From assembly GCF_030645145.1 (NCBI RefSeq), contig NZ_JAUSMI010000085.1:1-42742 (forward strand): DNA of 42,742 nucleotides, written 5' to 3'. The translations under genes and the position numbers were made by a program. The notes beneath the pieces are model-generated. The model was not told the DNA's origin. It saw only the letters and a list, made by a program, of their open reading frames with translations, and did not search any database. This document shows, in pieces, positions 1-42,742 of this stretch. Origin of the DNA: Microcella sp. GTDB lineage: Bacteria; Actinomycetota; Actinomycetes; Actinomycetales; Microbacteriaceae. Position 1 is the stretch's first letter, and each line of letters begins with the position of its first letter.

Positions 1-1
1 C

Positions 2-550
2 GCCGGAATCCTGATCCCGGTGGGCCTCGCGGGGCTCGTCGCGGGCGCGGTCGCCGGCATCGGGGCGACGGATGCCCTGCTCGCGCGCGCCGCCTCCCGA
101 CGCGTCGCGCGCATGACCCAGGAGTTCCCCACGATCGTCGAGTTCCTCGCCCTCAGCGTCTCGGCAGGGGAGTCGATCCTCGATGCTCTCCGCCGGATCG
201 CCGGCACCGGCTCCGGCGAGCTCGCGAGTGAGGTCGAGCGCGTCGTCTCCCGCACGGCCGCGGGGCAGCCGCTCGCGCGGGCTCTCGCGGAGCTGCGCGA
301 CGACCTCGCGATGCCCGCGGTCTCCCGCCTCGTCGACCAGATCCTCGGCGCACTCGAGCGCGGAACCCCCCTCGCGGAGGTGCTGCGGGCCCATGCGCTC
401 GACGCGCGGGAGGAGTCCAAACGGCAGCTTCTCGAGGCGGCGGGTACGCGCGAGGTCGCGATGCTCGTCCCGCTCGTCTTCCTCATCCTCCCCGTCACGG
501 TCCTGTTCGCCGTCTGGCCGGGGCTCATGGTCCTGCAGGTGGGGCTGTGA
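2..550 (+). CDS. Type II secretion system F family protein, TadC-like (5' partial)
   Basis: The reading frame is open from the first bases of the window, so the N terminus is missing. The visible part has an N-terminal hydrophobic glycine/alanine-rich segment, then a helical cytoplasmic region (TIVEFLALSVSAGESILDAL, with a later LARALAEL stretch), and ends with a strongly hydrophobic C-terminal segment (VAMLVPLVFLILPVTVLFAV). This is the T2SSF fold of TadB/TadC inner-membrane platform proteins, which anchor the assembly ATPase of Tad/Flp pili. The downstream pilin, TadE-like and TadG-like genes support the TadC position. The GTG at 20 is an internal codon, not a credible start. The ATPase and TadB genes presumably lie upstream of the window. 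Confidence 0.85.
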   Translation, partial: AGILIPVGLAGLVAGAVAGIGATDALLARAASRRVARMTQEFPTIVEFLALSVSAGESILDALRRIAGTGSGELASEVERVVSRTAAGQPLARALAELRDDLAMPAVSRLVDQILGALERGTPLAEVLRAHALDAREESKRQLLEAAGTREVAMLVPLVFLILPVTVLFAVWPGLMVLQVGL

Positions 551-652
551 GCGACGACGCGCGCGGAACCCGGCTCGGGCTGTGGAGAGCCTCCGTCGTC
601 CTCGAGCGCGGATGCGCATCCTGTCGGCGGTCATCGAACGAAAGGATCCATC

Positions 653-829
653 ATGTCCCGCTGGAACGCCCTCACCTCCCGATTGCGAGCCGAGGATCGC
701 GGCGACGTTCCCGGCTGGGTGCTCATCACGCTCATGACCGCCGGTCTCGTGATCGTCATCTGGGCGCTCGCCGGTCCGGCGCTCAGCGGGGTCTTCCAGC
801 AGGCGATCGATCGAGTCACCGGCTTCTGA
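653..829 (+). CDS. Small Tad-locus pilin-like protein (58 aa)
   Basis: A 58-residue protein starting at ATG 653 with an AAAGGAT ribosome site about 8 bases upstream. It has a short basic leader (MSRWNALTSRLRAEDRGD), one hydrophobic helix (VLITLMTAGLVIVIWALAG) and a short polar tail. This is the architecture of Flp/DUF4244-like pilins in actinobacterial tad loci, where a prepilin peptidase cuts before the hydrophobic helix. A glycine sits before the helix, but the glutamate expected at mature position +5 of classical Flp pilins is not visible. It is likely the pilus or pseudopilus subunit exported by the TadBC platform. Its TGA overlaps the next ATG (TGATG), so translation is coupled. The family call is by size, context and profile, not by a diagnostic motif. 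Confidence 0.7.
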   Translation: MSRWNALTSRLRAEDRGDVPGWVLITLMTAGLVIVIWALAGPALSGVFQQAIDRVTGF

Positions 830-1215
830 TGCGCGCCGCGCGGGCGGACCGGGGCTCGGCGCCGGTGGAGTTCGTGCTCGTCGGAACGCTCCTCACCCTC
901 GTCGCCCTGTCGGTCCTGCAGATCGCGCTCGCCTCGCACATCCGCTCCACCCTGATCGACGCCGCCGCCGAGGGAGCACGGCATGCGTCTCTGGCCGATA
1001 CGACGATCACCGCGGGGGTCGAGCGAACGCGCGACCTCATATCCACCGCCCTGGGCCCGTCGTACGCCCGCAACGTCACCGCGACGACGAGCGACTACGC
1101 CGGCGCGCCCGTCGTCGTCGTGACGGTTCGCGCTCCGCTGCCGCTCCTCGGAATGGCCGGCCTAGACGACGGGCTGGAGGTGTCCGGTCGTGCCGCGATC
1201 GAGCCGAGCGGCTGA
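829..1215 (+). CDS. TadE-like pseudopilin (128 aa)
   Basis: The ATG at 829 overlaps the stop of the pilin gene by one base. The protein starts MRAARADRGSAPVEFVLVG, and a hydrophobic helix follows to about residue 38. The glycine before SAPVE with glutamate at +5 fits the prepilin-peptidase site of TadE/TadF pseudopilins. The rest is a soluble extracellular domain with little similarity between families. TadE-like proteins are minor pilins needed for Tad pilus assembly, or act as small secreted structural proteins in actinobacteria. The next gene overlaps its 3' end by 26 bases in another frame, typical of this compact operon. Confidence 0.8.
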   Translation: MRAARADRGSAPVEFVLVGTLLTLVALSVLQIALASHIRSTLIDAAAEGARHASLADTTITAGVERTRDLISTALGPSYARNVTATTSDYAGAPVVVVTVRAPLPLLGMAGLDDGLEVSGRAAIEPSG

Positions 1216-1639
1216 CGATGCGGGCTCGGCATCGATCGAGTTCCTGACCGCGGGAATCCTCCTGCTCGTCCCGATCGTCTACCTCGTGATCCTCGTCGCG
1301 ACGGTGCAGTCCGCCGCCCTGGCGACGGAGGGCGCCGCGCGGCAGGCGGCTCGCGTGTTCGTCCAGGCCCCGTCGGTCGAGGTCGGCGAGGCCGGCGCCG
1401 CCCGCGCGCTCTCGCTGGCTCTCGACGACCACGGCGTGTCCGCCGAGACGCGCGTGACGATCACGTGCGCCCCCGACCCCGCCGACTGCCTCGCACGTCG
1501 CAGCTGGGTGACCGTCCGCATCGACGCGCGGGTGCCGCTGCCGCTCGTGCCACCCCTCCTGGACGTCCGCGCGCCGCTCGCGGTGCCGGTCGAGGCGACC
1601 TCGACGCAGCAGGTCTCGCGCTTCGGCGGCGCTCCGTGA
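1190..1639 (+). CDS. Second TadE-like pseudopilin (149 aa)
   Basis: It starts at GTG 1190 inside the end of the preceding gene. The N terminus (RAADDAGSASIEFLTAG) again gives glycine followed by SASIE with Glu at +5, then a hydrophobic helix (ILLLVPIVYLVILVATV). The C-terminal domain contains two cysteines (TCAPDPADCLARR) that may form a disulfide outside the cell. It is a paralogue in role, not an obvious duplicate in sequence, of the gene at 829. Such pairs correspond to TadE and TadF in Tad pilus loci. A start at the GTG inside the previous gene is needed to keep the charged residues before the cleavage site. Confidence 0.78.
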   Translation: MPRSSRAADDAGSASIEFLTAGILLLVPIVYLVILVATVQSAALATEGAARQAARVFVQAPSVEVGEAGAARALSLALDDHGVSAETRVTITCAPDPADCLARRSWVTVRIDARVPLPLVPPLLDVRAPLAVPVEATSTQQVSRFGGAP

Positions 1640-2085
1640 GCACCCGCGGGGTCGACTGGCGCCGCGACGACGGCTCGATCCTCCCGCTCATCGCCGGGTT
1701 GGCGAGTCTCGGCCTCGTCGTGGTCCTCCTCGTGACCGCGGCGACCTCCCTCTACCTCGAACGCAAGCGCCTGCTGTCGCTCGCCGATGGCGCCGCCCTC
1801 GTCGGCGCCGAGTCGTTCGACCTCGACGACGTCGAACTCGTCGGGCAGGACCTTCGGCCGCGGCTCACCTCCGCCGCGGTCGCGCGCGATGTCGTCGCCT
1901 ATCTGAGCGAGGCACCGATCGGCGGGCTCGAGGATGTCCGTCTCGAGCGCGCCGCGACCGACGATGGTGCGACCGCTGTCGTGAGCCTCTCCTCCTACTG
2001 GCGCCCGCCGGTCGTGACGCTCTTCGTGCCGGAGGGCATCCGCATCGATGTGACCGCCGAGGCCCGGAGCGTGGTGCGACGATGA
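1636..2085 (+). CDS. TadG-like / Rv3660c-type pilus-locus protein (149 aa)
   Basis: It begins at GTG 1636, overlapping the previous TGA (GTGA). The N terminus is MSTRGVDWRRDDGSILPLIA followed by one membrane helix (LASLGLVVVLLVTAATSLYL), then ERKRLLSLADGAALVGAESF. The sequence with positive residues, then LADGAALVGA is characteristic of the N terminus of TadG-type proteins (putative Flp pilus-assembly TadE/G-like). The protein is short: it has no von Willebrand A domain as found in long TadG. It closes the operon, and a 49-base gap separates it from pepE. The exact role in pilus assembly is not known for this short actinobacterial form. Confidence 0.75.
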   Translation: MSTRGVDWRRDDGSILPLIAGLASLGLVVVLLVTAATSLYLERKRLLSLADGAALVGAESFDLDDVELVGQDLRPRLTSAAVARDVVAYLSEAPIGGLEDVRLERAATDDGATAVVSLSSYWRPPVVTLFVPEGIRIDVTAEARSVVRR

Positions 2086-2134
2086 TCCGGCGGCCGACGA
2101 CCGACCGCACCCGACCCGTCAGGAGGCGGTCGTC

Positions 2135-2824
2135 ATGAAGTTCCTGCTCACGTCGTCCGGCATCACGAATCCCAGCATCGCCGACGCCCTGACCGAGCTC
2201 CTCGGCAAGCCTGTCTCCGAGTCGCACGCCCTGTTCGTGCCCACCGGCGTCTATCCGTTCCCGGGGGGCGCGGCGAGCGCGTGGGAGGCGACCAGGGGCA
2301 AAGAGGGCGCGCCGCTGACCGACCTGGGCTGGAAGTCGATGGGAGTCCTCGAGCTCACCGCGCTCCCGACCATCCGGAGGGAGAACTGGGTCCCCGCCGT
2401 CGAGGAGGCCGATGCGCTTCTGGTCTGGGGCGGCGACGTCCTCTACCTGACGCACTGGATGCGCGAGTCCGGCCTCGCGGACCTGCTCCCGACGCTGACC
2501 GACCTCGTCTACGTCGGCACGAGCGCCGGGAGCATCGCCGTCACGCCCTACAACTGCGACGCCGAGTTCGACCTGGAGTTCGTGCCCGACGGCAGCGACA
2601 TGGGCGAGAGCGCCGAGCGCGCTCTCGGGCTCGTCGACTTCACGGTGTACCCCCACCTCAACGACCCGGACATGGAGGACACGGCGCTCGCCAACATCAC
2701 GACATGGGCGTCGACGATCCCCATCCCGACGTACGCGATCGACGATGAGACCGCCATCGCCGTCGTCGACGGAGAGGCGCGCGTCGTGTCCGAGGGGGAG
2801 TGGGCGCTCCTCAACGGCGCCTGA
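2135..2824 (+). CDS. Peptidase E-like protein (S51 family), 229 aa
   Basis: Start at ATG 2135 with a strong AGGAGG site at 2121-2126. The fold is the class I glutamine-amidotransferase-like fold of S51 peptidases. The nucleophile elbow GTSAGS places the catalytic serine at residue 130, preceded by the strand LTDLVYV, and a histidine follows in VYPHLND at 174. Upstream, LLVWGGDVLYL (about 95-105) matches the conserved glycine-rich loop. Known S51 enzymes are cytosolic and cleave Asp-X dipeptides, or act on related isoaspartyl or cyanophycin-type bonds. The substrate here cannot be read from sequence. The length agrees with E. coli PepE (about 229 aa). Probably a single-gene unit. Confidence 0.85.
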   Translation: MKFLLTSSGITNPSIADALTELLGKPVSESHALFVPTGVYPFPGGAASAWEATRGKEGAPLTDLGWKSMGVLELTALPTIRRENWVPAVEEADALLVWGGDVLYLTHWMRESGLADLLPTLTDLVYVGTSAGSIAVTPYNCDAEFDLEFVPDGSDMGESAERALGLVDFTVYPHLNDPDMEDTALANITTWASTIPIPTYAIDDETAIAVVDGEARVVSEGEWALLNGA

Positions 2825-2942
2825 GGCCGTCGTTGTCTTCCGGCACCCCGGGCGACGTGACCGCGAAAGCAGGAAGCGGGATTCCTCGATGGGTCCGCGT
2901 CAACCCCGTACCTATCAGCGCACGTCCCCCGGAATGGTGTGG

Positions 2943-2948
2943 TTAGGT
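2943..2948 (+). promoter_or_regulatory. Leaderless -10 box (TAGGTT) for the SDR gene
   Basis: TAGGTT ends 7 bases before the ATG at 2956, which would put the transcription start at or next to the start codon. No Shine-Dalgarno is visible in between. The spacing matches the other leaderless promoters of this window. Confidence 0.5.
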
Positions 2949-2955
2949 TGCTTCC

Positions 2956-4269
2956 ATGGCTGAACTGGCTGGCTCTTCGATCCTCATCCTCGGCGCGACC
3001 GGGGGATTGGGTCGGCACCTCGCTCGACAGCTCGCCGAGGCGGGCGCGAACCTCATCCTCAGCGGTCGCTCCCAGCAGGCCCTCGACGAGCTCGAGGTGA
3101 GCGCGATCTCCATCGCCGGCGACCTCCGCGATCCCGAGCTGCCCCGCACCCTCGTCGCGACCGCCGTCATGGCCTACGGCCGCCTCGACGGCGTCATCAA
3201 TGCCTCCGGCGTCGTGGCGTTCGGCCCCATCGCCGAGACGAGCGACGAGGTGCTCGACGAGCTCTGGCAGGTCAACGCCCTCGCCCCCATGCGCATCGTC
3301 CGCGCCGCCGCCCCCGCTCTCGCCGAGGCGAAGACCGAGGGCTCCGCCCCCTTCGTCGTCAACTTCAGCGGACTCGTCTCCGAAGCACCGACCTCCGGAC
3401 TCGGCGCCTACTCGGCCGTCAAGTCGGCGCTCGCCATCTACCAGCAGGTCGCCGCCCGCGAGCTGCGCCGGCAGGGCATCCGTGTCCTGGATGCCCGTCC
3501 CGGCCACACCGAGACCGAGCTCTCCCGGCACCCCATCGCCGGCGAGGCGCCCAAGCTGCCCACGGGCTACGAGCCCGAGGGCGTCGCGCGCCGCGTGATC
3601 GCCGCGATCGTCGCCGACGAGAAGGACCTCCCCTCGAGCGCCTTCACCGAGGTGCCGGCGGCCGAGTCGGAGATGATCCCGGTCGAGCCCGCCGACGTGA
3701 ACACCGGCGCGCACCCCGCCGTCCGCATGGCGGCGCAGATGCCGCTCGAGGCGTCCGCGCCCGTGAACAGCTCGTCCGAGCCCTCCTCCGCCACGGAGGG
3801 CGGCGCGGCTGACGGCGAGCAGGCCGGCGACGATCAGGCCGGTGACGATCAGGCCACGCTCGAGCAGCCCGCCGCGGCCATGCCCCACGCCGAGCAGACG
3901 GAGGCCGAGCAGCCCGAGCCCGAGCAGTCGAGCCCCGCATCGGTCGGCAGCCCTGCCTCCGTGGACAGCCCCGCGTCGGTGGAGAGCGCCGAGTCGGCGG
4001 AGAGCGCGGCCTCCGTGCCGAGCCCGCCGGACGAGGAGCACGAGAACCAGGCTGAGCCCGAGCAGCAGCCTGAGCCCGAGCACCAGGCTGAGCCCGAGCA
4101 GCAGGCTGAGCAGCCCGAGCACGACGCCGACGACGCGGACGACGATGACTCCGAGGTGTTCCACGCCGAGGCCGTCGAGTACGTCGCTCCCGACCACCAC
4201 GACGACTCGCAGCACGACGGCGAGCAGCACGACGAGGGCCAGCAGCCCGAGCACGCCGAGCACCGCTGA
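2956..4269 (+). CDS. SDR family oxidoreductase with long acidic low-complexity tail (437 aa)
   Basis: Residues 1-240 are a short-chain dehydrogenase/reductase: Rossmann motif GATGGLG (13-19), NASG (82-85), and the catalytic pair in AYSAVK (Tyr152, Lys156). The usual serine 13 residues before Tyr is a glycine (139) here, with a serine one place earlier (138), so activity may be altered or the loop shifted. From about residue 250 the protein is unlike a normal SDR (about 250 aa). It becomes rich in Glu, Gln, Pro, Asp, Ser and His, with short repeats such as SPASVDSPASVES (about 330-355) and AEPEQQ/PEPEHQ (about 365-390), and ends in a His/Asp/Glu-rich stretch. The tail may be a disordered or metal-binding extension. 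Substrate unknown. Transcription probably starts at the ATG (see the -10 at 2943). Confidence 0.82.
   Translation: MAELAGSSILILGATGGLGRHLARQLAEAGANLILSGRSQQALDELEVSAISIAGDLRDPELPRTLVATAVMAYGRLDGVINASGVVAFGPIAETSDEVLDELWQVNALAPMRIVRAAAPALAEAKTEGSAPFVVNFSGLVSEAPTSGLGAYSAVKSALAIYQQVAARELRRQGIRVLDARPGHTETELSRHPIAGEAPKLPTGYEPEGVARRVIAAIVADEKDLPSSAFTEVPAAESEMIPVEPADVNTGAHPAVRMAAQMPLEASAPVNSSSEPSSATEGGAADGEQAGDDQAGDDQATLEQPAAAMPHAEQTEAEQPEPEQSSPASVGSPASVDSPASVESAESAESAASVPSPPDEEHENQAEPEQQPEPEHQAEPEQQAEQPEHDADDADDDDSEVFHAEAVEYVAPDHHDDSQHDGEQHDEGQQPEHAEHR
3949..4125 (+). repeat. Degenerate coding repeats in the SDR tail
   Basis: Two blocks of short in-frame repeats: near 3949-4020 units encoding S-(P/A)-ASV, and near 4050-4115 units encoding (A/P)-E-P-E-(Q/H)-Q. 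They are imperfect but share codons, as expected for slippage-expanded low-complexity coding DNA. Confidence 0.7.
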
Positions 4270-4297
4270 GCCGAGCGGCGCGGGTCGCTCTCGCGCG

Positions 4298-5521
4298 TCA
4301 GCCGTCGTCGCGGGGCAGCTGGCGCGGGATGTACCGGGCGAGCAGCACGGCTCCGCCGAGCCCGACGACGCCGAGGGCGGCCGCGGCGACGGAGAGGCTC
4401 GCGACGGCGGTGATCGCCGACAGCAGGAGCGGGGCCGTCGCGCCCCCGGCATCCATCGTGAATCGCCACGCGCTGAGGAACGGCGCCGGGTTCTCGCGGC
4501 CCGCGAGGTCCGACCCCATCGTCATCACGACGCCCGCGCCGATGCCGTTCGCGAGCGACAGCCACAGGGCGACCGCGACGAACCACGCGACGGGGTTCGC
4601 GCTCCCGGCCGAGAGGGCGAGGCCGATGAGACCGAGCCCCAGGCCGATCATCGACGGCACGGCGGTGTAGAGGCGACCGAAGCGGTCCATGAGCCAGCCG
4701 CCGAGGTAGAACAGCGCGAAGTCGACGCCGCCTGCGATGCCGATGATGAGTGCGGTCTCGGCGCCGCCGAGCCCGATGCTCACCGCCCACAGGGGCAGGA
4801 TCACCTGCCGCACCGACCGCGTCGCCGCGATCGTGAGCGCGCCGAGACCGAGGCGAGAGAGCACCGAGCGCCGCGCCGCGATCGTGCGGAACACGGCCCC
4901 GAGCCCGAGCTCGGCCCCCGCGGGCGTCGACCGGTGGTGGAGCATGCCCTCGGGGTCGGGCAGCAGCAGGATGCTCGCCGCGACCACCGCGCACATGACG
5001 AGCGAGAACCACAGGACCGACGTGAGCTCTCCGGTCAGGGCGATGATGCCCGCCGCGATGAACGGTCCGATGAGCAGACCCAGTCGGAAGGACCCGCCGA
5101 GCGTCGAGAGCGCTCGCGCGCGGAAGGCCGCGGGGACGACGCTCGTGAGGAGTGCGTGGCGGGCGAGCCCGAAGACGGCGGCGGCGAAGCCGATCATGGC
5201 CATCGCGGCGCCGAGCACGATCGGGGACGGGGCGAGCAGGGCGAGGAGCACGCCCACGCCCGCGAGCGCGGAGGCCCCGAGCATCGTCGTGCGCTCGCCG
5301 AGGCGGCCGACGATCCAGCCGGCGGGGATGTCGCCGAGCAGGACGCCGACGACGACCATCGCCGCGACGAGGCCCGCGCCGGCGAGGTCGGCCCCGAGGC
5401 GCCCCGCGAGGGCTGGGATGAGAGGCAAGATCGCGCCCTCGCCGATGATGAAGAGCGTCGACGGCACGAACGCGGGTGCGGCCATCGTCCTCCAGTTGAA
5501 GGCGGGCTCGTCGATCATCAT
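4298..5521 (-). CDS. MFS transporter (407 aa)
   Basis: About 12 hydrophobic segments over 407 residues. The loop after the second segment carries GDIPAGWIVGRLGERTTML, a form of the MFS A-motif (G-x-x-x-D/G-R-x-G-R), and a second glycine/arginine-rich loop (GGWLMDRFGRLYT) appears at the start of the C-terminal half. The substrate cannot be assigned, though such 12-TM proteins are usually proton-coupled exporters or sugar transporters. It starts at ATG 5521 (another ATG follows at once at 5518) and is divergent to prfB, 59 bases away. It converges on the SDR gene with a 28-base gap. A TAGCCT -10 at 5532-5537 on the minus strand lies 10 bases before the start, suggesting a very short or absent leader. 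Confidence 0.85.
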   Translation of the reverse strand: MMIDEPAFNWRTMAAPAFVPSTLFIIGEGAILPLIPALAGRLGADLAGAGLVAAMVVVGVLLGDIPAGWIVGRLGERTTMLGASALAGVGVLLALLAPSPIVLGAAMAMIGFAAAVFGLARHALLTSVVPAAFRARALSTLGGSFRLGLLIGPFIAAGIIALTGELTSVLWFSLVMCAVVAASILLLPDPEGMLHHRSTPAGAELGLGAVFRTIAARRSVLSRLGLGALTIAATRSVRQVILPLWAVSIGLGGAETALIIGIAGGVDFALFYLGGWLMDRFGRLYTAVPSMIGLGLGLIGLALSAGSANPVAWFVAVALWLSLANGIGAGVVMTMGSDLAGRENPAPFLSAWRFTMDAGGATAPLLLSAITAVASLSVAAAALGVVGLGGAVLLARYIPRQLPRDDG

Positions 5522-5531
5522 CTCGGGGCCA

Positions 5532-5537
5532 AGGCTA
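5532..5537 (-). promoter_or_regulatory. -10 box (TAGCCT) for the MFS gene
   Basis: Reading the minus strand, TAGCCT lies 10 bases upstream of the ATG at 5521. It sits back-to-back with the prfB -10, giving a compact divergent promoter. Confidence 0.45.
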
Positions 5538-5565
5538 CGCCCGGGAAGCTCGCCCGCCCCGCCGG

Positions 5566-5571
5566 TAGGCT
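5566..5571 (+). promoter_or_regulatory. Leaderless -10 box (TAGGCT) for prfB
   Basis: TAGGCT lies 9 bases before the ATG at 5581, with no ribosome-binding site between. The identical hexamer recurs before ftsE, the DHA2 exporter and guaB1. Confidence 0.55.
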
Positions 5572-5580
5572 GGGGTCGAC

Positions 5581-6688
<1,108 letters not shown>

Positions 6689-6690
<2 letters not shown>

Positions 6691-6719
6691 GAGCCCTCCC
6701 GCTTCCGGGTGTCGCTCCT
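6689..6719 (+). terminator. Possible weak hairpin after prfB
   Basis: AGGAGC (6689-6694) can pair with GCTCCT (6714-6719), enclosing a small CCCG/CGGG stem. There is no U-run, and the first bases lie in the prfB stop codon. It may only be a weak pause between prfB and ftsE. Confidence 0.3.
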
Positions 6720-6740
6720 CGCGGCCCCGTGCCCCCGGCT

Positions 6741-6746
6741 TAGGCT
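6741..6746 (+). promoter_or_regulatory. Leaderless -10 box (TAGGCT) for ftsE
   Basis: TAGGCT ends 8 bases before the ATG at 6755, implying that ftsEX has its own promoter with a leaderless transcript, separate from prfB. Confidence 0.55.
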
Positions 6747-6754
6747 GACGCGCG

Positions 6755-7504
6755 ATGATTCGATTCGACGAGGTCACCAAGGTCTACCGCGGAACCGCGA
6801 AGCCGGCGCTCAACAGCGTCAGCCTCGAGGTGCTCAGCGGCGAGTTCGTCTTCATGGTCGGCGCCTCCGGCTCCGGCAAGTCGAGCATGCTGCGCCTCGT
6901 GCTCAAGGAGGACCGCCCCTCGTCGGGCGCGATCCACGTCCTCGGGCAGGACCTCAACCGCATCTCCAGCCGCAAGGTGCCGTACTTCCGGCGCAACCTC
7001 GGCGTCGTCTTCCAGGACTTCCGCCTCCTGCCGAACAAGACCGTCTTCGCGAACGTCGCCTTCACCCTTCAGGTCATCGGCAAGAGCAAGGGCTTCATCC
7101 ACGAGGCCGTTCCCGATGTCCTCGCGATGGTCGGGCTCGAGGGCAAGGCCGAGCGGTTCCCGCACGAGCTCTCCGGCGGTGAGCAGCAGCGCGTCGCGAT
7201 CGCGCGCGCCGTCGTCAACAAGCCGTCGATCCTGCTCGCCGACGAGCCCACGGGAAACCTCGACCCCACGACGAGCATGGGCATCATGACGCTCCTCGAG
7301 CGCATCAACGCCAACGGCACGACCGTCATCATGGCCACGCACGACGCCGGCATCGTCGACCGCCTGCAGCGCCGCGTCGTCGAGCTCGTCGGCGGCCGCG
7401 TCGTGCGGGATGAGCGCGGAGGCGGCTACGTCACCCAGGCGATGCCGCAAGTGCAGCCCGACATCGTGATCCCCGCCGCGGGACCGAGGGAGGGCCTGCG
7501 ATGA
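6755..7504 (+). CDS. ftsE: Cell division ATP-binding protein FtsE
   Basis: FtsE is the cytoplasmic ATPase of the FtsEX complex, which activates peptidoglycan hydrolases at the division septum. Visible ABC motifs are Walker A GASGSGKS (36-43), Q-loop Gln87 in VVFQDF, signature LSGGEQQR (139-146), Walker B ILLADEP (159-165) and the switch His196. At 249 residues it is slightly longer than E. coli FtsE because of a C-terminal extension of about 25 residues, common in actinobacteria. The stop overlaps the ftsX start by four bases (ATGA), so the two are co-translated. Confidence 0.96.
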   Translation: MIRFDEVTKVYRGTAKPALNSVSLEVLSGEFVFMVGASGSGKSSMLRLVLKEDRPSSGAIHVLGQDLNRISSRKVPYFRRNLGVVFQDFRLLPNKTVFANVAFTLQVIGKSKGFIHEAVPDVLAMVGLEGKAERFPHELSGGEQQRVAIARAVVNKPSILLADEPTGNLDPTTSMGIMTLLERINANGTTVIMATHDAGIVDRLQRRVVELVGGRVVRDERGGGYVTQAMPQVQPDIVIPAAGPREGLR

Positions 7505-8415
7505 GGCTCGCGCTCGTTCTCGGCGAGGTCGGCCAGGGCCTCCGCCGCAACCTCTCGATGGTCGTCTCGGTCGTCCTCGTGACCTTCATCTCGCTGACCT
7601 TCGTCGGCACCGCGATCCTGCTGCAGGCGCAGATCAACCAGATGAAGTCGTACTGGTACGACCGCGCCCAGGTCGCGGTGTACTTCTGCACCGACTTCTC
7701 CGGCGTCGGGGGGTGCGATCAGACCGCCGCGACGCCCGAGCAGGTCGCCGCCGTCGAGGCGCAGCTCGAGTCGGAGACGCTCGCGCCGTTCATCGACGCC
7801 TACTACTTCGAGGATCGCGAGCAGGCGTTCGAGAACTTCCAGGCCCAGTTCGAGGGCAACGCGATCGCCTCGCTCGTCACGCCCGAGCTCATGACCGAGG
7901 CGTACTGGGTCAACCTCGTCGACCCGACGCAGAGCCAGATCCTGGCGGATGCCCTCTCCGGGCTCGCGGGCGTCGAGAGCGTCGTCGACCAGCGCTCCTA
8001 TCTCGACCAGATCTTCAACATCCTCAACGCATCCAGCTTCACCGCGATCGGGATCGCCGCGCTCATGCTCGTCGCGGCCGCCCTCCTGATCGCCACGACC
8101 ATCCGGCTCTCGGCGTTCTCGCGACGGCGCGAGCTCGGCATCATGCGGCTCGTGGGCGCCTCGAACCGGTTCATCCAGACGCCGTTCGTCATCGAGGGTG
8201 TCGTCGCGGCCCTCATCGGGTCGGTGCTCGCGGCCGGTGCCGTCGTCGCGATCGTGCAGTTCTTCGTGCAGGGCTACCTGTCGGAGACGCTCCCGCAGAC
8301 CTCCTTCGTCGGTCTCGACGACGCGCTCCTCGTCGTGCCGGTGCTGCTCGGCGTCGGCGCACTGCTCGCGGCGGTGTCGGCGAACGTCGCCATCACGCGC
8401 TACCTGCGCGTCTGA
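7501..8415 (+). CDS. ftsX: Cell division protein FtsX
   Basis: FtsX is the membrane partner of FtsE. The 304-residue protein shows the expected topology: a cytoplasmic N terminus, TM1 (about 20-42), a large extracellular domain (about 45-180), then three further helices (about 180-205, 230-255, 275-297). The extracellular domain contains a close cysteine pair (YFCTDFSGVGGCDQT) that probably forms a disulfide; in mycobacteria this domain contacts a NlpC/P60-type hydrolase. The arginine-rich loop after TM2 (SAFSRRRELGIMRLVGAS) is the standard MacB/FtsX coupling region. Translation is coupled to ftsE. In many relatives smpB follows directly; here about 4.9 kb of other genes intervene. Confidence 0.95.
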   Translation: MRLALVLGEVGQGLRRNLSMVVSVVLVTFISLTFVGTAILLQAQINQMKSYWYDRAQVAVYFCTDFSGVGGCDQTAATPEQVAAVEAQLESETLAPFIDAYYFEDREQAFENFQAQFEGNAIASLVTPELMTEAYWVNLVDPTQSQILADALSGLAGVESVVDQRSYLDQIFNILNASSFTAIGIAALMLVAAALLIATTIRLSAFSRRRELGIMRLVGASNRFIQTPFVIEGVVAALIGSVLAAGAVVAIVQFFVQGYLSETLPQTSFVGLDDALLVVPVLLGVGALLAAVSANVAITRYLRV

Positions 8416-8418
8416 GCC

Positions 8419-8733
8419 TCAGACCTCGAAATACAGGTGAGCGTGCAGTCGGCATCGCTCGTTGAAGGGGTGCGCGCATGCGGGGCACGCGTCGACGACG
8501 GCGTAGCGCTCGATCGTGAGCTCGTGACGGCAGACGCCGCAGACGATGGCTCGGCGATCCCACTCCTCGCGCGGCCAGCGCACGGCGTCGTGGTCTTCGC
8601 ACTCCTCGTGGCACGAGAAGCACGGGTAGTACCGGCCGCAGCAGCGGAACCGGATCGCGACGACGTCCTTCTCTGTGCGGTAGTGCACGCACCGGGTCTC
8701 GTCATCGACGGTCCGACCGAATACGACGACCAC
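8419..8733 (-). CDS. CHY zinc-finger protein (104 aa)
   Basis: A small cysteine/histidine-rich protein starting at GTG 8733 with a G-rich ribosome site just upstream. It shows the family signature CVHY near the N terminus, then CCGRYYPCFSCHEECEDH, CGVCRHEL and CPACAHPF, giving enough Cys/His pairs for several zinc ions. It matches the CHY zinc-finger domain over its full length. Eukaryotic members occur in RCHY1-type E3 ligases and in Hot13, while the role of stand-alone bacterial versions is not established. It converges on ftsX with a 3-base gap and diverges from bioY. Confidence 0.85.
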   Translation of the reverse strand: MVVVFGRTVDDETRCVHYRTEKDVVAIRFRCCGRYYPCFSCHEECEDHDAVRWPREEWDRRAIVCGVCRHELTIERYAVVDACPACAHPFNERCRLHAHLYFEV

Positions 8734-8844
8734 GCGGCCCCCCTCATCGTCTGCGCCCCTTCGCGATCGCCCCTCAGCGACGGTGGACGATCGACATCAT
8801 TCTCGGCGAAACTGCGTCGAGCCCCTCCAAGCGCCGCTCCACTC

Positions 8845-8850
8845 GATACT
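8845..8850 (+). promoter_or_regulatory. Candidate -10 (GATACT) for the bioY cluster
   Basis: GATACT lies 6 bases before an in-frame GTG (8857) and 15 before the ATG (8866). It could drive a leaderless transcript from the GTG or a very short leader. No BirA-type palindrome or clear BioQ site was recognised in 8734-8865. Confidence 0.4.
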
Positions 8851-8865
8851 GCCAAGGTGGTTCTC

Positions 8866-9495
8866 ATGAGCGAATCCCGACCCTTCAGCCTCTCACTCTC
8901 CGACCTCACCCGCATCGCCGTCTTCGCGGCGCTCGTCGCCGCGCTCGGCCTCGCCGGTGCCGTCTCCCTGTTCGGCAACGCGGTCCCGATCACCCTGCAG
9001 ACGCTCGGCGTCATGCTCGCCGGCACGATCCTCGGCGCCTGGCGCGGCGCGATCTCGATGACCGTCCTCCTCGCGCTCGTCGCCGTGGGCCTCCCGCTGC
9101 TCTCCGGGGGGCGCGGCGGCTTCGGCGTCTTCCTCGGCCCCTCGGCGGGATACCTGCTCGGCTGGGTCGCGGGCGCCGCGGTCATCGGGTTGATCGCCGC
9201 TCCGCGGCGGGGCGCACGCCCGCGCGCGTGGCGCGTGCTCGTCGCCTGCCTCGTCGGCGGCATCGGGGTCGTCTATCTGATCGGAGTGCCGGTGCAGTCG
9301 CTCGTGACGGGCGTTCCGCTCGCCGAGACCGCCCTGCTCAGTCTTGCCTTCGTACCGGGCGATCTCGTCAAGGCCGTGCTCGCGACCCTCATCACCTCCG
9401 CCGTCGCCAAGGCCTACCCGGCGGCGTTCGGGGGCCGTCGCGCAGCATCGAGCCCCGCGGAGCCGTCGATCTCGAGTTCGACGACCGCCTCGTAG
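8866..9495 (+). CDS. bioY: Biotin ECF transporter substrate-binding protein BioY
   Basis: BioY is the membrane S-component that binds biotin. Family signatures are VPITLQTLGVMLAGTILG (about 40-57), LPLLSGGRGGFGVFLGPSAG (about 78-97) and the C-terminal FVPGDLVKAVLATLI. Six hydrophobic segments and 209 residues fit the family. The chosen ATG 8866 has an AAGG eight bases upstream; an in-frame GTG at 8857 is an alternative if the message is leaderless. The energising partners BioM and BioN are three genes downstream. The stop is followed by the ligase start after 3 bases, so the cluster is one operon. Confidence 0.94.
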   Translation: MSESRPFSLSLSDLTRIAVFAALVAALGLAGAVSLFGNAVPITLQTLGVMLAGTILGAWRGAISMTVLLALVAVGLPLLSGGRGGFGVFLGPSAGYLLGWVAGAAVIGLIAAPRRGARPRAWRVLVACLVGGIGVVYLIGVPVQSLVTGVPLAETALLSLAFVPGDLVKAVLATLITSAVAKAYPAAFGGRRAASSPAEPSISSSTTAS

Positions 9496-9498
9496 TCC

Positions 9499-10791
9499 GT
9501 GCTCATCGTCGACGCCGTTCTCGATCGCGCCAACGCGCGGCCCGATTCGGTGGCTCTCGCCACGGAGTCGGGCCGCGTGCGCTGGGCGGACCTCGTCGTC
9601 GGCGACGGGATCGATCACGGTTCCGGCGTCGTCGCGCTGCACGACGGCGACCCTCTCGCTCTCCTTCCGCGGCTCGTCAGCACGTTGCGCGGCGGTGGGG
9701 TTCCGCTCGTGCTCGACCATCGCTGGACCGCCGAGCACGTCGCCGCCGTCGTGGCCGGCCTCGACCCGCCACCCCCGATGCGAGCCGCGTGGGCGGCAGT
9801 GAGCTCCGGAAGCACCGGTCGCCCGCGCGTCGTGCTGCGCGAGGAGCGCTCGTGGAGTGCGAGCTTCGCCGCCGTCGATGAGCTTCTCGCGTTGCGTTCC
9901 GACGACCGCATGCTGCTGCCGACGCCGCTGTCGAGCTCGATCGCGCTCTTCGGGCTCGCGCACGCGCTGAGCCGGGGCTTGGCCGTGTTCGCACCCGCCC
10001 GCGCGCGCGACGCGGCGCTCCGCGCGCTGCTTCCCGAGGCCACGATCGTGCACACGACGCCGACCATGGTGCAGCGCGTTCTCGACCTGCTCGACGCGGG
10101 GGCCGAGCACCGGTTACGCCTCGCACTCGTCGGCGGAGCCGAACTCGACGACGCCCAGCGTGCTCGCGCCATCGCGCATGGCATCAGTGTCGTCACCTAT
10201 TACGGCGCCGCCGAGCTCTCGTTCGTCGCCGTCGACCGCGACGGCAGCGGATTGCGCGCGTTCCCCGGCGTAGAGATCCGGCGCGAGCCGGTGCCCGGCG
10301 GCGCCCTCGCTCGGCTGTGGGTGAGATCGCCGTACCTCGCGAGCGGATATCTGGGCGCCGATGGCGCGCTCGAACGCTCCCCGGAGGGGTGGGCGACGGT
10401 CGGCGACCTCGTAGACCCGGTCGACGCGGCCGATCCGGAGCGCATCGTCGTTCGGGGTCGCGGCGACGCGGCGATCCTCACCGCCGCCGCGACGGTGCTG
10501 CCCGACGACGTCGAGCGCGTCCTGCGCTCGCTGCCCGGGGTGCGCGACGCCGCCGTGTTCGGCGAGCCGACAGCCCGCGTCGGGGCGCTCGTCAGCGCCC
10601 TCATCGAAGCCGATCCCGCAGCGGTCGACCTCGCCGCCTGGCGCGCGGAGTGCCGTCGCCGACTCGCCCCGGCGCAGCGGCCCCGGCACTGGTACCTCAC
10701 CGCCGCGCTGCCCCGCACCGCTGCGGGCAAGGTCGCGCGGGCCGAGCTCGAGCGCGCGCTCGCCGAGTCGGCGGTGCAGCGCCTTGGCTGA
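9499..10791 (+). CDS. AMP-dependent acyl-CoA ligase, YhfT-like, in bioY operon (430 aa)
   Basis: An adenylate-forming enzyme: the nucleotide-binding loop SSGSTGRPRV is at 102-111, an aromatic/GAAE-type motif (YYGAAEL) is near 234-240, GWATVGDLVD carries the hinge-side aspartate, and the catalytic lysine of PRTAAGKVAR is Lys411. It is shorter than typical fatty acyl-CoA synthetases (500-560 aa) and closer in size to MenE-like ligases. In Bacillus subtilis bioY (yhfU) is followed by an acyl-CoA ligase (yhfT) and a thiolase (yhfS) under BirA control, and the same gene order here suggests a shared, still undefined link to biotin. A carboxylic acid substrate related to pimelate or lipid metabolism is inference only. 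GTG start. Confidence 0.82.
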   Translation: MLIVDAVLDRANARPDSVALATESGRVRWADLVVGDGIDHGSGVVALHDGDPLALLPRLVSTLRGGGVPLVLDHRWTAEHVAAVVAGLDPPPPMRAAWAAVSSGSTGRPRVVLREERSWSASFAAVDELLALRSDDRMLLPTPLSSSIALFGLAHALSRGLAVFAPARARDAALRALLPEATIVHTTPTMVQRVLDLLDAGAEHRLRLALVGGAELDDAQRARAIAHGISVVTYYGAAELSFVAVDRDGSGLRAFPGVEIRREPVPGGALARLWVRSPYLASGYLGADGALERSPEGWATVGDLVDPVDAADPERIVVRGRGDAAILTAAATVLPDDVERVLRSLPGVRDAAVFGEPTARVGALVSALIEADPAAVDLAAWRAECRRRLAPAQRPRHWYLTAALPRTAAGKVARAELERALAESAVQRLG

Positions 10792-11929
10792 GCGCCCCGT
10801 CATCGTCGCGGCACGGCGCACTCCGATCGGAACGGCGGGTCAGCGCCTGCACGCCGTGCCCGTTGACGAACTCGCGGCGCGCGCCCTGCGTGCGGCGCAC
10901 GACGACGCGACGGCCGCCGTCGGGGCTCTCGCGCTCGCCGATGTCGTGCTCGGCAATTGCATGGGACCCGGCGGCAATACCGCCCGTGTCGCCTCCCTCG
11001 CGGCCGGCCTGGGCGAGCGAGTGCCCGGGATGACGATCGATCTGCAGTGCGGCAGCGGCCTCGCCGCGATCCTGACCGCGGCCGATTCGCTCGTCGCCGA
11101 TTCCGCCGGACCGCGCATGCGCCTCGCCGGCGGCGCGGAGAGCGCCTCGACGGCGCCGACGCGCGTCCGTGACGGTCAGCCGTACTCGCGCGCCCCGTTC
11201 GCGCCAGCGGGGTTCGCGGACCCCGGGATGGGCGCCGCAGCCGAGGACCTCGCCGTACGGCGCGGCATCAGCCGATCCCGTCAGGACGCCTATGCGCTCC
11301 GCAGCCACGGCCGCGCCTTCGCGACGAGGGAAGCGGGCGGGTTCGACGCCGAGCTCGCCCCCGGCGGCGAGCTTCCGCGCGATGACGGGCCGCGGAGGAT
11401 GACCGCGGCCGTGCTCGATCGCTTCGGTCCGGCCTTCGCCCGGCAGGGCACGGTGACCGCCGGCAACTCCTGCCGCGTCTCCGACGGCGCCGCCGTCGTC
11501 GCGCTCGTCCCTGAGAGCAGTCGCGGAGCTGCACCGGGGCTCGCGATCGTCGCCGGCGCCATTGTCGGCTGCGATCCGGCCCTGCCCGGCTGGGGGCCGG
11601 TTCCCGCCGTCGAGGAGGTGCTCCGTCGCGCCGGAGTGAGCCTCGACCGGGTTACCGCCATCGAGATCGTTGAAGCCTTCGCCGCCCAAGTGCTCGCCGT
11701 CGGCGATGCGCTCGGCCTGAGCGAGGGCGAGCACGTCGACGAGCGGCTGTGCGCCGAGGGAGGGTCACTCGCTCTCGGGCACCCCTGGGGGGCGAGCGGC
11801 GCGGTGCTCATGGTGCGCTTGTTCTCTCGGCTCGTTCGCGGCGGGGCGCCCGCCGGTGCGCTCGGCCTCGCGACGGCGGCCGTCGGCGGCGGGATGGGCG
11901 TCGCCGTTCTCGTCGAGGTCGTCAGGTGA
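10784..11929 (+). CDS. Thiolase-like protein, YhfS-like, with altered active site (381 aa)
   Basis: Full-length thiolase fold starting at TTG 10784, overlapping the ligase by 8 bases. The nucleophile Cys89 (DLQCGSGLAA) and the catalytic His333 (LALGHPWGASGA) are present. However, the conserved NEAF motif reads VEAF (Asn to Val), and the second catalytic cysteine of the C-x-G-G-G motif is Ala366 (TAAVGGGMG). Classical thiolases need that cysteine as acid/base, so ordinary acetoacetyl-CoA thiolysis is doubtful. A condensing or acyl-transfer reaction using Cys and His, or a non-catalytic role, are alternatives. It lies between an acyl-CoA ligase and bioM and probably uses the ligase product. Codon use appears slightly more relaxed (GAA, GTT, GTC mixed) than in ftsEX or kgd. 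Confidence 0.82.
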   Translation: MAERPVIVAARRTPIGTAGQRLHAVPVDELAARALRAAHDDATAAVGALALADVVLGNCMGPGGNTARVASLAAGLGERVPGMTIDLQCGSGLAAILTAADSLVADSAGPRMRLAGGAESASTAPTRVRDGQPYSRAPFAPAGFADPGMGAAAEDLAVRRGISRSRQDAYALRSHGRAFATREAGGFDAELAPGGELPRDDGPRRMTAAVLDRFGPAFARQGTVTAGNSCRVSDGAAVVALVPESSRGAAPGLAIVAGAIVGCDPALPGWGPVPAVEEVLRRAGVSLDRVTAIEIVEAFAAQVLAVGDALGLSEGEHVDERLCAEGGSLALGHPWGASGAVLMVRLFSRLVRGGAPAGALGLATAAVGGGMGVAVLVEVVR

Positions 11930-12624
11930 CGCCCGCCGCGACGCCGCACGCGATCGTCGTCGACGCGGTGAGCGTCGAGCGCAACGGAGTCCGCGTGCTC
12001 GAGAGCGTCACGACGACCGTGGATGCGCACCGCGTCGCCGTCATCGGAGCGAACGGCTCGGGCAAGTCCACGTTCGCGCGGTTGCTCAACGGCTTGATCA
12101 CCCCCTCGAGCGGCTCGGTGCGCGTGGCCGGACTCGACCCTGCGCGTCAGGCCAGGAAGGTTCGCGAGCTCGTCGCATTCCTCTTCACCAACCCGGAGTC
12201 GCAGATCATCATGCCCACGGTCGCCGAAGACGTGGCGTTCTCGTTGCGCGGGAGCGGATTGCCCCGCGAGGAGGTCTCGCGGCGGGTGATCGGCATCCTG
12301 AGCGACTACGGGCTCGACGGGCTCGCCGATCGATCGGCGCACGAGCTGTCGGGCGGGCAGAAGCAGTTGCTCGCGCTGTGCTCCGGCCTCGTGCGTGAGC
12401 CGCAGATTCTCGTGGCGGACGAGCCGACCACGCTGCTCGACGCCGCGAACACCAGACGAGTCTCGGATGCGCTCGTGGCCCTTCCGCAGCGGCTCGTCGT
12501 CGTCACGCACGATCTCGTCCTCGCGGCTCGGTGCGACACCGCGCTTCTCTTCGATCGTGGTCGTCTCATCGCCCAGGGCGACCCCGCCGAGGTCGTCGCG
12601 CGGTACGAGCGGGAGTTCTGCTGA
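11926..12624 (+). CDS. bioM: Biotin ECF transporter ATPase BioM (EcfA-type)
   Basis: An energy-coupling-factor ATPase of 232 residues. Walker A is GANGSGKST (about 43-51), the Q-loop region is FTNPESQIIMPTVAEDVAF (typical of EcfA/BioM/CbiO), the signature is LSGGQKQLL, Walker B is ILVADEP, and the switch histidine lies in VVTHDL. The start is GTG 11926, overlapping the thiolase TGA (GTGA); its own TGA overlaps the bioN ATG (TGATG). Only one ATPase gene is present, so BioM probably homodimerises, as described for BioMNY systems. Confidence 0.93.
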   Translation: MTPAATPHAIVVDAVSVERNGVRVLESVTTTVDAHRVAVIGANGSGKSTFARLLNGLITPSSGSVRVAGLDPARQARKVRELVAFLFTNPESQIIMPTVAEDVAFSLRGSGLPREEVSRRVIGILSDYGLDGLADRSAHELSGGQKQLLALCSGLVREPQILVADEPTTLLDAANTRRVSDALVALPQRLVVVTHDLVLAARCDTALLFDRGRLIAQGDPAEVVARYEREFC

Positions 12625-13301
12625 TGGTCGGCGCGCTGAGCCTCTACGCGCCGGGCACGAGCCCGCTGCACCGCCTGCCGGCGTCGACGAAGCTGCTCGG
12701 GCTGCTCATCGGTGGCCTCGTCGTCACCGTGCCGCGACCCGATGCACTGCTGCTCGGCATTGCGGCCGCCGGAGTGGTCGCGCTCTACCTCGTCGCCCGA
12801 CTCGGCCTCGCCGAGCTCGGCCGCCAGATCTGGGGAGTCCGCTGGATCATCGCGGTCGTCCTCGTGGGCCAGCTCATCTTCCTGCCCTGGCACGTCGCCG
12901 CCCTCACGAGCACGCGCATGCTGCTCGCCATCCTCCTCGCGGCGCTCGTCACGCTCACCACGCGGGCGAGCGACATCCTCGAGGCGATCGAGCGCGGGCT
13001 CGCGCCGTTGCGCCGATTCGGGCTCAGAACCGAGCGGATCGCGCTCGTGCTGGGAATGGCGATCCGTGCCGTGCCCATCGTGATCGATCTCGCTTCGGAG
13101 GTGCGCGATGCCCAGCGCGCCCGCGGCGTCGGCGGCAGCATCACGGCGATGGTCGTGCTGCTGCTCGTGGGCGCCCTGCGTCACGCCGACGATGTCGCCG
13201 ATGCCCTCGCCGCCCGAGGAATGGACGACGATGAGGAGCCGGTTATGCTGGAGGGCTCCGTGCGCCCGCGCGGAGCATCCCGACTGCGCCTACGGAGGTG
13301 A
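12624..13301 (+). CDS. bioN: Biotin ECF transporter transmembrane protein BioN (EcfT-type)
   Basis: This 225-residue membrane protein has about five hydrophobic helices, then a cytoplasmic helical region carrying two Ala-Arg-Gly-type coupling motifs (DAQRARGV and DALAARGM), which dock onto the ATPase in ECF T-components. It begins SLYAPGTSPLHRLPASTKLL, and the S-x-(L/H)-R-L-x-x-x-x-K pattern is the usual EcfT/CbiQ N terminus. It forms the transporter with BioM and BioY. Its stop is followed after 3 bases by smpB, so the biotin cluster may read into smpB. Confidence 0.92.
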   Translation: MVGALSLYAPGTSPLHRLPASTKLLGLLIGGLVVTVPRPDALLLGIAAAGVVALYLVARLGLAELGRQIWGVRWIIAVVLVGQLIFLPWHVAALTSTRMLLAILLAALVTLTTRASDILEAIERGLAPLRRFGLRTERIALVLGMAIRAVPIVIDLASEVRDAQRARGVGGSITAMVVLLLVGALRHADDVADALAARGMDDDEEPVMLEGSVRPRGASRLRLRR

Positions 13302-13304
13302 ATC

Positions 13305-13781
13305 GTGCCCAAGGAACAGGGCCGCAAGGTCGTCGCCACCAATCGCAAGGCCCGGCACGACTACACCATCGAAGACACCTTCGAGGCGGGCCTCGTGCTG
13401 AGCGGCACCGAGGTCAAGTCGCTGCGCATGGGCAGGGCGAGCCTCGTCGACGGCTACGGCTACATCGACGGCGGTGAGGCGTGGCTCGACGCCGTGCACA
13501 TTCCCGAGTACTCGCAGGGCACGTGGACCAACCACCCTCCGCGCCGCAAGCGCAAGATGCTCCTGCACAAGCAGCAGATCATCAAGATCAGCCAGAAGAC
13601 CAAAGAGGGCGGCTACACGCTCATCCCCTTGAGCATCTACTTCAGCGACGGGCGGGCGAAGGTCGAGCTCGCGGTCGCGAAGGGCAAGCGCGAGTATGAC
13701 AAGCGGCACGCGCTGCGCGAGCGGCAGGATCGCCGCGAGGCCGAGCGCGCGATGTCGAGCCGCAAGAACCTCGGCGACTGA
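13305..13781 (+). CDS. smpB: SsrA-binding protein SmpB
   Basis: SmpB binds tmRNA and places it in the A site of stalled ribosomes. The 158-residue protein has the hallmark [20 protein letters not shown] start, [14 protein letters not shown] and the basic C-terminal tail ([22 protein letters not shown]) that enters the empty mRNA channel. GTG start at 13305, with a TACGGAGGTG ribosome site just upstream inside the end of bioN. The ssrA gene lies 2.5 kb downstream, beyond an exporter and a SIMPL gene. Confidence 0.97.
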
Positions 13782-13860
13782 GCCGGGTCGCGCTCGAGCG
13801 TCCCGAGCGCGCGGGGCTCAGGGTGACCGCTGCCTGAACGCCGGGCCCTGATGCGCCGCG

Positions 13861-13866
13861 TAGGCT
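13861..13866 (+). promoter_or_regulatory. Leaderless -10 box (TAGGCT) setting the exporter start
   Basis: TAGGCT lies 8 bases before GTG 13875 and inside the longer frame beginning ATG 13851. The spacing matches the other leaderless promoters and argues for the GTG as the true start. Confidence 0.5.
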
Positions 13867-13874
13867 CGTCGTTC

Positions 13875-15437
13875 GTGACCGCACGATCGAATGCCCCCGA
13901 ATCCGCCTCCGACGAGGCAGTGGGCGGCGGGTCGACGGGCGGCGGGGCGATCGGGGCGGATGGCGTGAGCGAGCGCACCCGCTGGCAGGCCTTCGCGGTC
14001 GCGGTCGCCGTCGCCTCGCTCACGATCCTCGACCTGTCGAAGGTCAACGTGGGCATCCCCGCCATCGAGCAGGCGTTCGGAGCCAGCCCGACGCAGATCC
14101 AGCTCATCGTCGCCGGCTACGTGCTCGCCTTCGGCATCGTGCTCGTCCCCTCGGGCCGCTACGGCGACCTGCACTCGCGGCGGCGCATGTTCCTCATCGG
14201 TCTCGTCGTGTTCCTCATCGCGAGCCTCCTGTGCGCGATCGCGCCGACGGTCGAGCTGCTCGCCGCCTCGCGCATCCTGCAGGGAGTCTCGGCAGGCCTG
14301 CTCATGCCGCAGGTGCTCGGACTCACCCAGCAGCTCTTCACGGGCGCCTCGCGCGGCCGCGCGTTCGGCATCTTCGGAGCGGTCATCGGCCTCTCCACGG
14401 CCTTCGGGCCGACCCTCGGCGGGCTGCTCATCGGCGTCGGCGGGCCCGAGCTCGGCTGGCGGCTCATCTTCTGGATGAACGTGCCGCTCGTCATCGGCCT
14501 CTTCCCCGTCGCCTACAAGCTCCTGCCGCGCACGCAGCCCGACGCGCACGGCCCGCGCGACCTCGACCTGTTCGGCACCGCCCTCCTCGGCGGCACCGTG
14601 CTGAGCCTCATGCTCCCCTTCGTGCTCACGACGGGCTCGCCCGATGACGACCCCGCCCGCTGGTGGTGGCTCGCGGCCTTCGTCGTCCTGGCGGCGGCGT
14701 TCGTCGCGTGGGAGCGCCGCTACACCGCCCGCGGTCGCGCCGCGATCGTCGACTTCGCGCTCTTCCGCATCGGCGCGTACCGCAACGGCACGCTCATCGC
14801 GACGGCGTACTTCGCGGCCCTGCCTGCCACCTTCCTCACGCTCTCGCTCTTCCTGCAGTTCGGCCTCGGCCTCGAGCCCGTCTACGCGGGCATGGTGACG
14901 ATCCCGTTCGCCCTCGCCTCGGCGGTGACCTCCTGGTACAGCGGCCGCGTCGCGACGACGATCGGCCGCCCGGTGGTCGTGTGGGGGCTCATCGGCGTCG
15001 TGCTGGGTCTCGGCGGCACGATCGCCTCCGCGTTCCTCCTGCCCGCGGGCGTCTCGCCGTGGGTCATCGCGGCGTTCATGGCGCTCGCCGGCGCCGGCGG
15101 CGGCGCCGTCATCGCCCCCAACCAGACGCTGACCCTCGCGGATGTCCCGCTCACCTCCGCGGGCGTCGCCGGCTCGATCGGCCAGGTCGGCCAGCGCGCC
15201 GGCACCGCGGTCGGCATCGCGGCGGCCACCGCGGCCTTCTACGCCACGATCTACGCGGAGGAGGGAATGGCGGGCCGGGTCGACATCTACCAGAACGCGT
15301 TCTTGCACGCGGCCCTCGTCATCCTGGGCTTCGTCGGCGTCGCCCTCGTGCTCGCGCTGCTCGACCTGCGCGCGCGGCGCACGGGGGTGCTCGAGAACTC
15401 GCCGAGCGCCGCGGGCGAGCGGGTCGAGCAGGGCTGA
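13875..15437 (+). CDS. DHA2-type MFS exporter (520 aa)
   Basis: A 14-segment MFS protein of the EmrB/QacA drug:proton antiporter type. After the first helix it has NVGIPAIEQAFGASPTQIQL, then an A-motif-like loop (GRYGDLHSRRRMF), then SRILQGVSAGLLMPQVLGLT (motif C-like region with conserved arginine and proline). Known relatives export cationic dyes, antibiotics or lipids; the substrate here is unknown. A longer frame from ATG 13851 exists, but the TAGGCT at 13861-13866 makes GTG 13875 the better start. It converges on the SIMPL gene, with 3 bases between stop codons. Confidence 0.87.
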   Translation: MTARSNAPESASDEAVGGGSTGGGAIGADGVSERTRWQAFAVAVAVASLTILDLSKVNVGIPAIEQAFGASPTQIQLIVAGYVLAFGIVLVPSGRYGDLHSRRRMFLIGLVVFLIASLLCAIAPTVELLAASRILQGVSAGLLMPQVLGLTQQLFTGASRGRAFGIFGAVIGLSTAFGPTLGGLLIGVGGPELGWRLIFWMNVPLVIGLFPVAYKLLPRTQPDAHGPRDLDLFGTALLGGTVLSLMLPFVLTTGSPDDDPARWWWLAAFVVLAAAFVAWERRYTARGRAAIVDFALFRIGAYRNGTLIATAYFAALPATFLTLSLFLQFGLGLEPVYAGMVTIPFALASAVTSWYSGRVATTIGRPVVVWGLIGVVLGLGGTIASAFLLPAGVSPWVIAAFMALAGAGGGAVIAPNQTLTLADVPLTSAGVAGSIGQVGQRAGTAVGIAAATAAFYATIYAEEGMAGRVDIYQNAFLHAALVILGFVGVALVLALLDLRARRTGVLENSPSAAGERVEQG

Positions 15438-15440
15438 GGA

Positions 15441-16112
15441 TCAGCGCGACGTCGCCCGCAGCTCGACCGTCGCCTGGACGACGACGGGCTCCGGCCGCAG
15501 CTCGAACGCGCCGTCTCCCGCTGCGCCGCCCATGAGCGCCGTGGCGCGCTCCATGCGAGGCATGGGGGCATCGCCGCCGGCGCCGAGCATCCCCGGATCG
15601 GCGAGCGCGACCACCTCGAGCGCGCCGCGCCCGATGCTGCGAGCGTAGGCGGTGGCCTTCTCGACGGCGTCGGTCACCGCATCGTGCCGCACGGCCGCGA
15701 TCGCGTCCGCGTAGCGATCGTCGGTGAGCGACCAGTCGACGCCGTCGATGCGCGCCAGAGTCTCGCCGCTGATGAGGTCGAGCAGCTCCGGGAGCGTAGC
15801 CGTGGTGCTGTCGCCGATCACCGTGATCGAGCCGGCGACCGACGCGCGGTGACGCACGACGGGAGGGCGGCCCTCGCCGACCCACTCGCGATCGGCGTGC
15901 ACGTGCACGTCGTCGGCCGACCAGTCGTGCACGCGACCGTCGCGCCGATGCGACTCGATCGCGTCGGAAAGTCGCTCGAGCGTCTCGCGAGCGCTCACGA
16001 GGGCCGCCGCGCGATCGGGGGCCACTGCTCCGATCGAGAACGCGATGACGGCGCGATCGGGGGCGTGCTCGGCGCGGGCGCGGCCGCGGACGGTGATGGT
16101 CGTCTCGGTCAT
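15441..16112 (-). CDS. SIMPL (DUF541) domain protein (223 aa)
   Basis: The start MTETTITVRGRARAEHAPDRA and the middle region YADAIAAVRHDAVTDAVEKA followed by YARSIGRG are typical of the SIMPL/DUF541/BP26 family. The ribosome site AAGGAGAG stands about 9 bases before ATG 16112. Many members are exported, but no signal peptide is present here, so the protein should be cytoplasmic. The function is not established in the family; members have been linked to stress responses and form channel-like multimers. It is divergent to the tmRNA promoter region. Confidence 0.82.
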   Translation of the reverse strand: MTETTITVRGRARAEHAPDRAVIAFSIGAVAPDRAAALVSARETLERLSDAIESHRRDGRVHDWSADDVHVHADREWVGEGRPPVVRHRASVAGSITVIGDSTTATLPELLDLISGETLARIDGVDWSLTDDRYADAIAAVRHDAVTDAVEKATAYARSIGRGALEVVALADPGMLGAGGDAPMPRMERATALMGGAAGDGAFELRPEPVVVQATVELRATSR

Positions 16113-16120
16113 GGCTCTCC

Positions 16121-16150
16121 TTGGACGGTTTGTCAGCGGTGACGTATACT
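16121..16150 (+). promoter_or_regulatory. Promoter for tmRNA: TTGGAC, 18 bases, TATACT
   Basis: TTGGAC (16121-16126) and TATACT (16145-16150) are separated by 18 bases, the clearest housekeeping-type promoter in the window. Transcription would start near 16157, about 165 bases before mature tmRNA. The GTATAC core (16144-16149) is palindromic, so weak minus-strand activity toward the SIMPL gene is possible. Confidence 0.65.
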
Positions 16151-16158
16151 GTAGGGCT

Positions 16159-16174
16159 GTGCTCGAAGGAGCAC
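16159..16174 (+). other. Hairpin at the 5' end of the tmRNA precursor
   Basis: GTGCTC and GAGCAC form a perfect 6-bp stem with a GAAG loop directly after the predicted transcription start. It probably caps the 5' leader that RNase P and other nucleases remove. The rest of 16175-16323 shows no supported gene. Confidence 0.4.
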
Positions 16175-16323
16175 TCGCAGGGCGATCAGTCGCTACCGGT
16201 GCGCGTCAGGCCGGGCAGGGGCCGCCCGTTCACAACTCCACAGCGCGTGATGACGACCCACCTCAGCGCCCCTCCACCGCCTCGTGCCCGGCACGACGCG
16301 ACGCGACGGGTGAGGTGACGCAC

Positions 16324-16694
16324 GGGGATGATCGGTTTCGACATTGCCTGCGAAACGATGAGAAGCGGGTCGAGGATGCAGGGTTATCTCGTTAACGATC
16401 TCTGCAAACAACAGGTGCCAATGCTAAGCGCACCGACTTCGCTCTCGCCGCCTAAGGCAGAGTAGATAGTCCGTCAGTCCGGGTTCGCCTCCGCCCCGGT
16501 CACTGGCGTCATCAAGGAGGCTCGCTGCGTGCTTGCGTCTCAGGTGCACGCGGGACTCGAACTGAGGCTGGGCTCGTCGACCTAGGGGTCTGCAACAAAG
16601 GTCGGAGCCGAGCAGAACGTCTCAGCAGACTACGCCCGTAGAAGGCATCGGATCACAGCAGTGGACGGGGGTTCGATTCCCCCCATCTCCACCA
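16324..16694 (+). ncRNA. ssrA: tmRNA (transfer-messenger RNA)
   Basis: The 5' end GGGGATG pairs with CATCTCC before the encoded ACCA at the 3' end, forming the acceptor stem (one G-U pair). The T arm GGGGGTTCGATTCCCCCC precedes it. The tag reading frame starts at GCC 16417 and ends TAA 16453-16455, encoding ANAKRTDFALAA; the ALAA end marks it for ClpXP-type proteases. The A-rich AAACAACAGGT segment precedes the resume codon. tmRNA rescues ribosomes stalled on broken mRNA together with SmpB. CCA is genome-encoded. Length 371 bases. Confidence 0.97.
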
Positions 16695-16757
16695 CTGGTC
16701 GTCATCACGCGCTGTGCGAGTCGCCCCCATTCGCCCCTCACCGGATCGAGTCCTTCC

Positions 16758-17128
16758 GTGCGCACGCTCCTCAACATCATCTGGCTCGTGCTCTCGGGCT
16801 TCTGGCTCTTCCTCGGCTACGCGCTCGCCGCCGTCATCATGTTCGTGCTCATCGTCACGATCCCGTGGGGCATCGCCGCGTGGCGCATCGGCGTGTACTC
16901 GCTGTGGCCGTTCGGCAAGGAGGTCGTCGACCGCCCGACCGCGGGCATCGGATCGGCGATCGGCAACGTCGTCTGGGTCGTGCTCGCCGGCTGGTGGCTC
17001 GCCCTCGGGCACATCGCCTCGGCGCTCGCGCTCGCCATCACGATCATCGGGCTGCCCTTCGCGTGGGCCAACCTGAAGATGGTGCCCGTCGCCCTCCTGC
17101 CGCTCGGCAAGCAGATCGTCGAGCAGCG

Positions 17129-17132
<4 letters not shown>
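16758..17132 (+). CDS. YccF domain-containing inner-membrane protein (124 aa)
   Basis: Two repeated halves, each of the type NxxWxxLxGxWLxLGxxxxA followed by an I-(P/L)-G/P-W or GLPFAW loop: NIIWLVLSGFWLFLGYALAA (about 6-25) and NVVWVVLAGWWLALGHIASA (about 70-89). Four hydrophobic helices and 124 residues fit the YccF family, whose role is unknown. GTG start at 16758, soon after tmRNA. Its TAG overlaps the TAG of the minus-strand S9 peptidase within a shared CTAG. Confidence 0.87.
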
Positions 17133-19249
<2,117 letters not shown>

Positions 19250-19256
19250 GCCCTCG

Positions 19257-19262
19257 ACGCTA
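19257..19262 (-). promoter_or_regulatory. Leaderless -10 box (TAGCGT) for the S9 peptidase
   Basis: On the minus strand TAGCGT ends 7 bases before the ATG at 19249. No ribosome-binding site is seen between them. Confidence 0.45.
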
Positions 19263-19321
19263 TCGAGAGGAACGGGGCGGCGTCGCCGAGCGCTCGCACG
19301 AGCATCCGCCCGCTCGGTCGC

Positions 19322-20803
19322 TCAGCCGCCCGCCGCGAGCTCGCCGCGCGACCGCTCGGGCGAGTGCAGGCGGCTGAGGATGCGGTCGGCGCTCACGGGC
19401 GTGCGGCCGTCGACGAGAGAGACGATCACGCTCGTGAGGGTCGCGGCGGAGATCGTCCAGAGCCCGGGCTGCGCGAGCAGGCTCGAGAGCGCGCCCGCGC
19501 CCGGCCCCACCGCGGCCGAGCCGATGAGCGCCGCCGTGCACGAGACCGCGCCGACGATCATGCCCGCGACGGCTCCGCGGGCCGTGAGCCGTCGCCACCA
19601 GATGCCGAGCAGGATCACGGGCGAGAGCGCCGAGGCCGCGAAGACGAACACGGTGCCGACCGAGGTCACGAGCCCCTGCGGCGCGGTCGCGAGGGCGACC
19701 ACGAGCGGCACGAACGTACAGAAGACGGCCGCCCAGCGGAACGACGTGACGGTGCCGTGGAAGAGATCCTGGCTGACCGCGCTCGAGAGCGAGACTACGA
19801 GCCCGGAGGAGGTGCCGAGGAACGCCGCGAGAGCCCCCGCGACGACGAGGGCGGTGAGCAGGTCGCCGGCTGGCCCGGGGATGAGCCGCGAGGGCAGCTG
19901 GAGGGCGACGGTGTCGGCGACCCCGGGGGCGGCGAGGTCGGGGGCCGCGATGCGCGCGATGAGGCCGATCGTGCTCGAGGCGATGTAGAAGGCGCTGATG
20001 AGCACGATGACGCCGACCGTCGTCCAGCGCGCCGAGCCGCCTGTGGGGCTCGTGTAGAACCGCACGAGCACGTGGGGGAGGCCCACGGTGCCGAGCAGCA
20101 GGCCGATGAGCAGCGAGGTCGTCGCATAGGCGTCGAGGCCGGCGGGCCCGAGACCCTGCGGGAAGACGAGAGCGGGGTCGATCCGGGGCTCGGTGCCGCT
20201 GAGGGTGATCGCGAAGAAGATCGCGGGCACGGCGAGCGCGGCGAGCTTGAGCCAGAACAGGAACGCCTGCACGAAGGTGATCGAGCGCATGCCGCCCGCG
20301 GCGACCGATCCGCCGACGACGAGCGCGACGGTCGTCGCGCCGACCCAGGGTGGGATGTCCGCTACGACCGTGAGCGCGAGCGATGCGCCGTGCAGCTGGG
20401 GCACGATGTACAGCCAGCCGATGATGAGCACGAGCGCGCTCGTGAGCCGGCGGGCGAGGAGCGAGTCGAGCCGCGCGTGGATGAAGTCGGGGATCGTGTA
20501 CGCCCCGCTGCGCCGCAGGGGAGCGGCGACGAGCATGAGGACGAGCAGGTAGCCGGCGGCGTACCCGATCGGGAACCAGAACGCGTCGGAGCCCGACAGC
20601 AGAACGAGACCCGACAGCCCCAGGAACGTTCCCGCGGAGAGGTACTCGCCGCTGATGGCCGAGGCGTTCCAGACCGGGCGCACGGTGCGCGAGGCGACGA
20701 AGAAGTCGCTCGTCGTGCGCGAGATCCGCAGCCCCCAGATGCCGATGACCGCGGTCACGACGACGACCGCGACGATCGCGGCGATCGAGAGCGCGGCGTT
20801 CAC
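19322..20803 (-). CDS. Sodium:solute symporter family protein, ActP/MctC-like (493 aa)
   Basis: About 13 hydrophobic helices. The N-terminal region (TTSDFFVASRTVRPVWNASAISGEYLS) is the SSS signature seen in acetate/pyruvate/monocarboxylate symporters of the ActP and MctC type. Start is GTG 20803, overlapping the stop of the DUF485 gene (GTGA). The DUF485-SSS order mirrors yjcH-actP of E. coli, which supports a short-chain carboxylate substrate. It is the last gene of the minus-strand run beginning at cstA. The frame is open further upstream inside the DUF485 gene, but that part is a shadow. Confidence 0.88.
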   Translation of the reverse strand: MNAALSIAAIVAVVVVTAVIGIWGLRISRTTSDFFVASRTVRPVWNASAISGEYLSAGTFLGLSGLVLLSGSDAFWFPIGYAAGYLLVLMLVAAPLRRSGAYTIPDFIHARLDSLLARRLTSALVLIIGWLYIVPQLHGASLALTVVADIPPWVGATTVALVVGGSVAAGGMRSITFVQAFLFWLKLAALAVPAIFFAITLSGTEPRIDPALVFPQGLGPAGLDAYATTSLLIGLLLGTVGLPHVLVRFYTSPTGGSARWTTVGVIVLISAFYIASSTIGLIARIAAPDLAAPGVADTVALQLPSRLIPGPAGDLLTALVVAGALAAFLGTSSGLVVSLSSAVSQDLFHGTVTSFRWAAVFCTFVPLVVALATAPQGLVTSVGTVFVFAASALSPVILLGIWWRRLTARGAVAGMIVGAVSCTAALIGSAAVGPGAGALSSLLAQPGLWTISAATLTSVIVSLVDGRTPVSADRILSRLHSPERSRGELAAGG

Positions 20804-21210
20804 TCGTGCTCCACGAGCTGCGTGAACCGGCCCTCGAGCCGCTGGCAGGCGAGCGTGTAGCCGACCGCCCAGATGACCATGAGCGGGTAGAAGCCGTACG
20901 CGTGGATGAGCCACGACAGCGGCACGCCGCCGAGCACGATCGCGTCGAGCAGCGGGATCCGGCTCATCACGACCGTCACGAGCACGAGCGCGACGCCGAA
21001 CGACAGGAGGCAGACGATCGCGAGCCGCCCCTGAGCCCGCATGAGGGTGCGGGTGAAGAGCGTCTCGGCCTCGCCGACCGCCCAGCGGCCCGTCCGCGGC
21101 GCGGGATCGGTGCGCGCGCTCGCCGCGTCGATCGAGGTCACGCGCTCGCGCGGCGGGCGGGACGCGCCGCGGCGGCGCTCGGCACCGCCCCCCGTGCCGT
21201 TCTCGGTCAT
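20800..21210 (-). CDS. DUF485 (YjcH-like) membrane protein (136 aa)
   Basis: A disordered basic N terminus (about 1-50) is followed by the DUF485 core: FTRTLMRAQGRLAIVCLLSFGV (first helix), then a second helix ending FYPLMVIWAVGYTLACQRLE. This small two-helix protein is regularly encoded directly before ActP-type symporters and may be an accessory subunit; its function is not proven. Start ATG 21210 overlaps the regulator stop by ATGA, and its own stop overlaps the symporter start, so all three are co-translated. Confidence 0.85.
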   Translation of the reverse strand: MTENGTGGGAERRRGASRPPRERVTSIDAASARTDPAPRTGRWAVGEAETLFTRTLMRAQGRLAIVCLLSFGVALVLVTVVMSRIPLLDAIVLGGVPLSWLIHAYGFYPLMVIWAVGYTLACQRLEGRFTQLVEHE

Positions 21211-21971
21211 CGCCCGCCCTGGCGCGGCTGCAGCATCGCCTCGCGCACGATCGGGATCGAGCGGCGGCTCACCGGGACCTCCTCGCCGGCGACCGTCAGG
21301 GTCGGATGCGCGCCCCCGAGCCGCACGGCCGTGATCGCGTCGCGGCGCACGAGGTACGAGCGGTGCACGCGGATGAACCCCGCGCCCTGCCAGCGCTGCT
21401 CGAGCTCGGAGATCGGCTCGCGGATGAGGTGGCTCTCGGTCTCGGTGACGAGCCGCGAGTAGTCGCCCTGCGCCTGCACCCAGCGCACGTCGCTGCGGTG
21501 GACGACGCGCATGATGTTGCCGACCCGCACGGGGATGCTCTCGTCCGGCGGCGCATCCGGCCCGGCGGGGCTGTCGCGCAGCGCGAGGATGCGGCCGACC
21601 GCGCGCCGCAGCCGCTCGCGCCGGATCGGCTTGAGGATGAAGTCGACCGCCTGCACGTCGAAGGCCTCGATCGCGCCGGCCTCGTCGGCGGTGACGAAGA
21701 CGATCGCGGGCGGCTCGGCGAAGCGGGAGACGGCGCGCGCGAGGTCGAACCCCGAGAGCCCCGGCATGTGGATGTCGAGGAAGGCCGCGTCGACCTCGTG
21801 CTCGGCGAGCAGGCGCAGGGCCTCCGACCCCGTCGAGGCCCGCAGGATCCCGCCCACGCGCGGGTCGCCCCGCAGGAGCGACTCGAGTTCGTCGAGCACG
21901 CGGCGCTCGTCGTCGGCGATGAGGAGGTCGATCGTTCGCGCGGCCTCGGCGACGTCCGGGCGAGCGGTCAT
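21207..21971 (-). CDS. LytTR family response regulator (254 aa)
   Basis: Receiver domain (about 13-125) with acidic pair Asp20/Asp21, phosphoacceptor Asp66 in FLDIHMPG, Thr94 and Lys114 (ILKPIRR), then a LytTR DNA-binding domain (about 148-250) containing IMRVVHRSDVRWVQAQGDYS and VHRSYLVRRDAI. LytTR proteins bind pairs of direct repeats with a GTT-x-(A/G) core. A matching pair lies ahead of cstA at 25822-25857. It is co-translated with the kinase upstream (ATGA overlap) and the DUF485 gene downstream. The arrangement resembles BtsSR/YpdAB of enterobacteria, which control pyruvate uptake. Confidence 0.93.
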   Translation of the reverse strand: MTARPDVAEAARTIDLLIADDERRVLDELESLLRGDPRVGGILRASTGSEALRLLAEHEVDAAFLDIHMPGLSGFDLARAVSRFAEPPAIVFVTADEAGAIEAFDVQAVDFILKPIRRERLRRAVGRILALRDSPAGPDAPPDESIPVRVGNIMRVVHRSDVRWVQAQGDYSRLVTETESHLIREPISELEQRWQGAGFIRVHRSYLVRRDAITAVRLGGAHPTLTVAGEEVPVSRRSIPIVREAMLQPRQGGR

Positions 21972-23173
21972 GCGCTCGACCCCCGATCGGTCTCGTTGAA
22001 CGGCTGCGATTTCGGGATGCGCATCCGCACCATCGTCCCCGCTCCCTCGTTGGTCTCGATGATGAGCGCGTGATCGTCGCCGTAGATGCTCCGCACGCGC
22101 GCGTCGACGTTGCGCAGCCCGATGTGGTCGGTGCGCTCGCTCTCGGTGAGCAGCGCGCGCAGGGCCGAGGGTCGCATGCCGACGCCGTCGTCGTCGACCG
22201 TGATCTCGGTGTGCGTGCCGTCGTCGCGCGCCGCGATCACGACCGTGCCGCCTGCCTCGCGCGGCTCGAGCCCGTGACGGATGGCGTTCTCGACCAGGGG
22301 CTGCAGGCTCAAGAAGGGGATGACCGTCGCGAGCGTCTCGGGCTCGATGCGGAGGGTCACGCTCAGACGCTCCTCGAAGCGCGCGCGCTCGAGCTCGACG
22401 TAGGAGTGCACGCTCGTGAGCTCGTCCGCGAGCGTCGTGAACTCGCCCTGCGAGCGCAGCGTGTAGCGGATGAAGTCGGCGAAGTCGAGGAGCAGGTCGC
22501 GCGCCCGCTCGGCGTCGGTGCTCGTGTAGGAGGCGATGACGCTCAACGCGTTGTAGATGAAGTGGGGGCTGATCTGGGCGCGCAGCGCCCGCAGCTCTGC
22601 CTCCGCGAGCGCGGCGCGGGAGGTCTCGAGCTCGCCGAGCTCGATCTGCGCGCCGCACCACGCGGCGACCTCCGTCGTCGCGCGCACGAGGGGAGCCTGC
22701 ACGCGGGTCGCGAACGCGACGATCGCGCCGACGACGCGGCCGTTCGCGATGACGGGGGCGCCGACCGCCTGCGGCGCGTCGTGACTCTCGACGCCGTCAC
22801 CCGCCGATCGCCCGGAGAGCACCTGGCGCTGACCCGACTGGATGACGCTCGCCGCCAGCCCGGAGGCGACGGCGCTGAGGTCGCCGCGCCCGTCGATCGA
22901 GACGACGCCGCTCCGGTCGGCGAGCGCGATCGCCTCGCTGCCGAGGAGGGTGCGCAGGTATCGGCTCGCGCGATGCGCGCCCTCGCCGTCGAGCCCGCCG
23001 CGCAGGTGGACGGCCGCGCGCGACGCGAGCGAGAGGGTGCGGAAGGTCGCGCGCTCCGCATCGCTCCCGAGGTCGGTGCCGCCGCGCGCCTGCCGCCGGA
23101 TGAGCTGCGCGAGCAGGGTGACGGCGATGCCGAGCGCGAAGGCGGCGACGGCGAGGAGCGCGGCGTCAGGCAT
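21968..23173 (-). CDS. LytS-type sensor histidine kinase (401 aa)
   Basis: One N-terminal membrane helix (about 4-24), a GAF-like sensing region (about 40-180, with VGAPVIANGRVVGAIVAFA), a His_kinase domain with the phosphorylated histidine at 204 (ISPHFIYNALSVIASY), and a HATPase domain with N-box LQPLVENAIRHGLEP and G-box DDDGVGM / HIGLRNVDARV. It lacks the multi-helix 5TMR-LYT sensor of LytS/BtsS, so the ligand is likely sensed in the cytoplasm by the GAF-like region. Its position between two carboxylate-type transporters suggests it senses pyruvate, acetate or a related acid (inference). Confidence 0.92.
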   Translation of the reverse strand: MPDAALLAVAAFALGIAVTLLAQLIRRQARGGTDLGSDAERATFRTLSLASRAAVHLRGGLDGEGAHRASRYLRTLLGSEAIALADRSGVVSIDGRGDLSAVASGLAASVIQSGQRQVLSGRSAGDGVESHDAPQAVGAPVIANGRVVGAIVAFATRVQAPLVRATTEVAAWCGAQIELGELETSRAALAEAELRALRAQISPHFIYNALSVIASYTSTDAERARDLLLDFADFIRYTLRSQGEFTTLADELTSVHSYVELERARFEERLSVTLRIEPETLATVIPFLSLQPLVENAIRHGLEPREAGGTVVIAARDDGTHTEITVDDDGVGMRPSALRALLTESERTDHIGLRNVDARVRSIYGDDHALIIETNEGAGTMVRMRIPKSQPFNETDRGSSA

Positions 23174-23196
23174 GGGCGCTCCTCATCGCGTCGTCG

Positions 23197-23445
23197 TCAG
23201 CAGCAGCGGGCCCCGGGGTTCTGGTCCTGCTCGTCCATTCTGCCCCGCCAGAACTCCCGCTCGGTGAGGGGCTCCACGTCGGCGCCGTGCGTCGCGACGT
23301 GATGGTCGAGGTAGGTGCGGTAGGCCGTGTCGCCCATGAGCTCGCGCATGTACCAGGCGATCGCGCGACCGGCGCGCCCGAGCGCGGCGGCGCCCGCCCG
23401 GACCGAGATGATCCGGGCGGGACGCCGTGCTGCGGTGGCGGTCAT
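23197..23445 (-). CDS. YbdD/YjiX family protein (DUF466), 82 aa
   Basis: A small basic protein starting at ATG 23445, overlapping the cstA stop by one base (TGATG). It contains WYMRELMGDTAYRTYLDHHVATH and LTEREFWRGRMDEQDQNPGARCC; the terminal Cys-Cys and the (Y/R)-x-x-Y-x-x-H pattern match YbdD and YjiX, encoded after cstA and btsT in E. coli. It is thought to be an accessory factor of CstA-type transporters. The kinase gene starts 23 bases after its stop. Confidence 0.87.
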   Translation of the reverse strand: MTATAARRPARIISVRAGAAALGRAGRAIAWYMRELMGDTAYRTYLDHHVATHGADVEPLTEREFWRGRMDEQDQNPGARCC

Positions 23446-25730
23446 CAGTGCCTGGCTGACGCGGGTCGCTGGTCCGCGGGCAGCTGGTCCCACTGCCGCT
23501 CGAGCTCGCGCTCGGCCCTCGTGGCGAAGAATCCCTGCGGCGCGTACCGGCGCGAGGCGACGGGCGCATCCTCGTGCGTCTCGCCGCCGCCGGCGCGGAT
23601 CGCCCGCACGGTCGCGATGAGCGACGTGATCACGACGGTGATCGCGAGCGTCACGAACACGATCGACAGGATGCCCTGCACCATCGTGTTCCGCACGACG
23701 GCCTCCATCGCCTCGACCGTCTGGGCCGTGCCGAACGAGGTCTCTCCCGCCTCGAGCGCTCCGCGGAAGGCGAAGTGGTTCGACCAGTACCCGACCTGCG
23801 GCACGGGGGAGAAGATCTTGAACGCCGACGCGGTGATCGTGACGATCGCGGCGAAGGTGAGCGGCAGCCCGATGATCCACAGCCAGCGCACGTAGCTCGG
23901 CCCGCGCTTGGCGACGATCGCGAGCACGACCGCGAGCGCGATGACCGCGAGCAGCTGGTTCGCGATGCCGAACAGCGGGAAGAAAGTGTTGATGCCGCCG
24001 AGCGGATCGGTGACGCCGAGGATGAGGATCCAGCCCCAGCCCGCGACCATGAGCGCGGTCGTGATCCAGACGCCGGGGCGCCACCCCGTGTCCTTGAACT
24101 TCGGGATCACGTTGCCGATCGAGTCCTGCAGCATGAAGCGCGCGACGCGCGTGCCGGCATCGACGGCGGTGAGGATGAACAGCGCCTCGAACATGATCGC
24201 GAAGTGGTACCAGAAGCCCGCGAGCGCGGCGCCGCCGAAGAGCTGCTGCATGATGTTCGCGATGCCGAGCGCGAGGGTCGGGGCGCCGCCCGTGCGCGAG
24301 ACGATCGACTCCTCGCCGACGGCCGAGGCGGTGCTCGTGAGCAGCTCGGGCGTGAGGTTCACGCCCATGAGGCCGAGCGAGTTCACGAACGCGACCGCGC
24401 CCTCGACCGTTCCGCCGGTGGCGGCCGCGGAGGAGTTCATGGCGAAGTAGATGCCGCGGTCGAGCGACAGGGCGGCGACGAGCGCCATGATCGCGACGAA
24501 CGACTCCATGAGCATGCCGCCGTAGCCGATGAAGCGGGTCTGGCGCTCCTTCTCGATGAGCTTCGGCGTCGTGCCCGAGGCGATGAGCGCGTGGAACCCG
24601 GAGAGGGCGCCGCACGCGATCGTCACGAACAGGAAGGGGAAGAGCGTTCCCGAGACGACCGGGCCGAGCTCGCCGCCGGCGAACTCGCTGAAGGCCGGCA
24701 CCGAGATCTCGGGGCGCACGAGCACGACGGCGCCCGCGAGCATGACGATCACGCCGATCTTCATGAACGTCGAGAGGTAGTCGCGCGGGGCGAGCAGGAG
24801 CCAGACGGGCAGGACGGCGGCGATGAAGCCGTAGATGATGATGCCCCACGCGATCGTCGTGCGGTCGAGCGTGAAGAGCTCGATGCCCCACGGCGTCTCG
24901 GCGACCCAGCCGCCCGCGATGATCGCGGCCATGAGCAGCACGAAGCCGATGATGGAGACCTCGGAGATCTTGCCGGGGCGCAGGTAGCGCAGGTATACGC
25001 CCATGAAGAGCGCGATCGGGATGGTCATCGCGACGCTGAAGACGCCCCAGGGGCTCTCGCCGAGCGCGTTGACGACGACGAGCGCGAGGATCGCGATGAT
25101 GATGAGCATGATGAGCAGCGAGGCGATGATCGCCGCCGTGCCGCCGATGCGACCAAGCTCGTCGCGGGCCATCTGGCCGATCGTGCGACCGCCGCGGCGC
25201 ATCGAGAAGAACAGCACGAGGTAGTCCTGCACGGCGCCGGCGAGCAGCACGCCGACGATGATCCAGATCGTGCCGGGCAGGTAGCCCATCTGCGCGGCGA
25301 GCACGGGCCCGACGAGCGGGCCGGCGCCCGCGATCGCGGCGAAGTGGTGGCCGTAGAGCACGCGGCGGTCGGTCGGCACGTAGTCCTTGCCGTCCGCGCG
25401 CACCTCGGCGGGCGTGGCCCGGCGGTCGTCGGGGCGCGTGATGTAGCGCTCGATGACCTTCGAGTAGAAGCGGTAGCCGATCAGGTAGGTGCACACGGCC
25501 GCGAACACGAACCAGAGCGCGTTGACGGTCTCGCCGCGCACGATCGCGATCATGGTCCACGAGACGCCGCCGAGCAGCGCGACCGCCGCCCAGATGATGA
25601 TCTTCGGAAGGGTCCATCGGCTCTCGCGCTCGCGCTCGGCGGCGGGAAGCTCGGTGGGTGGGAGCGCCGGGTCGGGCTCGGGTCCGTCGGGCCGGGCCTC
25701 GACGGTCGATCCGGGTGGCTGTGACGTCAT
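23445..25730 (-). CDS. cstA: CstA family carbon starvation / pyruvate-peptide transporter (761 aa)
   Basis: A very hydrophobic protein with many helices. Signature segments are GKDYVPTDRRVLYGHHFAAIAG, with GPLVGPVLAAQMGYLPGTIWI following, and FHALIASGTTPKLI in the second half, all typical of CstA/BtsT. These proteins import pyruvate and/or peptides using an ion gradient. Start ATG 25730 has a strong GGAGGAG site about 7 bases upstream. The frame is open further upstream, but that part lacks similarity and overlaps the promoter. It heads the minus-strand run with ybdD, kinase, regulator, DUF485 and SSS symporter. Confidence 0.95.
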   Translation of the reverse strand: MTSQPPGSTVEARPDGPEPDPALPPTELPAAERERESRWTLPKIIIWAAVALLGGVSWTMIAIVRGETVNALWFVFAAVCTYLIGYRFYSKVIERYITRPDDRRATPAEVRADGKDYVPTDRRVLYGHHFAAIAGAGPLVGPVLAAQMGYLPGTIWIIVGVLLAGAVQDYLVLFFSMRRGGRTIGQMARDELGRIGGTAAIIASLLIMLIIIAILALVVVNALGESPWGVFSVAMTIPIALFMGVYLRYLRPGKISEVSIIGFVLLMAAIIAGGWVAETPWGIELFTLDRTTIAWGIIIYGFIAAVLPVWLLLAPRDYLSTFMKIGVIVMLAGAVVLVRPEISVPAFSEFAGGELGPVVSGTLFPFLFVTIACGALSGFHALIASGTTPKLIEKERQTRFIGYGGMLMESFVAIMALVAALSLDRGIYFAMNSSAAATGGTVEGAVAFVNSLGLMGVNLTPELLTSTASAVGEESIVSRTGGAPTLALGIANIMQQLFGGAALAGFWYHFAIMFEALFILTAVDAGTRVARFMLQDSIGNVIPKFKDTGWRPGVWITTALMVAGWGWILILGVTDPLGGINTFFPLFGIANQLLAVIALAVVLAIVAKRGPSYVRWLWIIGLPLTFAAIVTITASAFKIFSPVPQVGYWSNHFAFRGALEAGETSFGTAQTVEAMEAVVRNTMVQGILSIVFVTLAITVVITSLIATVRAIRAGGGETHEDAPVASRRYAPQGFFATRAERELERQWDQLPADQRPASARH

Positions 25731-25767
25731 CGTTCTCCTCCAGGGGGTCGCGTCATTGCGTGAGGTC

Positions 25768-25773
25768 ACCCTA
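25768..25773 (-). promoter_or_regulatory. Candidate -10 (TAGGGT) of the cstA operon
   Basis: On the minus strand TAGGGT lies 37 bases before the cstA ATG, leaving a short leader with the GGAGGAG ribosome site. The LytTR-type repeats are about 50 bases further upstream, a normal distance for an activator. Confidence 0.4.
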
Positions 25774-25821
25774 GGAAGCGGCGTCGGCGCGCGGAGGGCC
25801 CCGCCGACGGGTGGCGGTTCG

Positions 25822-25857
25822 GTGCGACGAACGGCGGATCCGTGCGACGAACTGCGA
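25822..25857 (-). promoter_or_regulatory. Two LytTR-type direct repeats upstream of cstA
   Basis: GTGCGACGAACGGCG (25822-25836) and GTGCGACGAACTGCG (25842-25856) differ at one base and are spaced 20 bases start to start. On the cstA strand the cores read GCCGTTCGT and GCAGTTCGT, which match the LytTR consensus (A/C)(C/A)GTTN(A/G)(T/G) at all but the outermost position. Two copies on one helix face is the usual LytTR operator layout. Confidence 0.55.
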
Positions 25858-25920
25858 GCCGAGCTGCGAGGGCGGCGCGCTCTCACGGCGGCACGAGCAT
25901 CCACGATGTGTAAAAAATCA

Positions 25921-25949
25921 TTGACAGGATGTCCGCTGCGCTTTACCTT
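25921..25949 (+). promoter_or_regulatory. Promoter TTGACA, 17 bases, TACCTT
   Basis: A consensus -35 TTGACA (25921-25926) and a TACCTT -10 (25944-25949), 17 bases apart, lie upstream of the membrane protein/XRE gene pair. The DNA here is noticeably less GC-rich than its surroundings. Confidence 0.55.
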
Positions 25950-25973
25950 GTGCATGTCAGCAATTCTTGACAT
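25922..25973. promoter_or_regulatory. Cluster of TGACA half-sites (candidate XRE operator)
   Basis: Half-sites are TGACA at 25922-25926, TGTC at 25930-25933, ATGTCA at 25954-25959 and TGACAT at 25968-25973. They make two inverted repeats, GACA-GGA-TGTC and ATGTCA-8-TGACAT, covering the -35 and flanking the start region. The downstream XRE protein is the obvious candidate ligand (inference). Confidence 0.4.
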
Positions 25974-26002
25974 CCGCATCGATCGACCAGAAGGAGCACC
26001 CC

Positions 26003-26431
26003 ATGGCCCAGGAGGAGAAGGTGGCCTGGATCGGCCTCGTCGTCGGCATCGTGACGGGCGTCGTCTACGGCGTCGTGCTCGCCGCCCGCGCGGCCGGCGG
26101 CCCGCTCGTCGAGGCGCCCTACGTCGACGCGATGCTGTGGAGCCTCGGCGTCGGCATCGTCGTGACGATCGTCGTCACGATCCTCGTCTCCATCCTGACC
26201 CGTCGAGACGGGCACGGCACCGACGTGCGCGACCGGCAGATCAGCGCGCGCGCCGAGCACACCGCGCGCGCCGTGCTCGTGATCGGCGCCCTCGCGGCCC
26301 TCGTGCTCGCGATGCTCGAGGCCGACCACTTCTGGATCGCCCACGCGCTCTTCGTCGGCTTCTACGCCTCCGCGGTGCTCGAGGGCATCACGAAGGTCGC
26401 GCTCTACCGCGGGGGAGTGCCGGCATGGTGA
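26003..26431 (+). CDS. Four-helix membrane protein paired with XRE regulator (142 aa)
   Basis: Start ATG 26003 has AGAAGGAG seven bases upstream; a TTG further up (25967) lies inside the operator repeats and is not credible. Four hydrophobic helices occur: WIGLVVGIVTGVVYGVVLA, LWSLGVGIVVTIVVTILVSIL, RAVLVIGALAALVLAML, and HALFVGFYASAVLEGI. The loop RDRQISARAEHTA between helices 2 and 3 resembles DUF2178-like proteins, which are regularly encoded next to small XRE regulators. The function of such pairs is unknown. It overlaps the regulator gene by 7 bases. Confidence 0.75.
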   Translation: MAQEEKVAWIGLVVGIVTGVVYGVVLAARAAGGPLVEAPYVDAMLWSLGVGIVVTIVVTILVSILTRRDGHGTDVRDRQISARAEHTARAVLVIGALAALVLAMLEADHFWIAHALFVGFYASAVLEGITKVALYRGGVPAW

Positions 26432-26646
26432 AGCCCACGCGCGTCGAGAACCGCATTCGCGCCCTCCGCTTCGCCCACGGCGAGCTGACGCAGGCCGAGC
26501 TCGCCGAGCGCATCGGCGTCACCCGCCAGACCGTCATCGCGATCGAGCAGGGCAAGTACTCGCCCTCGCTCGAGGTCGCCTTCCAGATCGCGCGCGTCTT
26601 CGGCGTCCCGCTCGACGACGTGTTCCAGTACCCGGACGGCGCGTGA
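26425..26646 (+). CDS. Small XRE/Cro-CI type transcriptional regulator (73 aa)
   Basis: Little more than a single helix-turn-helix: TQAELAERIGVTRQTVIAIE covers helices 2-3, with recognition helix SRQ-like TRQTVIAIEQGKYSPS, followed by FQIARVFGVPLDDVFQY. This is the YozG/compact HTH_3 type. ATG 26425 overlaps the stop of the membrane gene; a GTG at 26428 is an alternative. It probably represses its own promoter through the TGACA half-sites at 25922-25973 (inference). Confidence 0.88.
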   Translation: MVKPTRVENRIRALRFAHGELTQAELAERIGVTRQTVIAIEQGKYSPSLEVAFQIARVFGVPLDDVFQYPDGA

Positions 26647-26690
26647 GCGCCGCATCCGCCACCGCCCGACCGATGAGACGAGAGACCACC

Positions 26691-27710
26691 ATGACCACGA
26701 TCACGACGCCCGCGACCATGCGGGCCCTGCTCCAGAGCGGCTACGGCGGCGTCGAGATGCTGCGGCTCGGCGATGCGCCGGCGCCCGCACCCCGCGCCGG
26801 TCGCGTGCTCGTGCGCGTCGAGGCGGTGAGCCCCGACTCGGGCACGATCCACCTGCTGACCGGGAGGCCGACGCTCGTCCGTCCGTTCCTCGGGCTGCGC
26901 CGGCCCCGACAGCCGATCCCCGGCCTCGCGTTCGCGGGGCGCGTCGAGGCGCTGCCGCCCGGCGCGACGCCCGAGCAGGTCGGATTCGCGGTCGGCGATC
27001 GCGTCGCCGGGTCGGCGCCCGCGGCGTTCGCCGAGCTCGTCCTCGCGATGCCGCGGAAGCTCGCGCGCATCCCCGACGAGGTGTCGACGACCGACGCCGC
27101 CGCGCTCCCGATCTCGGCCGTCACGGCCCTGCAGGCAGTCCGCGACGCCGCTCGCGTCAGCGCGGGGCAGACGGTGCTCGTCATCGGCGCGGGGGGCGGA
27201 GTCGGGGCGTACCTCGTGCAGCTCGCCGTTCTCGCGGGCGCCCGCGTCACGGGCGTCGCGAGCGGGGGGAAAGCCGTTTTCGTGCGCTCGCTCGGCACCG
27301 AGCGCACGATCGACTACCGCACCGACCCCGGGCCCGAGGGCTGGGGCCGCTTCGACGCCGTCATCGACACTGCGGATGGCCGCGACCTGCCGGTGCTGCG
27401 CCGGCTGCTGACCGAGCGCGGCGCGCTCGCCATCGTCGGCGCCGACCACGTCGGCGGGCCCGTGCTCGACGGGCTCGACCGGCAGTTCCGTGCGGCGCTG
27501 CTCGACCCCTGGGTGCGGCACCGCCTCGCGATGGTCATGCAGAAGGAGTCGGGCGCCGACCTCGCGATCCTGCTCGATCACCTCGCGGCGGGGCGGATGT
27601 CCGCGGCCGTCGACGAGGTCGTCCCCGTCGAGCGAGCCCTCGACGCGATCGACCGGCTCCGGCGCCGCGAGGTGCGCGGCAAGGTCGTCATCGCGCTCGG
27701 CGCGCGGTGA
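26691..27710 (+). CDS. Zinc-free MDR oxidoreductase, quinone-reductase-like (339 aa)
   Basis: A medium-chain reductase with an N-terminal GroES-like domain (MRALLQSGYGGVEMLRLGD) and a Rossmann domain whose VLVIGAGGGVGAYLVQLAV (about 160-178) binds NAD(P)H. The cysteine/histidine ligands for catalytic and structural zinc are missing, as in the quinone oxidoreductase/zeta-crystallin branch. The final VVPVERALDAIDRLRRREVRGKVVI is typical of the family. ATG 26691 was chosen; a GTG at 26643 overlapping the regulator stop (GTGA) would add 16 residues and couple the genes. Converges on the lipoprotein gene with a 4-base gap. Confidence 0.85.
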   Translation: MTTITTPATMRALLQSGYGGVEMLRLGDAPAPAPRAGRVLVRVEAVSPDSGTIHLLTGRPTLVRPFLGLRRPRQPIPGLAFAGRVEALPPGATPEQVGFAVGDRVAGSAPAAFAELVLAMPRKLARIPDEVSTTDAAALPISAVTALQAVRDAARVSAGQTVLVIGAGGGVGAYLVQLAVLAGARVTGVASGGKAVFVRSLGTERTIDYRTDPGPEGWGRFDAVIDTADGRDLPVLRRLLTERGALAIVGADHVGGPVLDGLDRQFRAALLDPWVRHRLAMVMQKESGADLAILLDHLAAGRMSAAVDEVVPVERALDAIDRLRRREVRGKVVIALGAR

Positions 27711-27714
27711 GCGC

Positions 27715-28227
27715 TCAGCTCGACGAGCCCTCGAGGCTGCCCGTCACGGGCCCGGCCGGGTCGTAGATGACGCAGAGGATCTCGCGGTCGCCCTCGCTCC
27801 AGCTGCCCTCGGTCGGGAAGTAGTAGCTGAAGTCGTACGGCGAGTCGTTGTAGCCGCCGCCGACGAACGCCTCGAACTCGGTGAGGCACTCGGCGTCCGC
27901 GCGCTCGAGGATGGCCTCCTGGCCGGGGTAGTCGTCCTCGGTCATGATCACCGAGGCGAAGACCTCGCTGTCGTGCGGCTCGTCGCACGGCGTCGTCGGA
28001 ACGGTCTCGACCTGCTCGATCGCGTCGGCGTCGTTGAGGCAGTCGCCGACGCGGAGCGTGAAGACGTCGGTCGAGTCATTGCCCTCGACGACCTGGCCCT
28101 CGGTGTCGCGCTGCGCCTCGCCGGCGCCGGTGAACTGCGAGAGGAACGCGCAGCCCGAGAGCGCGGCGGTCGCCGAGACGACCGCGAGCGCGCCGACGGC
28201 GAGGCGGAGGGGGGTGGGGGCGGGCAT
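27715..28227 (-). CDS. Septum-formation-family lipoprotein (170 aa)
   Basis: Residues 1-25 form a lipoprotein signal peptide with lipobox LSGC, so Cys25 would be lipidated and the protein anchored outside the membrane. The body carries FTLRVGDCLND, then VPTTPCDEPHDSEVFASV and a later cysteine pair (ECLTEF, EILCVIYD), which is the pattern of the actinobacterial septum formation domain (Pfam 'Septum_form'). The function is not firmly established. It starts 3 bases after the hisN stop with a GAAGAAGAG site, so it is probably the last gene of the aroA-rsgA-hisN unit. Confidence 0.8.
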   Translation of the reverse strand: MPAPTPLRLAVGALAVVSATAALSGCAFLSQFTGAGEAQRDTEGQVVEGNDSTDVFTLRVGDCLNDADAIEQVETVPTTPCDEPHDSEVFASVIMTEDDYPGQEAILERADAECLTEFEAFVGGGYNDSPYDFSYYFPTEGSWSEGDREILCVIYDPAGPVTGSLEGSSS

Positions 28228-28230
28228 GGA

Positions 28231-29106
28231 CTACTCTTCTTCGTCGGGTGCGGAGTCGGGTGCTGTGCGTGATCCGGCGGCGGGTGCGCCGGTGGGTGCC
28301 GTGCGCGCGACGAGCGCGAGCACCGCGTCGTGCAGGTGCCCGTTCGTCGCGAGAGCGCTGCCGTGCCACGGCCCCGTCTCGCCGTCGACCGAGCTGAAGC
28401 GGCCGCCGGCCTCCTCGATGATCGGCTGCAGCGCCGCCATGTCGTAGGGCTGCAGGTCGAACTCGCCCGCGACGTCGATGACGCCCTCCGCGACGAGCAT
28501 GTACGACCACATGTCGCCGATCGCGCGCGACCGCCAGGCGGCGCGCGTGAGCGCGAGCAGGCCGTCGAGGCGGCCCTCGTCGTCCCATCCGGGGAGGCTG
28601 TTGTACGAGATCGAGGCGTCGGCGAGATCGCGCACGCCGCTCACGCGGAGCGGGCGGGCATCCGGCTCAGGGGCGGGGCCCGTGCGCAGCACGAAGGCGC
28701 CGAGACCGCGCGCGCCCCACCAGCGGCGCTCGAGAGCGGGCGAGCTCACGACGCCGACCACGGGAACGCCGTCGATCGCGAGCGCGATGAGGGTGCCCCA
28801 GATCGGCATGCCGCGCAGGAAGTTGGCGGTGCCGTCGATGGGGTCGATGATCCACTGGCGGTGGGCGCCGTCGCCCGTGCCGGTCGCCGTGCCGTACTCC
28901 TCGCCGAGGATGCCGTCATCCGGTCGCGCCGCGGCGAGACCCTCGCGGATGACGCGCTCGACGGCCCGATCGGCGTCGGTCACGGGGGTGCGGTCGGGCT
29001 TCGTCGTCACCTCGAGGTCGACCGCGCGGAACCGGTCGACCGAGACGGAATCCGCTCGCTCGGCGAGCTCGAGCGCGAGCGCCAGATCGGCGGCGAGGTC
29101 GGTCAC
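28231..29106 (-). CDS. hisN: Histidinol-phosphatase of the inositol monophosphatase family
   Basis: The metal-binding motifs of the IMPase family are visible: TKPDRTPVTDADRAVE (substrate loop), GEEYG (metal-ligand Glu), and WIIDPIDGTANFLRG (metal-ligand Asp pair), with a C-terminal AALQPIIEEAGG. In actinobacteria this type is histidinol-phosphate phosphatase (HisN) of histidine synthesis, and it commonly sits next to aroA/rsgA; a general inositol phosphatase cannot be excluded. GTG 29106 is chosen over GTG 29115 because TACTGT lies 7 bases before it and the protein then starts MTDLAADLALALELA. Confidence 0.85.
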   Translation of the reverse strand: MTDLAADLALALELAERADSVSVDRFRAVDLEVTTKPDRTPVTDADRAVERVIREGLAAARPDDGILGEEYGTATGTGDGAHRQWIIDPIDGTANFLRGMPIWGTLIALAIDGVPVVGVVSSPALERRWWGARGLGAFVLRTGPAPEPDARPLRVSGVRDLADASISYNSLPGWDDEGRLDGLLALTRAAWRSRAIGDMWSYMLVAEGVIDVAGEFDLQPYDMAALQPIIEEAGGRFSSVDGETGPWHGSALATNGHLHDAVLALVARTAPTGAPAAGSRTAPDSAPDEEE

Positions 29107-29113
29107 GGCTCTC

Positions 29114-29119
29114 ACAGTA
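29114..29119 (-). promoter_or_regulatory. Leaderless -10 box (TACTGT) for hisN
   Basis: On the minus strand TACTGT ends 7 bases before GTG 29106, suggesting an internal promoter in addition to read-through from aroA-rsgA. Confidence 0.4.
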
Positions 29120-29136
29120 GCGGTCGCGAGCCTCGC

Positions 29137-30183
29137 TCAGTACGCGGACTTGGTGAGCGTCGTCAGCAGCCGCTGGAGCGAGTCGAGACGCTGCGGGCCG
29201 AGCTCGCCGAGTTCGCCGCGCGCGGCCGCCTCGACGAGCTCGCAGTCGGGGGAGTCGGGCAGGTGCGTGCAGCCCCGCGGGCACGAGCGGGCGACCTCGG
29301 CGAGATCCTCGAACGCCGTGAGGATGCTGTCGGGGTTCACGTGCCCGAGTCCGAACGAGCGCACGCCGGGGGTGTCGATGATCCAGCCGCCGTCGGGCAG
29401 TCGGAGCGACACCGTCGAGCTCGAGGTGTGCCGGCCGCGGCCCGTGACGGCGTTGACGTGGCCGATCGCGCGCTGGGCCGAGGGCACGAGCGCGTTGACG
29501 AGGGTCGACTTGCCGACGCCCGAGTGCCCGACCGCGACGGTCGTCCGATCGCGCAGCAGCGCGTGCAGGGCATCGAGGGGCGGATGCTCGGCCGAGCTCG
29601 TGACGACGCGCACGTCGAGCCCCGCGAAGTGGGCGAGGAAGGCCGTGGGGTCGGCGAGGTCGGTCTTCGTCACGACGAGCAGCGGAGAGATGCCCGCGTC
29701 GAACGCGGCCACGAGGTAGCGGTCCACGAGCCGGGGCCGCGGTTCGGGGTTCGCCGCGGCGACCACGATCATGAGCTGGTCGGCGTTCGCGACGACGATT
29801 CGCTCGACGGCGTCGGTGTCGTCGGCACTGCGCCGCAGGAGGGTGCGGCGCTCGTGCACGCGGACGATGCGCCCGAGCGCGCCCACCTCGCCGCTCACGT
29901 CCCCGACGACGTCGACGCGATCGCCCGTGACGATCGCGGTCTTGCGCAGCTCGCGCGCGCGCGTGCAGATCACCGCGCGCTCGGTCGGCTCGCCCTCGTC
30001 GATGAGGGCGAGGTACCGGCCGCGGTCGACCGTGACGATGCGGCCGACGACGGCGTCATCGTGGGCAGGGCGCTGCTTCGAGCGCGGCCGGTTGGCCTTC
30101 GGGTTCGGGCGCGAGCGCACGGCCGACTCGTCGTACGCGCCGTAGGGCTCGTCCTCGTCGTCGTCGGGCGGAAGCCAGCTCAT
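29137..30183 (-). CDS. rsgA: Ribosome small subunit GTPase RsgA
   Basis: RsgA checks maturation of the 30S subunit and uses GTP. The circularly permuted order is visible: OB-fold (about 45-115), G4 TKTD (172-175), then G1 GHSGVGKST (219-227) and G3 DTPG (270-273). A zinc knuckle C-x3-C-x-H-x6-C uses Cys301, Cys305, His307 and Cys314. The N terminus has an acidic then basic extension. Start ATG 30183 overlaps the aroA stop (ATGA). Length 348. Confidence 0.95.
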
Positions 30184-31589
30184 GCGGAGTCGGACCCCGC
30201 CCGCGTCGAGGCGACGAGCCGCTGCCACAGCTCGGGGAACTCGGGCAGGGTCTTCGACGTCGCGCCGATGTCGTCGATGTCGATGCCGTCGACGGCGAGC
30301 CCGATGACGGCTCCCGCATGGGCCATGCGGTGATCCGCGAAGGCGCCCCAGTCGGCCCCGTGCAGGGCGTGCGGCTCGAGCGCGAGGCCGTCGTCGAGCT
30401 CGGTCGCGGCGCCTCCGACGCGCGACAGGTCGTCGGCGAGCGCGGCGAGGCGGTCGGTCTCGTGACCGCGGAGGTGCTCGATGCCCGTGATGCGGCTCGG
30501 CGAGTCGGCGAGGGCCGCGAGCGCGACGATCGCGGGGGCGAGCTCGCCGCCGCGCGAGAGGTCGAGCTCGACGCCCGGCATCGCTCGGCCGCCGAGGAGC
30601 CCCTCGCCGCCGTCGACGACGAGCGCGTCGCCCTCGCGGCGGACGCTCGCGCCGAAGCGGGGGAGGATGTCGATGAGGTCGGCGCCGACCTGCGTCGTCG
30701 TCTCGGGCCAGCCCTCGATCGCGACCGTGCCGCCCGCGACGACCGCGGCGATGAGGAACGGCGCGGCGTTCGAGAGGTCGGGCTCGATGTCGACGTCGCG
30801 CGCCGCGATCGGCCCGGGCGCGACGACCCAGACGCCCTCGTCGGGGCTCGAGACGGTCACGCCGCGCGCCGCGAGAGCGGCGATCGTCATCTCGATGTGC
30901 GGCATCGACGGCAGGCGCTCGCCCGTGTGCCGCAGGGTCAGACCCTCCGCGAAGCGGGGGGCGGCGAGCAGGAGGCCCGAGACGAACTGGCTCGACGCGC
31001 TCGCGTCGATCGCGACCTCGCCGCCGCGCACCGCGCCCGAGCCCCACAGGCTGAAGGGGAGCGCTCCGCGGCCGTCGTCGTTGACGTCGACGCCGAGCGC
31101 CCGCAGCGAGTCGATCGTCGTGCGCATCGGGCGCCGCCGCGCGGCCTCGTCGCCGTCGAAGGCGACCGGCCCGAGCGCGAGCGCCGCGACGGGCGGGAGG
31201 AAGCGCATGACCGTGCCCGCGAGCCCGACGTCGATGCTCGTCGAGCCGGTCAGCTCGGTCGCGGGCGTCACGCGCAGGTCGGGGCCGTAGGCGCCGTCGC
31301 CCGGCATCTCGTCGATTCCCACGCCGAGCGCGCGCAGAGCCGCGATCATGAGCGCCGAGTCGCGCGAGTGCAGGGGCCGGCGCAGCAGCGACGGGCCGTC
31401 GGCGAGAGCGGCGAGCACGAGCTCGCGATTGGTGAGGCTCTTCGATCCGGGCAGGGCGAGCCGGGCATCCAGCGGGCCCGTCGCTCGCGGCGCGCGCCAC
31501 GGCCCCGCGTCGCCCGTCGGAGCCGAGTGGTCGGCGCGGTCGTCGTCGTAGGGGCTGAATCGGGGCGAGGAATAGCCGAATACCTGCAT
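30180..31589 (-). CDS. aroA: 3-phosphoshikimate 1-carboxyvinyltransferase (EPSP synthase)
   Basis: Catalyses the sixth step of the shikimate pathway, joining PEP and shikimate 3-phosphate. Conserved GSKSLTNR (48-55), [11 protein letters not shown] and ADHRMAHAG near the end carry substrate-binding residues. Length 469, with a 35-residue N-terminal extension common in actinobacteria. ATG 31589 follows a TACTCT -10 by 7 bases, so the message is probably leaderless. The divergent sigH promoter overlaps this start region. Confidence 0.95.
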
Positions 31590-31594
31590 CGGTT
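31569..31594 (+). promoter_or_regulatory. SigH/SigR-type promoter GGAAT-N18-GTT for sigH
   Basis: GGAAT (31569-31573) and GTT (31592-31594) are exactly 18 bases apart, the consensus of SigR/SigH-dependent promoters in actinobacteria. The start would be near 31600, followed by a GAAGGGAG ribosome site (31617-31624) before ATG 31632. Confidence 0.75.
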
Positions 31595-31596
31595 AC

Positions 31597-31602
31597 AGAG
31601 TA
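31597..31602 (-). promoter_or_regulatory. Leaderless -10 box (TACTCT) for aroA
   Basis: On the minus strand TACTCT ends 7 bases before the aroA ATG at 31589. It overlaps the predicted transcription start of the SigH promoter on the other strand. Confidence 0.5.
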
Positions 31603-31631
31603 TCGGCAGCACGAGCGAAGGGAGCCGCCGT

Positions 31632-32339
31632 ATGACGAGCGCCGTCCTCGAGCGGGTGAGCACCGCATCCGTCGACCCCGACGCCCGGCAGCGCACCGGC
31701 GCGACCCCGCAGGCGCCGGTCGTAGACTCGCTCCCGATGACTGACGAGCTCGCCGAGCGCCGCCAGCTGTTCCAGGAGCAGGCGCTCCCCTTCATGGACC
31801 AGCTCTACGGCGCCGCCATGCGCATGACCAAGAACCCCGCCGACGCCTCCGACCTCGTGCAGGAGACCTTCGTGAAGGCGTTCGCCGCCTTCGGCCAGTT
31901 CGAGCAGGGCACGAACCTCAAGGCGTGGCTGTACCGGATCCTCACCAACACGTTCATCAACGTGTACCGCAAGAAGCAGCGCGACCCCTACCAGGGCTCG
32001 ACCGACGAGCTCGAGGAGTGGCAGCTCGGCAACGCGCAGTCGGCGACGTCGAGCTCGAGCCGCTCCGCCGAGGCCGAGGCGATCGACCGGATGCCCGCGA
32101 GCGCCGTGAAGGACGCCCTCCAGTCGATCCCGGAGGACTTCCGTCTCGCCGTCTACTTCGCGGACGTCGAGGGCTTCTCGTACCAGGAGATCGCCGACAT
32201 CATGAAGACCCCCGTCGGCACCGTGATGAGCCGGCTCCACCGCGGCAGACGGCTGCTGCGCGAGCTGCTCGCCGACTACGCCCGCGAGCGCGGGATGACG
32301 CTGAAAGAGACCACCACCACTTCGAGGAGCACGACATGA
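31632..32339 (+). CDS. sigH: ECF sigma factor SigH/SigR (long form 235 aa; short form 200 aa from ATG 31737)
   Basis: A sigma-70 family group 4 factor with region 2 (about 60-130, [44 protein letters not shown]) and region 4 ([45 protein letters not shown]). It is the thiol-redox stress sigma factor of actinobacteria, held by the zinc anti-sigma RsrA encoded next. Two starts are supported: ATG 31632 with a ribosome site downstream of a SigH-type promoter, and ATG 31737 directly after a TAGACT -10. The first 35 residues are unrelated to region 2, as in the unstable long SigR isoform known in Streptomyces. Confidence 0.93.
31723..31728 (+). promoter_or_regulatory. Internal leaderless -10 box (TAGACT) for the short sigH form
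   Basis: TAGACT ends 8 bases before the in-frame ATG 31737, the same spacing as the other leaderless promoters here. It would give constitutive expression of the shorter sigma factor. Confidence 0.5.
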
Positions 32340-32578
32340 CCGACTGCGGCTGCGACCAGGCCAAAGCCGAGCTCGAGGAGTTCCTGCACAACGAGCTCAG
32401 CGCCGAGCAGTGCCAGGACATCCGCGACCACATGAGCAACTGCGACGACTGCTCGGCCGAGCATCTCGTCGGCCTCACCCTCACCACCAAGGTGAAGGAG
32501 GCCTGCCAGGAGAAGGCGCCGGACGAGCTCCGGGCGATGATCCTCGGCACGATCGAGAAGCTCGACTCGAAGGCCTAG
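32336..32578 (+). CDS. rsrA: Zinc anti-sigma factor, RsrA/RshA family (80 aa)
   Basis: ATG 32336 overlaps the sigH stop (ATGA). The ZAS motif H-x3-C-x2-C is visible as HMSNCDDC, with further cysteines at the N terminus (DCGC) and in the tail (EACQEK). In the family, reduced protein holds zinc and binds the sigma factor, while disulfide formation releases it. Length 80, slightly shorter than Streptomyces RsrA. It is followed by a strong hairpin terminator. Confidence 0.93.
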
Positions 32579-32592
32579 AGCCCGCGTTCACG

Positions 32593-32635
32593 CGAACGGG
32601 CCCGCCCCTCCTGACGGAGGGAGCGGGCCCGTTCG
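32593..32635. terminator. Strong bidirectional hairpin between rsrA and kgd
   Basis: CGAACGGGCCCGC (32593-32605) pairs perfectly with GCGGGCCCGTTCG (32623-32635), and inside it CCCTCC pairs with GGAGGG around a TGAC loop. No long U-run follows on either strand, as is usual at this GC content. It separates two convergent genes. Confidence 0.75.
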
Positions 32636-32646
32636 GCGTACTGGGC

Positions 32647-35600
32647 CTAGTCGCCGAGCGCGGCCTCCATGATGGCGGCGTGCTCTTGCGCGCTGCGCTT
32701 GGTCGACCCGGTCGCGGGCGACGCGGATGCCGGGCGCGAGATGACGCGGACGGGCCGGCCCTCGCGCTTGGCGCTCTCGAGCGCGAAGAACGGCCACGCG
32801 CCCTGGTTCTCGGGCTCGTCCTGCACCCACACGAGCTCCGCGTTCGGGTACCGGTCGACGACCTCCTGCAGCTCGACCTCGGGGAGCGGGTAGAACTGCT
32901 CGAGCCGCACGAGCGCGACGCCCTCCGTGCCGCGCTTCTCGATCTCGCTCTTGAGGTCGTAGTGGATCTTGCCCGCGTGCAGCAGGACGCGCCGCACCGA
33001 CTGCGGGTCGGTGATGTTCGCGTCGTCGAGCACGGGCTCGAAGCGGCCCTCGGTGAAGTCGGCGACCTCGCTCGTAGCGCCGCGCAGTCGCAGCATCGCC
33101 TTCGGGGTGAAGACGATGAGCGGGCGGCGCGGGCGGGCGTAAGCCTGGCGGCGCAGGAGGTGGAAGTACGACGCGGGCGTCGACGGGCGCGCGACGGTCA
33201 TGTTCTCCTCGGCCGCGAGCTGCAGGTAGCGCTCGATCCGCGCCGACGAGTGGTCGGGGCCCTGGCCCTCGTAGCCGTGCGGCAGCAGCAGCACGACGCT
33301 CGAGCGCTGGTTCCACTTCTGCTCGGCGGAGGAGATGAACTCGTCGATGATCGTCTGCGCGCCGTTGGCGAAGTCGCCGAACTGCGCCTCCCACAGCACG
33401 AGCGAGTCGGGGCGCTCGACCGAGTAGCCGTACTCGAAGCCCATGGTCGCGTACTCGCTGAGCAGCGCGTCGTAGATCCAGAGCTTGGCCTGGTTCTCGG
33501 CGAGGTTCGCGAGCGGCAGCCACTCCTGCCCGTTGGCGCGGTCGTGCAGGACGGCGTGGCGCTGCACGAACGTGCCGCGGCGTGAGTCCTGGCCCGACAT
33601 GCGCACGGGCGTGCCCTCCATGAGGAGGGAGCCGAGCGCGAGCAGCTCGCCGAAGCCCCAGTCGATGCCGCCGTTGCGGCTCATCTCGACGCGCTTCTTG
33701 AGCATCGCCTGCAGCTTGCCGTGGATGCTGAAGCCCGCGGGCGGGTTGTCGTGCGCGTCGCCGATGTGCTGGATGACCTCGACCGGCACGCCCGTCGTCT
33801 CCGGCTCCGCCGCGATGGTCTCCATCGCAGGCGAGGTGACCGCGCCGGCGCCGACGACGGGGATCTGCCCCGTCTGGACGGCGTGGGTCTCGGCGAAGGC
33901 GACCTCGAGGCGCTCCTGGAAGTCGCGGTGCGCGGCGTCGAACTCGTCCGGCGTGATGTCGCCGCGGCCGACGAGCGACTCGGTGTAGAGCGTGCGGACG
34001 GAGCGCTTGGCCTCGATGAGGTTGTACATGAGCGGCTGGGTCATCGAGGGGTCGTCGCCCTCGTTGTGGCCGCGACGGCGGTAGCAGACGAGGTCGATCA
34101 CGACGTCGCGCTTGAACTCCTGCCGGTAGGCGAACGCGAGCTCGGCGACGCGGACGACGGCCTCGGGGTCGTCGCCGTTGACGTGGAAGATCGGCGCCTG
34201 GATGGTCTTCGCGACGTCGGTCGAGTAGTTCGACGAGCGCGCCTCGCCGGGTGGCGTCGTGAAGCCGACCTGGTTGTTGACCACGACGTGGATCGTGCCG
34301 CCCGTGCGGAAGCCGCGCAGCTGCGACAGCTGCAGCGTCTCGAGCACGACCCCCTGGCCCGCCATCGCCGCGTCGCCGTGGACGAGCACGGGGAGGACGC
34401 CGAACTGGCCGTCGCCCTTGCGGTCCTGCTTCGCGCGGACGATGCCCTCGAGCACGCCGTTGACGGCCTCGAGGTGCGAGGGGTTCGCGGCGAGGTAGAC
34501 GGGGATCTGCTTGCCGCTCATGGCGGTGAAGACGCCCTCGGTGCCGAGGTGGTACTTCACGTCGCCCGAGCCCTGCACGCTGCGCGGATCCTGCGTGCCC
34601 TCGAACTCGCGGAAGATCTGCCCGTACGTCTTGCCGGCGATGTTGGCGAGCACGTTGAGGCGGCCGCGGTGGGCCATGCCGATGGCGACCTCGTCCATCT
34701 CGGCCTCGGCGGCGCCCTGCAGGATCTCGTCGAGGAGCGGGATGACCGACTCGCCGCCCTCGAGGCTGAAGCGCTTCTGGCCGACGTACTTGGTCTGCAG
34801 GAACGTCTCGAACGCCTCCGCCTGATTGAGCTTGCCGAGGATGCGCATCTGCTCGTCGTGCGTCGGCTTCTGGTACGGCCGCTCGAGATGGTCCTGGAAC
34901 CAGCGCCGCTGCGCCGGGTCGGCGATGTGCATGTACTCGAGGCCGACCGTGCGGCAGTACGAGTCGCGCAGCACGCCGAGGATCTCGCGCAGCAGCATCG
35001 TGCGCCGGCCGCCGAAGCCGCCCGTGACGAACTCGCGGTCGAGATCCCAGAAGGTCAGCCCGTGGCTCGCGATGTCGAGGTCGGGGTGCGAGCGCTGACG
35101 GTACTCGAGCGGGTCGACGTCGGCCATGAGGTGGCCGCGCACGCGGTAGGAGTTGATGAGCTCCTGCACGCGCGAGGTCTTCGAGACCGCGTCGGAGAGG
35201 TCGACGTGGATGTCCTGAGCCCAGTGGATCGGGTCGTAGGGGATCCGCAGGTCGGCGAAGATGTCCTCGTAGAAGCCGCGCTGGCCGATGAGCAGCTCGT
35301 GCACCTTCTTGAGGAACTCGCCCGACCCGGCGCCCTGGATGACGCGGTGGTCGTAGGTGCTCGTGAGAGTGATGGTCTTGCCGATCCCGAGCTCGGCGAG
35401 CGTCGCGGGCGAGGAGCCCTGGAACTCGGCCGGGTACTCGAGCGCACCGGCGCCGATGATGGCGCCCTGCCCGCGCATGAGGCGCGGCACCGAGTGCACG
35501 GTGCCGATGCCGCCGGGGTTCGTGAGCGAGATCGTGTTGCCCTGGAAGTCGGCGGCGGCGAGCTTGTTGTCGCGGGCGCGCTTGACGACGTCCTCGTAGG

Positions 35601-36411
35601 CAGTCAGGAAGTCGCCGAAGCCCATCGACTCGCACTTCTTGATGCCGGGCACGAGCAGCGCGCGCGAGCCGTCGGGCTTGGGGAGATCGATCGCGATGCC
35701 GAGGTTGATGTGCGCGGGCGTGACGACGACGGGCTTGCCGTCGACCTCGTCGTAGAAGACGTTCTGGCTCGGGAACTCGCGCAGCGCGCGGACCATCGCC
35801 CAGGCGATGAGGTGCGTGAACGAGACCTTGCCGCCGCGGGCGCGCTTGAGGTGGTTGTTGATGACGATCCGGTTGTCGATCATCAGCTTCGCGGGGATCG
35901 TGCGGACGCTCGTCGCGGTCGGCACGCTGAGCGAGGCGTCCATGTTCGCGGCGAGCGACTTCGCCATGCCCTTGAGCGGGGTGACGGTGTTCTCGGCCGG
36001 ATCCTCGGCCGTCGCGGCGGGGGCGGAGGTCGCCGCGGGCGCCTGCGCCGGGATCGGCTGGCGCTGCGGGGGAGCGGAGGTCGTGCGGGCGACGGGCTGG
36101 CTGCCCGTGATCGGCACCGAGGCCGGGGGGACGGACGACGCCGCGGGGGCGGAGGCGGGGGCGGCCTCGGGCGCATCCATCGCCACGGGGGCGGGGGCGG
36201 GCGCCGGCGCGGGCTCCGAGCCCGACGCGGGCGGCGGGGCGTCGGCGAGAGCCGACTGGTGGTACTTCTCGAGGATCGGCCACCACGACGGGTCGACCGA
36301 GTTCTTGTCGGTCTTGAACTGCTCGTACATCTCGTCAACGAGCCACTCGTTGGCACCGAACTCGCCCGCGGCGCCGCCGTCGGGGCTCACTCCGGTCACT
36401 TGGCTTGACAC
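32647..36411 (-). CDS. kgd: Multifunctional 2-oxoglutarate dehydrogenase E1 / decarboxylase (Kgd), 1254 aa
   Basis: An actinobacterial fusion of the TCA-cycle enzyme. Residues 20-50 (NEWLVDEMYEQFKTD) are the E1 N-terminal helix, 52-138 an Ala/Pro linker, 140-370 a succinyltransferase (E2-like) domain ending DHRVIQG (354-360), and about 380-1254 the thiamine-diphosphate E1 part with HRGRLNVL (581-588) and the HGDAAMAGQG/VVNNQVG cofactor region (678-715). No lipoyl domain is present, as in mycobacterial Kgd, so lipoylated E2 comes from elsewhere. GTG start at 36411; a TAGGCT on the minus strand (36484-36489) would leave a leader of about 65 bases. Confidence 0.96.
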   Translation of the reverse strand: MSSQVTGVSPDGGAAGEFGANEWLVDEMYEQFKTDKNSVDPSWWPILEKYHQSALADAPPPASGSEPAPAPAPAPVAMDAPEAAPASAPAASSVPPASVPITGSQPVARTTSAPPQRQPIPAQAPAATSAPAATAEDPAENTVTPLKGMAKSLAANMDASLSVPTATSVRTIPAKLMIDNRIVINNHLKRARGGKVSFTHLIAWAMVRALREFPSQNVFYDEVDGKPVVVTPAHINLGIAIDLPKPDGSRALLVPGIKKCESMGFGDFLTAYEDVVKRARDNKLAAADFQGNTISLTNPGGIGTVHSVPRLMRGQGAIIGAGALEYPAEFQGSSPATLAELGIGKTITLTSTYDHRVIQGAGSGEFLKKVHELLIGQRGFYEDIFADLRIPYDPIHWAQDIHVDLSDAVSKTSRVQELINSYRVRGHLMADVDPLEYRQRSHPDLDIASHGLTFWDLDREFVTGGFGGRRTMLLREILGVLRDSYCRTVGLEYMHIADPAQRRWFQDHLERPYQKPTHDEQMRILGKLNQAEAFETFLQTKYVGQKRFSLEGGESVIPLLDEILQGAAEAEMDEVAIGMAHRGRLNVLANIAGKTYGQIFREFEGTQDPRSVQGSGDVKYHLGTEGVFTAMSGKQIPVYLAANPSHLEAVNGVLEGIVRAKQDRKGDGQFGVLPVLVHGDAAMAGQGVVLETLQLSQLRGFRTGGTIHVVVNNQVGFTTPPGEARSSNYSTDVAKTIQAPIFHVNGDDPEAVVRVAELAFAYRQEFKRDVVIDLVCYRRRGHNEGDDPSMTQPLMYNLIEAKRSVRTLYTESLVGRGDITPDEFDAAHRDFQERLEVAFAETHAVQTGQIPVVGAGAVTSPAMETIAAEPETTGVPVEVIQHIGDAHDNPPAGFSIHGKLQAMLKKRVEMSRNGGIDWGFGELLALGSLLMEGTPVRMSGQDSRRGTFVQRHAVLHDRANGQEWLPLANLAENQAKLWIYDALLSEYATMGFEYGYSVERPDSLVLWEAQFGDFANGAQTIIDEFISSAEQKWNQRSSVVLLLPHGYEGQGPDHSSARIERYLQLAAEENMTVARPSTPASYFHLLRRQAYARPRRPLIVFTPKAMLRLRGATSEVADFTEGRFEPVLDDANITDPQSVRRVLLHAGKIHYDLKSEIEKRGTEGVALVRLEQFYPLPEVELQEVVDRYPNAELVWVQDEPENQGAWPFFALESAKREGRPVRVISRPASASPATGSTKRSAQEHAAIMEAALGD

Positions 36412-36483
36412 AGCCGACCGCCCACTTCCGTTTCGCTAGATGCTCGGATCGATTGGGAACCCTCGCTGGTCCCCAGCCCGTCA

Positions 36484-36489
36484 AGCCTA
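36484..36489 (-). promoter_or_regulatory. Candidate -10 (TAGGCT) for kgd, with 5' leader
   Basis: The same hexamer as elsewhere, but about 72 bases before the kgd GTG, so this gene, unlike its neighbours, would carry an untranslated leader. It is back-to-back with the guaB1 -10, 40 bases away. Confidence 0.4.
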
Positions 36490-36529
36490 CCCACTGAAGA
36501 CCGGTCCCCCGCGCGCGAGAGGCCCGCCG

Positions 36530-36535
36530 TAGGCT
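36530..36535 (+). promoter_or_regulatory. Leaderless -10 box (TAGGCT) for guaB1
   Basis: TAGGCT ends 7 bases before GTG 36543, with no ribosome site between. Confidence 0.55.
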
Positions 36536-36542
36536 GAAAGAT

Positions 36543-37982
36543 GTGCGATTCTTCGACGAGCGACCCGCCCATGATCTGACGTACTCCGACGTGTTCCTGG
36601 TGCCCGGTCGGTCGGATGTCGGAAGCCGCCTGAGCGCGGACCTGACGGTCGATGATCCGACGGCCCTGGGCATCCCCATCGTGGCCGCGAACATGACCTC
36701 GGTGACGGGTCCGCGCCTCGCCGCCGCCCTCGCGCGACGGGGCGGGCTCGGGGTCCTCCCGCAGGACACCCCGCTCGGCGAGCTCGACGCCGCGATCCGC
36801 GCAGTCAAGGCCGCGCCCGTCATGCTCGACCCGCTCGTCGCCGTGGGCGTCGAGACGACTATCGCGGAGGCGCTGCGCCGGGCGCCCGATACTCAGGGGG
36901 CCCTGCTGACCGTCGTCGACGCCGACGGGGCGCCCGCGCGGTGCATCCCCGTCAGCCGCCTGCGCGGCGCGCTGCCCGATTCGCGCATCGGCGACCTCGT
37001 GGGCGACCCCGTCCCGGCCCTCGACGACGAGGACGTCACCGACCCGCGCCAGGCGTTCGACCTCATCGACGCGGCGGGCGTCGAGGCCGTCGCCGTCATG
37101 CACCACGGTCGAATCATCGGCTCGCTGAGCGCGCGCAGCGCCGTGCGCGCGACGCTCTACACCCCGGCGACGGATGCCCGTGGCCGGCTCCGCGTCGCGG
37201 CCGCGATCGGCGCCAACGGCGACCCGGCGGCGCGAGCAGAGGCGCTCGTCCAGGCGGGCGTCGACGTCATCGTGCTCGACACCGCGCACGGCCACCAGGA
37301 GTCGATGCTCGCGGCCGTGCGGGCTGTGGCTGGCAAGAGGCTGGGCGTCCCGCTCGTCGCGGGCAACGTCGTCACGCCGGAGGCCGTGCACGACCTCGTC
37401 GAGGCGGGAGCGGACATCCTCAAGGTCGGCGTCGGACCGGGCGCGATGTGCACGACGCGCATGATGACGGCCGTGGGGCGCCCGCAGTTCTCGGCCGTGC
37501 TCGACACGGCGCAGGCGGCCCGCGAGAAGGGCGCTCGCGTCTGGGCCGACGGTGGCGTGCGCTACCCGCGCGACGTCGCACTCGCGCTCGCCGCGGGTGC
37601 TTCCGCCGTCATGATCGGCTCGTGGTTCGCCGGAACGCTCGAGGCGCCCGGCGAGATCGAGGTCGACGAGGAGGGGCGCTGGTTCAAGAGCTCGTGGGGC
37701 ATGGCGTCGACGCGCGCCGTCGAGCAGCGGTTCCGGCGGCTCGACGCCTTCGACCGGGCGCGGAAGACGCTCTTCGCGGAGGGCATCTCGAGCTCGCGCA
37801 TCCTTCTCGACCCGCAGCGGCCCTCGATCGACGACCTGCTCGACATGATCACCTCGGGGCTGCGCTCGTCGATGACCTACGCGGGCGCGGCGACGCTGCC
37901 GCAGTTCCACGAGCGCGCGGTCGTCGGCGTGCAGTCGGCCGCGGGGTACGAGGAGGGGAAGGCGCTGCCGGTCTCCTGGTGA
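36543..37982 (+). CDS. guaB1: GuaB1 family IMPDH-related protein (probable GMP reductase), 479 aa
   Basis: TIM-barrel of the IMP dehydrogenase/GMP reductase family with an inserted CBS pair (about 90-205). The catalytic cysteine is Cys303 in GVGPGAMCTTRMMT. Mycobacterial GuaB1 proteins of this type have been shown to be GMP reductases with CBS domains, working in purine salvage, so the older 'IMP dehydrogenase' label is probably wrong. The N terminus MRFFDERPAHDLTYSDVFLV and the closing YAGAATLPQFHERAVVGVQSA are typical of the GuaB1 group. GTG start follows a TAGGCT -10. Confidence 0.9.
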   Translation: MRFFDERPAHDLTYSDVFLVPGRSDVGSRLSADLTVDDPTALGIPIVAANMTSVTGPRLAAALARRGGLGVLPQDTPLGELDAAIRAVKAAPVMLDPLVAVGVETTIAEALRRAPDTQGALLTVVDADGAPARCIPVSRLRGALPDSRIGDLVGDPVPALDDEDVTDPRQAFDLIDAAGVEAVAVMHHGRIIGSLSARSAVRATLYTPATDARGRLRVAAAIGANGDPAARAEALVQAGVDVIVLDTAHGHQESMLAAVRAVAGKRLGVPLVAGNVVTPEAVHDLVEAGADILKVGVGPGAMCTTRMMTAVGRPQFSAVLDTAQAAREKGARVWADGGVRYPRDVALALAAGASAVMIGSWFAGTLEAPGEIEVDEEGRWFKSSWGMASTRAVEQRFRRLDAFDRARKTLFAEGISSSRILLDPQRPSIDDLLDMITSGLRSSMTYAGAATLPQFHERAVVGVQSAAGYEEGKALPVSW

Positions 37983-38047
37983 TCGGGCGCGTCGTCGCGG
38001 AGGCGCCCCCGGGCATCCGACGCTCAGCCGCGCCGGGCGCGCCTGGC

Positions 38048-38053
38048 TATACT
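38048..38053 (+). promoter_or_regulatory. -10 box (TATACT) before the leader ORF
   Basis: A perfect TATACT 10 bases before ATG 38064, predicting a transcript that starts only about 4 bases before the leader ORF and about 70 bases before the CNNM start. Confidence 0.6.
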
Positions 38054-38063
38054 TCCTCGCATC

Positions 38064-38141
38064 ATGGATGACCCGCCGTCTTCGCCGTCCGACCCCAGTC
38101 ATAGTCCCTCGCCGATGATCGGGGGCACCCGTGGGCGCTGA
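38064..38141 (+). CDS. Proline/aspartate-rich leader peptide (25 aa) overlapping the CNNM start
   Basis: ATG 38064 to TGA 38139-38141. The first 17 residues are MDDPPSSPSDPSHSPSP: six of the 17 are proline and three are aspartate. The ORF covers GTG 38131, the start of the next gene, in another frame. A hairpin (38106-38125) within the ORF contains the GGGGG ribosome-site bases of that gene. Acidic/proline N termini are known to destabilise translating ribosomes at low magnesium in enterobacterial MgtL, the leader of the Mg2+ importer mgtA. A regulatory leader for a Mg2+/divalent cation transporter is therefore plausible but unproven. It may instead be non-coding 5' leader. Confidence 0.5.
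   Translation: MDDPPSSPSDPSHSPSPMIGGTRGR
38106..38125 (+). promoter_or_regulatory. Hairpin that can sequester the CNNM ribosome-binding site
   Basis: CCCTCG (38106-38111) pairs with CGGGGG (38120-38125) around an 8-base loop, with one G-U pair. The GGGGG is the only Shine-Dalgarno-like stretch before GTG 38131. Translation of the leader ORF would open the stem. Confidence 0.45.
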
Positions 38142-39453
38142 GTGGATCCTCCTCGGCGCCGGTGTGCTCCTCACCATCGGCACCGGCTTCTTCGTCGCGA
38201 GCGAGTTCGCGCTCGTCAATCTCGATCGCTCCGATCTCGAGGCGCGCCAGGCGCGCGGCGAGAAGCGGCTCGGGCCCACGATCGCGGCCCTCAAGATCAC
38301 CTCCACGCACCTCTCGAGCGCGCAGCTCGGCATCACGCTCACGACGCTCCTCACGGGCTACACGATGGAGCCCGCGATCTCGATGATGCTCGCCGGCCCC
38401 CTCACGGCCCTCGGCCTGCCCGAAGGTGCCGTGAGCATCGTCGGAACGATCATCGCCGTCGTCATCGCGACGCTGCTGTCGATGATCGTCGGCGAGCTCG
38501 TGCCCAAGAACTTTGCGCTGTCGCTGCCGCGCCAGACGGCGAAGTTCGTGATCCCTTTCCAGGCGCTCTTCACGACCGTGTTCAAGCCGGCGATCTCACT
38601 GCTCAACAACACCGCGAACTCCATCCTTCGCGCGGTGGGCATCGAGCCGAAGGAGGAGCTCAGCGGCGCGCGCACCGCCGAGGAGCTCGCCTCGCTCGTC
38701 CGCCGCTCGGCGAAGGAGGGCTCGCTCGAGGCCGACACCGCGACCCTTCTCTCGCGCACGCTCGCCTTCTCGCAGCACTCGGCCTCCGACGTGATGACGC
38801 CCCGCCCGCGCGTGGCGAGCATCGACCGCTCGGACTCGGCGCTCGCCGTCATCGAGCTCGCACGCCGCACCGGCTTCTCCCGCTTCCCCGTCACCGACGA
38901 CTCGATCGACGACATCGTCGGCATCGTCCACGTCAAGCAGGCCGTCGCCGTGCCGCACGATCGCCGCCCCGACGTGCCCGTCTCCGCTCTGCAGAGCGAC
39001 GCGCTGCGCGTGCCGGAGACGATGATGCTCGACACGCTGCTCGCCGAGCTGCGCGGCCGCGGCTACCAGATGGCGATCGTCGTCGACGAGTACGGCGGCA
39101 CCGCGGGCGTCGCGACGCTCGAGGATCTCGTCGAGGAGCTCGTCGGCGAGGTCTCCGACGAGCACGATCGCGTCCTCGTCGGCGTCGTCCGCTCGCGCGA
39201 CTGGCTCACCTTCCCCGGCATGCTCCGCCCCGACGAGCTCCGCGATCGCGCGGGCGTCTCCGTTCCGGACGACGGCCCGTGGGAGACCGTGGGCGGCTGG
39301 ATGATGTCCGAGCTCGGGCGCCTCCCGGCCGTCGGCGACGTCGTCGAGATCGACCCGGGCGCGTTCCGCGTCGAGCGGCTCGACGGCCGCCGCATCGACC
39401 GGGTCCGGTACACGCCGAGACCGCGCACCGACGATGAGGAGGCCGGCCGATGA
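38131..39453 (+). CDS. CNNM/CorC-type hemolysin family protein with CorC_HlyC domain (440 aa)
   Basis: A DUF21/CNNM membrane domain (about 1-190, four hydrophobic segments), a CBS pair (about 205-325, VMTPRPRVASIDRSDSALAVIELA, DDIVGIVHVKQ, VDEYGGTAGVATLEDLVEELVGEV) and a C-terminal CorC_HlyC domain (about 340-430, GAFRVERLDGRRIDRVRY). Characterised members export Mg2+ or Co2+ (CorC, MpfA, archaeal and Thermus homologues), so divalent cation efflux is likely; the old name 'hemolysin' is misleading. GTG 38131 overlaps the leader ORF, and its stop overlaps the next gene (ATGA). Confidence 0.9.
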   Translation: MGAEWILLGAGVLLTIGTGFFVASEFALVNLDRSDLEARQARGEKRLGPTIAALKITSTHLSSAQLGITLTTLLTGYTMEPAISMMLAGPLTALGLPEGAVSIVGTIIAVVIATLLSMIVGELVPKNFALSLPRQTAKFVIPFQALFTTVFKPAISLLNNTANSILRAVGIEPKEELSGARTAEELASLVRRSAKEGSLEADTATLLSRTLAFSQHSASDVMTPRPRVASIDRSDSALAVIELARRTGFSRFPVTDDSIDDIVGIVHVKQAVAVPHDRRPDVPVSALQSDALRVPETMMLDTLLAELRGRGYQMAIVVDEYGGTAGVATLEDLVEELVGEVSDEHDRVLVGVVRSRDWLTFPGMLRPDELRDRAGVSVPDDGPWETVGGWMMSELGRLPAVGDVVEIDPGAFRVERLDGRRIDRVRYTPRPRTDDEEAGR

Positions 39454-40499
39454 TCAGCGACTCCGACTGGTGGGGCCTCGTCTGGCTCGTCGTCCTCCTC
39501 GCGGGCAACGCCTTCTTCGTCGGCGCGGAGTTCGCCGTCATCTCGGCCAAGCGCTCGCAGATCGAGCCGCGCGCCGACGCCGGCTCGCGTGCCGCGAAGA
39601 CCGCCCTGTGGGCCATGGAGCACGCGACGCTCATGCTCGCGACGAGCCAGCTCGGCATCACCGTGTGCTCGCTGCTCATCCTCAACGTCTCCGAGCCGGC
39701 GATCCACCACATCCTCGAGATCCCGCTCGAGCTCACGGGGCTGCCGTACGAGGTCGTGAGCGGCATCGCCTTCACGATCGCGCTGCTGCTCGTGTCGTTC
39801 CTGCACGTCGTGCTCGGCGAGATGGTGCCGAAGAACATCTCGTTCTCGCTGCCGACGCGCTCGGTGCTCCTGCTCGCGCCGCCGCTCGTCGCGGTCGCGC
39901 GCGTGTTCGGCTTCGTGATCGTCGCCCTCAACGCCGTCGCGAACGGCGTGCTGCGGCTGTTCAAGGTCGAGCCGAAGGACGAGGCGACGAGCGCGTTCAC
40001 GCTCGAGGAGGTCGCGACGATCGTCGAGCAGTCCCAGCGCGAGGGCCTCCTGCACGACCGCTCCGGCGCGCTCAGCGCCGCGTTCGAGTTCACGACGAAG
40101 AAGGTGCACGACGTCGCCGTGCCGATGGACGAGCTCGTCCAGCTACCGGAGGACGCCTCGCCCGCCGACGTCGAGCGGGCCGTCGCGCAGCGCGGCTTCA
40201 GCCGCTACGTGCTCGTCGATGAGGATCGCGAGCCGACCGGGTACGTGCACCTCAAGGACGTCATCGATCTCGACGAGGACGAGTTCGACGACCCCGTGCC
40301 GCCGAAGCGCATCCGGCGTCTCGTGTCGATCCTCGCGAGCGCGGATCTCGAGGACGGCCTCGCCGTCATGCGCCGCTCGGGCGCGCACCTCGCGCGCTCG
40401 GTCGACGCGCAGGGCCGCACCACGGGCGTGCTCTTCCTCGAGGACATCATCGAGGAGCTCGTCGGCGAGGTGCAGGACGCCACCCGGCGCCGGCCCTAG
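39450..40499 (+). CDS. CNNM/CorC-type hemolysin family protein without CorC_HlyC domain (349 aa)
   Basis: A second DUF21/CNNM protein: membrane domain (about 1-190) and CBS pair (about 210-345, VAVPMDELVQLP, GYVHLKDVIDLD, TGVLFLEDIIEELVGEV), ending directly after the CBS domains. The missing C-terminal CorC_HlyC domain distinguishes it from the upstream paralogue. Co-translated with it through an ATGA overlap; the two may form a heteromer (inference). Followed by a hairpin terminator. Confidence 0.9.
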   Translation: MISDSDWWGLVWLVVLLAGNAFFVGAEFAVISAKRSQIEPRADAGSRAAKTALWAMEHATLMLATSQLGITVCSLLILNVSEPAIHHILEIPLELTGLPYEVVSGIAFTIALLLVSFLHVVLGEMVPKNISFSLPTRSVLLLAPPLVAVARVFGFVIVALNAVANGVLRLFKVEPKDEATSAFTLEEVATIVEQSQREGLLHDRSGALSAAFEFTTKKVHDVAVPMDELVQLPEDASPADVERAVAQRGFSRYVLVDEDREPTGYVHLKDVIDLDEDEFDDPVPPKRIRRLVSILASADLEDGLAVMRRSGAHLARSVDAQGRTTGVLFLEDIIEELVGEVQDATRRRP

Positions 40500-40520
40500 G
40501 CGGGTTCTCGCGCAGACGGC

Positions 40521-40552
40521 GACGGCGCCGCTCCCGAGGGGGCGGCGCCGTC
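40521..40552. terminator. Hairpin between CNNM genes and OYE gene
   Basis: GACGGCGCCGC (40521-40531) pairs perfectly with GCGGCGCCGTC (40542-40552), an 11-bp stem with a 10-base loop. It lies between convergent genes and can serve both directions. No U-run. Confidence 0.7.
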
Positions 40553-40575
40553 ACAGTGCGCAGGGGATGCGCCCC

Positions 40576-41670
40576 TTAGAAGAACGCGCGACGGTACTGC
40601 GGCGGAACGAGCTGCTGCAGCGCGGCCTCATCGCCGAGGTCGCGCGCGAAGCTCAGCGCCGCGTGCGGGTCGCGCATCCACTTGCGCCCCATGAGGATGG
40701 CGTCGGCCTGGCCGGACTCGATGATCTCCTCCGCCTGCGCGGCCTCCGTGATGAGGCCGACCGCGGCGACGGGCACGTCGCCCTCCGAGCGCACGTGCGC
40801 AGCGAGCGGCACCTGGTAGCCGGGTCCGACGGGAATGCTCGCCCGGACGAGGCCGCCGCTCGAGATGTCGAAGAGGTCGGCTCCGGCCTCGAGCGACCAC
40901 GCCGCGACCTGCGCGGTCTGCTGCTCGTCCCAGCCGCCCTCCGTCCAGTCGGTCGCCGAGAAGCGCACCAGGACGGGCACGTCGACGGCCGCGCGCACCG
41001 CGCGCACCGTGTCGAGCACGATGCGGGCGCGGTTCTCGAGCGAGCCGCCCCACGCGTCGTCGCGCGTGTTCGACAGCGGCGAGAGGAACTGGTGGAGGAG
41101 GTAGCCGTGGGCGGCGTGCACCTCGACGAGATCGAAGCCCGCCGCGACGGAACGGCGGGCGGCGTCGGCGAAGGCGGCCACGACATCCGCGATGCCCTGC
41201 TCGTCGAGGGCCGCCGGGGTGTCGTAGCCGTCGAATGCCACGGCCGACGGGGCGACCGTCTGCCAGCCGCCCTCGCTCGCGGGCATCGTGCCGCGGCCCG
41301 AGTAGCCCTCGCGCGTCTCGCCCCACTCGGGGTAGATGCTCGCCTTGCGGCCGGCGTGCGCGAGCTGGATGCCCGCCGCCGAGCCCTGCGAGTGGATGAA
41401 GTCGACGACGCGCGCCCACGCGTCGGCCTGCGCATCGTTCCAGATGCCGGTGTCGTGCGGGCTGATGCGGCCCTCGGGCGTCACGGCGGTCGCCTCGGCG
41501 ATCACGAGGCCGGCGCCGCCGCGCGCGAACGAGCCCAGGTGCACGACGTGCCAGTCGGTGGGCACGCCGTCGCGCTCGTCGACGGAGTACTCGCACAGGG
41601 GGGCGACCCACAGCCGGTTGCGCAGCGTGAGGGAGCGGACGGTGAGCGGGGAGAAGAGCGCGGAGGTCAC
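40576..41670 (-). CDS. NADH:flavin oxidoreductase, OYE family, YqjM-like (364 aa)
   Basis: An FMN-dependent TIM-barrel ene-reductase. The YqjM-class signature LCEYS places Cys26 and Tyr28 at the same positions as in Bacillus YqjM. VHAAHGYLLHQFLSPLSNTR with GGSLENR further on gives the substrate-binding histidine pair and the FMN-binding arginine region, and AVGLITEAAQAEEIIESGQADAILMGR binds the FMN phosphate. These enzymes reduce electrophilic alkenes and are linked to oxidative/electrophile stress. GTG 41670 start. A GGAAT-N18-CTT element just upstream (41681-41706) is one base off the SigH consensus. Confidence 0.92.
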   Translation of the reverse strand: MTSALFSPLTVRSLTLRNRLWVAPLCEYSVDERDGVPTDWHVVHLGSFARGGAGLVIAEATAVTPEGRISPHDTGIWNDAQADAWARVVDFIHSQGSAAGIQLAHAGRKASIYPEWGETREGYSGRGTMPASEGGWQTVAPSAVAFDGYDTPAALDEQGIADVVAAFADAARRSVAAGFDLVEVHAAHGYLLHQFLSPLSNTRDDAWGGSLENRARIVLDTVRAVRAAVDVPVLVRFSATDWTEGGWDEQQTAQVAAWSLEAGADLFDISSGGLVRASIPVGPGYQVPLAAHVRSEGDVPVAAVGLITEAAQAEEIIESGQADAILMGRKWMRDPHAALSFARDLGDEAALQQLVPPQYRRAFF

Positions 41671-41680
41671 GAGTCAATGC

Positions 41681-41706
41681 AAGCAGGGGGCGGGCTGAGG
41701 TATTCC
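41681..41706 (-). promoter_or_regulatory. Possible SigH-like promoter (GGAAT-N18-CTT) for the OYE gene
   Basis: On the minus strand GGAAT (41706-41702) and CTT (41683-41681) are 18 bases apart; the consensus second element is GTT. The element ends 10 bases before the GTG start, a fitting position. Confidence 0.35.
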
Positions 41707-41728
41707 TGGGCGCGGTCTGACGGTGCCG

Positions 41729-41770
41729 GCGTGCGGCGGGTGCGGGGCGTGCGGCGGGCGCGGGGCGTGC
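41729..41770. repeat. 18-bp tandem repeat upstream of nnrD
   Basis: Two 18-base units GCGTGCGGCGGGTGCGGG and GCGTGCGGCGGGCGCGGG (41729-41746 and 41747-41764), one mismatch, followed by a partial third unit. It lies in the divergent intergenic region. Confidence 0.75.
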
Positions 41771-41809
41771 GCGTGCGAGCGGGTCGACCGGGCGTGGAGC
41801 GCCGATCGA

Positions 41810-41815
41810 TAGGGT
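41810..41815 (+). promoter_or_regulatory. Leaderless -10 box (TAGGGT) for nnrD
   Basis: TAGGGT ends 6 bases before GTG 41822, which puts the predicted +1 at the start codon itself. Confidence 0.5.
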
Positions 41816-41821
41816 GTCGGC

Positions 41822-42667
41822 GTGACAGGCCCGACGCAGTTCCTCCCCGACGACGCCGCCCGACTCATCGCCGTCCCCGGCGAGACCGACGACAAGTACC
41901 GGCGCGGAGTACTCGGCATCGTCACCGGCTCGGCTCAGTACCCCGGCGCCGCGGTGCTCGGCGTCGAGTCGGCCCTCCGCACCGGAGTCGGCATGGTGCG
42001 CTACCTCGGCCCGGCGCGCGCCGCCGACCTCGTGCTGCAGCGCCGCCCCGAGGCGGTCACCGAGCCGGGGCGCGTGCAGGGGTGGCTCCTGGGCAGCGGG
42101 ATGCCCGTGCCCGGGCCCGGCGCGGAGCGCGACGCCGCCACGCGCGATCGCTTCCACCACGCGCTCGAGTCGGACCGCCCGCTCGTGCTCGACGCCGGCG
42201 CGCTCGACCTCGCCGCCTCGTCGACGGCGCCCACGGTCATCACTCCCCACGCCGGCGAGCTCGCCCGGCTCACAGGCGTCGAGGCGGACGCCGTGCGCGC
42301 CGACCCGCTCGGCTCCGCCCGGCGGGCGGCCGAGCGCTTCGGAGTGACCGTGCTGCTCAAGGGGCACACGACCCACGTCGTGGGCGCCACCGGCGAGGAG
42401 CTCGTGGCGCGGACGGCGCCCGCGTGGCTCGCGACCGCAGGCGCGGGGGATGCCCTCGCGGGCATCCTCGGAGCCCTCGTCGCGACGCATGGCGACGCGG
42501 TCGTCGACGATCCGGCGCTGCTCGGCCGGCTCGCGGCGGCCGCCGCGGTCATCCACGGGCTCGCGGCGCAGCGCGCCTCGGCCGGCGGGCCGTTCACGGT
42601 GCTCGACCTGTGCCGCGAGCTCGGCCCGACGATCGCGCAGCTCGTGAAGTACCGCCCGCTCGTGTAG
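41822..42667 (+). CDS. nnrD: ADP-dependent NAD(P)H-hydrate dehydratase (281 aa)
   Basis: Repairs hydrated, damaged NADH and NADPH. This ribokinase-like YjeF C-terminal (CARKD) domain shows YRRGVLGIVTGSAQYPGAAVL near the N terminus, VITPHAGELARLTG (about 139-152), and the nucleotide-binding TAGAGDALAGILGALVA (about 203-219) with the catalytic Asp of AGAGD. The epimerase domain (NnrE/YjeF_N) is absent from this protein, so it must be encoded elsewhere. GTG start follows a TAGGGT -10. Confidence 0.92.
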   Translation: MTGPTQFLPDDAARLIAVPGETDDKYRRGVLGIVTGSAQYPGAAVLGVESALRTGVGMVRYLGPARAADLVLQRRPEAVTEPGRVQGWLLGSGMPVPGPGAERDAATRDRFHHALESDRPLVLDAGALDLAASSTAPTVITPHAGELARLTGVEADAVRADPLGSARRAAERFGVTVLLKGHTTHVVGATGEELVARTAPAWLATAGAGDALAGILGALVATHGDAVVDDPALLGRLAAAAAVIHGLAAQRASAGGPFTVLDLCRELGPTIAQLVKYRPLV

Positions 42668-42671
42668 CGCG

Positions 42672-42711
42672 GGCCGCGCCGGGCCGCGCTCGGCCGCGCC
42701 GGGCCGCGCTC
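42672..42711. repeat. Perfect 20-bp tandem repeat after nnrD
   Basis: GGCCGCGCCGGGCCGCGCTC occurs twice head to tail (42672-42691, 42692-42711), then GGCC starts a third partial copy. It directly follows the nnrD stop; the bases after it show no supported gene. Confidence 0.8.
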
Positions 42712-42742
42712 GGCCCCACCCAGCCGCATTGCCGCGGGCCAT

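Follow-up and report, generated by a model that had tools for sequence, protein, structure and literature searches.

A leaderless-type basal start within an extended sigH reading frame of Micrococcales: a probable variant of the SigR/SigR' scheme

The sigH-rsrA locus described here lies on a stretch of 42,742 nucleotides (contig NZ_JAUSMI010000085.1, hereafter the window) from a 2.4-Mb Microcella-type genome (Microbacteriaceae) in 176 contigs. By sequence, the first gene encodes the SigH of the SigR/SigH family of thiol-stress ECF sigma factors: its product matched TIGR02947 (SigH_actino) with 306.5 bits (E 6.6e-92), above the curated cut-off of 251.55. The adjacent anti-sigma product contains H-x3-C-x2-C and matched TIGR03988 (antisig_RsrA) with E 2e-14 and 53.4 bits, which is under the curated cut-off of 62.5. 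A first-pass annotation had read the region as two promoters and two starts for SigH, arranged as in the SigR/SigR' scheme of Streptomyces. The features are collected in Table 1.

Table 1. Features of the sigH-rsrA locus and of the divergent gene (window coordinates)
Feature	Position	Strand	Remarks
p2, SigH/SigR-type promoter GGAAT-N18-GTT	31569..31594	+	read from sequence; putatively autoregulatory and stress-induced
p2 sub-elements	GGAAT 31569-31573, N18, GTT 31592-31594	+	read directly
Shine-Dalgarno GAAGGGAG of upstream start	31617..31624	+	read directly; duplex -7.9 kcal/mol
N-terminal extension of long isoform, 35 codons	31632..31736	+	start ATG 31632-31634; open, in frame
N-terminal extension motif	31632..31655	+	MTSAVLER here; L-[ED]-[RA]-(P) in relatives; counts in two locus sets
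p1 -10 element TAGACT	31723..31728	+	housekeeping type, without conserved -35; conserved spacing; logo
Predicted p1 5' end	31736..31737	+	putatively G 31736 (1-nt leader) or A 31737 (leaderless)
SigH short (basal) isoform, 200 aa	31737..32339	+	TIGR02947 SigH_actino match
SigH long isoform, 235 aa	31632..32339	+	upstream in-frame ATG
rsrA/rshA-type zinc anti-sigma gene	32336..32578	+	ATGA overlap with sigH; TIGR03988 antisig_RsrA
aroA, divergent	30180..31589	-	start codon inside p2; TIGR01356 aroA, E 5.7e-106
aroA -10-like TACTCT	31597..31602	-	7 nt before aroA ATG; overlaps p2 start region

The perfect GGAAT-N18-GTT, the ribosome site before ATG 31632, the TAGACT 8 bases before the in-frame ATG at 31737-31739 and the open extension of 35 codons between the two starts, all of them claimed earlier, were found in place when the sequence was read directly. 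The upstream promoter (p2), taken as GGAATA-N17-GTT, also fits the GGAAYR-N17-GTT given in the available text of PMC4803200. The window alone offers modest evidence: GGAAT-N17-19-GTT occurred twice against 0.44 expected, and two matches were reached in 6 of 100 shuffles. The second match, GGAAT-N19-GTT at 13218-13244, may be due to chance. The real support for the reading of p2 and of the downstream promoter (p1) comes from conservation, not from this count.

For p1, 119 genomes of the order were searched; 6 gave no sigH match at E 1e-40, and each of the 113 loci that were found, among them that of the window, entered the order-wide set. When spacings of 7, 8 and 9 were scanned with ATG and GTG as the only start codons, TAnnnT stood exactly 8 nt before an in-frame start in 111/113 loci, belonging to 18 family codes, and never matched at another spacing; the pair was absent in L111 and L116. 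The start codon was ATG in 109 loci and GTG in two (L092 and L109). Measured to a fixed point of the sigma domain, this start lay 33 to 117 codons away, thus shifting by up to 84, indicating that the pair of TAnnnT and start was held while the flanking sequence changed on both sides. TAnnnT is a motif of low information, and one might suppose that TAGACT is a chance hexamer and that sigH has the upstream promoter and start only. However, in ORFs of the background sequence given below, TAnnnT stood at spacing 8 before an ATG in 6/3687 cases by chance, and the same exact spacing in 111/113 loci rejects a chance origin. Nor was the fixed spacing just a matter of relatedness, because in 63 of the same loci the aroA-type hexamer of the divergent gene stood at spacing 7, 8 or 9 (10, 33 and 20 loci). 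We therefore regard a chance hexamer as extremely improbable. The observation of the first-pass annotation is confirmed, and this conservation makes it stronger than its reader could know.

As background for such starts we took 442,742 nt, that is, 400 kb of one genome of the same genus plus the window. TAnnnT-Nk-ATG was enriched at k=6 (39) and k=7 (28) and weakly at k=8 (8), with counts of 1 to 7 at the other spacings, indicating that starts next to TAnnnT form a genuine class in the genus; sigH, at spacing 8, is an unusual member of it. The base before the start differed as well: C was at -1 in 45/68 of the other TAnnnT-adjacent starts at k=6 and in 34/47 at k=7, compared with a pyrimidine-G directly before the p1 start codon in 91/111 sigH loci. 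Transcription usually starts at the purine of a pyrimidine-purine step. From this rule, the fixed 8-nt spacing and the pyrimidine-G, we predict that the message begins with G-AUG, its 5' end being the G one base before ATG and not the A. A Shine-Dalgarno of -5.5 kcal/mol or stronger was present at the p1 start in 6/111 loci (median -1.5), compared with 17% of random in-gene positions; at the window's own p1 start the value was 0.3 kcal/mol, or -3.1 when the stretch examined was widened slightly. With TAnnnT near the start and no strong Shine-Dalgarno, the sigH p1 shares the features of leaderless actinobacterial genes, at spacing 8 and not at the genus peak of 6-7. Thus the earlier claim of a leaderless basal message held for the type of start, while the exact 5' end is predicted one base further upstream. 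In the logo of 111 loci, covering 40 nt upstream of the -10, we found neither a conserved -35 nor an AT-rich WblC-type element at p1.

Upstream of p1, at a distance of up to 300 nt, GGAA[TC]-N17-19-GTT was found in 103/111 loci. Among the 8 loci without p2 in this range, L012 is cut by a contig end, L079 matches at -385, L086 and L109 have loose matches only, and L101, L103, L104 and L113 have none. An upstream start was counted when an ATG or GTG between p2 and p1 had a Shine-Dalgarno of -5.5 kcal/mol or stronger, at least 9 codons and a frame open to p1. Of the 103 p2 loci, 77 had such a start in frame with sigH, compared with 4 and 1 for the other two frames; the 4 are the fair control, because in the frame with 1 most -10 elements introduce a stop through their TAG. 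No ATG or GTG start reached the Shine-Dalgarno threshold in the other 26, and two of these (L066 and L098) lacked any in-frame start that would give 9 codons or more. The median Shine-Dalgarno of the upstream starts in 101 loci, each chosen as the best, was -7.9 kcal/mol. Internal starts without a Shine-Dalgarno are possible in actinobacteria, and ribosomes on the p2 message might also start at ATG 31737, so that a single protein is made and the upstream ATG is spurious. However, the in-frame bias (77 against 4 of 103), the strong Shine-Dalgarno at the upstream start and a motif kept at the protein level in the extension (see below) speak against it, and we consider a single protein quite unlikely.

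The extension was 9-82 aa long in 101 loci (quartiles 20, 25 and 35). Its pN/pS was 1.12 compared with 0.04 for the sigma body in 27 close pairs that are not independent of each other; codons 2-10 had 0.74 and the later codons 1.47. The N-terminus reads MTSAVLER here and MTSYVLERP, MATALLERP or MLATLERE elsewhere. L[ED][RA] occurred within residues 2-14 in 41/101 loci (shuffled mean 4.2, maximum 11 in 2000 shuffles) and, in a second set, in 31/61 loci (shuffled mean 3.1, maximum 9), with the comparison inflated by relatedness in view of shared genera and kinship. The pattern was chosen after the first set had been viewed; the second set shares genera with it, and 4 identical extensions were removed. 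Since the codons of the motif are mixed synonymously, the constraint acts on the protein. The same residues lacked L[ED][RA] in 60/101 and 30/61 extensions. A long conserved degron is unlikely, because the extension drifts and shows no purifying selection outside the N-terminal motif. This motif would be the sole candidate tag in the extension, and by the pattern used it is absent from over half of the first set. In an AlphaFold model built from a shallow alignment of 10 rows (mean pLDDT 62.8), where the entries L011 and L031 start too late, by 12 and 3 bases, residues 1-36 had pLDDT below 50 and the first helix started at residue 36, the p1 Met.

These properties of the extension bear on the main rival explanation, in which the extension is a bridge and not a degron, the long form being a by-product with the same activity and lifetime in a plain positive autoregulation. 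The -10 element of p1 and its discriminator fill the 14 bases before ATG 31737, leaving no place for a ribosome site there, so a leadered p2 message would need an upstream Shine-Dalgarno and an in-frame start for this reason alone. The p1 start under the Shine-Dalgarno threshold in 105/111 loci is consistent with such a bridge, and so are the variable length of the extension and its nearly neutral amino-acid change outside the N-terminus. Furthermore, an in-frame stop immediately precedes p1 in L101 and L113, two loci where no p2 was found. Against a pure bridge stand the N-terminal motif seen in two locus sets and the case of Streptomyces, where, according to the accessible text of PMC5472188, the extension destabilises the protein although the short form has its own ribosome site. 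We regard a pure bridge as possible, though doubtful.

The best reading of the sequences is that the locus carries a lineage-wide variant of the SigR/SigR' scheme. The anatomy, the order-wide conservation, the frame, the contrast in Shine-Dalgarno strength and the N-terminal motif are directly seen. On this basis, two nested promoters would drive sigH, p1, a -10 element for the housekeeping sigma factor, lying within the frame that encodes the long form. The p1 message would start at ATG 31737 or one base before it and give the 200-aa SigH without a ribosome-binding site. Oxidation of RsrA would free SigH, and SigH-RNA polymerase would fire p2 about 130 nt upstream; the leadered message would then be translated from the ATG 31632 led by its Shine-Dalgarno and yield a 235-aa SigH' carrying a disordered extension at its N-terminus. 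If SigR' of Streptomyces is a guide, this extension most likely targets SigH' to Clp-type proteolysis, and the amplified pool would be short-lived. The 5' ends, the SigH dependence of p2, the two proteins and the instability of the long form, with the transient feedback that the first-pass annotation carried over from Streptomyces, are what we infer here, so that its interpretation is supported in part. Taken as a whole, a two-isoform sigH switch like that of SigR/SigR', with a basal start that is leaderless or has a 1-nt leader and a Shine-Dalgarno-led long form most likely degraded by Clp, has in our estimate a probability of about 0.6.

A further idea, which we put forward tentatively, is that the stress switch of Micrococcales changes the translation mode of the sigma factor: basal synthesis would use only a message that is leaderless or has a 1-nt leader and would be throttled at initiation, and synthesis under stress would be led by a Shine-Dalgarno and give the product an order-wide N-terminal L-[ED]-[RA]-P tag that limits its life. 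Leaderless messages are sensitive to IF3. If the idea is true, leaderlessness would be this lineage's counterpart of the IF3-repressed GTC start of Streptomyces, keeping the basal sigma below its anti-sigma. The two-isoform switch, if true, would provide a natural, order-wide pair of a leaderless and a leadered message for one regulator, in which the role of leaderless translation in basal sigma synthesis could be tested. It would also offer a minimal candidate degradation tag, set by conservation within a drifting extension, for the isoforms of stress sigma factors, a class that to our knowledge is familiar in detail from Streptomyces only. For annotation, many genomes would confront gene callers with two real starts, of which they would have to pick one.

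The SigH-type sites elsewhere in the genome were also considered. In the whole genome of the strain, GGAAT-N18-GTT had 24 sites compared with 0 for the reversed pattern, and downstream proteins were identified for seven of the 24 besides sigH. Sites precede trxB, sufB, cysK and an LLM monooxygenase (TIGR03858); the other products were a second LLM-like protein under all cut-offs, one without NCBIfam match and a ClgR-like regulator (score 99.8, under the cut-off of 170). The occurrence of trxB, sufB, cysK and the ClgR-like gene after such sites is as expected of a SigR/SigH regulon, and the sites agree, weakly, with a SigH regulon that would reach Clp indirectly. Near clpP1 no SigH-type site was seen, and the 500 nt before clpP1 contained no ClgR-like box. 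In L252 and L259, which are luciferase-like (LLM) oxidoreductase genes, the SigH-type sites both end in CATGCGTT, and the sigH p2 has the close ending CATCGGTT.

On its other side, p2 overlaps face to face with the promoter of the divergent gene (31569-31602). In 63/103 p2 loci, the p2 spacer contained a divergent start codon at one fixed offset, a -10-like TAnnnT lay over the p2 start region, and the -35 of p2 doubled as codons of the divergent gene (YS in 54, NS in 5 and HS in 4 of the 63); the divergent gene was named aroA in the window only. By this arrangement SigH binding should shut aroA, and if so, thiol stress would be linked to the shikimate pathway.

In a second, named set, which holds the best 80 of 578 confirmed loci, the p1 motif was present in 62 of the 63 loci placed in Micrococcales by record title (with the unplaced actinobacterial MAGs assigned to this group) and in 1 of the 17 placed outside, a Sporichthya MAG. 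The single miss among the 63, Leucobacter L210, has a leaderless-type GTG at spacing 6; in L101, L113 and L210 no p2 was found and there was almost no room for an extension. In a phylum-wide set of 30 loci, taken from the 121 genomes that gave a match, TAnnnT-N8-start occurred in 0/11 loci of family code f21, 0/6 of f22, 0/1 of f23 and 1/1 of f24. We take f21 to be the Streptomyces type and f22 the Mycobacteriaceae type; two f21 loci (L230 and L233) carry TGTDAGTEH, as given for mature Streptomyces SigR in the available text of PMC5472188. These counts therefore do not support a leaderless layout common to actinobacteria in general, since it was absent from 11/11 f21, 6/6 f22, 1/1 f23 and 16/17 named loci outside Micrococcales.

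Sequences that may be traces of p1 were observed in the other types (L225-L237, L238, L242 and L244). The extension contains L-[DE]-W in each of the nine f21 loci inspected, and eight of them continue with x-[VI]-L; the Streptomyces-type extensions keep L-[DE]-W-x-[VI]-L, and Microbacteriaceae have, for example, LDWPV and then the p1 Met. TAGATT stands at V-D-L in two f22 loci, at a similar position, and in Mycobacteriaceae-type loci TAGACT or TAGATT lies nearby. The Streptomyces-type and Mycobacteriaceae-type traces may be remnants of one ancestral p1, and our guess is that the -10 element is older than its leaderless use.

According to the first-pass annotation, the leaderless version of the switch is, to its reader's knowledge, not described. 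We recognised no report of a leaderless SigR/SigH switch in Micrococcales in the literature searched; the founding SigR' paper was outside its scope, and absence from print is thus not established. On the other hand, the separate parts are already known from the portions of the papers available: two promoters with two isoforms in Streptomyces, and a leaderless promoter with isoforms for SigE of M. tuberculosis (PMC10027907). In Streptomyces, the gene has p1 and p2 promoters, and SigR' carries 55-58 additional residues, has a half-life of about 10 min and is a Clp substrate (PMC5472188, PMC4921905). The present locus resembles sigR-rsrA of S. coelicolor, as described there, in its orthologous ECF sigma factor, the adjacent zinc anti-sigma, the upstream SigR-type p2, the downstream p1 and the in-frame upstream ATG, which gives the longer form (SigR' in S. 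coelicolor). However, the short form of S. coelicolor uses a noncanonical GTC start with its own ribosome site and is repressed by IF3 (PMC5472188), whereas here p1 lies in the frame of the extension, 8 nt before an ATG without Shine-Dalgarno, and there is no leadered GTC start, a Streptomyces detail on which the scheme does not depend. The extensions also differ in sequence and in length (35 aa here and a median of 25 in 101 loci).

A second likeness is to sigE of M. tuberculosis with its P1, P2 and P3, also an ECF sigma gene with several promoters, one of them leaderless, and N-terminal isoforms (PMC10027907, PMC3898074). In the available text of these papers the leaderless P2 is induced, and oxidative stress leads to shorter forms from the internal, SigH-driven P3. 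Our reading of sigH has the reverse logic: the leaderless promoter would be basal and stress would give the longer form. The sigH gene of M. tuberculosis has two promoters as well, the upstream one recognised by SigH (PMC4921905), and in C. glutamicum sigH has three leadered starts 22, 89 and 93 nt upstream of the start codon, the SigH-type promoter described being that of rshA (PMC3489674). An extension isoform is unmentioned for either sigH in the text covered (PMC4921905, PMC3489674). Finally, p1 is like the leaderless actinobacterial genes with TAnnnT next to the start, where the -10 hexamer stands beside the start codon and a Shine-Dalgarno is absent, in the available text of PMC3160421 and PMC3898074. 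It differs from the TAnnnT-adjacent starts of its own genus, which have spacings of 6-7 and mostly C at -1, in its spacing of 8 and its pyrimidine-G, from which a 1-nt leader is predicted.
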